A stretch of 64,000 nt of DNA from Tremella fuciformis (lineage: Eukaryota; Basidiomycota; Tremellomycetes; Tremellales; Tremellaceae): the NCBI GenBank assembly GCA_032768795.1, contig CP136495.1, forward strand, positions 1,738,501-1,802,500, written 5' to 3'. This document shows positions 1-64,000 of the stretch, piece by piece. Under the pieces are notes generated by a model. That model was not told the DNA's origin. It did no database searches and worked only from the letters and a program-made list of their open reading frames with translations. Positions within the stretch are counted from its first letter, which is position 1; each line of letters opens with the position of its first letter. A program made the position numbers and the translations under genes.

Positions 1-2957
1 CCCGACCTGAGCGACTACCTCGTCGCAGTAGGCAAGAACGGTGGACCCATAGGTCAGTCAACGTCTCGTGCCGACGAGATTCATCACTAACGAGCCAGCT
101 ATGATGCGAGACGAGCGCAAGGTCATGCTGCTCGGCAAGCACACCCCCGGCAAGCCAAAGATCCATATCTACACCTCGTCCGGACTCCCAATAACTTCCA
201 TCAGCGTGCGTGTCCAGCTGCCCGAATGTCCGCGAAGCTGAGAAGCAGTGGGACCTCTCGCCGCCCATCTTGCTGCACCTCACCCCGTCCGCCCTGCTCA
301 TCCTCTCCAACGAAGGCACATACCGCCTCTATCCCCTCTCGGCACCCCAGAGCTTCTCGCAGCATACCCTGGGGCAAGAGATCGCCGACCAGGGACTCGT
401 CGCTGCGAAAGCGTATGATGATGGGTTTGTCGTGCTCACTGGCTCGCTGGAGTTCCTCGAAGTGAAGGGTTTCAGGGGGAGCCAGATGTCCGCGCTGGCG
501 AGGAGCGAGCTGGCGGGCCTGCCGAGCGCATGGACCGTTGTGGGCCCGGACCAGAGTGCCAGTGGGCATGTGGAGGTGCTTGTTGGGATCGGCAGCACGG
601 TCGTTGCGCTCGATGCGCTGGGGCGGATGGACCAGGTGTGTTGCTTGCTGGATAAGGGTGGGCTGCAAGCTGACTCTGAGCGTGTGGCCAAGGGTCCGTT
701 CACGCATATCGTCCCTTCGCCCAATGGGCGCTTCCTCGCCCTCACCACTATGAGCGATACGCTCTGGGTCGTCTCGGCCGACTTTGCCCGCAGTCTGTCC
801 GAGGTCGATATCAGCGGGTACTCGCACGGCGCAGGAGCGCCAGACCAAGCAGAGTGGTGTGGCGATAATGCAGTCGTGCTACGATGGGGAGGCAAGGTCG
901 TTGTGGTTGGACCCAATGGTGACAACCTCAGGTGAGCCTCGATCTGATGTCCGATCGATTCCAGGTGGCAGCTCATACGCAGCTATGATTACCCTCCTTC
1001 GGCGTACATCATGGGAGAGTCCGACAGCCTTCGTCTGATCACCTCGGCCACATGCGAGATCATACAGAAAGTACCCGATGCCTCGCTGGCCATCTTCTCA
1101 CCTGGGTCTGCACACCCCGCTGCTATCCTCTACGACGCCCTGGACCACTTTGACCGCAAATCGCCAAAGGCCGACGAAAGCATCCGCAGTATCCGTCCGG
1201 AGCTTGCGAGTGCTGTCGATACGTGTATAGAAGCAGCTGGGAGAGAGTGGGACGCGTATTGGCAAAGGCGACTTCTCCGAGTATGCTATGGATCACTGCG
1301 TGGGATGCAGCTGACAGGCAGGCGGCCCAGTTCGGGCGTGCTTTCATGGATCTGTACAATCCGACAGACTTTGTCAATATGGCTCAGACGCTCAAGGTAT
1401 TGAACGCCGTGCGCTTCTTCGAGATCGGAATCCCAATTACATATGAACAGTACGTCTCATGGACGTCCGACAGGCATTGAGCTGAGAGAGTCTAGGTACA
1501 TTTCGACCTCGCCAGAGTCTCTAGTACACCACCTCATATCTCGGAATCTTCACCTGCTTGCCCTTCGTATTTCGCAACATCTATCTCTTCGACCGGGTCC
1601 GGTCTTGAAGCATTGGGCAACGGCCAAGATCTCTCGAGCAAGAGGGGCGGATCCGACAGAACGAGGCGCTGTCGATGACGAGGCTCTGTGCCGTGCGATC
1701 GTCGTCAAGTTCCAAAGAGAGGGCGAGAAGAGCGTCTCGTACGCCGAGGTAGCGAGAACGGCATGGGAGTCGGGTCGCGTCAGACTCGCTACCATGCTGC
1801 TCGACCATGAGCCGAGGGCGGCAGAGCAAGTGCCATTGCTGCTGCAGATGAAAGAGGACAAATTGGCTTTGGCTAAAGCGGTCGACTCGGGAGAGACGGA
1901 TCTCGGTGAATCAGCTGCGAAAGAAGCTGGTGCCATGGCTGACCGGCAGTGTACCAAGTCTTACTTCACCTCCGCGCGTCTCTCAGCCCGGGTGACTTTT
2001 TCCATACACTTGACGACTCGATCTCGCCGAACTTGACCCCGGCCATCAACCTTTTGCAGGTGTACGCCAAAGAGGGAGACCGACAGCTATTGCGTGACTT
2101 CTACTATCAGGACGACAGGCGGACTGAGAGCGCTGTCCTGGAGATGGAAGAGGCTGCAGACACCGAGGTAGGCGCAAGGCCAAATTTGGTGATTGCTGTG
2201 CTGATGAACAGGATCCGGAGGAACGAGAAGGGCATCTGAAGCAAGCTGCCAAGTATTTCGGTGAACACAAGGACAGAGCCTTCGAGGCGAAGGTGAATAT
2301 TTGTTCAGCTGGACTTGCATCGGGTCACGATCAGCTGAAAGATAGATGACCGATGACGCACACCGACTGCTCGCCCTGCAGGTGGCATATGAGAAAGAGC
2401 TCGACCACAAGTTCAGCTTCGCCGGGCAGTCCGTCAATGGGTTCATCACCGCTCTGCTCCTGGCGGGCTTCGGCAAGCGCGCTGAGCGCGTGCGGGCTGA
2501 TTGGAAAGTCGGAGATAAGCGGTGGTGGTGGTTGAAGCTCAAGGCGCTGGCTACCAATAAAGACTGGGACGGCCTGGAAGCGTTTGCGAAGAGCAAGAAG
2601 AGTCCGATTGGATACGAGCCATTCGTCGTGCGTCCCACCCTTCCGTTCTCGCGATATCATGCGCTAATGACTTTTCAGACGCATCTCTTGTCCCTGTCGC
2701 CGCCCCAGCCAACGCAGGCGGCGTCATTTGTCGCTCGGTGCGATCCGAAAGTCCGTGCGGAGCTGTATGTCCAGTGTGGTGATTGGGGCCGGGCAGCAGA
2801 GGCATGTCAGGCGAGAAATGACCGCGCCAAGCTAGAGTACGTGCCAGGCGATACCGTTTCAGTTTGGGCTGATGAGTGAAGGGATCTGCGCAGACGGGCG
2901 CCCAATGGGATTGCCCAGAGAGAGGTAGACGAGGTCTTGCGGAAGATGGCCAAGTGA
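1..2957 (+). CDS. VPS16: Vacuolar protein sorting protein 16 (5' partial)
   Basis: Vps16 is a core subunit of the HOPS and CORVET tethering complexes that drive endosome-vacuole and vacuole-vacuole fusion through SNARE and Rab interactions. The beginning of the gene lies upstream of the window; the first exon visible ends at about base 52. The N-terminal half reads as the beta-propeller region (ITSIS-W-DLSPPILLHLTPS, then NEGTYRLYPL). The C-terminal half has strong alpha-solenoid signatures of the family: ATMLLDHEPRAAEQVPLLL, a DRQLLRDFYYQDDRRTES block near 2080-2130, and SFAGQSVNGFITALL near 2425. Several short introns separate the exons, e.g. about 53-100 and 204-250. The ORF closes with VLRKMAK and TGA at 2955-2957. 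It converges on the biotin gene with under 170 bp between stops. Identification is from family knowledge; exon borders in the middle are approximate. Confidence 0.93.
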
Positions 2958-3125
2958 GATGCAGGGAATTGCAGTGAAGAAGATAGATACCCAGCATTTC
3001 ACCATATACCCTGCACCTGTTGTCCACTACATGCCATGCAATGCATATCTCCCAGATGCCCTGTCACGATCTCATGGCTACTTGGTGTATCTTCTCTCTC
3101 TTGTGAGAGATGTTGTTGGACGAAC

Positions 3126-5956
3126 TTATGCTGCCTCTTGCAGCTTTTTACTGATGACCGCCTCCATGGCCCGCATGACCGCCGGAGGGGTATACAAGCT
3201 CGTCATGATATACACGACGTTGCCCAGGGGCCGCGAGTGTATCCTAAAGTCCCTAAAATGGCCTTGAGGATCACTGACCACCTCGCCTCGGAGGCGAGTG
3301 AGAAAGTCCAAGGCGGCATGGGACGAATACCCCTTATCGGCCTCTTGCAGCTCCACACCCAGCACCGTGCCCATGGCCATGACGCCGCTCACGCCCTGTG
3401 CGCGGCTGACAGCGCTGACAAAATCTTCGGACCAGAAGCTCCATCGGCCGCTCTCGCCTTGGCCTTCGACGCCCCAGAGCGCCTTTTCGGCGGGCCAGGA
3501 GAGGCCCTCGGACATTTCGATGGCGCGCAGGGCGACCGCGCACCCGATCGGGTTGGCGGTGTACGAGTGGCCGTGCAAGAGCGCGTCGACCTTCTGGTCA
3601 GACAGGAAGGCGGCGAAGATGGAGCGCGAGGCGAGCGTGGCGGATAGCGGCAACAGGCCGCCTGTGAGGATCTTGGCGTAGACCGATATGTCGGGGTAGG
3701 TGCCGAGCACCGAGGCGGCCGACAGGTAGCCGAAGCGGTTCAGGCCGGAGAAGACTGCCAGTCAGTATGAGCAGGGTCGGGGGTGCCCGACTTGCCTTCG
3801 TCGTAGATGATGGGCAGCCCGCGCCATTCGCTCGACGCGCGGGTTTGGCCTGATGAAAGGGCAGTGTGGTAGGCTGAGGCCGACGGGGTTGCGGAGGGAT
3901 TGAAGAGGTCTTCTGACGCTCGGACCACCTCTACCAGACATGCCTGGAAGAGGGGGTCGACGAAGACCATACCGCCCGCACCGAGGCATACGGGTTCCAT
4001 CACTACGGCTCCGAACCTCCTTCCTTGAGATCGGAGCTGCTCCAGATGACCGCGAATGTGCTGCCGATAGTAGTCAGCCAGGGGCGTCTGCAGCCTCGCC
4101 GAGACGTCGTAGATCTGCTGCACATCGTCAAAGGGAACGGACCAGCCCCCTTCGCTCTCCAGCTTGGCCGTGACATCCTTCGGCAAGGCCGGCCACACGT
4201 CAGGGGGCGTGGAGAGCACTGTCGGCTTGCCAGAGACATACTGAACCATTGGCGGAGAGAACCAGTGTCCCCTGCCAGTGTACCAGTCCACCACTTCGTT
4301 GTACGTGGACTTTTCCGATGCGTCCATCGAGCCAATCTTGGTCGTCAGCTCGCGATTTGGAGGTAGGCTTTTAGCTGACCGTGTCGCCATGGTATCCGCC
4401 CCGAAGCCCAATGACACCGACATCCCCACCGAGCTCTCCCTTCCAGCCATACCTCCTGCCGCTCGCACGAAGACCCATTTTCAGTGCCACTTCAATACCT
4501 GTGCTGCCGTTGTCCGAGTAGAAGACTCGGTCCGCCCATCCGGTGCCAACTGTCGCAAGAAGCTTCTCTGCAAGCTCGAGAGCCGGCTTGTGAGTACCCG
4601 AGGGGAAGAGCACATGGCCATACCGCCCAGCAGCTTCGGCTGCAGCCAAGGTCAGTGGCTCGGCGGCGTGACCGTGAGACTGCCTGTGAATCAGCTTCCC
4701 ATCCCCATCGCCATAGCTGACGTACGTGAACCAGCTTGCTGACCCATCAAAGTAGGAGTTGAGTAGGCTCTGGGACGGTGGCGATGTCTGAGAGCTTGAG
4801 GGCAGATATAGCGCGTCAAAAAAGTCCCGGTGAGCCGAATCGATGACCATGACGTCCTCCTTCTTATTGACTAGTCCGTGTTGTGTGAAAGGCCACCAGA
4901 CTGACTCCAGTGTTCGCTCAGGCATACTCTGAAGCTCCGATATTCGTTGATCATGCTCGGTCTCCAGCCATTGCGCCGCTTGGCCAATCCCACCTCCCAG
5001 GTCATCTGCCCCTTGTGCCTTCTCCACGTCCGTATACCATTGTCCTAACCGCACCGCGTCTTCGGCCAACGTCCCGTACCTCTCGGGAGGTGCTTTGATG
5101 GTCCAAAAGGGAATCTTGCGATCTCGGAAGTATTCTTCTAGAAAGGTATGATTGCGATAGTAGGGTTGGTGCAGGCAGAGGACGGCCGATATTGAGTAAC
5201 CGCGCATAAGGAGAGATTCGTAGGATGTGAGAGTCGTGGAGATGCCGCCAAGCTGCGGAGCGGCAATGAGTACGCTAGGAAGACGTAGGGATCGCAAGAA
5301 AGTCGACTGGGTGTGCGGAGGATGCAGTGCGGGCGAGTGCACGCCTGCTTCTCAGACTGGTCTGAACGGCAAGTTACCATGACTCACCCCCCGCCGTTTC
5401 GACGAACATGGATCCCCTTTGAGCTCCTAATCTCTCTAAACACAGTTGAGAATAGTCTTCGATGCCCCGCACTAGTTCTTCATTGGATTTGGGGAAGGGC
5501 TGAAGGTCAGCTTCCATGCGCCTTCGACCTGAAGCTGACCAGGTCCGGAGCGAGCTGGGCTGCCAAATGGGGGGACATGGGCTCGCGATACTGGTATAGG
5601 TTGTGGGTGGCAATGAGGTCGTGATACGATTGTGTGTGGCGCTCAACATAGCTGTCACAATTAGAAATCCATCATAAGAAGCATATGCCGCTCACGCCAC
5701 ATCCGACTCCTCGTCCGGTCCCGTGCTGACGGGCTTGAGGTAAAAGACCCTCTTACTGTGGCTTGAAGGACCGGCCTCGCTGTGATCGGGTTCTCGGGCG
5801 GCATACTGAGACGCTGTGGCTCGCACTAGAGCAGTAGTGAGGAGCGTCTTGCCTACGTCGGTGTTTGCTGCGCGCTTAGCTTGGACTTATACTCGCTGCT
5901 CAAGGCTCACCCCCAAAGACCTGCGTGATCCGGAGATTGGGGAACAGGAGAGGCAT
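3126..5956 (-). CDS. bioDA: Bifunctional dethiobiotin synthetase / DAPA aminotransferase
   Basis: The product joins the two middle steps of biotin synthesis: 7-keto-8-aminopelargonate to DAPA (BioA, PLP aminotransferase) and DAPA to dethiobiotin (BioD, ATP-dependent). The N-terminal BioD half starts MPLLFPNLRITQVFG, runs across a first intron into ANTDVGKT (the ATP-binding P-loop), and continues with FYLKPVSTGP and VLIAAPQLGGISTTLTSYE. The C-terminal half is BioA: ALELAEKLLATV, a GLRGGYHGDT segment, and DISVYAKILTGGLLPLSAT, whose AKILTGG contains the PLP lysine, then LHGHSYTANPIGCAVA. This fused order matches BIO3-BIO1 of plants and BioDA of filamentous fungi. Start is the ATG whose complement is 5954-5956, with a family-like first exon; introns sit near 5640-5700, 5340-5400, 4370 and 3740. 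It is divergent from the F-BAR gene, with a 435-bp shared upstream region. Mitochondrial location is usual for the family but no strong presequence is visible. Confidence 0.9.
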
Positions 5957-6391
5957 CTTGGCGGTTGCCAACGATGCAGGCTCCAGGATCACTCTTTCAC
6001 CGTGTTTTCTCGTCTACCCTCTCTCCTGCGAGGAGACCCAAGCTCCTCTTAGCTGTTCTACCTCTCTCAACTCGACTGGGTATATGAGTTCATTGGGGGA
6101 GATGGTTCAGAAATCTCGTCGACTCTAGCCGGACGTCCGGCAAGGCACCGATTGCCGGTATCCGGTAGTGACGTGTCATGACGATAGATTAGCTTCCGTT
6201 CCGGGGTCAGGGACGGAGTGGCGGTGGTGAACGGCGTGGAGGCGAGCAGGCAAAGAAAGACGTCACACACAACATCCTCCTCCTCACTTCTTACATTTCT
6301 TCTTTCAACGACCTCTAACGAACCCCTCCGGGGAGAGAACGTCTGCTTGGTGATCACTCATACCGACGCGGATCGACGCATCATCACGACC
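5957..6391. promoter_or_regulatory. Divergent intergenic region between bioDA and F-BAR gene
   Basis: A 435-bp region separates the start codons of two divergently transcribed genes and must hold both promoters and 5' leaders. It contains TGACGTGTCATGACG near 6169-6183, with two overlapping TGACG/CGTCA-like half-sites, and another CGTCA near 6260. Whether a bZIP factor binds here is not known. No further gene is visible. Confidence 0.45.
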
Positions 6392-9300
6392 ATGGCCGAG
6401 CCGGCCGAGCCAGGGCCGTACCGCTCCCAAAGCACGACCTCACTTTCACGACTTTATCATGGAGCAAATGGGTATTCGGGCGGAGACGAGGGCGAGTTGA
6501 GCGACCCCAGGCTGGACTTCTGCAATGCCTTCTGGGGTCATGGAGACAAGGGGTACGATGTCATGATGGCACGGCTGAGGGGCGCTGCGAGGACGATGGA
6601 AGAGCTCAAATCATTTGGCAGGGAAAGGTTTGTGCATCTCATGCGAGGCATGGCAGAGGTCGCTGAGAAGCAGGGCGGCCATCGAGGAGGAGTACGCCAA
6701 GAAGCTGGCCAAGTTAGCCAAAGCTCCTCTCGGCAAGGATGAGATTGGCGACTTGGCCGCCTCGCTGCAGAATGTCCAAAGCGAAACGGCCAATCAGGCG
6801 TCGTACCACTTGAGCCTCGCGACAGAGCTGAGGCAGAACGTCGAGCAGCCGACTGCCGAGTTTGTGGCGAGGCTGTCTAACCTCAAAAAGGGCCTACAGG
6901 CCAGTGTGGAGAAGTCGTACAAGAACAAGGGCCTGCAGGAGGGGCACGTACTCAAGGTGAGTCACTGTCGGATATCATCTTCGCTGCTGATGTCCAGGCA
7001 AAAGACAGATACGAGAGCGACTGTCTCAAGCTCAACTCGTACACTGCCAACGCCGCTCTGACTCAGGGCAAGGATTTGGAGAAGATCAACTCCAAGCTGG
7101 AACGAGTCAGACAGACGATTGGAGCGAATGAGCAAGACTTTAGACAGTTCGTCAAGGTACTTGAGGGCACCACGGCTAAATGGGAGAGCGAGTGGAAGGC
7201 CTTTTGCGACGTCAGCTCGCCTAAAATCTCGCAAGCGCAAGCTGACTTATTAGCATGTTCAAGACCTCGAGGAGGATCGCCTCGCCTTGACTAAAGACAT
7301 TGTTTGGGCGTACGCCAACGCTGTCTCGCAGGTCTGCGTGGAGGACGACTCGGTAAGCGTCGTCTGTGGTTCGCTCCTGATGAGCTTACCAGCAGTCATG
7401 CGAGCGAGTACGGGAGAAGCTGGAGCTATTCGAGCCCCAAAACGACATGCTCAACTTTGTGCGGGGATGGGGTACTGGCGATTCAATTCCGAGTGAGCTC
7501 TGTACATGAGCAGAGACGGTGCGGCATGCTGATCCAACAGATCCGCCTCGTTTCGTCAATTACTCTGCAGGAGAGAGCTACCCATCCCATCCCGGCTCTC
7601 ATGTAGCCAATTTCCGCCGCTTATCCAGCAGACCTCCGCCTTCCGCGTCTTCTCAACAGCCACTCAGTCTCCAAGGAATCCCAGTTGAGCCGATAGAAGA
7701 GCCGCCGGTGGAGAAGGAGGTAGACACAAACGGATGGACCAATGGTATCAGCAAGTTGAGCTTGAATGACGAGCCAAAACCAGTGGAGAAGACGAAAGTT
7801 CCGGTTGGGGGAGTAGCGTTGCCAGGCATGGCTGGCCCACCTGCAGCGACAACATCCTCTACAGCACCACGTCCAGATAGGACCTCTTCGATGCCCCCGC
7901 CGCCTGTACCGCCCGCAATGACAATGCCCGAACCGCGCGTGCCATCCCGTCAATCCACCCGGGATATGAGCGAGGACCCCATGGCCAAAGCACTGGCCGA
8001 GTTGAGACGAGAACCGCCACCGTCTGGATCTGTGAGGCGTAATGCATCTCAGCGTCGTCCCGAGTCGGTGTACTCTACCACAGCTGGTTCGGCTAAGGGC
8101 GGTAACAACGTCAAGTCGCCTCCGTCGCCTGGTCCTGGAGTCGCGAATCGCATGTCGTATCAACAAGCTCCCTCCCGTGACGGGCGTGCTTCGGTTGACA
8201 TGACACTCTCGCCTCCAGCACCAGGTCACACCGCTGCCCAATTGCAGAAGTCCATGGACGACTTCCACCGTCAATCGCAGCCGAAACGTGGCTCGGTCAA
8301 CTATTCGAATTACGCGAATGATGTCGTTGGTGCGCACCCCTCATCACGACCCTCTTCGCCTGCACCTGGGTCTCGCGGGCCTTCGTCTGCAATGATGCAG
8401 CCTCCTATTCAGCCCCCGTCGCCTGTCGCCGATGAGGTGTTGTCCCAGTATCACCAGGCCTTCCCGGGAGAGCGTTCACGGTCACGAGCCGGGTCCATCA
8501 CCTCTGGTCGGTCCCGTGCAGGCTCGTTCGTTGGACAGCCGCCAGCGAACATCCCTCAATCCCCTTCGGGCGCCCCGCGAGAAGGGTTTGTTGGCATCGG
8601 CGCAGGTGGCGGCAGAAGCCCAAGCCCTCAACCACCAGCCTTCCGCTCTCCCAGTCCAAGCCCTGTTGTGTCTCAGGCGCCAGGCGTGCTTGGCCCACAG
8701 AATCTTGGCATTGCTCTGGACGAGAAGGGAGGGGTCGCGCACGATTCGATGGCAGAAGCGTATCGTCGCCAGTACCAGCAGCAGCAGGCCCAACAGCAGT
8801 CCAGCTCTCGGCCGGGTCGCGCGCCGTCCCCAGCGCCGATCCAGTCCCCTCGCTCGCCGGTGTATGCTCAGCAACCACAGCAGCAGCCGCAGCAGTACCC
8901 AGCGGCGGCACAACAGGCTCCTTACAGTCAGCAGCCATACGTGGCAGCCCAACAGCCGCCAAAGTCTCCCGTACAGAGCATGCCTCCATCAATCTCTACC
9001 CAAACTCGGCCTATGTCAGGCTTCGCGCAGCAACCTGTTCATGGGTACCAAACAGCTGTTCCTCCGCCTCAGGTGCACACGCAACAACCCTATCAGCCAC
9101 AACAGCCTCAACAGCAGTATCCTGCGTACCAGTCTCCTCAGCAACAGCAGGGCTTCACCCCATACGGACAACAGCCTGCCTATCAGCCTCCTCCTACCCA
9201 GCAGCCTCAGCCGGCGGCATACCAAACCAATGGATATGGCCAACAACAGCAGCAGCAGCAGCCTCAGCGACAGTCTACCTACGGCGCTCCCCAGCAGCAA

Positions 9301-9801
9301 TATCAGGCGCCTCCCCCGCCGCAGCAGCAATACGCTCGAGCGCCGAGTCCTGCTCCTCAGCCACAACAAGCGCCGCAGCAACAGCAGTATTACGGAGGTC
9401 CACCAAGTCCTCAGCCTGGATACGGCAGCCAGCAGGCTCATGGCAGAAGCCCGAGCCCGCAGCCGAACCGGCCACCAGAGAATGCCGCCCCGACTGGGCA
9501 ATGGAGCACGACGGGCCAGCCTGTGCTGTTCTGTGAGTTCAGAGTACCGACGTGGAGCAATGCTGATAAGGGCAGACGTCAAAGCGCTGTACGACTACCA
9601 GGCCTGCTCGCCGGCCGAGTTCGACTTCCAAGCGGGCGACATCATCGCGGTCACTTCGACTCCGGAGGACGGCTGGTGGTCCGGAGAGCTACTGGACGAG
9701 GCACGACGAAGGCCAGGGCAGACGGACTTCCCGTCAAACTTGTGAGCTCATTCAGTGATGGTGCAAGGTATGAGCTGACGCGTAGCGTGTGCCTGTTCTA
9801 A
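6392..9801 (+). CDS. F-BAR and SH3 domain protein, Cdc15/Imp2/Hof1-like
   Basis: Proteins of this type bind membrane through the F-BAR domain and recruit formins and ring components through the SH3 domain during cytokinesis or at sites of polarised growth. The start ATG 6392-6394 gives MAEPAEPGPYRSQS, soon followed by FCNAFWGHGDKGYDVM, the classic F-BAR opening. After an intron come RAAIEEEYAKKLAKLAK, VQSETANQASYHLSLA and KAKDRYESDCLKLNSY. The F-BAR spans about 300 residues and ends near FVRGWGTGDSIP. A long disordered middle (about 7560-9500) is rich in Pro, Ser and Gln, with repeated SPSPQP-like blocks and Gln runs up to six or seven. The C-terminal SH3 has the ALYDY signature, DFQAGDIIAV, and GWWSGEL. 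A last intron (9742-9785) splices DFPSN to FVCLF and TAA at 9799-9801. Exact orthology among Cdc15, Imp2 and Hof1 is uncertain. Confidence 0.88.
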
Positions 9802-10133
9802 GACCCCCCGTCATGAGATATACCCGAGTGGCGATACCCACCTCCTATCTTATCGAGATCTGAAGAAGAATCCGGACGTCCACTGACGATTAATGGCAGA
9901 TACCCGATCAAGACACTACCCCGCACACGAGAGAGTGTACGATGAATGACCATGCATGTCCGTCGAGTCCAACAGACTGAGGGTTGTGACGAATGTCATG
10001 TAATGGACATACTGCATGGGTTGTTGTCTTCTGCCTGCTGCTCTGCTCTACTATACAGCCCGCTATCTCGCTATCTGCCAATGACTATATGACCTTTTCC
10101 TTTTTTGTAGTAACCTCCAGCCGACTCCGTCGC
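9802..10133. other. Convergent 3' intergenic region
   Basis: The 332 bp between two convergent stop codons hold presumed 3' UTRs. A T-rich stretch near 10090-10110 may serve 3' end formation of one or both genes. No gene or repeat was seen. Confidence 0.4.
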
Positions 10134-11762
10134 CTACTCCCAGTCCACCTCCATCTCCTCCTGCCAGCCCTTCCCAACCATCGCACCCACCAAACACCCC
10201 CACGCCATCCCCAACTGCGCCCACACGCGCTGCTCCCCCAGCCCCAGCGCGCACGCATTCCGCCACGTCGCATGCACGCCCTTCAGCCGCCCCGCCAGCT
10301 CACCCAGCTCCAGCTCCGCAAGGTGCGCCACTATACTCTCTCGCGAGGCGCACTGCGCGGGGGGTAAACCCAGCAGCGTCGACAGGGCGGAGCGGCTGGG
10401 CAGGTGCAGGAGCGGCAGGAGGGTCGTGGTGAAGTTTGAGGGGTCCGGCAGGAAGATCGGGATGACGGGCAGCGTGAGCGTGTCGCCGTCGCCGGCGGCT
10501 GACCGCGGCTCGGGCGAGTTGAGGCGGATGGAGGCGGGGGGCGTGGGTGGGAATGAGACGGAGCGACTGCGCCGATTTTGGCTCGACTCGGCGTCGGCTT
10601 CGGCTTCAACCTCGGAGAGGGCCGAAGTGCTTGGGTCGTATGACGAGAGATCGGGTGTGGGCAGGCGCTTGGGCGCGGGGTGAGGCTGGGAGAACGGGTG
10701 GGGATTCGATACGGCTCTCGAGTGGCCAAGGGCACCGGCGGCTGAATTGGACTTGTCCCCGCTCGAATAGTAGATGTACGGCACGGGCGTGTGAGTCTCC
10801 CATGCGGTGAGGGAAGACCAGTACGCGCACTGCGAGGCAAGCACCAGTTCGCTGAACGTCAGCTCGTGGGACGCCGCAGTGAGGTAGAGGCTCACTTGAC
10901 GGGAACCATGTGAGGCTGTTCGTACGCCGCGCCATCTGCCTTGCTCCCCTCGGCCGATTGTGCAGCCTTGTGCACCGCCAGCACGATGTCCGGTGCGTAC
11001 CCCTCCACCTTGGCCTTGAGGTCATCGAACGATGGGTCTCGCCGTGCGGCAGGGGCGATGGCCAGTGCCATCTCGGGTGCGGTCCACCGCGTGACGGGCT
11101 TCTCGGCTGCGTCGATCATCTGGATGGGGCGCGGGAAGGGCGAGAGGTGCAGCGCGGGTGTGTAGAGCTTCGCGTGTACGTAGAAGAGCTTGAGCAGCGG
11201 TCGGAGCGAGTCGGTCACGTACTCCAGTGGCTGATGTCAGCACTCGCTCAACGATCGAGTGAGGACTCACCACGCCTGCCAGGTCGGGGAAGCAGGCCTC
11301 GTCCAGCTGCACGAGGGGGAAGACGGGCATGGGCAGCCTCAACGGGACCTTGATCCACCGCCGCGACTCGCCACCGTACGCTTGGGCTGATGTTGATGCC
11401 GGCTTGGAAGAGAGCTGAGAGAGACCATCGACGATACGTTCCGCCAGGGGCAGAGAGGTCCCCTTGTTCAGCCTGTCTTTGGCGCGCTGGATGCTGTTCA
11501 CCCGCGGGTACGGCTTGAACTTCTTGCCCCCGCCGCGGCTGGCGGACGGGGCCTTGCCGATGCCCAATCCGGCGAGCCTGGGCCTGGCGCCGCCAAGGGT
11601 GGAGGCGGAAGAGGCGTTGAGCTTGCTGCTCCCGAGGGCCGAGTCGGGCGTGTGCTGCGCCTCGCGGATGGTGCCGAGCGTCGAGGCGAACTGGATTGAC
11701 CGCGCCGAGTTCTCCTTGTCCGACACGACGCGCAGTCGGTGCGGGTTGAATGATAGGGCCAT
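10134..11762 (-). CDS. Conserved-looking protein of unknown function, 514 aa
   Basis: I do not recognise this protein. Three exons join in frame: 11762-11271, 11230-10896 and 10851-10134, totalling 1545 nt. The start MALSFNPHRLRVV has no good upstream competitor, and the two introns (40 and 44 nt) have GTGAG donors and CTGAC-like branch sites. The N-terminal 140 residues are basic and Ser/Ala-rich with KENSARSIQF and VNSIQRAKDRLNKG, possibly a nuclear or linker region. The middle part (PLRLPMPVFPLVQLDEACF, then SLRPLLKLFYVHAKLYTP) looks folded. The C-terminal part has QCAYWSSLTAWETHTPVPY and YIYYSSGDK, a Ser/Pro linker, and a helical end (LGLPPAQCASRESIVAHL, then RVWAQLGMAWGC). No signal peptide or membrane segment is seen. 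The well-kept frame across introns argues for a real gene. Confidence 0.7.
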
Positions 11763-12841
11763 GCTGCTGGAGTGCTGGTGGTGAGGGGGTCGAGTGCGAG
11801 AACGAGCACAGTCGAGTGGCGAGCGGAGGATCTGGAGCATGATGAGCGCTCGCCCGCGAGCTTTGTACACCGATAGGCCGGCGAAGGGGATGTAAGAAGG
11901 AAGGTGGGAAGGGCAGCGGGGGCGTGGCCAGCACGCGCGGTGGGAGGGTGATAGGGTGATGAAGTGAGGCGAGGCGGTGCGGGAGGGTGTGGATGCGGGT
12001 GCGGGTGTTGGGAGAAGATGCAAGAAGAGGGAGGCCATAGATGGAAGCGATGAGGTGTTGAAGCGACTTACAGAGTATGATCTGTGTTGGTCCAACTTCT
12101 ACCGACACGAGGACAGACAAGGTGCCACGTTTGACAATGTGCCACGCTCGCTGTACTGAATCAGTGTGGTGATGAGTAGAGGAAAGAAGCACGGCGAGAA
12201 GCAAGGACGGATATGCATGATATATGCTTGAGCCCGTTTTCGCTGTCGCTGTCGCCGGTGGTGTTGTCGTGATTAGACGTTGAAGGCAATATTGATGGTC
12301 ATTGGATCTCCTTTGGGCCTTTGGACGAGCTGTTGAAGGTACTTTTGATGGCAAAGGACGGTCAGTGCGTCCCTTGTGTTTCATCCCCAGTCCCCGACTT
12401 GAGCCTCGAGTATCGATTGGGTCGTGAAGGATCAGAGATCAGAGATGATCACAGAGGCCGAGAGCGGGGAGCGGACCAGAGCAGAGGCGAAGAGCAGCAA
12501 GGCGAGCAGGCGAGTGGTGAGCGGGGATACGAATGATGGAGTTCTGATCGACCCATCAGCCGGCGAGAGGCGAGAGCTGCAGGTCGGGCTGGGGGCCAAC
12601 GTCATCAGCGTGACCTGTGATGAGATGCTGGCTCTGAGAGCATCAGACCCGAATGCTTGTTGAGGCCGCGATGAGGATTGAGCCCAATGTACGATCATGC
12701 ATAACAGAGAGCGTAGAGCTGCGAAAAGGATGAGAGCCGAGGTCGAATGTGGCGATTCGGGCAATGTGGCGCCAGAGGAAAATAAGAGAAATGCATTGAT
12801 AGAAACAAAATAATGAACCTGTTTACAAGACAAGACTACCA
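11763..12841. other. Intergenic region before the orphan cluster
   Basis: About 1.08 kb upstream of the 514-aa gene and downstream of the first cluster gene. It contains some purine-rich stretches (for example around 12420-12540, rich in GAGCAGAGGCGAAG-like sequence) and no ORF with convincing coding character on either strand. It marks the border between housekeeping genes and the accessory island. Confidence 0.4.
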
Positions 12842-13691
12842 TCACTGACCCTCGGCCTCATGGGCAGAGGTTCCACTGGAAATGGGTGTTCCATAAACTG
12901 GATCCACCTGGGGGCTGGGCTGTGATTCAGCCAGGATGCTCTCACAGGTGGCCTTCAACTGGGACATGTCAAAGTATAGGCTCTGCAGCTTGCCGAAAGC
13001 GATCAACTCCGACGCGCGCTTCTCATTGGCTAATTTCTCGACGTGACTGAGCACTCCGCCGCGATCGGTAGAGTGATGAAGTTCGGGAAGGCTTCCCATT
13101 TTCAAGACCGCCTCCTTGACCAATCCAGGAACATCGGCCTTGACGGGATGCAGGCTTTCTTCACTATCCGAAGCGGCGTATTCCCTCCAAGCCCTCAAGA
13201 GGCTCCGGGCAGCTACCATCATTTCGACGGTACGGAATCTCTGACCAGCGCTGGCGATAGTCCAAGAAGTTGTTGTCAAGCCCTCGATAGGGACTTTCCC
13301 CTGACAATCAGTGGATCATTGGGCTGCCCGGACTCACCTCCTTCATCATTGCCTCAAACTCCTCTGACGGTCAACTCGTTTAGAGTTGTTCCCGTGGGTG
13401 CTTACCCTGTGTGGAGGAATCAAAGACCTTCTCGGCAGCTTTGTAAAGATCTGATTTTTCGAGGGCTTCTGCGTATTCGTCCAGCCATCCCGTCAAGTAT
13501 TCGATAGTGGGAACCAGCTCATCCAAAGCGACCTGCACATCCTCTCTAGTAGCATTGGGACCGACCCGGTCTCTCCAGTATTCCCAGTCTTTGGTGGCCG
13601 CTTCTACTTTTCCCTCCAACTCTTCCGAATTGAGACCCGTGGTCATCGATCTGCATTGCTGGCTCGTTATGATTTCAGTGTAGCCTGACAT
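12842..13691 (-). CDS. Orphan cluster family member A, 256 aa
   Basis: Unrecognised protein. Exons 13691-13406, a 26-nt microexon just downstream (AGGAGTTTGAGGCAATGATG and six more bases), and 13300-12842 join in frame to 771 nt. The first exon encodes a helical region starting MSGYTEIITSQQCRSMTTGL and ending LEKSDLYKAAEKVFDSSTQ. A phase-1 intron follows this motif, as in every member of the cluster. The second half has the shared segment SAGQRFRTVEMMVAARSLL, then ANEKRASELIAFGKLQSLYF, and a Pro/Ser-rich tail. No signal peptide, membrane segment or known domain is visible. It is most like the next gene (B): first exons are both 286 nt and both carry QRFRT and NERRASEL-like blocks, so A and B are a recent tandem pair. 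Function unknown. Confidence 0.72.
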
Positions 13692-14367
13692 GGTGCGCTA
13701 ATCAAATGGGTAAGCTGCGGGTACAACGACGAGAGTTGTTTAGCAACGCGAGATGGGGAACACAGCACCTCGCCACCCGTGGAGCAAACGCCACCCCACT
13801 TGCGGAAAAGGAGCGTGAGGGCCCTTTTTCTATCCTGGAAGCCTCTGGGTCCGCGGTTGGAGCAGGGTGGAGGGGCATAGCTTCTGAAACAGCAAGCCAA
13901 GCTGTCGGAAGACGTCGACGGGGACTCCACGGGGGGCATGTCTCAACGGATGGACCTTCGAGCGTTTTCCACCATGCCCTCTCGACTCCTGCTTGGCCGG
14001 CCCCTTCTTCGTTCTCGACTCACGGCGCCTTCGACTAGCGATTCCCGATGTCATTCCACTGTGCAGGAAGCTCCCGGAGGCTTCCATGGGCGCTGGCATC
14101 GGACAAATGTCTTCCAGCTGATCAAAGATTGGCTTCAGGACCCATGTCACTGGCCTCATCGTCCCGAGGGCTTTGCCAGCAAACTCGGACCGCCACGGGG
14201 TTTGAGTAGAGAGGGACCATATATATGCATTAGGTGGGTGGTTTGTAATTCTGCCTTGCACGAACAACACTTGGAGCTGTACATCACCGAGGCGCCTGAG
14301 AACATTGCAGAGATATATGTTGCATAAAGACAGAACAAGGAGTTGGCTTACGAGATGCATTTCACGG
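13692..14367. other. Intergenic region between family genes A and B
   Basis: 676 bp upstream of gene A. It carries no coding signal I can defend; ORFs here overlap on both strands without consistent codon character. It presumably includes the promoter of A and the 3' end of B. Confidence 0.35.
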
Positions 14368-15218
14368 TCACTGGCCATCGGCATCAGTCACAGATGGCAC
14401 ACTAGAAGCGGGAGTTCCAAAACCAGGATCCAGCTCGGGAGTGGGCTGTGATCGAGCCAGAATGTCCCTACAGCGGTATTTACAAAGGTCCATGTCAACG
14501 TAGACGCTCTGAAGCCGTCCCAGGGCTAGCAGCTCGCTGGCACGCCGCTCATTCGCCCTCTCCTCTTCGAGGCCGAGAACGAAGGAATCGTCGACAAGGG
14601 ACACAAGTTTTCCAAGCGTTTGCAGTTTTGAGACCGCTTTATCCACGGCTCCGGGTAGCCGCTCATCTTCGAAGTCCAGACCGACTTGGCCATAGTATTG
14701 CTCGTATTCCCTCCAGGTCTCCTCGAGGCGCAACGCGACCTTCATCATAGTCACGGTGCGGAATCTCTGGCCCGCCGAGGAGAACGTCCAACCCGATTCC
14801 ATACCCTCGATTGGCATTTGCATCTGGGATCAGCGAGTCATCCCGGCCGGCAAAATCACAACTCGCCCCCTGGATCTCTTCGTCGGGTGTGCTGGTTGTC
14901 ACCTCGAGTAGCTTCCCGCCGGGATGGCTCACTAATGGGGAAGGTCCTGTAGACACTATTGGCAGCTTGAAACAGATTTGATTCTCTCAGGGCTTGCGTA
15001 TGGGTCTTCAACCAGTTGGACATTACCTCGGTGATGTCTTCCAGCTTCTCCAGGACGATCTGAGCCCCCTCTTTGGTTGTCACGGGCGTGACCCGGTAAT
15101 GCATGATATCCCAGTCCTTGGTTACGACCGTGATCTCACGCTCCAGATGTTCCAGATCCATACCTGTGGTCATGGATCTGCACGCACGGCTTGTAATTAT
15201 GTGAGTGAGGTCCCTCAT
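14368..15218 (-). CDS. Orphan cluster family member B
   Basis: Close paralogue of gene A. Exon 1 (15218-14933, 286 nt, identical in length to A) starts MRDLTHIITSRACRSMTTGM and ends with LRESNLFQAANSVYRTFPI just before a phase-1 donor. The last exon (about 14823-14368) has MPIEGMESGWTFSSAGQ, FRTVTMMKVALRL, ANERRASELLALGRLQSVYV and a Pro/Ser tail. The region between is hard to splice. The acceptor equivalent to that of gene A breaks the frame. An alternative acceptor at GACGAAG, followed by a GC-AG second intron, restores it. The gene may therefore be intact with shifted splice sites, or may carry a 1-nt indel. Function unknown. Confidence 0.6.
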
Positions 15219-15878
15219 AGGAAACGACCGTCCTGAAATTGAGATCTAGTGGAATAGGCGGTGTACAGGGACAAGAGCGAATCCCGACGTCTTTCAGAAC
15301 ACTGCAGCCCTACAAGATGAGGCAAGCCTTTCCCGCTCACGATCACGGCAAAGGAGCTTGAGGTTCTTTTCCCAAAGCGTCAGTGCGTTTGCCTTCGTGA
15401 TAAGGGGCCGCGAGGTGAAGGGACGTACTGGGTGGAAACGTGAAGCGAAGAGAAGGGGAAGAATCAGACAAGAATCGAGTTTAAGCGTCAGACTGGCTGT
15501 CGTCGTGGTTACTCGGTTCGCCGAGCCTGACCCATGCGTGGACACCCTCTCTCTGGGTCCGTCATCTCGGTTTCTGTTCGATGACGCAAGATGACGCTGA
15601 GCCTCTCTGGTGACTAAGTCCCTTTATTCTACTTCATCGGGCACGGTTTAGCGGCTGATGGCTTAAGGCCGCGTCTTGGCGTCAGGGGGGTGTCTTGCAG
15701 CTGGACAATTCGTAGCCCTGAACTCTTTGACATGTGTGGGAGGGGGGAGGGGGTTATGTGAACGTGAGGTTGCTTAACTGAATGGGAGACACGCTTGCAG
15801 AGAAGAAAGACCTCCCGCTCGGTCAACAATCACCGTATGAGCAGTCATGTACTGTACATAGGCATTAGTATGTGACGC
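15219..15878. other. Intergenic region between family genes B and C
   Basis: 660 bp with no supported gene. It should contain the promoter of gene B. A G-run (GGGAGGGGGGAGGGGG, about 15739-15754) is the only notable local feature. Confidence 0.35.
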
Positions 15879-16574
15879 TCAATCAAATGAGCTCAAGGCT
15901 CCCTGGTAGACCCCAAGTGTACCCACCAATTGCGCGAGTGACATGATCTGCTCAACATGCTGCTCGACGCCACCCATAAAGGGCGAAGGATTATTGGACT
16001 GAGCCCTGCTGTGAGCCTCACGAAGCTGCGACTGAATGCGGTCGCTGTGTTTGACGAGTGCTCGAGGATTTACGGCCGTGAACTCAACCCACCCCTGCTC
16101 GAGTTTGTGAATGTTTTTGAGCAGCGTTTCGACAAGCTCTCTTTCACTCTCGCTGGGCGTCAAAAGATCGAGAGATTCTCCTCCACTGATGTCTTCGAGG
16201 CCCTCTTCCTGCCCTAAGGCCGATTCGATAACAAACGCCGGGACGGACTCCACATCGTCGCCAGCAGTAGTCGGCAACATCGGCGACTCTATGGTCTTAG
16301 CGAGCATATCCGGCGCCGTGGTGTCTGAAAAGTCACTTGAAGTACCAGGAGAGGCACGTCACCCACCGCTATTCTCCACAAACTGTTTCGAAAGCTGGAA
16401 AAGTCTTCCTTCCCGCAATCTCGTCATGTGATCATCGATGTCGGCCTCAAGAGTCGCCTTGGCAGCTCGGCACGACACTTGTAAGTTACGTCTCTCTGCA
16501 GACCAAAACACTGATTGTTCCGTCAGTAAACTTGAGTCCTGACTGGTGGGAAGCGGAGTGCCACGCGTAGACAT
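15879..16574 (-). CDS. Orphan cluster family member C, 217 aa
   Basis: Two exons, 16574-16367 and 16324-15879, join in frame to 654 nt. Exon 1 starts MSTRGTPLPTSQDSSLL and ends LREGRLFQLSKQFVENS, the family's pre-intron motif, followed by the conserved phase-1 intron. The second exon begins with an acidic, Ser-rich stretch (EEGLEDISGGESLDLLTPSE) and ends with helices (LVETLLKNIHKLEQGWVEF, then VEQIMSLAQLVGTLGVYQ). It lacks the microexon seen in A, D and E. Sequence identity to A/B is low, so membership rests on position, strand, intron phase and the motif before the intron. Function unknown. Confidence 0.62.
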
Positions 16575-17549
16575 GATACAGTCTGTACAGTAATTGGGTG
16601 TCGTTGAGGCTGTTTGAACAGGGAAGGGAGGGGGACTAGTGCTCAGACCGCGTTCAGAAGACAGATTGTGATGATGAGCACTTGGAGCTGTGCGCGAGTT
16701 CGCAAAACCTTTTCAATCCCCCCTTCCCACTCGTTGCCCGCGGCCAACCTACTGCGTAGAGAAGGGAGAAAGGTGGAGGGCCCACCTCGGCTAGCATTGA
16801 CACAACAAGGCTCACCCTATCAGACTGATCAGACTGAAACGACTGGCTACAAAGACAGGCAAACAAAGGATCTTCTTGAGGCTTTAACGAGAGTCTCAAA
16901 CAAAAGATTGCTACTTCCTGGGCGGCGTGGACTCGGCCGCGAGGTCGGTGGCGGTGCAAGCACTTGCATTCGATGAGCAAGAAGGCTTCACCTGATGGCC
17001 ACTATGCTTCCCGCCTTGTCCCTTTCCCCGACTAAGAATCGACAGCAAGGTGGACATGATTGGATGCCGATTGGTACCACACCTCTAGGGTAAAACGGAA
17101 AGCATGAAGCATGAAATGTGCGCCGGCCGCGGGTGCAATCAGCTTTTATGACACGGACGATTGGTCTTCAGGCTTAGCTGGTGTGTCAAAAGTAGGGCCG
17201 GAAGAATGATGTGGATCACCTAGCACTCTTCCCTCTCGGGACCTGCTTCAACCCCACAGCGGTTGAAGGCGAGTGCGCCACGGTGTTTCAACACCCGTAA
17301 TGTTTTCTGAGTGATAGATGGCGGACGGATACGTAACCAGAGAGGAGAGACCGGGGGCCGTGTCGCACAGCTTCTGGATCTTCTCTGCCTTGTAGAGGTG
17401 TGAATGTGAGGCTGCATAGGACATGGAGTCGAATGTCCACAGAAACGGTATTTAAACAAAAGCAGGGAAGGGGGGGAAGAGTCGCGAAAGGCTCACAGAC
17501 TCACAGCTCAACGGCAACCAAAGCAGGACATTTGGGCTAGACTGGCTGA
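16575..17549. other. Intergenic region between family genes C and D
   Basis: 975 bp without a supported gene. A short T/A-rich stretch and the sequence TATTTAAAC near 17449-17457 could belong to a promoter, but the orientation of any transcript is unclear. ORFs on both strands look random. Confidence 0.35.
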
Positions 17550-18436
17550 TCAGGGTCGTTCCGAGAGCTGCAGCCATGGGGGTACGCAGGCTGGGTCACT
17601 GCCAGCCACAAGGGCATCAAGCAGCATCTGTATCGCGTAGCAGCTCTGTTGAAAAGACGCCAAGTCTGCGAGCTCCTTGTAGGACCCTTCACTTGCTCCA
17701 TGCTCCGCCTCTAGGAGTTCGCTTTGCTTCAGCGGATCTTGATCGAAATTACCTTCAAGCCGAGCGGCCTTGGAAGCCGACGTAATGTCCGAATGTCCTC
17801 CGGACGGATCATCTATCCAAGTCCTTCTCTTTCGTCGGTGCTCCCAACCATTGTTGATTTGCAAGGCGTATCGTAGCGTCAAAATGGTGCGGATTCTCTC
17901 CGGGCCAACTGCAGGGTCCGTAAACCGGATGTCTTTAGCAATCCTCCCGAGATCCAGCGAGTTATTCTCGACGTCTTCGATGGTCCCGGACATCTTGTTG
18001 TCAGCCACCGCCAGCGAAAAATGCTAAGGGTTGCTGACGCACCTCCCAGGGACCCTTTCGTATCGACGGCTGACCGGGTTCAACTGATCTATGAGTACTG
18101 GAGCTGTCACGCCATGGCTTACGTACCATTTGAATGAACAGCGAAAATAGACTTTGCGGCCGAATATAAAGGGCTTTTTGTGAGATCCTTCACGTGGCTG
18201 TCTACTCGGAGAACTGTGTGTTCTACGCGCGCTCCCAGCTTGGCCAGAGCGAGCTTGCGAACATCGCCCCACGTCGGAGTATCCCAAACCCCCTCGAAGA
18301 ATTTCAGGTGCGCATCTGCATCTTTCGCGTCAGACTTTAGACGGTCCGTGTCCAGGCCGGTTTCCAACCGTCTACACTGCTCTGCGGTCAGCGTTGTTGT
18401 GGGCTCTTCAACATCGGGCTGAGTGGAAGTGGACAT
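17550..18436 (-). CDS. Orphan cluster family member D, 264 aa
   Basis: Three exons, 18436-18127, a 41-nt microexon 18083-18043 and 17993-17550, join in frame to 795 nt. The first exon has LTAEQCRRLETGLDTDRLKS and ends SPLYSAAKSIFAVHSNG before the phase-1 intron. The microexon encodes VEPGQPSIRKGPWE, nearly the same as in gene E, which confirms it as coding. The last exon opens MSGTIEDVENNSLDLGRIA and contains ERIRTILTLRYALQINNGW, comparable to the QRFRT segment of A and B. No signal peptide, transmembrane helix or catalytic motif is seen. D is the closest relative of E, and its upstream sequence (about 18590-18690) is also related to that of E (21265-21350). Confidence 0.75.
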
Positions 18437-19189
18437 GATAGGGAAGAGATCGAGAGCATTTGCTGGCAGTCCAAAGTCGAAGAGCGAATGCGGGGGTATA
18501 TACAGTAAGAGATACGAGACCTAAAGTCTTCTTGTCTAGGTTGACCAGACTTCTGCGGCTAGTATGAAACGTGAACCGCTTTTCTCTCCTTTGTGCACTC
18601 TTCAATGGTGGACTCCGCCGTTGTAGGACGTCCAACCTTCTCGAGGCCTGGACCCCGAAGGCGACTTTTGTGCACCGCCATGATGTCGCAGACCGCACAG
18701 TGGGCAGAGACACCAAGCCAGGTCAGCGGGTCACGAGAACAAAGTGAGACGGCCGAACGCGAGGGGAAGACTGTCAGAGGTGAGAAGGCCACCCCCTCGG
18801 TCATTGGACAAGGTGGCTTACTAGCTCTCGACACGAATTAGTTGTGGGACGTCAGCCAGTTCTCTGATGCCTAAACGCGTCGAGGGGAGGCCCATGATGA
18901 GTACGTATTGAGTACAGCGACCTTTCCCTAGTCGGGCCGCAATCCATTTGAGTATCCCACGTAGGGCATCTGCATACAACGGCGGTGGCTTGCGGCATGA
19001 ATGGCTCTGTTCTCATCATTGAAAGAAACATTACATGTAGGTGAGGAAACGCAAGTGGGACCGAAGTTGTGAGTCGCTTGCAGCCCGCTGAAGGGACTGA
19101 TGAACGTGAGGACTCGGGATCCCTCCAGTAGCTCCTTGTCATCCATTCGCAGAGGGTCCCAGCTCTCTCGCCGCTGGGTAGTCCGATTG
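18437..19189. other. Upstream region of gene D, duplicated in part
   Basis: About 750 bp. The part at 18600-18670 resembles 21275-21345 upstream of gene E (shared CTTC, AGGCCTGGA and CGAAGGC blocks in the same order), consistent with duplication of promoter sequence along with the gene. The remainder shows no gene. Confidence 0.45.
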
Positions 19190-19680
19190 CGTCACATCAT
19201 GAGTGACTCTCAGAAAGCGCCTCCAGGGCGCCCGTTCTCCGATCCACCGGACGTGGCCGCGATCCGTATATCTCCAAGTGGTTTTGTGCGAGTGTCACTA
19301 TCTGGCGTGATATCGTGCGAGACAGCCGATCGTCTGCGCCCAGTTGCGCAACCATAGTCAAATGGGCGTTTTGATGCGACAAGACACGTCGACGGATCCT
19401 CACGTCGTGGATCCGGAGATCAAAGCTCCCAATTTGAGGTGGACGGCTTGCAGCACTCGTAGAACTCGTTCTCCCTGCGCCCTTCTGTATCCAGGCGTCT
19501 GTCGCTGTCGACATCAGGCAGTCGAAGCCTCTCGTCAATCATGACGTCGGCCTCGCTGTCTGGCGCCAGGTCTGAGCAGTCCTGTCGGCGACTGGAAGGG
19601 ATCGTGGGCCTTCGAGCAATAAGTCGTCTTCTGAAACACATTGCACAGCCTGCCTTGTCAGTCAGCACGACGCAGTATGA
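19190..19680 (-). pseudogene. Decayed copy of orphan gene F
   Basis: This stretch aligns by eye with the second exon of gene F (21915-22440). Shared landmarks in the same order are CGATCCACCGGA versus CGGTCCACCGGA, GCGCCCAG versus GCGCCAAATC, the ACGTCGACG versus GCACGTCGACGAG site, and a block GACGTCGGC ... AGGTCTGAGC ... TGAAGGGATC ... GGGC. Stops and frameshifts interrupt any long reading frame, and the first exon is not recognisable. It lies just upstream of gene D exactly as F lies upstream of E, so it is the degraded partner in a duplicated two-gene unit. Confidence 0.65.
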
Positions 19681-20182
19681 CTGGCATGATGGCTACGAGT
19701 GTAGGAATTCATCTCTGTACTACACCTTCCAGCTGAGACGGAAAGCGTCACTTAGAAGGGGTACAAAATCGGGCCCGTGCGACGAGCCGTGCACCTCCGC
19801 GAGCGAACCGCTTGGTTGATGGGATCAACAGGGAGAGACCTCGGTACCAAATGCTCATGATCCTGAAGGGAGGCTGAAGATGGCCTAGCATTATCGGTAC
19901 ATGAGAGGCGCTTTGATGCTGCATCTTTTGCATAGGGGTGCTGCACAAAGTGAACGCAAGTCTTCAAGTTGAAAACGGCTGAAACGGCACGTAATCGTGG
20001 TGGCCTGCAGGCGGTCGCGACCGTGTAGCTGGGAGATCAACTGTACGGATGCATATGATGGTCGTCAGATGGCTCACATGGAGCAACTACAAGGTCTGTA
20101 CTTGACTGTGACGCCGTATACTGACATCTTCAACATGAGGCATGGTCGTAGGCGAAAGATGAGCTACTCTACAGTACAGTAT
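19681..20182. other. Intergenic region between decayed F copy and gene E
   Basis: About 500 bp without a supported gene or structure. It probably includes 3' sequences of gene E. Confidence 0.3.
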
Positions 20183-21110
20183 CTACGTAGGCGTGTTTCC
20201 AGCCTCTCCTTCTGTCGATTGTGCAGACGAGGAGACGTGCTCAGTCCCGAGCGGTTGAGAGCCTTCGCATTGGTCCAGCAGAATCTGCATCTCGTAGCAG
20301 GTTTGTTGCAAGGCCGCCAATGTTTCGAGTGCCAGGTACGAGTTTTTCAATGGCTTTTGTTCAGCCCTTCGGAGATCATCCTCCGGGCCTTGGGCGTCGT
20401 GGATATCCCACATAGCGTGGTACGCTGCCCACTTGACGTCTTCCCAGCCCGAGGACGGGTCATATACCCTAGGATCAGATTCTTTTCTTCGCATACTCCA
20501 TCCATTCGCAAGCTGGAGCGCGTAACGTAACGTTACAATGGTGCGAATCCTCTGTGCTCTGATCCCCGGGTAGGTACACTGAATTGTGGCAGAGATTGCA
20601 CTGAGGTCTAAATCCATATTCTTGACGTCCTCAATGGTCCCGGACATCTTGTTGTCAGCCACATCTGAATGCCGATACGGGTTCTCTGTCTTACCTCTAG
20701 AGAGCCCTTTCGTATAGATGGTTGACCAGCTTCAACTGAGGTGTAAGCTCCATGCTCTCTCTGCAGTCAGGCCCAGGCTTACCGGTTGAGTGAGCCTCAA
20801 AGATTGACTTTGCCGCCAAATACAGAGGCCCGCTGATGAGGTCCTGCACGTGATTATCTATCTGTTGAGCTGTGTAGGGGATGGCTAAACTCAGCTGCGC
20901 AAGCGCGGTCTCGCGTAATCTGGGGTGTGGAGGACGGTCAGAATTCTCTGACGTGGCCAAGCCTGTCTGGGACGTTCGAAAGTAGGAACTTGCCTCTTGA
21001 TAGTCCGACTCCACTTTGTCCACGTTCAATCCCGTTTCAATTTGATTACACTGCTCGCCGGTCAACCTCATTACCTGGCGCTGAGTGCTGAGCCGAGTTG
21101 GGCTGAACAT
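20183..21110 (-). CDS. Orphan cluster family member E, 277 aa
   Basis: Three exons, 21110-20783, a 41-nt microexon near 20739-20699 and 20647-20183, join in frame to 834 nt. The start MFSPTRLSTQRQVMRL is preferred over an in-frame ATG 123 nt upstream because it lines up with the start of D. Exon 1 has LTGEQCNQIETGLNVDKVES and ends SGPLYLAAKSIFEAHSTG. The microexon gives VEAGQPSIRKGSLE, and the last exon opens MSGTIEDVKNMDLDLSAIS, with RAQRIRTIVTLRYALQLANG. Gene E is the sister of D, at roughly half identity by eye. No known domain; probably a soluble helical protein. Confidence 0.75.
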
Positions 21111-21778
21111 GAGAGATGCTACTACTGTTGATTGCGCCAGAGGAATTGACGTAAGACAAAAATATGACCAAACGCGGGGGAAGACGGGTTGCCTTTTATC
21201 TTCTAAGGTCGACTGTTTTGCTGCTGCGGTCATAGGTGAAACGCCTCAGCTTCCTTTCTGCGCGGGAGAATGGTGGGCCTACAGTAGTGTAGGTGGCTCG
21301 ACCTTCGCAAGGCCTGGATCTCGAAGGCCACTCCTCTTACCATTGTACCGCAAGTCGCGCTGGCAAGAGAGAAAGGTCATCCCTTTGCTGCACAGGGTGA
21401 ACGCGAGGGCTGCGCCGCTCGGACGCAACGGACAAAGAGATGTGGCAGAATCACGTTCATCGAGAATGGGCAAGACACCATGCCGGGTGCTCCAGTAAAT
21501 TCTGGAGCTGTGAAATGAGGGATCGTGAGGGCCTTTGGCATCCATGAATATTCCAATCGTGGCGGTGGTCAAGGCGAGAGGGGCGTGCTTGTGCTCATTT
21601 CAAAGGATACAACGCCAAGTTTGCAACCTGGGGTACAGTACGACGAGGACCACACTGATTGCTCAAAAGATATCATATATTCATGAAAAAACAATGATGT
21701 CATATGTCCATGAAAGTGACTTCGTACGTTTATAATGATACAATGATGAAGGTAGAACCAAAGAATCATGAAGAGCGT
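21111..21778. other. Upstream region of gene E
   Basis: 668 bp. The part 21265-21350 is the counterpart of the sequence upstream of gene D. Near 21660-21740 there is an AT-rich stretch with repeated ATCATATATTCATG / GTCATATGTCCATGA units, unlike the surrounding GC-rich DNA. No gene is supported. Confidence 0.4.
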
Positions 21779-22770
21779 TCAGTACGCTGACGAGTAAGAT
21801 GAACCTGGGAATTCAGATTGCCCTTCCAAAGCCTCCTTGCAGCTCCTCAACAAATAGAGCTTGGCCATCAGATCCCCCACTGTTTTGAAGTCCGATTGTG
21901 TCTTATCATTCTTGCCTCTCAGTGTCTCCAAGGGGTCCACTTCTCGGTCCACCGGAGGCGGGGGAATAGCAACGTCTCTTTCCATGTCCCGAAGAGCGAA
22001 AGTCACCATCTGACCTAGCATTGTCGCAGGAGGTCGTGTGTCCTCGTCCAGCTTCTTGATTGACGTTAGCTGGGCGCCAAATCGCACCAACGCACGTCGA
22101 CGAGTCATCTCGTCCTGGACCGTTGAGGTATTGGAGATGTCGCTAAGCAAGCTCTCACTTTGAGATGGGCAGCCCGCATCACTTGCAGCACGCGTTCTCT
22201 GGGTATCAGTCCCCTCTAAGTCCGCCCTGTCAAAATTTTCCAGCTGCCCCTCGACTGTGACGTCGGCTGTCTCGTTTGCCCTTAGGCCTGAGCGGTTCAG
22301 TCGGTGACCTGAAGGGATCGCGGGCATTCGGGCGTCGGCATCCCTCTCACCTTGTAACATCGATGAAGGCTCAGTAACGATGGGCCGTCCCGTGAGTGAT
22401 TCGTTGTCAGGGTCGATCGTTTGAAGTCGTCTCTGAGTCAGTCGCGTGAGTTTGCACATTGGGGGCGGTCGTCTGGGCCCACTTGATGCGTCACTTACTG
22501 TTGAGTTCAGCGATTGATAACCTTGCAGGAACCCTCTCTGCGAGGCTGCACCTTTAGCCCGCTATACTGGCGATGGCCAGTACGATAAGACTCACTTGAG
22601 AGACGCTGCACTTCCGCGCTGATCGCACCATCTGTCTTCAAGTCTGCTACAGCGGAGTAGGCGGTCCCTTCTAAGCCCTCGAGCGCATCAGTGGCGCTTG
22701 CCAGAATGCGTTCGCAGGCCGCATTCGCTTGCTCAAGTCGTGTGGTCAAAGACTCGATGTCCATAGTCAT
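21779..22770 (-). CDS. Orphan cluster family member F, 297 aa
   Basis: Two exons, 22770-22596 and 22497-21779, join in frame to 894 nt through a phase-1 intron of 98 nt. Exon 1 starts MTMDIESLTTRLEQANAACE and is helical and short (58 codons), ending SAEVQRLS. Exon 2 is mostly charged and Ser/Thr-rich (e.g. SLTGRPIVTEPSSMLQGERD), then helical (MTRRRALVRFGAQLTSIKKL), with a proline cluster PPPPVDREVDPLETLRG and a final helix (LMAKLYLLRSCKEALEG). No known domain. It is the intact partner of the decayed copy at 19190-19680. Confidence 0.65.
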
Positions 22771-23314
22771 TTGTATGTGGCTTGTATGTGGGTTGAAGGG
22801 CGACGGTCCGGCCGGGGGGCGTCGCCGCTGAGAGCGAGTTTGGGAAGGAAGCAGGAGGAGGCGTTCTTACGAGAATACTTATAGGCTTCACCAAAGTAGG
22901 CCTGGAACCCGAGAACGACTGTTTTGGAAGGCAGCTTCATGCGCCTCACAGTGCATACTGAAAGGTGTGGCAAAGCAGAGAGTCGGCTGGACCTCCCTCG
23001 TCATCGCCTTGTAAAGCCTAGAACTGGAAGGTCACCGTCTGTTGTGAGCCTTTATCCTGACTTCATTTCGTAGGAAATGATTGTGTTTCCAGGTACTCTG
23101 AGGTCCGATACAAGTGAGGAAGAGCAGTAAACGCCTCGTCCAGGCCCAAGCTCAAGGCCGTCAGAGACTGTCATTTCCAAATTTACCATATATGCATATG
23201 ATCGATGAGGCATGCTGTTGTAATGCGCAAATTGCAAATAACGACGTATGTACTGTACAGTATATCAGGTGATTATACATTAGGGCGGTGGGAGCGAGCT
23301 CGACGAGACAGTCT
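22771..23314. other. Intergenic region between family genes F and G
   Basis: 544 bp with no supported gene. It should include the promoter of gene F. Confidence 0.3.
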
Positions 23315-24049
23315 TCAGGTCTCAGTGGTTGCCGAAAGGCTCTCAGTTGGGCGCATCTGGCACCAGTAGTACTCGCGCATGACCTGCGTGACTGCAGTCA
23401 GCTGTGCGTGGATTCTGTCATTCGCTTTTCGCAGTTGAGGCACCGGGTCGGCATTTCCAGCGGCACCATCTCCGACCGGACGGCATTTGTGCATCTCCTT
23501 GTCCGTGTGTGTGAGCAAGGCCAGCACATTTTCGGGTGTCATGACCGAGAAAGGGGCGTTCCAGATATCCGTCAGGTAAGCCGAAGCTGTGCACAATCCC
23601 ACCAGACGCCACTCTTCTTCGGCCGCGGGCGTATATCGTGACCTCGCGGATGCCGATGCAGAGCCTGTGTAAAGGCATGGAGTCCCAGAACGTGAACACG
23701 CGCCACAACCGTCACTCGTAGACAGCGAAGTGGTTCGTTGGCTATCCGCTTGTAGCCTCTGTGTTCCGGCTGAACGAGCCTCTGCAAGGAGACATGGGAC
23801 TTGCTGATGAGCTTTGTGCCTTCCCGGACACGGTACAGTATGAATATTTCTGTACTCACTACACAAGCGCTTCATTGTTTTTCCATCCTCAAACCACTGA
23901 CCTTGCTGCAATTTCGTGAAGATGGTATCCAAGTCCCCCCTCAGGGTCCCCACTGATCCTACAATTGTCTTGAGGGTCTGGTGGTCCTCGTCCCACACGT
24001 CGTCCAGACCAGTGTTGGCGCGCATGAGAAGCTTATCAACTACTGACAT
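23315..24049 (-). CDS. Orphan cluster family member G, 218 aa
   Basis: Two exons, 24049-23860 and 23781-23315, join in frame to 657 nt with the cluster's phase-1 intron. The chosen start MSVVDKLLMRANTGLDDVWD fits the size of the other first exons; an in-frame ATG at 24181 would add 44 residues. Exon 1 ends LQQGQWFEDGKTMKRLC, matching the pre-intron motif in position and spacing. Exon 2 contains CGACSRSGTPCLYTGSASA, then EEEWRLVGLCTASAYLTDIW, LALLTHTDKEMHKC and a helical end (LRKANDRIHAQLTAVTQVM). It is the outermost and most diverged member. Function unknown. Confidence 0.58.
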   Translation of the reverse strand: MSVVDKLLMRANTGLDDVWDEDHQTLKTIVGSVGTLRGDLDTIFTKLQQGQWFEDGKTMKRLCSEYRNIHTVPCPGRHKAHQQVPCLLAEARSAGTQRLQADSQRTTSLSTSDGCGACSRSGTPCLYTGSASASARSRYTPAAEEEWRLVGLCTASAYLTDIWNAPFSVMTPENVLALLTHTDKEMHKCRPVGDGAAGNADPVPQLRKANDRIHAQLTAVTQVMREYYWCQMRPTESLSATTET

Positions 24050-24599
24050 AACGCCGTAGTTCTCGATGAGCTTGCGGGGTTGAATAGGAAGTGAAGTCTG
24101 CGGGAGGAGTTGAAAGACGCGACTGAGGAGAAATCGACAAGCTGAGGTTGCTGTTTTACTGCACACCTTCACAGAGGGCAAGAGGAAGAACCACAGACTG
24201 CTCGCAAGCCTTGCTTCTCAAGTTGCCACCGAAAGGAGTGGTCAGTTGGCTTTCGCGACCCCAGACTTCTGCACTCTCTGATCCGAGGCAGAACGGAGTA
24301 GTTATAGGGCTAGAACGACCTCATGAGGCTCCCTCCTGATCCGAAGTGAAGTGAGCGACATTCAAGCCAGCTGCGCACGGATCGCAAGCTGGGGCGTACA
24401 ACGTTATCCGCGATCTGAGCTTGCTTCCCTCGCCGCACCATATGGCGAGGAAGCTGGAAACACCGTATTTACCCGTCCAGAAGGACGTCCGGCTGACGCC
24501 GTGAGTGTCATGAGCTGGGGTCTGAACACCGCTCTCCTCAAAAGTCGGTCTGGACCAGCTTCCGAGCAACAACTCCCCTAAGAGCGGAGGTGGAGGATA

Positions 24600-25190
24600 A
24601 GGCGCTTCTCATCGATGCCGCTGTTCACATCATCACCCACGGTCAGACGAAGTCCAATTGCAATGAAGCCGTCGGCATTGCCAGAATGTATGGCGTTGTC
24701 GAGAACGCCTTCAGCCACGATTGGATCGATGTGGGCCCATACCTGCGGAATCGCCCAGAGACAACTCGCCCCGGATTGTTCGCGAACAACATGGCGGCCG
24801 ACTTTGTCAAACGTCCGCGAGCTAACGGACTCTTCCAAGAAGGCATCATTGCTTCTATCACCGTTTAGACATGCGAAGCCATCACTCAGGCGTTCGAGCT
24901 GTTCGTCATCCCCCAAAACGGCTATCTATACGCGATCTTCGTCTGTGGCGGCGGCGTGAACAACCCGCATATCATGGCCGTCTTGAAGCAACTGCCTCCC
25001 GGCATCTCGTGTTAGATTTACACTATGTGTCAGGCATGCCTGCCGAGGCCATGATTTTTGCTCTTTGGGATTTATTGTGTGGGGCATTGAAATACTGGGG
25101 AAGATCACTCCCAGGCCGAATCATGGTGCTCTTCTCAGAGCGATCTGTGCGGAGGAGAGTGGCAGGATCGTGGGCAGAGTCCACGTAGCC
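24600..25190 (+). pseudogene. Remnant of anhydro-N-acetylmuramic acid kinase-like gene
   Basis: The family (AnmK, UPF0075) phosphorylates 1,6-anhydro-N-acetylmuramic acid in bacterial cell-wall recycling; homologues of unclear role occur in many fungi. Three reading frames hold consecutive pieces of the C-terminal part of the family. First comes RPETTRPGLFANNMAADFVK with GLFQEGIIASIT (24750-24868), then AIFVCGGGVNNPHIMAVLKQ (24930-24995), next SGMPAEAMIFALWDLL (25032-25080), and finally LGKITPRPNHGALL (25095-25135). The CGGG.NP, GMP..A..FA and LGKITPG-like motifs fall in the right order, but at least three frameshifts or stops separate them and the N-terminal ATPase part is missing. It is a decayed relic at the edge of the transposon block. 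Confidence 0.72.
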
Positions 25191-25872
25191 AGTATAGTTC
25201 CTCGGACGAGGACATGCCACTTTCTTGGCTGTCCAGTACGCCTCGTCAATTGTGCTAGCAGACCCAGATTTCTTCCATGAGTCCACCATGGAGATGCTCT
25301 AGCGCCGTGAGCCCGTCCCGCATCTAGGATCCTGATGTGCGGCGCCCTGGCTCGCCCTCTAGATTCGACCCCATTGAATGGCCGGCTGAAGAGTCTGGAA
25401 ATGCCCACTGCCACTGACAGCCTGGACAGACTAATTCATCCGCTGCATACTCCATCGACTTGTTCTCTGTCGTTGTAGATGGGTATACTGTCACTGACAC
25501 CATCAGTCCGCATCAATGGACACACAGTCCCCCTTTCACAGACGGGTATAACCACAGGTAGCGATCACTCCCACCGGGAAGCGTGACCGGGTTCAAGCGA
25601 CATGTGCCATTAGCCTTGGACTGTTCTGCTCAAACCAACAGCCAAACTTACATTTCATGGGGAGACCGAAGTGCAGCGCACGTTTGGCCCCGTTCACCCC
25701 TCCTTGACGCGCACATTGTCAGGCCGAAACACACAATGCACCTCTGCTCGTCTCCCTCGTTGTGGTGTTTGGGCGTAAGGAAATGCATCTCGGCCTGCCT
25801 CCCAAGCGGAGTGCGCCAGCTTGCGGTGCAAGGTTGGCGCGTAACTGGCCGGATGCCGCCCAAACGAAGCGG
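25191..25872. other. Non-coding stretch at the 3' end of the DIRS-like element
   Basis: About 680 bp between the kinase relic and the recombinase stop codon. The 3' terminus of the minus-strand DIRS-like element should lie in here. I looked for sequence shared with 39597-39850 (the 5' side), expected for split direct or inverted repeats, and found none by eye, so the boundary stays undefined. Confidence 0.35.
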
Positions 25873-26976
25873 TTATACGAGGGATGGACGCCAGACGTCG
25901 CCGGGCTGCGGAATTCCCGAGGCCGGCAGCGTGGAACGTGCCGGGTCGGTGTTGAGGAACCGACGGCCGATGGCGGCGGTGCGGTTTGGCCCTGCGTCAA
26001 TGTACAGGCGGTAGCAGTCGCTGTTCCACCTGCCCAGCGTCTTGATGTCGGTTGCGGACATGCCCACCGAAGCAGCCCAGGTTGCGGCCCCGCGCCGGAA
26101 CGAGTGGCCCGAGAACAGCGCGGATGCGTGGCCACTGTTCGAGAGGGCCCGGTTGAGCAACTTGCAGACGTCGACCCGTCTGAAGGGAGAACGTTGGAGG
26201 TCAAAGAGCGGTGCGGTTGCGTCCTCCGGGCGTGCGGCGAACCAGGCGCGAAGGGCGCGGCGAGGACATACGTCCGGCGGCCCTTCCGGGATCACCACCG
26301 TGACGCCTTGGCGGAACGGGTCGGTCTTGGAGGCCGGGATTGTCAGGCGCCAGTCACCGACCTCCGGGATGATGACGCTGTCGCGGCGGAGGTCGAAGCG
26401 AGGGTCGAACTTGTCGTACGTGAGCTCGCCCATCCTCATGAAGCAGGCAAAGGCAAGGCAGAAAGCCGCCACCAAGGCCGCCGCATTGCCGGGGCCGCCG
26501 TAGGTGGTAGGGTGGTCTCGGATGTGTCGCACGATGCGACGCAGCACCGGGAGGGTGATTGGGAGGGGCTGGCGGCGGGAGACCACTCCGTGGAAGCGGT
26601 TGGCGCCGGCGATGACTCGCTCTAGGCGGGGCGTCGCGATGCCCGAAGCATCCAAGCCGAGGTCGGTGTGCCAGGACACCAGCGCCGCAACCTTCCTCTT
26701 GAGTGTCTTCTTGGAGAGCCCTTTGTCCCCGGCGATCCGCCGAGCCTCCGAAGCTATCCACGCCTCCACTTGATCCGTTCAGGCCGGCCAGGCGGTGGGC
26801 CAACCCCGCAGGCGGCAGAAACGCTTGAAGGAGCGGACCGCCGCGTTGTACGAGGCGCGGGTCGCTCCGGAGATGCTGTACCAGAGGTAGGTGGCCGCCA
26901 GAGCGTCCCCGCCGACGTCCCTGTGCCAGTCGCACGGTGGGGGTTCTAGGCGACCCCGGGCTGGTTCGGGAAGCAA
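25873..26976 (-). pseudogene. Tyrosine recombinase of the DIRS-like element, one in-frame stop
   Basis: The enzyme would integrate circular DNA copies of the element by site-specific recombination. The catalytic domain has MRMGELTYDKFDP (first catalytic Arg region), the H-x-x-R box in FSGHSFRRGAATWAA, and LGRWNSDCYRLYI with the nucleophilic Tyr. The N-terminal SAM-like helical domain includes ATRASYNAAVRSFKRFCRLR. Between WPTAWPA and TDQVEAWIASEA there is a TGA in the same frame (26781-26779 on the minus strand), so the full recombinase is broken by a single nonsense codon. A CGA to TGA change would explain it. The 5' end overlaps the RT/RNase H ORF by about 30 nt in another frame, typical of compact retroelements. 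Confidence 0.85.
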
Positions 26977-27907
26977 GCGTCGGCGTAGGGCATTCGTGGC
27001 GGTGGGAGGTGCGGCGGAGAGTCAGGGATGGTGCCGGTGGGCTCGACACGAGCGTGGGATGGAGGGGGCAGGAGGCGGGTGACGTGTGGGCATTTGGCAA
27101 GCAGGTAGGGCCAGTCAAAGCGGGATAGGGCATCAGCTACATCATTCACGGCACTGGGCACCCAGTCGGGCACGATGGTGACGTGAAGCTCCAGGGCGAG
27201 GGCAAAGATCTCTCTTACGAGGGTCATGGTGGCCTTCTGGTCGCAGCGGCCCGAGCGCAGTGATGCGACGAGGGCCGCGTTGTCGATCTTGAGCATCACC
27301 TCCGCTCCCCTTGCGGTGTCTCCCCATAGGCGCAGCGCCTCCAGGGCGGCTAGCGTTTCCAGGAAGAGGATATCCTTGCCGGCGTGTCTGGCGGGGACGG
27401 TCATGGACATGGCGGCTGTGCAGGCCTCCCGGGGACCCAGGTGCGCGCCCAGGCCTCGGGTGGTGGCTGCATCAGACCAGATCTCCACGCGTGGGCGGTT
27501 CCTTGGGATGATGGTGATGCCATCCCATCGGTCGAGCATGGACCGCCACCAGCGTAGTTCGTCGCCCAGGGCGCCCGCGGTCGAGCGGCTCGCCCAGTCG
27601 TGGGCTGAGGCGTTGGCGGCGTCGTAGATCCGGCGCATGAAGGCCCGGCCCGTGGGGCACACGCGGGACACAAAGTTGAGGAAGCCCGCAAGGGCCTGGA
27701 GTTCGTTGGGGTTGGCGCGAGGGCGCGTCAGGATGCTGTCGAGTTGCCCGCGGAGGCGGTCGAGTTTGGCGGGGCTTAGCCACGCCCGCCCGTCCTGGCT
27801 GTTCACCATGACCCCCAGGATCTCCAACTCGAACCCCGTAGCTGACTTGTTGTCCGAGATTGAGACCCCGAGCGCGTCGCATACGGCTTTGAAGAATGTC
27901 AAGGTTG
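26946..27907 (-). CDS. DIRS-like reverse transcriptase C-terminal part and RNase H
   Basis: Severed 3' portion of the pol gene. It begins right at the LTR insertion point with FFKAVCDALGVSISDNKSAT, then FELEILGVMVNSQDGRAWL (thumb region common to DIRS RTs), and ALAGFLNFVSRVCPTGRAF. The RNase H follows with IWSDAATTRGLGAHLG, LFLETLAALEALRLWG, MLKIDNAALVASL and VNDVADALSRFDW, in which the acidic residues of the active site can be picked out. It ends LPPPRMPYADACFPNQPG. The part upstream lies 8.9 kb away at 36820-37964. Alone it has no start codon of its own that would make sense. Confidence 0.85.
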
Positions 27908-27912
27908 CCTGG
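27908..27912. repeat. Target-site duplication CCTGG, left copy
   Basis: CCTGG directly precedes the left LTR and is repeated directly after the right LTR (36820-36824). A 5-bp duplication is the normal size for Ty3/gypsy integrase. It proves that both LTRs belong to one insertion event. Confidence 0.93.
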
Positions 27913-28684
27913 TGTCAGGAAACCGACACGGCATCCTGACCACGAGACTACCACGAGGCAACTTCCGACGGAAACATCCAAAGGATCCTACGAACCAAAG
28001 AACGTGAGTACGATAGAACCGTCACTATTAGTCACGAATAACTACGACTTGCTCTTGAAAGCGCTAGAACAACCTGGAGAACGATAGAAGGATACGTCTC
28101 AGTCTTCCATCGGCCGAGTTGAGATAGGAACGCACGCAAGGACAAGAGTCAGGTCCACGATAACGGAGGATAGAGTTATCTCACAGTCAGGGCCACGGGG
28201 CGGAGACCGAGGACGATAAGGACGACGACGGGCACGCAAGGAGATTAGATGCAAGCCAGCGCGGAGAGAAGACGATAGAAGAGAAGAGAGACGACGAGAG
28301 AATACTAGAGAGTATTGGGAACGAGTAGAAGCGACTAGGAGAACGATGGAACGATCCACGAAGGACGATGCTAGAAGGATCAGAGTGAGAGCGGGCGAGA
28401 GTCAGCAGATACTTAAGAAGGAAGATCGCAGAGGAAGTTCCTCAGCGATCTAGTTAACTAGTCCTCTAGATAGAACGTCTACTTAGAGAATCGACCGTAC
28501 CAGTGACGAGAGATAGATAAGTGAAGTGAGTCTTGATCGCTCCTCACCCAGCTTGGTTCCACTCTACTCTTGTTCGTTACTATCTGTTACGAATAGTCGT
28601 TAATAGTTAGCAGCTTGAACCGATAGATTGATTTAGGTGAGCTTTAGTTGGATCTAATACAGGTCACCGGGTACAGGTCTGACA
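27913..28684 (+). repeat. Left LTR of the chromovirus
   Basis: 772 bp, TGTCAGGAAACC to GGTCTGACA, with a short terminal inverted match TGTCAG/CTGACA. It is the same length as, and as far as read identical to, the right LTR 8135 bp away. It contains AGCGATCTAGTTA (28444-28456), the complement of the primer-binding site, which would mark the 5' end of the genomic RNA (start of R) if the element self-primes. Confidence 0.95.
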
Positions 28685-28686
28685 GA

Positions 28687-28699
28687 TAACTAGATCGCT
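28687..28699 (+). promoter_or_regulatory. Primer-binding site, probably self-priming
   Basis: TAACTAGATCGCT begins 2 nt after the left LTR, the normal position of a PBS. It is a perfect 13-nt complement of AGCGATCTAGTTA inside the same LTR (28444-28456). In Tf1/sushi-type elements the RNA 5' end folds back and serves as primer, instead of a tRNA. The position and length agree with that mode; no tRNA 3' end match was evident, although I could not search the genome's tRNAs. Confidence 0.7.
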
Positions 28700-28733
28700 C
28701 ATATCCTTCGACAAGCCACCAAATCAAGACGAC

Positions 28734-29978
28734 ATGTCCTCTGCACCTACGACCGGGTACGGCCTTAGGAACCGAGGCGCGACAGGCAATCCCGACGCAG
28801 AGCATGAGCTGATCACTCCTCCCACTGGGACTACCACGGAGGAAGGAGAAGGAGTCCAAGGTACGCCAGGCGTGTACGAGCCAGGCGCTCAAGAAGACAC
28901 GATGGAGTCTACCCAGGATGATGGGCTCTCTTCGATTAGGACCCAACTCGATAAGATTGGTGAGGCACTGTTGCTTTTAAGTCAGAATCAAAGGATGATG
29001 ACTGAGCATCGAGTGAACCAATTCGAGACTAATACGAACAAATCGAACAACAAGGAACCAAAGGTCAACTCTCCGGACGAGTATCAAGGAGAAAGGAACA
29101 AGCTCACCGGATTCCTGACGCAGTGTCAGCTGGTCTTCGACTTACAACCAGCCCGATACGCCACCGACTATGCCAAGATCCGATATATGATATCGTTCTT
29201 TAGGAAGGCGCCACTGCACTCTATTGAGGCGCACTTAGCTAAGGATGTCGACGATCAGCCTAGATGGCTTCACGATTACGGGTTGTTCATCAAACACATC
29301 AAACGAACCTACGGAGACCCAGATGAAGTTCATACAGCCGAACGGAAACTATTAGCGATCCAACAAAAGTCTTCTGTTACGAATTACTTTGCAGAGTTCG
29401 AACAGTTATCATCATTGCTGGATTGGCCCGATTCGGTTCTCATCGCCAAGGCTAGGGAAGGCTTGAAGCCCTCTCTCAAGGACGCCATCGCTACCAAGGT
29501 GGAGGAAATCCCTAAGACCTGGAACGACTTTGTCACGGTGATCACGAGACTTGATGAACGCATGTTCGAGAGGGAACAAGAGAAGAAGAACGAACAAGGA
29601 CGCCCAGAGAGGCATGAACCGCGACAAATAGAAACGAATAGTGGGCGAGTGCGACCAGCTGTTACCAGTTTTAACCGCTCATCAGAAACCAGCACAGTCA
29701 AGAGCACTCAGCCACCGCGTGCGACCACCCCATGGAATGGCAACCCATTCGCAGGCCTAGGTATGCGACCACGCCTGAGTGAGTTCGAGAAGCAGAGACG
29801 AAGGGATTCGGGCTTATGCTTTTCTTGCGGACAGAGTGGTCATCAGGCCAAGGACTGTTCGCAATCGACGCGATCTCAAGGAACGGTGGTCTCTTCCAAT
29901 GCTACGAACACCTACCAGCGTACCACGACCCCTTCTACGAGCTCGCAACAGTCAAAAGTAAGCGCCCCGTCGAATTGA
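28734..29978 (+). CDS. Chromovirus Gag polyprotein, 414 aa
   Basis: Forms the virus-like particle that packages element RNA in the cytoplasm. It starts MSSAPTTGYGLRNRG. The central capsid region resembles the retrotransposon gag domain: KLTGFLTQCQLVFDLQPARY, IRYMISFFRKAPLHSIEAHL, then VHTAERKLLAIQQKSSVTNY and ARLDE-like helices before a charged linker. A zinc knuckle CFSCGQSGHQAKDC (C-x2-C-x4-H-x4-C) lies near residue 361. The frame ends at 29978 inside the pol frame, which is offset by -1. A run TCAAAAG at 29952-29958 near the end could support slippage. Confidence 0.9.
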   Translation: MSSAPTTGYGLRNRGATGNPDAEHELITPPTGTTTEEGEGVQGTPGVYEPGAQEDTMESTQDDGLSSIRTQLDKIGEALLLLSQNQRMMTEHRVNQFETNTNKSNNKEPKVNSPDEYQGERNKLTGFLTQCQLVFDLQPARYATDYAKIRYMISFFRKAPLHSIEAHLAKDVDDQPRWLHDYGLFIKHIKRTYGDPDEVHTAERKLLAIQQKSSVTNYFAEFEQLSSLLDWPDSVLIAKAREGLKPSLKDAIATKVEEIPKTWNDFVTVITRLDERMFEREQEKKNEQGRPERHEPRQIETNSGRVRPAVTSFNRSSETSTVKSTQPPRATTPWNGNPFAGLGMRPRLSEFEKQRRRDSGLCFSCGQSGHQAKDCSQSTRSQGTVVSSNATNTYQRTTTPSTSSQQSKVSAPSN

Positions 29979-32900
29979 GAGGGAGTCGGGGCTCAAACAA
30001 ACCTCTCACTCTAGGTGCGGCATTCGAGAATTATAACGGAACAGAATTTATTGGGGACGAACTACTACCAAAAAGATCAATTGTATGCTACGATAACATG
30101 ACCGAGAATCTACGATTGAGGGTACTCCTAACTGGCGGCCGGGCAAAGCTCCAGTGCGGATTCCCTTCCTTATATTGCCGACAAGGATATCTCTCCAACA
30201 TCCTGTTCGACACTGGAGCCAGCTCCTGCTTTGTCGACTGGAGGTCAGAGATAGCCCAGACCTTAAACCACACCGTGATTGAACGACCCAAACACGTAGT
30301 AATGTTTGATGGACGTACAAGCGCGTTTGGTCTGATTCACACCTATATCGACACGAACATCCAACTTCATCCCGAATATCCCCCAATAGATGTCAAATTG
30401 CTTGTGACGGAATTAAATGGGGCCGACATTGTATTGGGATGGCCGTGGATGGCCGAGAACGGAGTAACCATTGATGCGAGGCATGGATGGGCTGAGTTCC
30501 CGTGCACTCCTGTGGTGAGAAAACCACACAGACGAAAAGGGAAGGCTTACAGGAAGCCCTATGCGTCCGGGACAACCTATCCCAACAACATCGAGATCGC
30601 GGAAAGCGGCAATCGATGGAGACCGATCTCAGTAACCCAGGAAGGATCTGGCGAGGCTGGAATAAGCAACGATGGCGAAGGAGCAACAGAAACGAATAGC
30701 TGCGAAAAAGCGCCAATGGCGGACGATCCTCGTGAAGGGGCTGGGACGGAAGACGGGACTCCCGTACTCAGTGACCCTTCTACGAGGGATGATGAGTCAA
30801 GCGATGATTCTAGTGGAATCTACGACGACTACAAATACGGCAAGGATGAAGCCGGAACCGATCCGGAGGATTGGACGGCAATCGAAGATTTGCAAGATGT
30901 GACTATTTGGAACAAATGGGGACGAATAGCACTTGAGGAGAAAGAATACGACCAAACAAGGGTAGAGGTGAACGGAGTAACCGCCAGTGAGAGCGACTCG
31001 TACACGACCTTGAACGAGAAGGAACAGTCTTCGGCAAAGGAAAGCAAGATTCCAGAGGCCTACCAAGGATGGGAAGACTTGTTTGAAGAACCGAGTGGGT
31101 CGGCAGCGCTGCCGCCACATCGACCGTACGACCACAGGATAGAACTAAAGGAGGGAGGTAAGCTGCCTCTTGCTCCTCTCTATCAACTATCTCCGAAAGA
31201 AAAGAACGCCTTACACGAATACTTGGAAAAGGAGAAGGCGGAAGGAAAGATATACCATTCGTTATCACCTTATGGATCGCCGGCGTTCTTTGTCCCGAAG
31301 AAAGACGGACGCTTACGACTAGTCGTGGACTATCGCAAGCTAAATGAAGCCACAGTAAATAGCGCCTATCCGTTACCATTAATCTCGCAGATCTTGGCAG
31401 ATCTACGTGACGCACGGTTCTACACGAAGCTGGATTTGGCAGGGGCCTATCAGCTGGTGCGGATGGCTGAAGGACACGAACACCTGACAGCGTTCAGGAC
31501 TATCTTTGGTATGTTCGAGTCCACTGTGATGAGGGATGGCCTAAAAGGGGCTCCCGCAACGTTCCAACATTTTATGAACGATATATTTTCGGAACTAATA
31601 GGGAAAGGTGTCTACGTATATATCGACGACATTCTCATTTACGCGAAAACGGTTGAAGAACTTCGAGCTCTTACCAAGACAGTCTTCGATATACTACGAC
31701 AATGGGAGCTTCGACTAAAAGCAGCAAAATGCGAGTTCGAGAAAGACAGCATTACATTCTTAGGACACAGGGTGTCTGCGGAGGGGATAGCAACCGACGA
31801 AGGACTAACAGAAACTATTAGGAACTTCCCTATCCCGACTACACAGAAGGAACTACGATCTGCGGTGGGTCTTTTCAGTTACTACCGAAGATTTGTACCC
31901 AACTTCTCGGGAATTGCGAGACCTCTCAACAAGTTGATGTCGAAGAAAGCAAGGTTTATTTGGAACGAAGAGGCTGACAAGGCATTTCAGTCGCTGAAAG
32001 GTGCCCTATCATCACCGCCTATTCTCGGGCACTTCGATCCAGAGCTCCCGATAGAGGTACACACGGATGCCTCGGACTTCGCCATTGGGTATGTGATCTA
32101 CCATGTGGATCGCAACACCATGAAGCGAACGGCAATCCATTATGGTTCAGCAAGGCTCAAACCGAATGAGGAGAACTGGACTGTCACCGAGAAAGAACTA
32201 TTCGCAATTATTTATTGCTTACAACATCATCGAGCATATTTCGAGGGCAGCAAATGGCCAATAATCTTTGTTACCGACCATCAGCCCTTGATAGGGTATA
32301 CCATGCCGAAGCAGGTATCAAACAGGGAGGCCAGATGGGCAGAGATCCTGGCTCGCTTCGATCTACGAATAGTGTACACCCCAGGTAAGGGCAACGTGGT
32401 ACCAGACGCCCTGTCGAGACGACCTGACCTGGCAGGGACAAGAGGCGGTGACAGTTACCAAACGGACTCGAAGGTTCGACAGGTGATCGAGACAATCGAT
32501 GCTGAGAACGAATTGGACCAAATAGTGACGAACTTAGAAGAGTCAAAGAAGACAGCTTCAATCGTCGAAGACCAGGAACCCCTTGAAATGTATGGGGTTA
32601 CAACGACCGAATCACCCAGTACAGCAGACCCGAACACGTATGATTGGATCATCGATGGAAGCAGAGTAAGGGAAGGGTATATGAAGGACGAGCAGTGCAG
32701 GCAAGTCATCGAAGGGATTGCCGCACAGAAACCGCTCGAAGATATTAGGAACGAATTGCGACTATCAAGCGATACTAGAGTCGAAATAGACCAACAAGGA
32801 TTCATCCGCATCGACGGCAAAATCTATATCCCAGACTACGATGATTTGAGGTTCAAGATCATAAACTCAAGACACGACACTCCGTTGGCAGGACATCCAG

Positions 32901-34309
32901 GAGTTAAAAGGACTATGAAGGCGGTTCAACGGGACTATTACTGGCCTGGGCTCACTGCGCACGTCACCAAGTACGTGTCGAGCTGCACAGCCTGTCTGCG
33001 CACCAAGCCTTTCAACCAGAGACCAAGAGGTCAGCTACGAACCTTGGAAGTTCCACGCCTACCGTTCGAGGACATCACGATGGACTTCATCGAAGAGCTG
33101 CCAGTCTCAAACAACTTCAATTCAATACTAGTAGTGGTCGACCGCTTGACAAAGTACACAGTGCTCATACCCACGGTAACAAAGTTGAACGCACCCGAAA
33201 TGTGTTCGTTACTATTCGATACGGTTTTCTCCAGATACGGACTGCCGAGCACGATTGTATCTGACAGGGGAAGTAAATTTGTATCAGACTTCTGGAGGAG
33301 TCTAACGGAGCAATTCGACATTCGATTGGCACTCAGTACGGCAAGAAGGCCGCAGACTGATGGTCAAACCGAGCGACATAACCAGAAAGTAGAGGGATTC
33401 ATGAGGATCTTCACCAACTTCGACCAGGACAACTGGGCACCGTTGTTGGCATTCGCCCAGTTCGCCATCAACAACGCCCATCACGATACGATAGGAATGA
33501 CCCCGTTCTATGCGCTACACGGATTTCATCCTAGATGGGTTCAGGAAATATTAGAACCGAATAAAGTCGACAATCAGCAAGCAAGACAACGTGCGAACTC
33601 AATGAATGAGGTGCACTCAATCTGCAGGGAGAACTATGTGCGAGCAGGGAAGGAGATGGAGAAGTACTACAACAGGAAGCATCAGCCTCAAGTCGAGATC
33701 AAGGACGGAGACTATGTCATGTTGGACCTCGAGGGCCTTAACACGAAACGACCCAGCAAGAAACTCGACTACAGGCGAGATGGACCCTTCCAGGTGGAAG
33801 AATCAATAGGAACACACGCGAAGAAATTGAAGTTACCAGCGACGCTCAAGATCCACAATGTTTTTCATGTGTCCAGACTGCATCCTGTGGACGTTATTAG
33901 CGTCGAAGACAAACGAATACGACCAAAAGGGCAACCACAAGGACTACCAACTATAGTGGAGCCTGATGCTGAATTTGAAGTCGAGAGGATTCTGGACTCA
34001 AGAAGAACAAGGAATGGGAAAGTCGAGTACCTAGTGGAGTGGAGAGGCTACGGGGACGATGAAGTGGGCTGGGAGCCGGAGGTGAACGTCAGAAACGCGG
34101 CAGAGGTTGTAAGAACATTCCACGAGCGACACCCCGACAAGCCCATTGGTCACACATTCGGAGGAATCAAGAAAGATAGGAGCTATTCAAAACGAATAAA
34201 GACAAATAGCGACAAAGAAGAGCCTATACGACCTAACAAACGACAACGAACTCAAGAGTCAGTCAGGCAAGAGACCGGGCACAGGCATAATCTAAGAAGT
34301 CGTCAGTAA
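29816..34309 (+). CDS. Chromovirus Pol polyprotein with C-terminal chromodomain
   Basis: The open frame runs 1497 codons from 29816; true translation probably begins by a -1 shift out of gag, so the first methionine is not meaningful. Domains in order: aspartic protease (NILFDTGASSCFV, about residue 130); reverse transcriptase (KLDLAGAYQLVRM; catalytic box YIDDILIYAKT near residue 601); RNase H (VHTDASDFAIGY, TEKELFAIIY); integrase zinc-binding HHCC region (HPGVKRTMKAVQRDYYWPG, then SCTACLRTK); integrase core D-D-E (MDFIEELP, SDRGSKFVSDFW, QTDGQTERHNQ); a GPY-like module ending HNVFHVSRLHP; and a chromodomain (EFEVERILDSRR, YLVEWRGYGDDEVGWEP). The tail is basic. No stop or frameshift is seen, so the enzyme set looks functional. 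Confidence 0.95.
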   Translation: MLFLRTEWSSGQGLFAIDAISRNGGLFQCYEHLPAYHDPFYELATVKSKRPVELRGSRGSNKPLTLGAAFENYNGTEFIGDELLPKRSIVCYDNMTENLRLRVLLTGGRAKLQCGFPSLYCRQGYLSNILFDTGASSCFVDWRSEIAQTLNHTVIERPKHVVMFDGRTSAFGLIHTYIDTNIQLHPEYPPIDVKLLVTELNGADIVLGWPWMAENGVTIDARHGWAEFPCTPVVRKPHRRKGKAYRKPYASGTTYPNNIEIAESGNRWRPISVTQEGSGEAGISNDGEGATETNSCEKAPMADDPREGAGTEDGTPVLSDPSTRDDESSDDSSGIYDDYKYGKDEAGTDPEDWTAIEDLQDVTIWNKWGRIALEEKEYDQTRVEVNGVTASESDSYTTLNEKEQSSAKESKIPEAYQGWEDLFEEPSGSAALPPHRPYDHRIELKEGGKLPLAPLYQLSPKEKNALHEYLEKEKAEGKIYHSLSPYGSPAFFVPKKDGRLRLVVDYRKLNEATVNSAYPLPLISQILADLRDARFYTKLDLAGAYQLVRMAEGHEHLTAFRTIFGMFESTVMRDGLKGAPATFQHFMNDIFSELIGKGVYVYIDDILIYAKTVEELRALTKTVFDILRQWELRLKAAKCEFEKDSITFLGHRVSAEGIATDEGLTETIRNFPIPTTQKELRSAVGLFSYYRRFVPNFSGIARPLNKLMSKKARFIWNEEADKAFQSLKGALSSPPILGHFDPELPIEVHTDASDFAIGYVIYHVDRNTMKRTAIHYGSARLKPNEENWTVTEKELFAIIYCLQHHRAYFEGSKWPIIFVTDHQPLIGYTMPKQVSNREARWAEILARFDLRIVYTPGKGNVVPDALSRRPDLAGTRGGDSYQTDSKVRQVIETIDAENELDQIVTNLEESKKTASIVEDQEPLEMYGVTTTESPSTADPNTYDWIIDGSRVREGYMKDEQCRQVIEGIAAQKPLEDIRNELRLSSDTRVEIDQQGFIRIDGKIYIPDYDDLRFKIINSRHDTPLAGHPGVKRTMKAVQRDYYWPGLTAHVTKYVSSCTACLRTKPFNQRPRGQLRTLEVPRLPFEDITMDFIEELPVSNNFNSILVVVDRLTKYTVLIPTVTKLNAPEMCSLLFDTVFSRYGLPSTIVSDRGSKFVSDFWRSLTEQFDIRLALSTARRPQTDGQTERHNQKVEGFMRIFTNFDQDNWAPLLAFAQFAINNAHHDTIGMTPFYALHGFHPRWVQEILEPNKVDNQQARQRANSMNEVHSICRENYVRAGKEMEKYYNRKHQPQVEIKDGDYVMLDLEGLNTKRPSKKLDYRRDGPFQVEESIGTHAKKLKLPATLKIHNVFHVSRLHPVDVISVEDKRIRPKGQPQGLPTIVEPDAEFEVERILDSRRTRNGKVEYLVEWRGYGDDEVGWEPEVNVRNAAEVVRTFHERHPDKPIGHTFGGIKKDRSYSKRIKTNSDKEEPIRPNKRQRTQESVRQETGHRHNLRSRQ

Positions 34310-34376
34310 CTATTAGTCCCAAATAGCACCCAGTGCGATTGAGGACTTCATAGGTACAACGATAGATGACTATATG

Positions 34377-35736
34377 CTACATTTCCCTATTCTTCCTCTT
34401 CAGCGACTCCAAAGTACGAACAGCTGCCTCGGCTTCACCTATCTGGGAAATGCGCGAATGTATGTCCGCAAAAGTGCCCGCAGGGATAGTGACTGTCCCG
34501 GAGGTAGACGAATTCAATCGAGCGCGTTCGAGTCCCTTCAGACCTTCCTTGAGGGAAAGGAAATGCTCTCGTAAAACCTGAAGATAAGGCGCGGGGTCTG
34601 AGAAAGAACATGCCGAAGTGCACACAGCACAGCGAATTGAGCCTGGCTTGACTCGACAAACAAGCTTGGCCTTGAGACAGCCTCGGCACGGTGGAACCGA
34701 GACCGGATATTTTTGCTGTTCGGCGAACTTCTCATTTGAAAGTGGGCGCGTGCCGCGAGCAGCACGCTTGGGCGGCGCCTCACCGGCCTTAAGTTCGGAC
34801 GGCCGTTTGTAGGGCGGGGGGACATCGACAGTGTGGGACTATTCGTTACTATTAACCCCAAACAGTACGAGATCACTTGCCTTCGGAACAAACTTAGACG
34901 GGGTCTGACTCGCGTGGGCGGCTGACATGAACGTGGCATAGTCCTACAATTAGTTACTATTCGTAACGAATAGAAACTACTCACAATGGCCAGGATCTCG
35001 TCGGGATCAACTGATTCCGGAGTGGACGGAATGGGTTTGGTCTCGTCGAGCTCGCGAATAGGAGTATCGACAATGGCGCGTTGTTTCCCTTTCCCCTTGG
35101 AACCCTTCTTGCGAGGGGGTTCGGACTCTGTCTCCGACGAGTCCAGCTCGTCTTCGATGGCGGGGGGATCGGAGGAAAGAAGGAAGGCTGCTATTAGTTG
35201 CGGATAAAATCGAATAGGAACGACTTACTAGGGTCTTCATCGACGTTACCCTCGGGATCAGTAGTCTCGGATCCATCTGGAAACTATTAGGAACGAATAC
35301 ACACGAATACAAGAAAACAAACACACCTTCGGATTTGTTGTCAACCTCCGGGGCGGGCGACGAAGTCTTGTCTTGGGCGGTGTTCAGAGGGGCAGTGGGG
35401 GCACGTTCGAGAGCAGCGGGAGCTGAGACGGTATCGGCGGGGGCGAGAGGCTGGGTGACGCCTTCTCCATCCGAGAGAGTGGGGAGGGCAGGTGTCTCAT
35501 CTGCTATTAGTGACAAATACGAGCGAGTAGTAGTAACTCACTCGGGTCCGCATCCATCTGGGTGAGATCTTGTCGGGTTTCGTTTGACGGAGCCAACTCG
35601 TCCAACTCAGGCAGGGGCGTCATAGCGGGCGAGGTGGACTTGCGCGTGAAGCGTCCCTTATGCTCTTGGTCAGTAATAGCCACGAACATGATCGAGTACT
35701 CACACGTCGTTGGGCGGATGCGCGAGAGCGGGCCAT
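34377..35736 (-). CDS. Antisense seven-exon gene inside the chromovirus, 369 aa
   Basis: On the strand opposite to gag-pol, between pol and the 3' LTR, seven exons join in frame to 1110 nt: 35736-35704, 35662-35542, 35503-35327, 35276-35229, 35190-34985, 34943-34881 and 34838-34377. The six introns are 38-50 nt with GT-AG ends (the last GC-AG), and most end in CTAATAG. The protein begins MARSRASAQRRHKGRFTRKS. It has an acidic, Pro/Ser-rich first half, then RKKGSKGKGKQRA, and a Cys cluster (PCRGCLKAKLVCRVKPGS followed by CAVCTSAC) that resembles a zinc-binding DNA-binding module near GAL4-type clusters. A helical, possibly coiled-coil end follows (LREHFLSLKEGLKGLERARL). I do not know the family. 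Antisense introns are not removed from the sense genomic RNA, which explains their survival through retrotransposition. Confidence 0.75.
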
Positions 35737-36033
35737 AGGGGGTACGCCAAAGGTCAAGAAAAGTAGATGTACGAACGAACAACGAGAGGGCGCAGTCACG
35801 CCCTTATGTATCCTGCGGGCGTCTATCGGCAAAACGGCGTTACGAGTAAAAACGAGTATGAGGCAGGCGCAAGAGCGAGCGGTTGCTAGGCAACTAGGGT
35901 GACAACTCGCAGATGCTCGACATGTAGAAAGTCGTTGCTAGGCAACGGGACGATAAGCGACAACCGATAGGCGGTATCAGGAACAAATAAAAATCAGTCG
36001 CGACTAATCTTATCATGAAGGGACTCATGATGT

Positions 36034-36047
36034 AAAGGAGGGAGGAG
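36034..36047 (+). promoter_or_regulatory. Polypurine tract of the chromovirus
   Basis: AAAGGAGGGAGGAG lies directly against the 5' end of the right LTR, the expected place of the primer for plus-strand DNA synthesis. It is purely purine over 14 nt. Confidence 0.88.
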
Positions 36048-36819
36048 TGTCAGGAAACCGACACGGCATCCTGACCACGAGACTACCACGAGGCAACTTC
36101 CGACGGAAACATCCAAAGGATCCTACGAACCAAAGAACGTGAGTACGATAGAACCGTCACTATTAGTCACGAATAACTACGACTTGCTCTTGAAAGCGCT
36201 AGAACAACCTGGAGAACGATAGAAGGATACGTCTCAGTCTTCCATCGGCCGAGTTGAGATAGGAACGCACGCAAGGACAAGAGTCAGGTCCACGATAACG
36301 GAGGATAGAGTTATCTCACAGTCAGGGCCACGGGGCGGAGACCGAGGACGATAAGGACGACGACGGGCACGCAAGGAGATTAGATGCAAGCCAGCGCGGA
36401 GAGAAGACGATAGAAGAGAAGAGAGACGACGAGAGAATACTAGAGAGTATTGGGAACGAGTAGAAGCGACTAGGAGAACGATGGAACGATCCACGAAGGA
36501 CGATGCTAGAAGGATCAGAGTGAGAGCGGGCGAGAGTCAGCAGATACTTAAGAAGGAAGATCGCAGAGGAAGTTCCTCAGCGATCTAGTTAACTAGTCCT
36601 CTAGATAGAACGTCTACTTAGAGAATCGACCGTACCAGTGACGAGAGATAGATAAGTGAAGTGAGTCTTGATCGCTCCTCACCCAGCTTGGTTCCACTCT
36701 ACTCTTGTTCGTTACTATCTGTTACGAATAGTCGTTAATAGTTAGCAGCTTGAACCGATAGATTGATTTAGGTGAGCTTTAGTTGGATCTAATACAGGTC
36801 ACCGGGTACAGGTCTGACA
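36048..36819 (+). repeat. Right LTR of the chromovirus
   Basis: 772 bp, same ends and length as the left LTR, with no difference noticed on reading both. It is followed by CCTGG (36820-36824), the right copy of the target-site duplication. Confidence 0.95.
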
Positions 36820-37964
36820 CCTGGCCCGAGGTCGGGGAGCAGGCGCCGAATGAGTCGTCCAGGTAGTGGGTCAGGTCGAGGCCAAACGACTCGGCAATCC
36901 AATGCAGGGCTTCCGCGAACAGGTTGAAGATGAATGGGGATGACCGTCCACCGAAGTTGAGCGTGCAGTCCACGTACGTGGTACCCTTGAAGTGGTAGCC
37001 CAGCAGGCGGGCGTCGCGGCTGGCCACGCTGACGTGGAAGAACGCGTCCTTCAGGTCTGCCTTCCAGAGGGCTAGCGGAGCCTCGGATGCGCGGATCCGG
37101 AGGAAAAGGTGGTCAAGGGAGTCATAGCGGAACGGGAGCGTGTCGCGATCAATGCCCGCGTTGACGGACGGGAGGCCTCCGACGGAAATAGGTGGCACGC
37201 TCACATGAGCTTGACTCATCTTCGAGTAACCTCGTCGAGGCTACTCGATCCTCGACGAGGTTGTGCCTCGACGAGGTTCACCCTCGACGAGGCAGAGAAG
37301 CTGCCACCAACGATAACTCCGCTTATAACGCCGACACCCTCGACGACCTTGTAGAATGCCGCCGCCTGTTGCCCTCCTCATCACTCATAGCAAGTGCTGA
37401 GCGGGCAACAGGTAAGTCCGAATGCATCACTCATAGCAAGTGCTGAGCGGGCAACAGGTGACCGGAATCCCATTGCCTCAGAGCTAAGATTCCGTCGGCC
37501 TCGGGCCCGCTTGCGCGGCCAGGAGAGGTCGTTGATGGTGCGGCGTTTCCCGTTGGACTTGGGTACGGTGCCGACGGGCGAGACCACGACGTTGGCGTCG
37601 TCCGCCACTGCCCGTGTCCTCCCTTGGGAGAGGCGCTCGGCGATGGTGTCCCTGACATGCTGTACTCCTGCTTGGTCGAGGGGGTGATTCCGAACCTGCG
37701 AAGCCGCCCTTGCGGCGATGAGGAGCGGGCCAGAGTACCCCAATTTCGCTCCGTGGTGTATGATGCCCAGGATGTTGCTCACGACTGCCCGATCTGGGTA
37801 TCCGTCCAGGAGTGTGGCCCAGGCGTCGGCGCGAAGCGGTGACGGTGTCGCTGGGAGGTCAGAGGGGTCGAAAAGAGCGTAGCCGCAGGTGGTGTTGGGG
37901 CGGGCTGGGGGAGGGGAGGCTGGGGGAATGAGGCCAGCGTCGAAAGCGAGCTTGGAGAGCTCAA
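36820..37964 (-). pseudogene. DIRS-like reverse transcriptase N-terminal part, disrupted
   Basis: The minus strand from about 37964 reads through NILGIIHHGAKLGYSGPLLI and VVSPVGTVPKSNGKRRTIND (fingers region). A non-homologous segment of roughly 250 bp follows (about 37200-37470), after which the RT resumes in a different frame with SVNAGIDRDTLPFRYDSLDH, LWKADLKDAFFHVSVA (first catalytic Asp), CTLNFGGRSSPFIFNLFAEA and HYLDDSF (catalytic YLDD). It stops at the LTR junction. The inserted segment breaks the frame, so the copy was probably already defective here before the chromovirus arrived. The upstream start is not clear; 37964 is the first plausible Met in a neighbouring frame only. Confidence 0.78.
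37200..37470. repeat. Palindrome-rich insert with 46-bp tandem unit in DIRS RT
   Basis: This segment interrupts the RT. It holds AACCTCGTCGAGG followed after 9 nt by its exact reverse complement CCTCGACGAGGTT, and two more CCTCGACGAGG copies. At 37381 a unit TCACTCATAGCAAGTGCTGA... of 46 bp is repeated once, 33 bp of it exactly. CTGTTGCCC (37366-37374) is the reverse complement of the GGGCAACAG ending the repeat core. Origin unknown; it could be a small non-autonomous insertion or a scar. Confidence 0.6.
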
Positions 37965-37969
37965 TTATA

Positions 37970-38279
37970 GATAAGTCTGCACCGGTCAGCGGCTGGCCTG
38001 CCAGGCTGGGTGGAGTTGGCGGCGATGCCCGCTAGGGGCTCGCGAGGGAAAGGCAGCGGCGAGCTCCGCTCGGCTGGTGCGGCGATGTTGAGCCATTGTG
38101 CAGCGGCGGGCGTGGCCCGGCTGGTCGAAAGCAGCGGACGGGGCAAGCCCCGTGCTGGGCAGCGGAGGGCACAGCCCTGCTGTTGCGGCGGATCCGAGGA
38201 TGCCGAGGGGTAGAGACAGAGCGGAACTCTGCTCACCTGGGGAACCGAAACTGTCACGGCGCTGTACAGGTGCTGGTTG
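37970..38279. repeat. Hairpin array between RT and gag ORFs of the DIRS-like element
   Basis: At least four imperfect units of about 30 bp share GCAGCGG at the front and GCTGG-like sequence behind a small hairpin. Stem pairs are GAGC/GCTC (about 38062), CGGGC/GCCCG (38106), CGGGG/CCCCG (38138) and GGGC/GCCC (38167). A more distant unit AGAGCGGAACTCTGCTC lies near 38218. Stems vary in sequence but remain complementary. No coding frame crosses this part convincingly. Confidence 0.6.
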
Positions 38280-39596
38280 CTATTCGGGCTTGTTCTTGCA
38301 GTCGCGGACAACGTGCGGTCCGCGACACCTCTTGCAGGCATGTACGTAGCCTCTGGGGCACGGATCGGACGGGCAGACTCCCGCATTCCAGTTGACGCAG
38401 GCGCGGTCCTTGCGGCCTGCATTTGGCGCGGCCTGCACAGCAGCCGCGGTGGTCGGATGGCGAGGTCCCGGCATGGGCTGTGAAGCGTGTGCCCGCGAGG
38501 ACGACGGCTGGGTGGCAGCTTTCCTGACGCCGATGGTTCCCCAGGCGTCCCCGTCAAAGTTCTTGTACCAAATTCCGCAGCTGAAGCCGTCCTTGCGTTC
38601 ATTGGCGACCGTGAGGTGGTAGGACATGCAGGACTCCCAGGTGAAGTTCTCTGCGTGCTCCAGGATCCATGTGCCATGACTGAGGAGCGCGGAGTGCGCG
38701 TCGGCTACCGTTTTGGCGTCGAAGGCTCCCATGCCGTGCAGGACCAGATCCGTATATACGCCCCATGCTGCGGCGAAGGCGGACGGTTTGGGGATGCCGC
38801 GTACGAACTTAGCGAGCACAGCCGCCTGGTCCGGGACCTTCTTCTTGGTGACCGTCACGCCGTTGACCTCGAACGTGTCGTCGTCCTCGTTGAGTCGAGT
38901 TGCCAGTGAGGACCCAACCGGGAGGAGCAGTGGGAGCTTCTCCGGCGCCATTGTCCCGGCCATAGCTTTGCCCCGGAGCTTCTCGTCGATGTACCCGTAC
39001 CGCCGAGAGAGGGGCGGGCACTCACCATACTGGCCTCGGAGCGGCGCGGCGTCTTCGGTCGCGCCTTCCGGGATTGTCGATAGGCCTGCGGCGGTGCCTG
39101 TCGTCATGCGCGCGATCAATGCGTCCAGCTTGCTGCCCAGCCCATCTACCTTGGACGATATGGCCTCGACGTGCTTGTCTGCGGCGGCCATGGTTGCCGC
39201 AAAGTCGGAGAGGCTCTGGCGCAGCTGGCCGGTGGATACAGGGGCCGCAGCGTCGTCCGAGAGGTCGAACCTGGCCTGGGCGTCGGCGGTCCGGGCACGG
39301 CCCGCATCCTCCGCTTGCTGCTGCTGCTGCTGTCGTCGCAGCTCCGCGTTGCGGCGGCGCGTAGCGGCGGCCTTCTGGCCCGGTGTGAGGGCGGGCGCTC
39401 CCTGGCGGGCTCTTGCCGGCGGCATCGGGGCGGTTGGGTGTGCGTCAGCGGGGTATCTGACCGACGGGTAACGCTCGTTTAGAGCGGCTGTTTCAAGGCC
39501 CGCCGCTCTCCCACTCACGCAGCGCAAGTCTCCTCCCGGTTCGTTGAGTGCAGCGGGGAGGGGTGGCGTCGATTGACGGGTGGACGAGGGCGCCAA
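38280..39596 (-). CDS. DIRS-like element gag-like protein, 438 aa
   Basis: Intact ORF, start MAPSSTRQSTPPLPAA, likely the nucleocapsid/Gag of the DIRS-like element. The N-terminal third is Ala/Pro/Gln-rich with a run of Gln near residues 90-96. The middle has helical stretches (QLRQSLSDFAATMAAADKHV, then LGSKLDALIARM) and a folded region (AVLAKFVRGIPKPSAFAAAW, SCMSYHLTVANERKDGF). The C-terminus has a zinc-finger region with C and H spaced as CVNWNAGVCPSDPCPRGYVH followed by CKRCRGPHVVRDC, the combination often seen in DIRS/Ngaro and related fungal elements and likely to bind RNA. It is upstream of the RT, as expected. Confidence 0.8.
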   Translation of the reverse strand: MAPSSTRQSTPPLPAALNEPGGDLRCVSGRAAGLETAALNERYPSVRYPADAHPTAPMPPARARQGAPALTPGQKAAATRRRNAELRRQQQQQQAEDAGRARTADAQARFDLSDDAAAPVSTGQLRQSLSDFAATMAAADKHVEAISSKVDGLGSKLDALIARMTTGTAAGLSTIPEGATEDAAPLRGQYGECPPLSRRYGYIDEKLRGKAMAGTMAPEKLPLLLPVGSSLATRLNEDDDTFEVNGVTVTKKKVPDQAAVLAKFVRGIPKPSAFAAAWGVYTDLVLHGMGAFDAKTVADAHSALLSHGTWILEHAENFTWESCMSYHLTVANERKDGFSCGIWYKNFDGDAWGTIGVRKAATQPSSSRAHASQPMPGPRHPTTAAAVQAAPNAGRKDRACVNWNAGVCPSDPCPRGYVHACKRCRGPHVVRDCKNKPE

Positions 39597-40144
39597 GGTA
39601 GCGGTGCTGTGGCCGTGAGAGTGACGGTTGAGAGATACTCAACGCTCGCTCGGAGCCCTCAAGTCCCTTGCTGCGTCACGTGACCATCCAATGAATTCAA
39701 CCTTGCCCGTTAACGTACGGCCACACAGAATTGAAAAGTTACAACGGCAGCGCTGTGACAGCAAGCTCTCCACGATGGTGCCACCTTACTTTGAGTCTTC
39801 CAGACACCTCCCTTAGTTTCCCTTACTGTCATGACATAAAACATTTACGGTGTTCAGTCTTCCATACGATGAAAAGAGGCCAGCGCGTGAAGGGAGGATG
39901 AGACTTTGCAGATTCACCGTCCTAAAATTCGCCACTTCATGGGGGCGGCGGGGCTAGGTCTTCTCGATCACCCTCTTTTCCTCTTCTTCACCTTGAGACC
40001 CATTGAAAGAACACAACCCTTTCGGCAAGACCCTTGACCAACTTTGGCAAGCTAGGTGGCTTTCAGCACTTTCTTCAAGCAGTATCAGTCGTTGTCCCCG
40101 CTCAGCAGTCTTCCCTGCCGCTGTCGGATCCCAGACAGACCAGA
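39597..40144. other. Junction between DIRS-like element and orphan family gene
   Basis: The 5' end of the DIRS-like element and the promoter of the next gene share these 548 bp. GTCACGTGAC at 39675-39684 is a perfect 10-bp palindrome with a CACGTG core. No terminal repeat matching the 25191-25872 side was found. Confidence 0.4.
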
Positions 40145-40924
40145 ATGTCAGACTCCTTCAGCAAATGGACCGTTCGAGAGCCCTGGACCGATCTTGGGCC
40201 ATACATGACCGCCAAGCACTCTTTTCTGCATGAAGATGATAAAAAGACGCTCACAAAGCTCGTCAACTCGTTATTGGAACCTGGATTCATCAAGGTCGGA
40301 GGCGGACATCACACAGATGATATGCAGAAACTACGCGACTTGCTGATCTGCCCCACCGGAACCACCAAACGGACCAATGCAGATAACACTCATTACCCAT
40401 TTACAGTTGATGAGTTTGTCCAGACGCATCCAACAGTCTGGGCAAGAATAGGTCTAAATGATTCTCACTTTGAGATGCTGAAATCGCTGGAGACTGGGCT
40501 CAACGCAACTTTTGCAACACTGACAGCATCAGAGAGAAGTAGAGTCATACGGTGGCTGGTACGGCTCAGCAAGAACTTGAGCATGGAGCCCTTGAATAGG
40601 TACTACTACGATGCGAGTGCCGCAGATTATGCCCAAAATCCTAGAAAGCCGGCCCCAATATATGACTGGAACAAAGATGACTCATTGTGGTATGAGCCAG
40701 AGAATTTTGCTTCTGCAGAGAAGCCAGCCGCCGGCACAAAGAGCCTCGATGGTGGATCGGACAAAACTGCCTCCACAGCAGCTCTGACAGATGACTCAAT
40801 GAAGCGAGAGGCGCCAACAGATGAGTTCCTATGTTCAGACACAATGGCCTTGTTTCACAGCACTTTGGGCCGCCTGGAGGAGTATGCTCAGGAACTAGAC
40901 CAATTCAAATTCGAAATATCATGA
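40145..40924 (+). CDS. Orphan repeat-family protein, one repeat, 259 aa
   Basis: Unrecognised protein. The start MSDSFSKWTVREPWTDLGPY is chosen because WTDLGPYMTAKHSFL aligns with WTDPSPYMSAETSFL of the convergent 814-aa protein. After this come a Lys/Leu helix (DDKKTLTKLVNSLLEPGFIK), a helix pair near VDEFVQTHPTVWARIGLND, and LTASERSRVIRWLVRLSKNL. All are counterparts of the repeat in the larger protein. The C-terminal 80 residues are less conserved. Just after the TGA (40922-40924) another frame (40929-41198) contains EANRREDEALANWRLEDFLR, which resembles the region after the third repeat of the larger protein. So this gene is probably a shrunken, recently frameshifted copy. Function unknown. 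Confidence 0.65.
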   Translation: MSDSFSKWTVREPWTDLGPYMTAKHSFLHEDDKKTLTKLVNSLLEPGFIKVGGGHHTDDMQKLRDLLICPTGTTKRTNADNTHYPFTVDEFVQTHPTVWARIGLNDSHFEMLKSLETGLNATFATLTASERSRVIRWLVRLSKNLSMEPLNRYYYDASAADYAQNPRKPAPIYDWNKDDSLWYEPENFASAEKPAAGTKSLDGGSDKTASTAALTDDSMKREAPTDEFLCSDTMALFHSTLGRLEEYAQELDQFKFEIS

Positions 40925-40928
40925 CCAC

Positions 40929-41198
40929 ATGTTGTCAAAGACCAAGAAATTGCATGAAGCAAACAGAAGGGAGGATGAGGCCCTAGCCAATTGGCGACTT
41001 GAAGATTTCTTGAGACCCACAAAACCCAAGCGCGACCTTCATGATGTACAGCAAGCGCCCACCCCATCTGGTTCGCAGGTGGAAGCCAATGATGTTCAGA
41101 CACAACCAGCTGCAGAGACCGACATTATTGCAAACAAATTTCCAGGCGCCTCTCCTGGCCAAGCAACAACGCAAGATACAGTCGGTTGCAGTAAATGA
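40929..41198 (+). pseudogene. Detached 3' remnant of the orphan repeat gene
   Basis: A short frame beginning just after the preceding stop encodes KTKKLHEANRREDEALANWR and LRPTKPKRDLHDV. It resembles, weakly but in the right relative position, KSQLAEKQAKDREEFRIKEP of the 814-aa paralogue. This suggests it was once the C-terminal continuation of the 259-aa protein, cut off by a frameshift or by an unrecognised intron. Confidence 0.4.
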
Positions 41199-41431
41199 TT
41201 TAACGGTCAACCATAGGAAGAGTCTGTTGAATTGTCATAACCGTCAAGAAGCAAAATCTCAAGCCTCAACCCAAGTCCGATTCGTGGATATCGAGAGAAC
41301 CGTCCATTGTGGACTCGGCAGAGACCCACTGGAGTAAGTATAGCACATTGTTGAACAGACGTAGAGCTGTGCATCCTCAAGGTATGAAAGCTACCTCTTA
41401 ATCACGTATCTTCTCTATGCAGAAACATATT

Positions 41432-43876
41432 CTACGAGATCGGCGGCACTAGGCTGGAGGGAGAAAGAACCGTCCAGGGGAGCTCCTCGCGCTTAAGATT
41501 CTCATCCGTATAAATGCTGGCGCCTCCCATCTTTGGCGTTACAGGCCAAAGAAGATCCGCGAGGCCAGTACTCTTGAACATGTCGGTAAACTCCTTCTGC
41601 ATCTCGGACGCTGATGGTGATTCCGTCTTCTTGCCCGTCCAGTCCGTGCAGACCTGGTAGCCGCCATCCCCCGCCAGGCTCCAGGCCTGTCGTGTCTGCC
41701 ACAGGGCCTCCTTGCCCCGCGTCACATTGCTTGTGACTCTCAGCAGCCTCCCGTTGGAAACACAAGTCGTCGTGCACCCATAGTCGCCCTTGCGCGCAGC
41801 AAAAGTCTTTGGTGCCCCGGTCCAAGCGCTTGACAAATCCTTTTGAGTTTCAGGCGATACTGTTCCTCCACATTGTGCGACGGCCTCCTTGAACTGCTCG
41901 CGGAACCGGTCGACCCATTGGGCAGTGGTGTGTATCCCGGTCAGATGGGCTCGTTCTGCCTGTTGCTTTTCCTTTTCCAAGTCTGTCTCTTCGGTCGTCT
42001 CGTCCAGTGTCGGAAGGTCGGGCTCGAGGACAGATTTCCAAAATGGGGCCGGAGCTGGATGGAATCCTCCAAAAAAGGGTTCCTTGATCCTGAACTCCTC
42101 GCGATCCTTGGCTTGCTTCTCGGCGAGTTGTGATTTCACTGTTTTGAGGGATTCTTCGACCCATTTCTTTGTCCTAGTCCTGGCCTCGCTTGGGTGTGGA
42201 AATGTGCTGTCAAAGCTCCTTCGGAGTGCCTCGAGTTTGCCCATGACTTGGTCGGTGAGCCCGCACTCGAAATGAGAAGGCCATCTCGTGAACTCCTGTT
42301 GTGGGGTGATGGCGTCTTTGCCGACGAGGACTTTGCCGCAGGAGCAACCGACCAGCTTTTCCCATTTGTCAAAGTCCTTCGGGGAGACTTCACAGCTCGC
42401 CTTCAGTGCGTCGAAGACATCTGCGTACGTGTCCCGATCATGCTTGTTGAGAAAGGCGTCTGTGGCGGTGAGCTGTGCTTCCGCAGCATGTGCAGGGGTT
42501 CCGGTGGTCGTTTCGCGCGGGGCGTCGGAGGACTTGTCTGTCATCTCTGAAGCGGTAAGAGTGGCGCTTGTGTGACTGGTCTCCAATGGCATGGTCCGCT
42601 CTGGCTCATGCAAAGCCTTCACGCTGTGACGCCCATATTCCCAATCTTGGTGGAAATCTTCGGGGTGCTTCTTGATGAGGAACGCATTCCTCTTGTTGCC
42701 GTACCTAATCCACAGCTCGAGCAATACGCTGTCTTTTAGGGAGTGCATCCACTCCGTCACCCGCTCCCGGTCGCCCTCGCTGAGCTTGGCGAGACTCTGG
42801 TGGACCCCTTGCAGGGACGCCAGGTCGGCATAGTCGGAGTCTTGCAGGCCCATCGCATCGAAGAGCTCCTTGTGTGCACCGGCGTACGTTTCGAGGCTGT
42901 CGGTCGTCTCGTGCGCGACCGACCCGGTGATAGGGGATGGAAGGGCCAGCTCGGTGAGCTGCTGCAGCTGTTTCAGCTTCTTGATTGCCTCGGGCGGCTC
43001 CTCGCCCGTGACCTGGATCTTCCCTGGTGTCAACCAGGACTTGATCAGCCTCCTCAAGGTCTCCTTGTCCTTGTCCGTCAGGAACGATGTCTCGGCCGAC
43101 ATGTACGGCGATGGATCCGTCCAGAACTCCAGGGGCGGCTCTTCCGGGGCACCCGGCAGGGGTGGCTCTGATGAAAGTCCTCCAAGTATGGAGTATTCAA
43201 GTCCAGCTGATGTAGCAGATTCTGATTCTGGCGAATTGATCTGGGACGTGTTCTCACCGCTCGTCTCCGTCTGAGCCTCGGTCGAGCTGCCGACATAGCT
43301 AGGCTCATGGTAGGCGTACTGTCGAGGGTACTTATACGGTACCCTATCCCGTTCAATCCAACGGGGATGCTCCGCCCATTGCTCGTGTGTTGCCACGTTG
43401 TCTGCCCTCGTGTGCAGCTCCACCTTCGTCTGCGAAACCAGGGCCTCCATCCACTCTGTCACCGCCTGCCTCTCCGTCTCACTAAGTCCGGGGAGAGTGC
43501 TCTGCAAACTACGCTCGAGCGCCCTCACGTCCTCCAGATCTTCCTCCTCGACTCCCATAGGCGCCCAGACGTCCTCATGTTTCTTTATGTACTCGTCGAC
43601 GCTGACGCCGCTCGTCTCGTCATCAAAAGTGGACCCAATGGCACAGTTTGTGAGCTCCTGCAGGCGTTGAAGTCGATATGAGGCTAGTTGGCGGCCCTCG
43701 TAGCGCGTGCTTGGCAAGTGGATCTTGCCGGGTACAAGCCATGTTTTGAGGACTTTTGAAAGGGCAGTCTTGTCTTGTGCGGTCAACAAAGACCTGCTTG
43801 CATCCATGAACTGATCAAGATGTGTCCAGTACACGGGAGGAGGCTGGAGAGTCGGCTCGGATGATGTCTCGGTCAT
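41432..43876 (-). CDS. Orphan protein with three copies of a novel repeat, 814 aa
   Basis: A single-exon ORF without similarity that I recognise. Repeat 1 (residues about 16-175) has YWTHLDQFMDASRSLLTAQD, KTWLVPGKI and LSETERQAVTEWMEALVSQT. Repeat 2 (250-415) has FWTDPSPYMSAETSFLTDKD, KSWLTPGKI and LSEGDRERVTEWMHSLKDSV. Repeat 3 (468-600) is diverged: TATDAFLNKHDRDTYADVFD and EARTRTKKWVEESLKTVKSQ, with no PGKI. Acidic Ser/Thr linkers separate them. The last 170 residues form a distinct region with several Cys (GDYGCTTTCVSNGRLLRV, then GGYQVCTDWTGKK). No signal peptide or membrane segment is seen. The absence of introns is unusual here. It converges on the one-repeat paralogue, with the two forming an inverted pair. 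Function unknown. Confidence 0.78.
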   Translation of the reverse strand: MTETSSEPTLQPPPVYWTHLDQFMDASRSLLTAQDKTALSKVLKTWLVPGKIHLPSTRYEGRQLASYRLQRLQELTNCAIGSTFDDETSGVSVDEYIKKHEDVWAPMGVEEEDLEDVRALERSLQSTLPGLSETERQAVTEWMEALVSQTKVELHTRADNVATHEQWAEHPRWIERDRVPYKYPRQYAYHEPSYVGSSTEAQTETSGENTSQINSPESESATSAGLEYSILGGLSSEPPLPGAPEEPPLEFWTDPSPYMSAETSFLTDKDKETLRRLIKSWLTPGKIQVTGEEPPEAIKKLKQLQQLTELALPSPITGSVAHETTDSLETYAGAHKELFDAMGLQDSDYADLASLQGVHQSLAKLSEGDRERVTEWMHSLKDSVLLELWIRYGNKRNAFLIKKHPEDFHQDWEYGRHSVKALHEPERTMPLETSHTSATLTASEMTDKSSDAPRETTTGTPAHAAEAQLTATDAFLNKHDRDTYADVFDALKASCEVSPKDFDKWEKLVGCSCGKVLVGKDAITPQQEFTRWPSHFECGLTDQVMGKLEALRRSFDSTFPHPSEARTRTKKWVEESLKTVKSQLAEKQAKDREEFRIKEPFFGGFHPAPAPFWKSVLEPDLPTLDETTEETDLEKEKQQAERAHLTGIHTTAQWVDRFREQFKEAVAQCGGTVSPETQKDLSSAWTGAPKTFAARKGDYGCTTTCVSNGRLLRVTSNVTRGKEALWQTRQAWSLAGDGGYQVCTDWTGKKTESPSASEMQKEFTDMFKSTGLADLLWPVTPKMGGASIYTDENLKREELPWTVLSPSSLVPPIS

Positions 43877-44648
43877 GCTTGAGAGATGCAGCGCTGTGCC
43901 GCTGGATGCTCAGGATGTTGTGTGAGTGGGCAGGCAGGTCAACTTCAGTGTCTGAGAAGGAGGAATGCAGGGCCAAAACACACGAGAGCGAGGGACTTGG
44001 GAAGGCGTTGCCACTGACCGGCCGCTCAGCAAGAGGCTGCGAGATCGAACATGTCAGACACTTTCGCTCCTTTGTGTACACACATCCCCAATCCCCTCTC
44101 CCCTACTAGGAGAAGCGGTGTGGCGTGCGGCTCTACAGACGCTGGCAGCTACCGCTGAGAGCAGTACGTAGGCATGGGAGACAGCTGTCTATTGTAAAGT
44201 GAGGTAGATGTCACCGTTCGCACGTCGACTATCACATCCGGGGCGTGGACCGCCTTCCCCTTTGGGAAGTGGGGATTACAAAAACAGTGTATGATCCTTC
44301 TCCGGCCCCAAGCGCTAGGGTTCGCAATGAGCATTGTCATCACAGCTCACAGCTGTAAATGCTGAACCACTGCATCCAGATCTACTTCGTCCGTGCAGAT
44401 GAAGTCCGTGCAGATGAGCCCCGTGCGCTCCGCCACATCTTCCAAATCGCCACATCGCCACGCTGCCACATTGCCACTTTGCTTCATACTGTGGCCCGGA
44501 CTAACATGCCATTGCATATGCAAACTAATGATACAGCAGTGATAATGCCCCCACAACCACACAGACACACGACGCAGCCCTTGCGCGCGCCAACACCCTA
44601 CAAAGACAAAATGATATAAATGCGATACGTGTTACTCCGTTTTCAGTC
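43877..44648. other. Intergenic region at the right border of the island
   Basis: 772 bp with no gene. A degenerate run of CGCCACAT / TGCCACAT / TGCCACTT units lies at about 44450-44480, and a GTCCGTGCAGATGA pair at 44390-44415 (a 15-bp direct repeat). The accessory island ends and housekeeping genes resume here. Confidence 0.4.
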
Positions 44649-47600
44649 TTACACCTTGGCCCCACCAGCCAAGACAACATTCGGCGCCGACATCCTCCTC
44701 CCGTCCAAAACAGCTCCCTTGCCCAGCCCCGGGATAGGGAGACCCTGACTCCAGCTTCCAAACTTGTGTCTCGAATCGAGAAGATTGGCGTGATACACAG
44801 CGCGCATCGCCTTGGCCGAAGGCGATTCCGGTTCGTACAGCGACGAGCCGTTGGCTGAAGAACGCTGCGACGGCGTGGACGGGCGGTCCTGTGAGCCCAA
44901 GTTCGACCCGGAAGGGAACGATCGAGGAACTGCGGGTGACCGCGGACCCGGCTCGAGTGCTTCGGGCCCTACCATCGAGCATGGCAGCGTGAGCGGGAAG
45001 AGGGTACGGAATCGCTCGGTCTCCTGCGATGCGCCGTCAATGACGGGCTGGATGATGCGCGAGCCGGACGCCTTGGCCTCTCCGGCGAGTCGCTCCAAGC
45101 GCTGCGACCAAAGACTGCGGTTGGCGGCGCACGAATCGGCATATGGCTGAAGTTCTGGCAGGATATTCGACACCGACTGGAAGAGCGGGTGGGTGAAGAG
45201 GTCAATGAAGCCGACCTGACCCTTGGCCTGCAGGGCCGCATCGGCAGAAGCAATAACTGAGACTGGAATCTCGAGATCCTGCTCCAGGGAGGCTTGAATA
45301 GCCCACTCTTCTAGCAAGACCGAAGACCAGTGTTCCGACACATCCATGGGCCGAGTCTGCGCATCAGCGGGAGACCATCCCAGCGAAAGATTGACTTACG
45401 GGATTCGAGATGTCTGCACACTTGATGAGTGCTTGGCAGAACATGACCCGATCCTCGTCCGCGTCGCCGGGCTGGTCGAGCGCTTCTCCAAACTCCTTCA
45501 GACGCTGTATCCAGGCAAAGTGGAGAGACATGTCGGTGGCGAGAACTGAAGAATACAAGACCTTGCGGAACCCCTTGCGATCCCAAGCTACTCGAGCAGG
45601 GTATGCCTTGTCCTTGACAGACATGGGACCGAGGAGGAAGCCAAAGTTGTGTTTTCGCAGAAGTTGCACGACCAACATGCAGTGCATATTCTCGAGGGAG
45701 GATTTGTCGTCGTACACCTGCGAAAGTGGTGTCTTTGCATTTTTCTGATCGTCAGGTGAGTCGCAGTCCAGGCGAAAATTAACTGACCATGAAAGCATTC
45801 GACAGTCCCGGGTGACCCACATCGTGGCCCATCGCCCCAATCAGCAAGGCAAAAACGTCTTGCGGCCTAAGAACCTGTCTAGCGCGATAGGTGCCAAGGC
45901 CTAGCGAAGCGAGCTTCTTTTCGTTTGGTCGCGTCCACAGCGGTGTCTCCTGGGTGAGGGTACGAAGGTATGCGAAGGGCGGTACGACCCCTATGACGAT
46001 GAGGAACGAGTACGTCGCTTGAAGGACGTCGATGGCGTGAACGTAGTTGTGGTATGGGTTGGGAGCATGATAAATGGCGCGGATGGCGAAGAGAAGACGA
46101 CGGACATCTTCCCAGTCTAGCTCAAGATCGGCGATGCCTTTGGTGCAGAGGATACCCTCAAACATGACACAGGCGGCGCGGTAGAGATCTCCCTCTTCCA
46201 GCTGATGCGGCTTGAAGTTCCACGTGGCCAAAGCGTCGACCAGTTTGGCGCGATGAGCGGGCGACATAGGCGCAGACAGTCTATCAATCAGCAACGATTC
46301 ATATGAAGCGATTGGAACCCACCTGGCATACTCGCCCATCTGAATGTCGATCGCCCTACTAGTCTGATAGAACATGGCCGACAACAGCTCCGCTAGTCTC
46401 GTGACACCTTCCCCATCGCCATCCGTTCTATCCGCACCATCGTCCTCATCGTCTGAGGATTTGAGTCCTTCCCGTGTCGGGGAAGAGGGGAAAGTGAACC
46501 CGTTTTGTAGCCGTGAGGGCTTTTTGGGCGTCACAGCAGTCGCTTCAAAGACTCGCTGTGCTCGTTTCAGGGCGAAGTTGAGACCGCTAATGTCGATGCT
46601 CCGCCTTCGCGCACTGAGTTTTGGCGGGATCAAATAGAGGGATTCGAGGAAGGTGTGATAGTTGTCGCTCTCCTCTTCGGGCAGTTCGGCGGTCATGCCA
46701 AATGTACCAGCAGAAACCGACTGCTTGCGGGACGCAGGGCCATTTGTCGAGTTGTGGCGCGACTTTTCTGGTCGCGAAGGCCACTCGCGGCTCATGGAGC
46801 GTTTGTGGTTATTCAACGCGGCACTCAGGACCTTTTCACCCTCATGCTCTCCGCCAAAGCTGAGCGCGGTAGGGGGCAGGACCACAAGTCGCTCGTCATC
46901 ATCCAGTGAGCGCAGCTCGTAGGCGGGTGAAAGTGGCCCAGCGGTACTGGAGAGGCCGACGACGGAAGAGATGCGGCCTTCTTTGGCGGCGCGGACCATG
47001 CGCCACAGCAGAGCGGCCGTCTCGAGATCATAAGGGGGTCGGAGCACGCCTGCGGCTCCCGCGGCGACGATCGCGTTTATGGCAGCCGGGGTGATGCCTG
47101 GATTCGCAGAATAGGCAACGATCACTGGGGACGCTGATGTCGACGCTCCCGACGCGGCATGATCCCGCATCACCGCGACGGAGCGAATCTGGTCGACTGC
47201 CGAGTTGAGCCACTCTTCTTCTGTGCGCTTGGCACGGTCGAGTAGGTCTTGCTGGAAACAGACGGCCGAAGGCGTGGTACCCTGTGATAGAAGGAGGGAG
47301 AGCGATGGGAGTGATGGCGAGTCGCACAGCGGCACGAGGATGACGGGTATGAGCTGAGCTGGGGTGGAAGGCCTGGCGATGAGAGGCGACTGGTTGATCG
47401 AGGCGAAAGCGGGTGAGTGGCTTGATGATGGCGAGAGAACGGAGGGGAGGTGGGAGGGGTTTCGAATGACGGTGGCTGTGAATCGGCGTCAGCAAGTGGC
47501 CGTCAAAGGTGGCAAGTGTAGCAAGATGAAAGGATAAGTGGGAGCGGGGGAGGTGCAGAGGGGAGAGAAAGGCATGATTTGAAGATGAGGGATATAAGAA

Positions 47601-48537
47601 GGAGGAGGGCGGCTCTTGAGAGAGAGCGACAAGGATGAGCACGGTCACGGGGAAGATCGACGTTTGCGTTTGACAAACTCAAAGGCACCTCCTTTGCCAT
47701 CACTCATCACCATCACCATCATCAGACCAAAACTGTGCCTGGAGACAACAGACTAGAGAGAGAGAGCAGCGACTCACCTTGTAGTCCACTGCCACGGAGC
47801 ACGGCCACCACCTCGTCACCCTCCCATCCGGGTCGATTCCTGCCCACACCGCCACCTCCCATACCCATCCCACTGGGCAAAGCCACACTCCCTCGGCTCA
47901 CACCCGCAGCAGCCAACAAAGCGGCCGGACCTGGCTGGGCGGAAGACGTTTGGGGTCGCCTCGTCCGTTTACCGGTGTTCGGGTTGAAGCGTTTGGCGCC
48001 AAAGACAGGGGCCTCTGAGGACGGGTAGGCCGCTGCGCCCTGCCGACTGGTCTCGCCAAAGCCGTTGGTGTCGTGTGGGCCTGTCGACATGGGCGACATC
48101 CTATCTGGGGACTGCATTCGGACCTGGGTGCCTGCACCTATGCCGGGCGCAAGCGAGAGCCTCCTTCCAGCGGACACGACCGCGTCGATGGCTTCCTCCT
48201 CGAATGTGTCCTTCTTGGACCGTGTAAGCCTTGAGCTCATGCCGAAGGACTTGAGAGACGGGACCGTGCTGCCGGACTGTCGCGTTGTGAGGGGTGGCGG
48301 ACGAGACGGAGGGACGATGGGCGCAGGGCCATCCGCGGTCGGCGGCAGCAGCACGAGCAGGGAGAGGTGGGCCTGCTGGCCCTCCTCGGGCGTCGGTGGC
48401 GTGCTGCTCATCTTGCCCGCCGAGTAGGAGGATCGTTTCGTGGTGACGGCCAGACGATTCTGTATGACCGTCGACGAGGGAAAGTAAAAGCCGTCGTCCT
48501 CTGCCAAAGGGGCTAAACGGAACTTGGTCAGCACCAT
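44649..48537 (-). CDS. PDE2: Class I 3',5'-cyclic-nucleotide phosphodiesterase, 1166 aa
   Basis: Hydrolyses cAMP and so lowers PKA signalling. Four exons, 48537-47778, 47475-45788, 45744-45400 and 45356-44649, join in frame to 3501 nt. The catalytic HD domain has the signature HNYVHAIDVLQ, the metal box GHDVGHPGLSNAF, ATDMSLHFAW, and KCADISNP. Before it lies a region with VIVAYSANPGITPAAINAIV and AAGVLRPPYDLETAALLWRM that looks like the alpha/beta core of a response-regulator receiver domain, though the phospho-acceptor Asp is not obvious. The N-terminal 250 residues are Ser/Pro/Gly-rich and probably disordered. The C-terminal 120 residues are Ser/Pro-rich. The start MVLTKFRLAPLAEDD is the best ATG in frame; an upstream splice (acceptor TTTAG near 48515) is an alternative. 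Intron 1 is long for this genome (302 nt). Confidence 0.88.
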
Positions 48538-48853
48538 CTCGACAAGGGTCGGACGAGCACACGCGAGCTCGAACAGTAGAAATGATAGTGTGGAAAAGTA
48601 CAACGACGCGAAACGAAAACGAGAGGAAAAGGCAAACGAAAAGATAGAGGTGATGACGAGGAGGCATGGAAAAGCGATCTGGGCGCCCACTCACCTGATC
48701 AGGACACGACGGGGCTGAGCAGGTCGGTCATTGACCAGCCGGCCTGGAAGAAGATTCGATCTGTGTCGGAACAATGAACGCTGGGCGCAGGTGTGGTCGT
48801 GAGGCCAGCGAGGGGGCACCAAGCCGAACGTGCGGCAGAGTGCGATGGACGGG

Positions 48854-49573
48854 TTACGATACGGTACCGTTGACAGACTCGCGCACAAGGTTTCCTAGGC
48901 TCCGAGATTGCGGGCGTGCCGCCGAGAAGGGCAATGCGTCGTGTGCAGCTGCCACGAAGGGCAGCTGGTCGCCGCTGCACGGGCCGGGTCTTCCGGAGAC
49001 GCGAGGGGCCGATCGGAGTGTGGGCAGTAGCGTGGTTGCTGGCGAGGAGATGGGGAGGGGGGCGATAGAGGCGAGAAGGAAAAGGCTTGCCGGTACGTCG
49101 GAGGTTGAGATCAGCGACGAGATGGCTGTATGCGGCAAGTCTGGCGGAGGGGTTGCTGTTCGTTCGGGATTGCCCACGACCCGAGGTGTGGCTATCGACG
49201 GGGGGCGGGGGCGGAGGGTGGTGTGTCGGATGAGCAGGGCCGCGAGACACGAGATGAGCTGAGCGATGAGACAGAGACGGTGCAAGTGGTAAGTGGTGGT
49301 GGTGGTGACGATGAGAGGCAGAGAAGAGAGAACGGCATTGTGGCCGAGGGAATTGCCTGATGCGGTAAGTAAATTGGCTGGCGGCAGTAGCCAAAGACAT
49401 AATCCCAGGGACAGGGTCAGGGACAGGGCAGAATAGGGAAAATTGGCCGAGATCCAAGATCGTCGCTCTGACAGGTCAGCACGATGACTGCGACTGCGGA
49501 ACCATTTCTTCTCCTTGTCCTTGGCATCCCTCAGAGCAAAGAGCACTTCAGCTGGAGGCTGGTCGTGTGCCAC
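48854..49573 (-). CDS. Possible small membrane protein or 5' leader of the phosphodiesterase gene
   Basis: A 239-codon frame without recognised similarity. It starts MAHDQPPAEVLFALRDAKDK with a charged stretch KEKKWFRSRSHR. Hydrophobic segments follow (YSALSLTLSLGLCLWLLPP and LCLIAQLISCLAALLI), which could be two membrane helices. After that it is Pro/Ser-rich without clear coding bias. It points the same way as the phosphodiesterase gene and ends 317 bp before its start, so the whole stretch may be that gene's long, intron-containing 5' leader. Support is weak. Confidence 0.25.
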   Translation of the reverse strand: MAHDQPPAEVLFALRDAKDKEKKWFRSRSHRADLSERRSWISANFPYSALSLTLSLGLCLWLLPPANLLTASGNSLGHNAVLSSLPLIVTTTTTYHLHRLCLIAQLISCLAALLIRHTTLRPRPPSIATPRVVGNPERTATPPPDLPHTAISSLISTSDVPASLFLLASIAPLPISSPATTLLPTLRSAPRVSGRPGPCSGDQLPFVAAAHDALPFSAARPQSRSLGNLVRESVNGTVS

Positions 49574-50129
49574 TGTTCACTCCGACTATGCTCGAAGCAG
49601 CGCAGGATGACGGATGATACAGCGACGAGTGGCTAATGGCCAATGGTAATTTAATCCCGAGCTGTGCCTGACACGTGCCTTGCAGCTTCTAGCGCAGCCA
49701 TCACGTGGCTGAACATATTAATCCCCTTCTAATGTCGGTGATCGGCTCCTAAGGTGATCTACTAATGCTAACCTAATGCGGCATGTCCGTTATCTCCTCC
49801 ACTCGAGACGTCCACCTCTCCAATCTACAGTATAGCTCTCATCTGCGGTGACTATCACAACTGCGAACCACCATCCAAACAAAGGCCACCCGCTATGACC
49901 ATTTTTGAGCCTCAACGCCCTGAGCTTCGCCGTCGCCCTCGTTTCATCCCTCTCAAGCTGACACTGGACGACACTTGAGGAGGTAAGGGTGCCTGAGCAC
50001 AAGCTCGCCGCTAGGCCGCCAACGCCCGTCTCGTTGAACGATAGATATACTGATGGCCGTCAAGGCCGCAAGCTCACCTCTCATTTCTGATCCTACAGCA
50101 AATACAACACCCATCATTCTACTGTCAAC
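49574..50129. other. Divergent upstream region
   Basis: 556 bp between the leftward phosphodiesterase side and the rightward small Tyr-rich protein. It contains CACGTG-like and CACGTGGC sites (49672-49677 and 49703-49710). No gene is supported. Confidence 0.35.
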
Positions 50130-50524
50130 ATGGGCTACGGAGACCACATCACCTCGCGCGGCGTGAACGATCAAGTAACCTTGTTCGACCGTATCAAGCG
50201 TCAGAGGACTGACAGCAGGGCAACGCCTATGACAACCGGGCCAACTCGTCCACTGGCGGGCAGGGCTACCATTACTCCAAGTGCGTCTCCTCCCGGCTCT
50301 GATTTCAGTGAGGAGTAGGCGCTGAGGGCAGCACGAACGGCAGCTACTACTATGCCAACACCGACGGGTCCAAGTACTACAACTCGGGTGAGCCTATGGT
50401 CTAACTGCGAGGCAAGTCGGGCTGATGGGAAGGCAAGGGGTACGCGCAGTACACGGGCCCATCGGGCGGAGTCAAGCAGTACATCTCGAGCCCGGGCGCC
50501 AAGTCTGGCGGGCAGAAGAAATAA
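50130..50524 (+). CDS. Small Tyr/Gly/Ser-rich protein, 84 aa
   Basis: Four short exons, 50130-50174, 50219-50280, 50332-50387 and 50433-50524, join in frame to 255 nt. The protein begins MGYGDHITSRGVNDQGNAYD and continues with GGQGYHYSN, NGSYYYANTDGSKYYNSG, GYAQYTGPSGG and a KSGGQKK tail. This pattern of YHYSN, GSYYY.N..GS.YYN and YT.P.G is one I associate with small, widespread, uncharacterised fungal proteins. No signal peptide is seen. The repeated aromatic-Gly-Ser units suggest a short beta-hairpin repeat or a flexible low-complexity protein. Function unknown. Its stop lies about 30 bp from the convergent stop of the oxidoreductase gene. Confidence 0.75.
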
Positions 50525-50555
50525 CAACTACTCGTAGTTTCATTCTTTTCATGCA

Positions 50556-51844
50556 CTACTCGTCCGCCACCTTGATGACGAGCTTGCCGACCGTGCCCCG
50601 GGACGTAATGTCGATCTGCGTCTGCGCGACCCCCTCAGCGGAGAACGGGTAGATCTTGTGCACGGTAAACTTGAAGGCGCCCGAGCGGATGAGCTCGTAC
50701 AGCCACGCGGTGTACTCTTCGAACTCTTCGCGCGTCTTGACGATGTTCCCCAGCACGGGCCGCGTGAGCTTGAGCGACTTGGGCGAGAGGCGGAGCGGCG
50801 AGACGGCGGCGGGCGGGCCCTAGTCATCAGCCCCATAGGCCATGGCCGTCTCGTTCGGAAGAGGAGAGACCCACGCTCGCATTGCCGTACATTGCAATGG
50901 TGCCTTTACGCCTAACGACCTCAAAGTCCTCGTCAAACGTATCCTTGCCCACGCCATCATACACCACATGCACGCCCTCGCCACTCCACTCCATCAGCTT
51001 CTTCACATTCTCCGCCGACCCATCCGTCGTGAGCAGCACATGCTCGGCGCCATTCGCGCGCGCCAGCTGCGCCTTCTCGGGCGTGGACACGGTGCCAATG
51101 ACGTGCGCGCCGAGGTGCGCGCACAGCTGGCACAGGATGAGACCGACGCCGCCCGCCGCCGCACGCACGAGCACCCAGTCGCCCTTCTTGACGGCGTAGC
51201 TCTCGCGTGCCAGCGCCAGCGCCGTGTAGGCCGTCGTGGCGGCTGCCACGCCCTCGGCGGCGCTGACCTCGCCCGCGCCAAATGGCCACGGGGCGATGTG
51301 CGTGATGGGCGCGGTCATGTATTCTGCAAAGGAGCCCGAGCCCCCCACGTTGACGAGCACCGTCTGCCCCACTTCCAGCGGGGGTAGTCCGCTGGAGGCA
51401 GCCCCGGAAGGAGAGGGGGCGTAGGATGTGGGAAGGCTGACGAGCTTGGCGATGGCGTCTTGTCCCGGTGTGTAGGGCATCGGCTTAGGGTACAACCCCG
51501 AGCGGAAATCTGCCCTCAGCTATCCACCCGGCTCAGGAGAAGCGACTGCGCTCACAAGTGTCGATGTAGTTGGCGCCGGTGTACAGCACCTTGAGCAGCG
51601 CCTCGCCTTCCCCCGGCTTGGGCACGGGTATCTCTTCCAGCTTGTTCACTTCGGGACCGCCGATCTCGGCGACTCGGATGGCCTTCATCGTCTTGGGCAC
51701 GGGGGAGGACATGGCCATGAAACGCTTTGCTGAGAGCTGGGATGACAGTGATGGAGCAGCGATGCGAGATATGACTGATCTTCTTGGTGTTGATGCGCTT
51801 GGAAGCTGTCTCGTTGCCGTACACAGACGTCTGGCCAAGTACAT
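50556..51844 (-). CDS. NADPH:quinone oxidoreductase, zeta-crystallin type, probably mitochondrial
   Basis: A zinc-free medium-chain dehydrogenase/reductase that reduces quinones with NADPH. Three exons, 51844-51556, 51509-50875 and 50819-50556, join to 1188 nt (395 aa). The core begins TMKAIRVAEIGGPEVNKLEE and has GANYIDTYFRSGLYP, with the intron inside it correctly removed, FAEYMTAP, and the nucleotide-binding glycines AAAGGVGLILCQLCAHLGAH. Next come GTVSTPEKAQLARANGAEHV, VYDGVGKDTFDED and a last helix (REEFEEYTAWLYELIRSG). The first 45 residues (MYLARRLCTATRQLPSASTP and onward) are Arg/Ser/Ala-rich without acids, a likely mitochondrial presequence; an internal start at MAMSSPVPK could give a cytosolic form. 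The family in yeast is Zta1. Confidence 0.9.
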
Positions 51845-52006
51845 ATGGAATTGAGAATGGAAGAGGACGAGTATGCCGGCTGATCAAGCGGTCGGTCGGC
51901 CCGTTGCTCATCTTATCCGAACCAACTCATCCGGCCGGCCAAACCCGTCACGACATCCCAGCTCATCTCATCAACGGCATGCGTGGACAGCATGCATGCA
52001 TGCGTA

Positions 52007-55000
52007 CTATACACCCTCCACGCCTGCTGCCCAGACACTCCTAACCATGGCCTCCGCACGCCGCTCCACACTGCCCTCTTCCTTGCTCTCGATCGCATCC
52101 CAGATATGCTTGTCCACAGCCTCCGCCAACGGACGCAGGTGACCGGCATACAGTCGCACAAACTCGCGCCACCATCCCCACCGCGCCCGCATACCCCAGT
52201 ACCCTTCTTCTCCACTGTCGAGGAGACGCAAGACACCCGCCAGTCCCTGTGATGACGAGCTCGGGTCAAAACCCCAAGGCAAGAGCTCGGCGACAAAGTG
52301 TTTCGTCGTGTCCAGGAGAACCCGCTCCAGGGTAGTGGTATGAATGTCGAGCGAGGTCTGAGCGTCGCGCAGCTCTCGTGAGCGTTCTTGAGTGTCTGCA
52401 CGTCAGCTAATGGACCTGGATACGACAGCTGACCGACCCTCCAGATCCACGCCGTCCACGTCTTCTCCCAAACCTTCTCCACGCTCGATCTTCTCGGCGG
52501 CCTTCCTTGCCCTCGCAGCCTCGTCCTCCCTCTCCACATTCTTGACTCGCCCGCGCACACCCGCAACCCGCCCGACAAACTTGTCCAGGGTCATGCGGAG
52601 CACTTCCCAGTGCTCAAAGTCGGTCCACCCGTCCCCTTGTTCCCCAGCACCGCCGCCCTCTTTGGGCTGGAAGACCCAGTCGACCACGTCGGGCCCCTCG
52701 ACGATCCCATATTGGATGTACTTGTCGATAGTCATCAGCCGCATCTGACTCGACCGTCGCCAGTAGTTCGCAACACCATCGAGCAGAAGGCGGCGTGAGG
52801 GCGGGTCTGGGGTGAGGAAGCGGAGCGTGTCGAGATATCGCTCGGTTGCATTGAGGAAGTGGGAGAAGGACCGAGAACCAAGGTGGAGGATGGTCTCAAT
52901 AGCCATCAGCCGGATCGACTGCGACATGGGCTCATCCGGTCCAGCATAGGCGTTCGGTAATGTTTCCAGATGCGCTTTGATGTCGAGAGGAGATGTCTTA
53001 GCTCGCAGTAGGCGGTGCAGCTCGGCAGCCTCGGCGTACAGGTGGTGCTCTGGATGTCAGACGCCTGCCGTGACTCGTAAGCTGCCACATACCCTCTTTC
53101 TCATACAGCCAAGCCGGCTCTGGCGCCTCGGCAGCCAAGACTGCCCCCGCCTCGGCCAGCATGGCCGGCGGCAAGCTGTCCATGATCCGGTCATAGTACG
53201 CCAGACGTACTTCCAGCTCTACCAGCCGGCGCATGAACGCGCGCTTCGGATGACTGGCGGGAAGTTCAAGCTCGGGCACCCTAGTGTGTCAGCTTCGCCT
53301 CAAAGCGTCTTCGAGCAGCTGACCATTCCTTCCACATCCACTGAAAGCCGAAATTACTGAGATGCGTGGCAAACCAAGTAGATATACGGCGGACGATTTC
53401 CACATCCAGTCCATCTGTTCCAAGCATGCTGAAGAGCTTCCTCACAGCACGTCCGACGGGCGGCGCGACGGTATTCGGCGAGAGCTTGCAGAGCTCAGTG
53501 ATGACCGAGCCATAATATATGGGCTTGAAAGCAGAGCGAGGTAGAGTCAGAAGAGAAGCGAGCATCGTAGAGATAATGAGGGACTCGGGGGAGAGGGTAG
53601 ACACTTGAGCATCCTCCTCGGGCACAGGCGCATTTTGTGGGGGTTTGAAGGTACCAGGGGCGACATAGCGCGGAAGGCTGAGAAGTATTCGGGCGCAATC
53701 TTTCCGGTTGACTTCGAAGATGTTGATTGTGTCGAGGACGAGACCACGCAAAGTCCATCCGTCTGGGGTGTCTGGAGAGAGCACGACCTGTGCATCAGCA
53801 TGTCTGCGTGGGCAATCCGTCGGCAGTGGCTTACATCCTCGGCGAACAGCCGTAGAGGACCGATGTGTCCCTCGCCATTTTCGCTGCCTTCGCCCGAATC
53901 GAAGAGTTCAGGCGGCATGGTCACCGCCTCAAGATGAACCGGCTCGGCTTGTTCCAAATCGTGCGAGAGGGGAATGTCTTCCCATGGTCGAGGCAGACAT
54001 GCCGGTAGCGCATAGCCATTCGAGCGAAGCGCATGTAGGGCTGCGAGCAGATCTCCAAATGTCTGTCTGTCAGACATCCGTAGAGGTTGCTATACTCACG
54101 TCTTGGTAAGGTTCTGCTTCCTCGCCTTGAGCCAGTATAGGTGAGAGAGGGTCGAACAACGCCTTTCCCCCTCTGCGCTCGAGGATCGCGGACTCCAATT
54201 GATCGGTCGCTTCTGCCAGACCTTGGGAATCTACTTCATCTAGCACTTTGCCACACTATTCGTCAGCTCACCGCTAGCATCCAAGCAGCTGACTTGCCCT
54301 CATCAGACTCTCGGAGGCGGCCCGGAAGACCCGTTCGGCGCGATCGCCACCGCCGCCCAGCTCGCTCAGGACCGCCAAAAGCGCTTTCAAGACGCCCAGC
54401 ATACTTTGGGGCGATACCAGCCCAGCGACCACCAGCAAGGCGAAGAAGTGCAGCTAAAGACGTCAGCTCACCATGCAATTGCTCCCAAAGCTGACAGACT
54501 CACGGCCAGACGCATATTTTGCCACTCGCGCGCTTCAACCCATGCCCTGAATGCAGCACCTAGATCTTGCAGCACTTCCCGGCCGGGATCATCGTCCCCA
54601 TCGACGGCTTTGCGCTTCTCGCCCACCTTCGCCTCGTCCTCTGCTTCGGCCTCTGCAGGCCTGCGCCGACTGAGCTGCAGCAGGAGGCAGACATAGAGAG
54701 GTTGCTTGTATGGTTCTTGTGTGATACTGGTTGTCAGACTGACTGTCTCGCAGCAGACGGGGAGACTCGCCCTATCCGGAACCCTTCCAATACGCCCGGG
54801 CTGGCTTCTCGCCAATTGCGCTTGAGGACACTGGCAAGCCGCGACGAGTCGTCCGAGGGGCTAAAGTCCTGCACGTCAGGTCTCCATCTCCATGTATCAG
54901 GTGTTCGCTTGATCTGCAAGAACGGAGGAAGACCCACCTCGTCGTCGCCGAATTTGACGATCATCTTCTTATACCTCACCGCACCGCGATCAGGACTCGG

Positions 55001-55291
55001 CCCCCTTTCTTCCCGCCCGCCATACCCGCCTCGTCCCCTCCCGCGCCTATCATCTAGCCATCAGCTATCACCAGCGCAATTGCTTAGCTGACGCTCACCT
55101 CGTCGTCCCCTGCCCCTGCCACCACCTCCCGGGTGGCCTCCTCCGCCATACCCACCCATGCCTCCGAACCCAGACGGGTACCCCATATTCATGCCCATGC
55201 CCATGCCCATGGGCATCCCGCCCCCGTACCCGCCGTACCCGTTCCCGCTCCCATTTGCATACCCATATCCCCCGCCATGGCCGTAGCTCAT
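52007..55291 (-). CDS. CBC1: Nuclear cap-binding complex large subunit (CBP80)
   Basis: Binds, with CBP20, the 7-methyl-guanosine cap of new transcripts and supports splicing, 3' processing and export. About ten short exons make up the gene. The order includes AVRYKKMIVKFGDDE, a MIF4G-like N-terminal solenoid (YKQPLYVCLLLQLSRRRPAE; AFRAWVEAREWQNMRLAV; LHFFALLVVAGLVSP), a second solenoid (NRKDCARILLSLPRYVAPGT; FATHLSNFGFQWMWKEW), and a third (GSRSFSHFLNATERYLDTLR; SSQMRLMTIDKYIQYGIVEG). It ends SVERRAEAMVRSVWAAGVEGV. The start MSYGHGGGYGYANGSG opens a Gly/Tyr/Met-rich low-complexity tract of about 60 residues and an RGRGRRG patch, unusual additions at the N-terminus. Exon joins were checked for frame in part only. 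Confidence 0.88.
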
Positions 55292-55496
55292 CGTCGCGGT
55301 TTTTGCGAGGTGGAGACAGAGACGAACGAATCTGAATCTGAATCTTTGGACCGTCCATCTGTCGGTGGGAGAAGTGCGACCACGTGGATTATTTGGCACG
55401 GGTGATTTTGGATTTTCTCCCGGAATGTCCGTGAGGTAGACGCCGAACGAGCGGCGATTGTCGTCTCATCCGTCTGTCATACTCGAGTTCGAGGCG

Positions 55497-56013
55497 ATGT
55501 CCCGCGCGGCCAAGATCTTCTTCGGGGCCTCGGTGGGCGTGTCGGCATTCACAGTGTGGGGCGTGCACTGGATGCAGAAGCGAGAGAGCGACGTGAGTCC
55601 GCAATTTCCGAACAAGCGAGATCTCCACCGGGAGGGAGGGGGAAATAGCGAAGAGGGGGAGGGGAGCAAGGGGAAGAGCTGACGGATAGTCAATGTACCT
55701 CGGCGTCCTGCGCGATGAAGAACGCGTGCGACTCAAAGCTGCCTCCTCGTCTGCACCAGCCGTGGTCCCGACAGGTGACGTCGCACCTCCCTACAAACCC
55801 GCCGCGCTGGCAGTCCAGCCGGCGCCCGTGGTCGATCCCGACTGCCAGACATGCATTATCAGCCCACCGCCCGAACTTGTCGAGAGCCAGACTCCTCTTG
55901 AGCGTCAAAGAGATCGAGAAGAGCGGAGGAAGGAGTACGAAGCGCAGAAGAGCCTGGCGGGGAGGTTGGAGCGGGAGCAGGGAGTCGGGGTAGAACAAGC
56001 TCGGCTGGTCTGA
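55497..56013 (+). CDS. PET117: Cytochrome c oxidase assembly factor PET117
   Basis: PET117 acts in the mitochondrial matrix at the inner membrane with Cox15 in heme A delivery to Cox1. Two exons, 55497-55592 and 55690-56013, give 139 aa. MSRAAKIFFGASVGVSAFTV is the N-terminal membrane/targeting segment; VHWMQKRESDSMYLGVLRDE with RVRLK spans the splice junction and is the family core (yeast: Y.G..RDEER). The rest is a poorly conserved Pro-rich part (DPDCQTCIISPPPELVESQ) and a charged helix. The family is usually about 70-110 aa, so this one has an extended C-terminus. Confidence 0.82.
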
Positions 56014-56427
56014 AGTCCTACTATTGTCAAAGACACCACAACTCATTATACCACCTTGTGTAGCATAGACATACCCAGCACGGCATACCCGACCACCCAC
56101 CCACCGCACATCCGAGTAGATCAATGCATCGTTCATTCATACAGTTCATCCTAACCACCCTCGTACCGACTAAACCCACCCTCAAGGTCCACCACGATCC
56201 CACCTGCTCCTGCCTGCCGGGCATCGAAAGAAAGAGATTGAGGGACGGCAATGAGATATGCGAATGAAGAAGCGGAACAAAAACATACACAGGCGGTGCG
56301 GCGGCCGCAAGAGACGAGAAGAAGTAATGGATGGGATGGGCCGACATGAGACTACACGCTTCGCTCTCTCCTGGGGCTGTTGCTAATTTCTCGACTGATT
56401 GACTGTAACAGGGTATCATGTACATTA
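56014..56427. other. Convergent 3' intergenic region
   Basis: 414 bp between PET117 and GSK3 stop codons, holding their 3' UTRs. No ORF with coding character was found. Confidence 0.4.
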
Positions 56428-58066
56428 TTACTGCGGGTCAGCAGATGTATCGGACCTCTAATCATACTCACGTCAAGGCTAATACGCAATTGGTCCAGAG
56501 GGATCGGCACAAACCCATCGATATCGATTCCGCGGGCACGCAGAGCCGGCTCGGCGTGTGGAGGAACCAATTGACGCAAGAGGTCGGGCCGAGTGGACAG
56601 CTCCTCCCGGGTGAAGTCGAATAGGGCCGGCATCTCCTTGCCGTTTGGCAGCCGGGCTCCTTCCACTCGTAGCTCGTCGAAGAACTCGTGTACGAGTGCC
56701 TCGGGAGCCGTGAGACGTGCGGTGGGGGTGTATTCGAGAAGGTTGGAGATGAGGGCGATGGAGTCGGCGGGTGTGCGGGGTCGGAAGACCTTTGTGAAGG
56801 GATGCGGCTTGATCTGCGGGAATTTGTGTTCCATGTAGTTGGGATTCATCGTTTTGATCTGTTCCCGGGTTGGTGTACCGAGCACTTTGATGATCTCGAC
56901 GAGTTGATCGATACCTGACTCTCCTGGGAAGAGTGGTTGCCCAAGCATCAACTCGGCCATGACACAGCCAGTCGACCAGATGTCTGTCATCAGCTACGAG
57001 GCTCTGAAACACCATGCAGCTGATCTCACCGATATTGGTCGTGTAGTTGGTCGCGCCAAAGATTAATTCCGGCGCCCGGTAGTACCTCGAGCAGATGTAG
57101 CTGACATTGGGTTCGCCTGCAACAAGGATCTTTGCCGAGCCGAAATCGCACAATTTAAGGATACCGGTGGCCGGGTTGAGAAGTAGGTTTTGAGGTTTGA
57201 TGTCGCGGTGGCAGATTCCTACCGAATGGATGTAGGCCAGGGACCGGAGAAGCTGGTACATGTACAGCTTGACCTGAAGCATGGGCATGGTCTGTTTGAG
57301 TTTCGAGTAGACTCGGGAAGCGCGGTAGACCGTCTCGGGGACAAACTCGAGCACGAGATTGAGGTACAGCTCGTCCTTCTTGTCGCCGTTCGAATAAAAG
57401 AAGGCCTTGAGCTCGACGACGTTAGGGTGGCTGACCAGGCGCATGATCTGCAGCTCCCGGTTCTGGAGATGAGTTTCGAGTCGTGCGGACTTTCGGACTA
57501 CCAACCTTGAAACGCTTGTCTTGTAGAACCTTCTTAATGGCAATCTCCGACTCTGGCTCTTCTGACCCATCATCGCGTTTCGAGGCTGGAAATGAGCCCG
57601 ACCACAGAGAGCGATATGGGCCCTCACCTAGCATCTTGGCGGCGAAGACGACACCAAAACTTCCATTGCCGACGACTTTGCAGCTGGTATACGATATTTG
57701 GGTTTCGACGCCGGTCTTGCCATATTGGGCAGTGACAGTAACGACACGATTGGGCTCATCAGCTGCGCGTCAGCTATAAAGACAATCATAGAGTAGCTGA
57801 GACCCACGGGTGACCTTGACGCCGTTGACCAAGCCGCCGACTGCAGACATGGCGGCGAGTTGCTCGGGTGTGTAAAAATTCACACGGAGAATGCTGTCAT
57901 AGGTGACGCAGGGCAAAGGCGGAGGAATGGTCAAGGACGACGATGCCGGGGGCAGTCCACCAGAGGCAAATGGGGCGGGCGCAGGAGGCGAGCGCGTCGG
58001 GTGGGCGTACGGGCCGGGCAGAGGCATCGTGCGACGGGCATAGAAAGGCACCATGAGCAGAGCCAA
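56428..58066 (-). CDS. GSK3: Glycogen synthase kinase 3 family Ser/Thr kinase
   Basis: GSK3/Shaggy-type kinase that phosphorylates primed substrates; in fungi it acts in stress, sterol and cell-cycle control. Kinase motifs in order: glycine loop [12 protein letters not shown], the ATP-binding lysine in [15 protein letters not shown], the helix C region [20 protein letters not shown], catalytic loop [18 protein letters not shown], and the activation-loop tyrosine in [17 protein letters not shown]. Then [40 protein letters not shown] and the C-terminal [21 protein letters not shown] 130-residue N-terminal extension ([12 protein letters not shown]..., Pro-rich) precedes the catalytic domain. A final intron places TAA at 56430-56428 straight after RISLD; without splicing the frame would run to 56352. 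The family identification is strong; the N-terminal start is the first ATG in frame. Confidence 0.93.
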
Positions 58067-59701
58067 GGCAGGCGGTCAAGGGCGGTAGAGGTCGGTAGTT
58101 GGCGAGCGTCGTGATGGCGGCAGAGTCAGGAGTCAGGAAGGGAGCAGGAGAGAAATCGACGAGTCGGGTAAAGAAGCGATGTGGATGGGCGCGGAGTGCA
58201 TTTGAGAGAAGGCGCAGGTATCAGCAACGATCCACAATCACTTCTCTGAGACCGAAGTTCTCTCTCTCTCTAGAAATCGGCGCTGGCCGTACACGGCGCC
58301 TGGCCGGCCGGGTTCTGGGCGTCTGATGGCCAGCTGGCACAATGACACTCCGCACCACGGGACGAACTCAGCTCGCTAACGCGGCAGAGGAGGAGGGTGC
58401 GCGTCGCAGCGTCACGGACATGGCCGATACGCATTCGCGACCCGCCGTCCGTCCGATAGACGAGCATCCCGAAGGCTGAGACGGGACGGGCCGCCGTGTC
58501 GCAGCTACTGACGAGCTTCTCCCCGAAGGCAGGAAGCCTGTCCGGCTCGACTCCGCCCAAACTCCGCCCAGGAGGCTTCTGGGACATGAAGCAGGGTGAA
58601 GCAGCACGATGTGCGAGTCTCAGGTGGCGTCAGAGGAGGAGAAAGGAGGGTGGTGGGGCGGGCTGAACAGTCCATCGCGGCGCAGTGGTTGGCAGCCGCG
58701 AGGCCGCGGCTGAGCTGGGGGAGGGGCACAAGGGGAGGGAGCGCCAAGAGTGTAGCGCACAAGAGGGAGCAGCATGACTCACCGGTGGAACGAGTGCTAC
58801 TTCAGCGCTGCCAACGACTGTCCTCCTCTGTCTCTCCTTCTGCCGGGGTCGGGTGGGGCGGCGTGTCGCGGGAGGAGAATGATCGCCACGCGACAGATGG
58901 ATTCGGAGCAGGACCAAGTGATCGACGAGGGGCTACCAGTTGGACGCGTTGCGTTGCGCTGCGGTACGAGGAACGGAACGGTGGAGGGAGCAAGGGTAGG
59001 GAGGGTGCGTTGGTTGAGCGAAGCCAAGCGATCAGTCGGACGCGCGCGGCGAGCACCGTAGCTGTGGACCCGGACCCGGTGTGGCTGTGGCTGTGGTCGT
59101 GGGCGTGGGCGTGACAAAGGACGTTGGCTGGGCGGTGCTGCTGCTCAGTGTCGGCCTGGAGTCGGTATGCAATAGCGACGTGGAGAGTGGATGAAAGAGG
59201 GGAGGGGATGAGGATGAGAGAGAGCAGGAGTGGTAGTAGTGTCGGAGGAAAGGGCCGGGGTCGTCGGTACTCAGGGTCAAGACTCACACTGTCTTTCCAA
59301 TGACGACCAAGGAAGCGACGGGTCAGTATCGCGCGGGGCAGTCGGGGGTGTCGTGGGGGAGGTAGATATAAGCGGATGGTGCTTCTGCCTCGCTCGTCGT
59401 CGCTGTAGTGGTGGCGGTGGTGGATGCTGATGGTGTTGGAGTGATTGAGAGCGGTGACGAGTGGCTGTGGAGGAGTGGCAGTAGTGTGTGTGGTGTGTGG
59501 ATGTCGTAAGGGTCAAAAGGGCGGAGTGCACCGTGGACCCTGAACACGCACTGGCCAAATGGGCGAGACAAGAGGAGCGGGATTATTTCCCCACTCGGAT
59601 CCCGCGTGGCGTGTGGCACTTTGTATCGGGGATCCCGTGGGGTTCTTCTTCTCTGATAGTACAACAACGAAGGGGAATGCTACAACTCGATGTGCACTCT
59701 A
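58067..59701. other. Long intergenic region upstream of GSK3
   Basis: 1.6 kb between the 5' end of GSK3 and the 3' end of ATG2, the longest gene-free stretch in the right block. It includes GTGGCTGTGGCTGTGG and GTGGGCGTGGGCGTG runs (59080-59115), other G-rich repeats (59400-59500), and CT-rich patches (TCTCTCTCTCTC near 58260). It may hold a long intron-containing 5' leader of GSK3. ORFs on both strands look random. Confidence 0.4.
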
Positions 59702-62700
59702 TCACTTGTACTTGTCCCCAATGTCTCTCTTGGCTCCGGGATCCAGGTGATTCCGCATTCCCAACAACGTCTTGCTCACAGCCTCGGACGCACCAATCAT
59801 CGGCTTCAACACGGCAATGGGTACAGCTCGCACGACAGCTCTCATCGGAGTCTGACAATAAGCCTGACAATTCTTCTGGTCTCTGAGACTATCAAACTTA
59901 CGCCGTCGCCAGAACGCTCGTATACTTCCATGGGAACAGCCAGGATTGTCTGCGCAGCAGAATTGAGATTCTTCGATAGACTCTGATACGCAGCCTGGAC
60001 GCCCTCGCGCATGTCAGTAGGCTGATTGGCATATCGGCTGACGGCCGTCGGTTCCTTCTTCGAGTCGAAATCAAAGTCGTCATCCGAGCTAGATTCGAAT
60101 TCGTCCGCATCCTGAGATCTCTGAGAAGGACCATTCTCGCTGCTGAGAGGGGCGGCTTCTTCCACCACACGACCGCTCAGCGCGCCCTCTGCTCGCTCCA
60201 GTATGACCTGGGTACCGGTAGCCATCCTCGCTCCAAGCTTCATCATCTCCATCCCCGTACTCCTCACAAAGCTCCCCGCGCCTCGCTGGACTCCACGGGC
60301 GATGCGCCCGTCCCTCCGGTACTGCTCGATAGGAAGCAGGATGAGATCTGCCACTCCCGAGCCCACATTGACTATGGACCGGATCGGTGACACTCCCGAA
60401 ATGACGTCGGCGAGCTGGTTCGCTTTGACATCTGGGGTCCAGATATCCTGCACAGTCTCGGAGAGGCGAGTCAGGCCCGCTATGCCGGACAGTGTCAGGT
60501 GTCGTAGCGTCATCTCGGCACCGTCAAAGTGGAAAAAGTTCATCAACTCGATCGTCTTGCCCTCTCGTAGAGCCGTAAAGTCGACACGCTTTGGCTTGTA
60601 GTCGAGCTTGAGCTCGATCGGGAAGATCTCCACCAGCTCTGTGACCGTCAGTCAAGTCGAGAAGTGGACGTCATGACTCACGGAAGAATGGCTCGTCCGA
60701 GGCGGCCTTGGGAGTCACAGGTCCTTCCTGCGGCGGTTTGAATGCGCCAAACTTCTTGAGAAAATCGAGAGCATCTTGGTCAACATGTAAACGAAGAGGC
60801 AGGATCTTCAGTCTGAGTCGACTCTCAGTCTCTTCCGGCACTTCCAGACTAGGTCGGACGTTCACGAGTTCCAACCTGATCATATCTGCGCCAGTCTCGC
60901 GAACATTACCTCTCGAATCTCTTGACATCTCGGTTAGGAATTTCTTCCAGGTACTGCTCCTGAGACGGTCGAGGATGTCCATCGCGCCGACGCCAACATG
61001 CACACGGCTAGCAGTAGGCTCCTTGCTATCGTAAACGTCGATATCGGCTTTGATGCCGCGCAAGGCGATCTCGATCTTGGGCGTCTTTGACCTTGTCAGC
61101 CGTTTGCCGCGCAAACGAGTCTTGGCCTTCGTCGGTCGAGGTACTGCTGTAGGGAAAGACTGCCAGGAAGATTGGGTGGCAGTCTCGGTGCCGTCGTTCA
61201 GATCTCGCAGCTCCTCATCAATCGCGGCGATCAGAGCAGCGGTATCGGCCTCTCCGTTTGGCGGTTGAGAAGAAGACGATTCCAATCCAATGTAGACAGA
61301 GTTGAACAGGACGCTCGAAGTCCTCTCTATCGAAGCATCTGCAGTCTGGCCTGATGCAAGTAATTGCCTGATCTTTTCGAGTCGCCGTCGAACCGCCTTG
61401 ATCTCGTCCTCGATGGCCTTTCGTGTTTGTACCCAGTCGTAGCCATCGTGCAGATAGACATCCAGGTCGCAGTTCTGAACACGCACACGGGTTTTGCCCA
61501 ATGGCATATTGTCGGTATAGGACGATTTGACAGCCGGTACCGAGTCCCAGTAATCGGGGGACATGTCTAGTTCGCCATCGTAGAGAATCTTGATGGTCTC
61601 TTGATGGAAGTCAGAATTTGATGAGGGGATCGCAAAGAAACCATCGCCCTCGGACTGCCACGTCCGGAGCGACTCGCCCGTCGAGCGATCCACATGCACG
61701 CCTTGCGCCGACTGTCGGGATGCGCGGTCGAGGTAGTCAAGATTGGTTGGAAGATCATCCGTGATCATATCCGGCTCTTGGGCGACAATTTCAGGAAGAT
61801 TTAAGGCGAAAGCGTTTTCGTCGATGGAGTCAAAGACGTGGATTGACTTTTCCAGGCTTACCTGACGGCGAGCAACTCGAGGCGCTTTGGGCCCGGCGAG
61901 ATTCCCAAGATCACCAGCAAGAGCGCCCAAAGTCACGGCTGAGTCGGCACATGCGGTCATGAGCACTTTGCTCTGCAGGATCAGGACGTCGAGCTCCTCG
62001 CCGCCCGTCACGTCGCGAATTATCCTGGCAGCAAAGGTGGGCACGTCCAACATCGGCGCAAGTCCGGCTTTTCGCCATACGTCCGCGGACATGCTGGACC
62101 TGGGCCGCAACGGGGCAACTGCAGCCGCGTCATCGATAGCAAGCAAACATACCGATGTCGCGTCGATGGATATGACGTTCTCATCAGCCTCACTGACTAT
62201 CTCCGCGTTGACGCTGACTTGACCGAGAACCGTCACTATGGCCCCAGGCAGAGTTGGCGCCTTGATATGAATCGAGCAATCGTCAAGTGACACTTGTATG
62301 CGGGTGACCTCTGCTGGTACGACATCCTCAAAGACGCCCTCTGGGGTTTTCGCGAAAGCCTTGAGCTCGTGGATCCACTCCAAGTCCTTTGTGACAAAGA
62401 TAGTCCAATGCGAGCATGCCAGCTTTACTCCCGTCTCTTTCGTACCGGTCTCGGGACGCGTCACACTGGAGAAACGCATCTGCAGAATCGGGCGGTTATG
62501 GACGGTGAGACTGAATGGAGTGGTACGACCGAAGATGGTTCGCGGCTCGCCATGAGATTCGTCAATAAAAGCGGCGTCCGTGACTGTGACCGAGACAGCG
62601 TTTTCTTGTCTTCCGGTGAGATTTTGCTCGAGCCTTGTATCAATGTCGGATGCCCGCAAAGCAAGTTGGCGTTCAGGAAGCGTCGATTCAGACTTCGATC

Positions 62701-64000
62701 TGGGAACGAGCAGTAGCAAGTGCGCCTCGCTGACAATCACCCGCAGCGTGGTGGCTGAAGAGTTCTCTGGCTCCTCGTCGGCTGCGCTGGATACCGAAGA
62801 AGACCCTTTCGAGCCAAAGAACCGACTTCCAATCATCTTCAGGTCGTCCCTGGGTCGCGGAGCGGATCCGTCTCCGAATGCGCCATCGAGCCAGTGTGTT
62901 ACGTCGTCCGCGAAGAACTGGAGTCCCTCCACTGTGGGTTGTCGTATTTTCGCTTGCACCGACGGTATACGGCACACGACTGTCTTGGAGACAGTAGTCT
63001 CGTACCGACTAGTATGTGGGTTGCTCTCTATCTCGATGATAGGAGCGAGAGGAGACTCGTTGGGAAGATCAGTATAGTCCGGACCGAGTGGCCCGATGAC
63101 AAGGATGGCGAAGGCCTTCCGTTCTAAGGCTCAATCAGCGCCTGTTGCGAGCGAGAGAAGTGCTCTCACCCGGAACCCGAGTAAAGAATACCAGCATTTT
63201 TTGCCACTCCGCTCTCAATAGCGAGGTGTGCGAGGAGGACGAAGACATGCGAATAGCAGATTTAGGAGTTTGAGCAGGAGAGCTCCTGATGGAGACATCG
63301 TGTAAGTCTATCGTGACGACCCCAGATCGTAGATAGCTCCCATCTCCCCAACCTCCTCGACGGCTGGGAGGTGCGGGGCAGCGAATATCCATCCGTAAAA
63401 ACGAGCAGACAACGACCATCGCATTCGGGTGCTCGTCGTCAACATGTTCCACGGCTGAGAAGCTTTTATGAGACGGGATCTGTTCCCGGGGCAATTGACG
63501 TGGAGTGAGAAGCGGCGATGGACCGGGTGCGTCTGACGGAGGTCGTTTCATTGCTGGACTGACCTGTCGCAGGAATGGTAGCAAACGCTCGACTAATGAA
63601 AGGTCACCATAAAGATGCACTGCCTGCAACCATACTGAGGTGCCTACCGGTCAGCTCAGGCCAGAACGACGATAAGCAACCAACCCAATCCTGACTCATG
63701 GCTGATGGTAAGTACGTGTTGCAGAGGCTTGCTCTTTCCTAGCGATCCTTTCAGGATCCCCGCGGTCTTAGGGCGAACTCGCCAGGCTTTGTCATTGCTG
63801 TTCCCTGGGTTGCCGCGCCAGTCCGCATTCGCAAAGTCGGGGAAGGGAGTAGGTGGGGCTGCAGACGGATAGCTTGCGGGCTCATTGCTCATCAGGCTCA
63901 CGATACCTGGTGCCGTGGCATATTGCTTATCTAGATTCGGATCAAACATCAGCACAGGGAATGTCCCTCCAGGCGGAGAATTGTCGCCGAACGCGCGTAC
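59702..64000 (-). CDS. ATG2: Autophagy-related protein 2 (C-terminal part, 5' beyond window)
   Basis: Atg2 is a rod-shaped bridge that moves lipids from the ER to the growing autophagosome and binds Atg9 and Atg18. Its start lies past base 64000. Visible parts include TFPVLMFDPNLDKQYATAPG (63920-63960), a regulatory-looking Ser-rich region (63260-63560), a long exon 62977-60671 (VQLDDCSIHIKAPTLPGAIV-like beta strands; YDSVPAVKSSYTDNMPLGKT region), and the highly conserved C-terminal domain: ELKLDYKPKRVDFTALREGK, NFFHFDGAEMTLRHLTLSG, VKANQLADVISGVSPIRS and IVNVGSGVADLILLPIEQY. A final intron leads to TPMRAVVRAVPIAVLKPMIG and the end DIGDKYK, TGA at 59704-59702. Introns at about 60634-60670, 63127-63170 and 63630-63660 were inferred from frame breaks. 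Confidence 0.93.

Follow-up and report, generated by a model that had tools for sequence, protein, structure and literature searches.

A multi-intron antisense gene with a six-cysteine module in Ty3/gypsy chromoviruses of Tremella fuciformis, and a candidate DNA target of its predicted product

What is an intron-containing gene doing in an LTR retrotransposon, on the strand opposite to gag and pol? The question is raised by a 64,000-nucleotide stretch of Tremella fuciformis DNA (the window; contig CP136495.1, positions 1,738,501 to 1,802,500 of the forward strand), in which a preliminary description had proposed a spliced antisense gene carried by a chromovirus. According to the available part of PMC7264820, antisense genes in LTR retrotransposons have long been on record, and no function has been assigned to them.

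The chromovirus and its antisense gene

The element was found to be a complete Ty3/gypsy chromovirus on the plus strand (27913-36819). Its 5' LTR (27913..28684) and 3' LTR (36048..36819) are both 772 bp long and the same in sequence, and the element is flanked by a 5-bp target-site duplication, CCTGG (27908..27912 and 36820-36824); LTR pairing and target duplication were examined in the window element only. The gag gene (28734..29978, plus strand) has Pfam matches to Retrotrans_gag and a CCHC zinc knuckle. The pol ORF (29816..34309, plus strand) has reverse transcriptase (RT), RNase H, H2C2 and integrase core domains above the Pfam cut-offs and a C-terminal chromodomain, and its retroviral protease match was below the cut-off. 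The RT-RNase H-integrase order followed by a C-terminal chromodomain is that of a chromovirus.

The antisense gene lies on the minus strand between pol and the 3' LTR (34377..35736) and in the present model has seven exons encoding 367 aa (1104 nt). From the ATG at 35736, exon 1 (35704..35736) is followed by intron 1 (35663..35703, 41 nt), exon 2 (35542..35662), intron 2 (35501..35541, 41 nt), exon 3 (35327..35500), intron 3 (35277..35326, 50 nt), exon 4 (35229..35276), intron 4 (35188..35228, 41 nt), exon 5 (34985..35187), intron 5 (34944..34984, 41 nt), exon 6 (34881..34943), intron 6 (34839..34880, 42 nt) and exon 7 (34377..34838), the last of which encodes 153 aa plus the stop and contains the cysteine module and predicted C-terminal helices. 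The stop codon ends at 34377, 67 nt from the pol stop, and the two genes are arranged tail to tail. A candidate TATA-like sequence, TACATAAG, was recognized by eye approximately 70 nt upstream of the ATG (35803..35810, minus strand). In the window's ORF list, 34310-36047 is free of sense ORFs of at least 100 aa, and sense-strand coding in the gene region was rejected. The location, strand and open seven-exon frame of the preliminary description were thus confirmed by the gene model, and in position and strand the gene corresponds to an aORF-3R, that is, an antisense frame between pol and the 3' LTR.

Two details of that description required adjustment. It had given a protein of 369 aa (1110 nt); introns 2 and 4 both end in AATAGCAG, and use of the first AG there yields the longer protein, so that the arithmetic was reproduced and the honest range is 367 to 369 aa, the shorter value being that of the present model. 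It had also called the introns of normal fungal form, which applies to introns 1-5 (GT-AG) and is slightly too strong for intron 6 (GC-AG), the GC donor of which is present in all aligned copies covering that intron. The acceptor of intron 1 was set at ACCAAGAG because both diverged copies retain that AG and both have lost the later ATAAG. The GT or GC and AG ends are retained in the aligned copies, with the exception of the intron-1 donor of copy L039, where the sequence has been replaced, and one copy has a 1-nt insertion within intron 6.

The introns would be preserved through reverse transcription, since the genomic RNA corresponds to the opposite strand. The stronger statement that introns in a retroelement persist only in such an arrangement is sound in its logic for this gene and too absolute in general, since some retroelements export unspliced sense RNA, as described in the available part of PMC10309623. 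A gene that is both spliced and antisense is also easily missed by annotators or taken for a host gene.

Copies, related families and selection on the protein

The genome (G000, 28.1 Mb, 11 contigs) was searched for copies with a 324-bp exon-7 probe. Twenty-two copies were found, and 13 of them, counting that of the window, have 100% identity across the probe, which indicates that the window family was amplified recently with the gene in place. The window was compared with 18 of the other 21 copies (C6:568742, C2:1032522 and C10:780714 were left out); insertions interrupt two of the 18, each of which was read from two pieces. The frame was free of stops in 16 of the 18, with one stop each in L050 and L044.

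Substitution patterns were determined against two diverged copies, the dN/dS counts over the gene being made with an earlier gene model that had the later intron-1 acceptor. Against L039, which is 84% identical to the window over the probe, dN/dS was 0.22 over 363 codons, a value that includes 11 misaligned exon-1 codons, and 0.08 in exon 7; against the C9 copy it was 0.23 for the whole gene and 0.15 in exon 7. Of the six frames of exon 7, that of the gene had the lowest ratio in both comparisons, the others ranging from 0.24 to 5.8 and from 0.31 to 2.6, respectively. Exons 2-7 differ from L039 at 49, 29 and 109 sites in codon positions 1, 2 and 3 (355 of each), and the exon indels consist of one of 3 nt and one of 6 nt. 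The signal is uneven along the gene. In exon 3 against C9 the gene frame (0.30) was undercut by an opposite-strand frame (0.26), and in exon 5 against L039 selection was weak (0.63) and the six frames were not discriminated. The frame on the other strand that keeps the codon register was also low in exon 7 against L039 (0.24) and contains stops there; we read its low value as a mirror of third-position change. Stops and non-synonymous changes at the neutral rate, the signs of decay named in the preliminary description, are not what the copies display, and the comparisons indicate that the spliced antisense frame is under purifying selection.

The introns are less diverged from L039 than the third codon positions (26 of 215 versus 109 of 355; introns within the 34839-35541 region), perhaps because they carry the motif sites described below. 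L039 (G000:C4:258500-264500), the most diverged copy, has unrelated sequence joined within intron 1 and no homologous exon 1; it is possibly a chimera or a nested insertion.

A search for Ty3/gypsy RT gave at least 114 scored copies from 244 candidates. In 105 of 114, an exon of an antisense gene lies on the opposite strand at most 9 kb downstream; the median distance between the RT and the exon is 1.9-2.2 kb, depending on the family. Eight copies were without such an exon and one was paired with a match on the same strand, which fits an antisense gene belonging to a neighboring element. Exon matches were reduced with the aim of one per copy (22 of 105, 27 of 64, 22 of 24 [15 plus 7 weak], 31 of 64, 19 of 38 and 17 of 37 kept), after removal of second pieces and of cross-matches to sister families; the seven weak L061-type matches had no listed RT partner.

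Six further Ty3/gypsy families, L059, L060, L061, L062, L063 and L073, were found to carry an antisense gene at the corresponding position, the 3' LTR itself having been located for the window element only. Among the 3' regions of the first five, the six-cysteine module is present on the antisense strand in L059, L060 and L061, and in L062 and L063 looser cysteine versions were recognized by eye, spanning a presumed intron; in L073, the seventh family, the gene stands tail to tail with a chromodomain pol. Five families including the window's have in common one exon with the pattern CX2CX6CX8-11CX2CX3-5C, and L061 and L073 also have acidic open frames upstream of the cysteine exon on the same strand, which are candidate exons. 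The chromodomain scored above the Pfam cut-off in L059, L060, L061, L062 and L073, and at 24.2 against a cut-off of 25.1 bits in L063. Pairwise identity among the pol ends of the seven families does not exceed 68%. The L059 and L060 proteins match each other with E values of 3e-14 to 4e-7.

Selection on the protein was computed in four families, the window's, L059, L060 and L061. In the latter three, dN/dS of the gene frame was 0.17 (L060 versus L064), 0.32 (L060 versus L066), 0.12 (L061 versus L065) and 0.22 (L059 versus L067), each the lowest of six frames, with the opposite same-register frame close behind in these pairs (0.23, 0.34, 0.27 and 0.37). Retention in most copies and conservation at the protein level, which are expected of an aORF-3R, were thus both found, and the synonymous bias that the preliminary description had proposed to look for in related elements is present.

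A chance frame, a neutral relic and the capture of a host gene in a single copy were all rejected. A chance open frame or a recently captured host gene in decay could point to the in-frame stops in 2 of the 18 compared copies; selection, conservation across families and constancy of position refute it in our view, and we find it scarcely credible. The antisense RNA might itself be functional, as double-stranded or small RNA, with coding incidental; convergent transcription towards pol is possible, and such a role is discussed for plants in the available part of PMC7264820. A small RNA needs no reading frame. Purifying selection specific to the gene frame, seen in four families, argues strongly against this explanation, and the lengths of the exon indels, 3 and 6 nt, also speak against it; we consider it very improbable.

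Seven Ty3/gypsy families in one genome thus have the antisense gene, with protein-level selection in four, and the presence of the gene in most related elements suggests that such elements may control themselves. An intron-containing accessory antisense gene of a chromovirus, as first described for the window, is borne out by its conservation in sister elements. Its presentation as a novelty of one fungal chromovirus did not hold, both on account of the RT copies that have such a gene in this genome and on account of Boty. The brtn gene of Boty-like retrotransposons was reportedly treated by Zhao et al. in 2011. In the available parts of the sources, Boty of Botrytis cinerea has the antisense gene brtn between pol and the 3' LTR (PMC7264820), its Boty-like gag-pol has a CHROMO domain (PMC4227169), and brtn is also mentioned in PMC8365987 and PMC5987419. 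As far as these descriptions go, and the likeness is one of description only, brtn resembles the window gene in being antisense, in a fungal chromodomain element and in the same place. Plant elements also have antisense additional ORFs, namely Grande gene23, RIRE2 and Retand with a TRP28 domain (available parts of PMC7264820 and PMC11963269). They are described there as having the same position and strand, occurring in most family copies and having a proposed nuclear or DNA-binding role; they differ in their plant hosts, in that their descriptions in those parts contain no six-cysteine module or multi-intron gene, and, for Retand, in a lineage described as non-chromovirus. No TRP28 domain was among the Pfam matches above cut-off for the antisense protein. 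In the literature searched, where subscription journals were thinly covered and absence is weak evidence, no multi-intron antisense gene with a cysteine module was reported in fungal gypsy elements. An antisense gene in a fungal chromovirus is thus known in kind, and its multi-intron, six-cysteine, multi-family form is apparently new as far as we found.

The six-cysteine protein

Residues 1-30 of the predicted protein are basic (pI 12) and residues 31-185 acidic (pI 4.05), followed by lysine/arginine-rich stretches. A six-cysteine cluster, C-X2-C-X6-C-X8-C-X2-C-X3-C, is encoded at 34608..34688 on the minus strand, and the basic N-terminus, acidic middle and cysteine cluster of the preliminary description were all recovered. 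A six-frame scan of the window gave the cysteine pattern a single time, and none of 200 single-base shuffles of the window contained it. The six cysteines were invariant in alignments of 8 and 13 exons; in an alignment of 17 sequences five were invariant and one was lost in the diverged copy L064. An AlphaFold model of exon 7 made from 17 sequences was poor (pLDDT 54.8), with two helices predicted at low confidence behind the cysteine cluster.

The likeness to a DNA-binding zinc module was sustained in part. As in fungal Zn(2)Cys(6) proteins (PF00172), there are six cysteines starting with CX2CX6C, in five families (L063 departs), and an acidic region elsewhere in the protein. In PF00172 the second half is CX2CX6-8C, with a last spacing of 6-8. 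In contrast, the second half is CX2CX3-5C in five families, and a CX2CX6C second half was seen only in L062 and L063, as modeled by eye, and in a copia module, L071. Pfam gave no domain above cut-off for the window protein, with no Zn_clus match and SBDS_C below cut-off only, and the best Zn_clus scores, all below the cut-off of 21, were 16.2 bits for L062 and 11.0 for L071. The canonical Zn(2)Cys6 label was withheld because the spacing and the Pfam cut-offs were unmet; by its sequence the module appears to be six-cysteine and zinc-type, resembling Zn(2)Cys(6) and failing its tests. The L071 module (G000:C1:2593300-2593800; CX2CX6CX11CX2CX6C) lies approximately 1 kb downstream of a copia RT, apparently with it in one sense ORF of 1763 aa.

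A search of a protein database with the full-length protein gave no relative at E <= 0.001, and nothing significant came from PDB sequences or from Foldseek with the low-confidence exon-7 model. Two profile searches, each over the approximately 8,000 candidates sharing most words, in a database that may contain few spliced fungal proteins, returned P0001 alone, an L059-type exon on one 3.9-kb contig.

A dispersed motif and the possible role of the protein

The window contains 34 matches with at most one mismatch to GTNACNAATAG, compared to 6.35 expected, and 32 of them are within the element. With one LTR counted, the element has 27 sites compared to 1.45 expected: 5 in the LTR (0.14 expected), 11 in the antisense region (0.21) and 10 in the 5' leader and gag-pol (0.76), one site crossing a boundary between compartments. 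Outside the element there are 2 sites compared to 4.8 expected. All six introns contain a sequence within one mismatch of the motif, and the nine matches within the gene are divided 9 to 0 between introns and exons. Exact sites are present in the 5' LTR (28586..28596, plus strand; 3' LTR copy at 36721-36731), intron 6 (34839..34849, minus strand), intron 2 (35504..35514, minus strand) and intron 5, where two overlap (34957..34973); a cluster of overlapping motif-like sites is also present in the 5' LTR (28021..28041; 3' LTR copy at 36156-36176).

The motif was first drawn from the introns and LTR of this same element; the excess in gag-pol and the pattern of change between copies test it more independently. 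The exact intron sites number four, two of them overlapping, and nominally have 8 free and 36 fixed positions; the 4 distinct between-copy changes in them all fall on free positions and none on fixed ones. The contrast was weaker when all twelve sites were examined (varying positions, 5 of 19 free versus 12 of 88 fixed), and a preference at branch points could account for some of the signal in introns. In a word search the motif ranked first in the element, with 25 occurrences compared to no more than 14 in any of five shuffles. Of two stretches of host sequence used as controls, one was also above its shuffles (20 versus 16). Genome-wide, exact sites numbered 360, compared to 76 for the reversed pattern. 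Among the matches listed, 77 are on contig C1; 46 of these belong to full copies and 10 to pairs at LTR spacing, and the other 21 are elsewhere.

By analogy with a plant system, GTNACNAATAG is a candidate binding site of the antisense protein. VANDAL elements are DNA transposons. According to the available part of PMC5735166, Arabidopsis VANDAL elements encode their own anti-silencing VANC proteins, VANC21 binds to a 9-base motif concentrated in the non-coding regions of its own element, introns included, and VANC targets differ between families. The window system would be alike in having a self-encoded protein and a short motif dense in the element's non-coding DNA and introns; it differs in that VANC has DUF1985 and DUF287, both absent among the Pfam matches of the antisense protein. 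VANC21 is the closest working model for the antisense protein, for which an anti-silencing role might perhaps be considered.

We lean towards the interpretation that the product of the antisense gene is a nuclear, sequence-specific DNA-binding regulator of the element's own copies. An antisense transcript would start from a promoter adjoining or within the 3' LTR, and would be spliced and translated. The product, with its basic stretches, long acidic region, six-cysteine module presumably binding zinc, and C-terminal helices, would bind the element's own copies and act through LTR transcription or relief of silencing. Its candidate target would be GTNACNAATAG, dense in the LTRs and in the antisense-gene introns, a pairing of protein and motif that is itself putative. 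The preliminary description had mentioned control of host chromatin or of element expression; compared with control of host chromatin, a role in binding the element itself is, as a guess, the better supported. With a concrete candidate DNA target for the window family, binding assays could test the function directly. If the link between protein and motif is true, self-targeted control reaches from plant DNA transposons to LTR retrotransposons.

The dispersed motif also bears on an accessory replication factor, which would serve nuclear entry of the pre-integration complex, act as a chaperone or choose the integration site. The basic stretches and the conservation beside a chromodomain-bearing integrase would suit such a factor, and nuclear roles have been proposed for plant antisense genes (available part of PMC7264820). 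We hold it to be unlikely. It leaves the dispersed motif without explanation. In addition, nuclear import and targeting could already come from the integrase and the chromodomain. Alternatively, the protein may be a repressor limiting the element's own copy number. Self-limitation is common among retroelements. HBZ, which restrains HTLV-1 expression, is an antisense, spliced nuclear regulator in the available part of PMC10186651, and the window gene is like it in antisense, spliced layout. HBZ differs in being a bZIP protein of a retrovirus, with spliced and unspliced forms differing near the 5' end, compared to six introns here. The 13 identical copies weigh against a repressor, which we regard as quite improbable.

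Other families also have dispersed palindromes. The word search gave CCTCG[AT]CGAGG in L059 and L060, CTCG[CG]CGAG in L061 and L073, and CTCGAGTCGA in L063; no motif stood out in L062. There is overlap, CTCGACGAG being found also in L061 and L073, and CTCGAGTCGA occurring in L059 too, as well as weakly in the window element. Compared with the family-specific dense motifs of the VANC type, the motif of the window family is dense and nearly specific, and there is partial sharing of palindromes among the other families. Genome-wide, CCTCGWCGAGG was found 1656 times compared to 33 for the reversed control, and GCTCGSCGAGC was mildly enriched (148 versus 90). CCTCGWCGAGG was also over-represented in the window outside the chromovirus (8 versus 2.0).

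Related proteins tend to go with related palindromes, which suggests protein-DNA pairs. We tentatively raise the idea, which we think doubtful, that the antisense six-cysteine protein of each chromovirus family recognizes its own scattered motif and that protein and motif have co-diverged; the candidate pairs would be GTNACNAATAG for the window family, CCTCG[AT]CGAGG for L059/L060, CTCG[CG]CGAG for L061/L073 and CTCGAGTCGA for L063. A copia element, L074 (G000:C1:2853950-2858800), has CCTCGWCGAGG arrays in its LTRs with a spacing of 16-20 bp, and neither an antisense gene nor the cysteine pattern was seen in it. Arrays without the gene count against the protein and the motif being paired exclusively, and such sites may be bound by a host factor. 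If co-divergence is true, these families would form a set of sequence-specific self-recognition systems, perhaps anti-silencing, parallel to VANC, and the copia family would borrow the L059/L060 system.

Some minor observations concern the surroundings of the element. A tyrosine-recombinase match lies at 25873-26769 on the minus strand, at 20.2 bits and thus below the cut-off of 27.1, and an RT match (2e-8) adjoins the chromovirus at 36779-37219, also on the minus strand; the chromovirus looks to sit inside, and to split, an apparent tyrosine-recombinase/RT (DIRS-like) element (25873-27902 and 36779-37219). An 814-aa ORF at 41432-43876 has repeated segments, as judged by eye, and no Pfam domain above cut-off. 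Elsewhere in the genome, dense copia clusters, such as those at C4:161-242 kb and C9:132-193 kb, occur roughly once on each contig and may be the centromeres.
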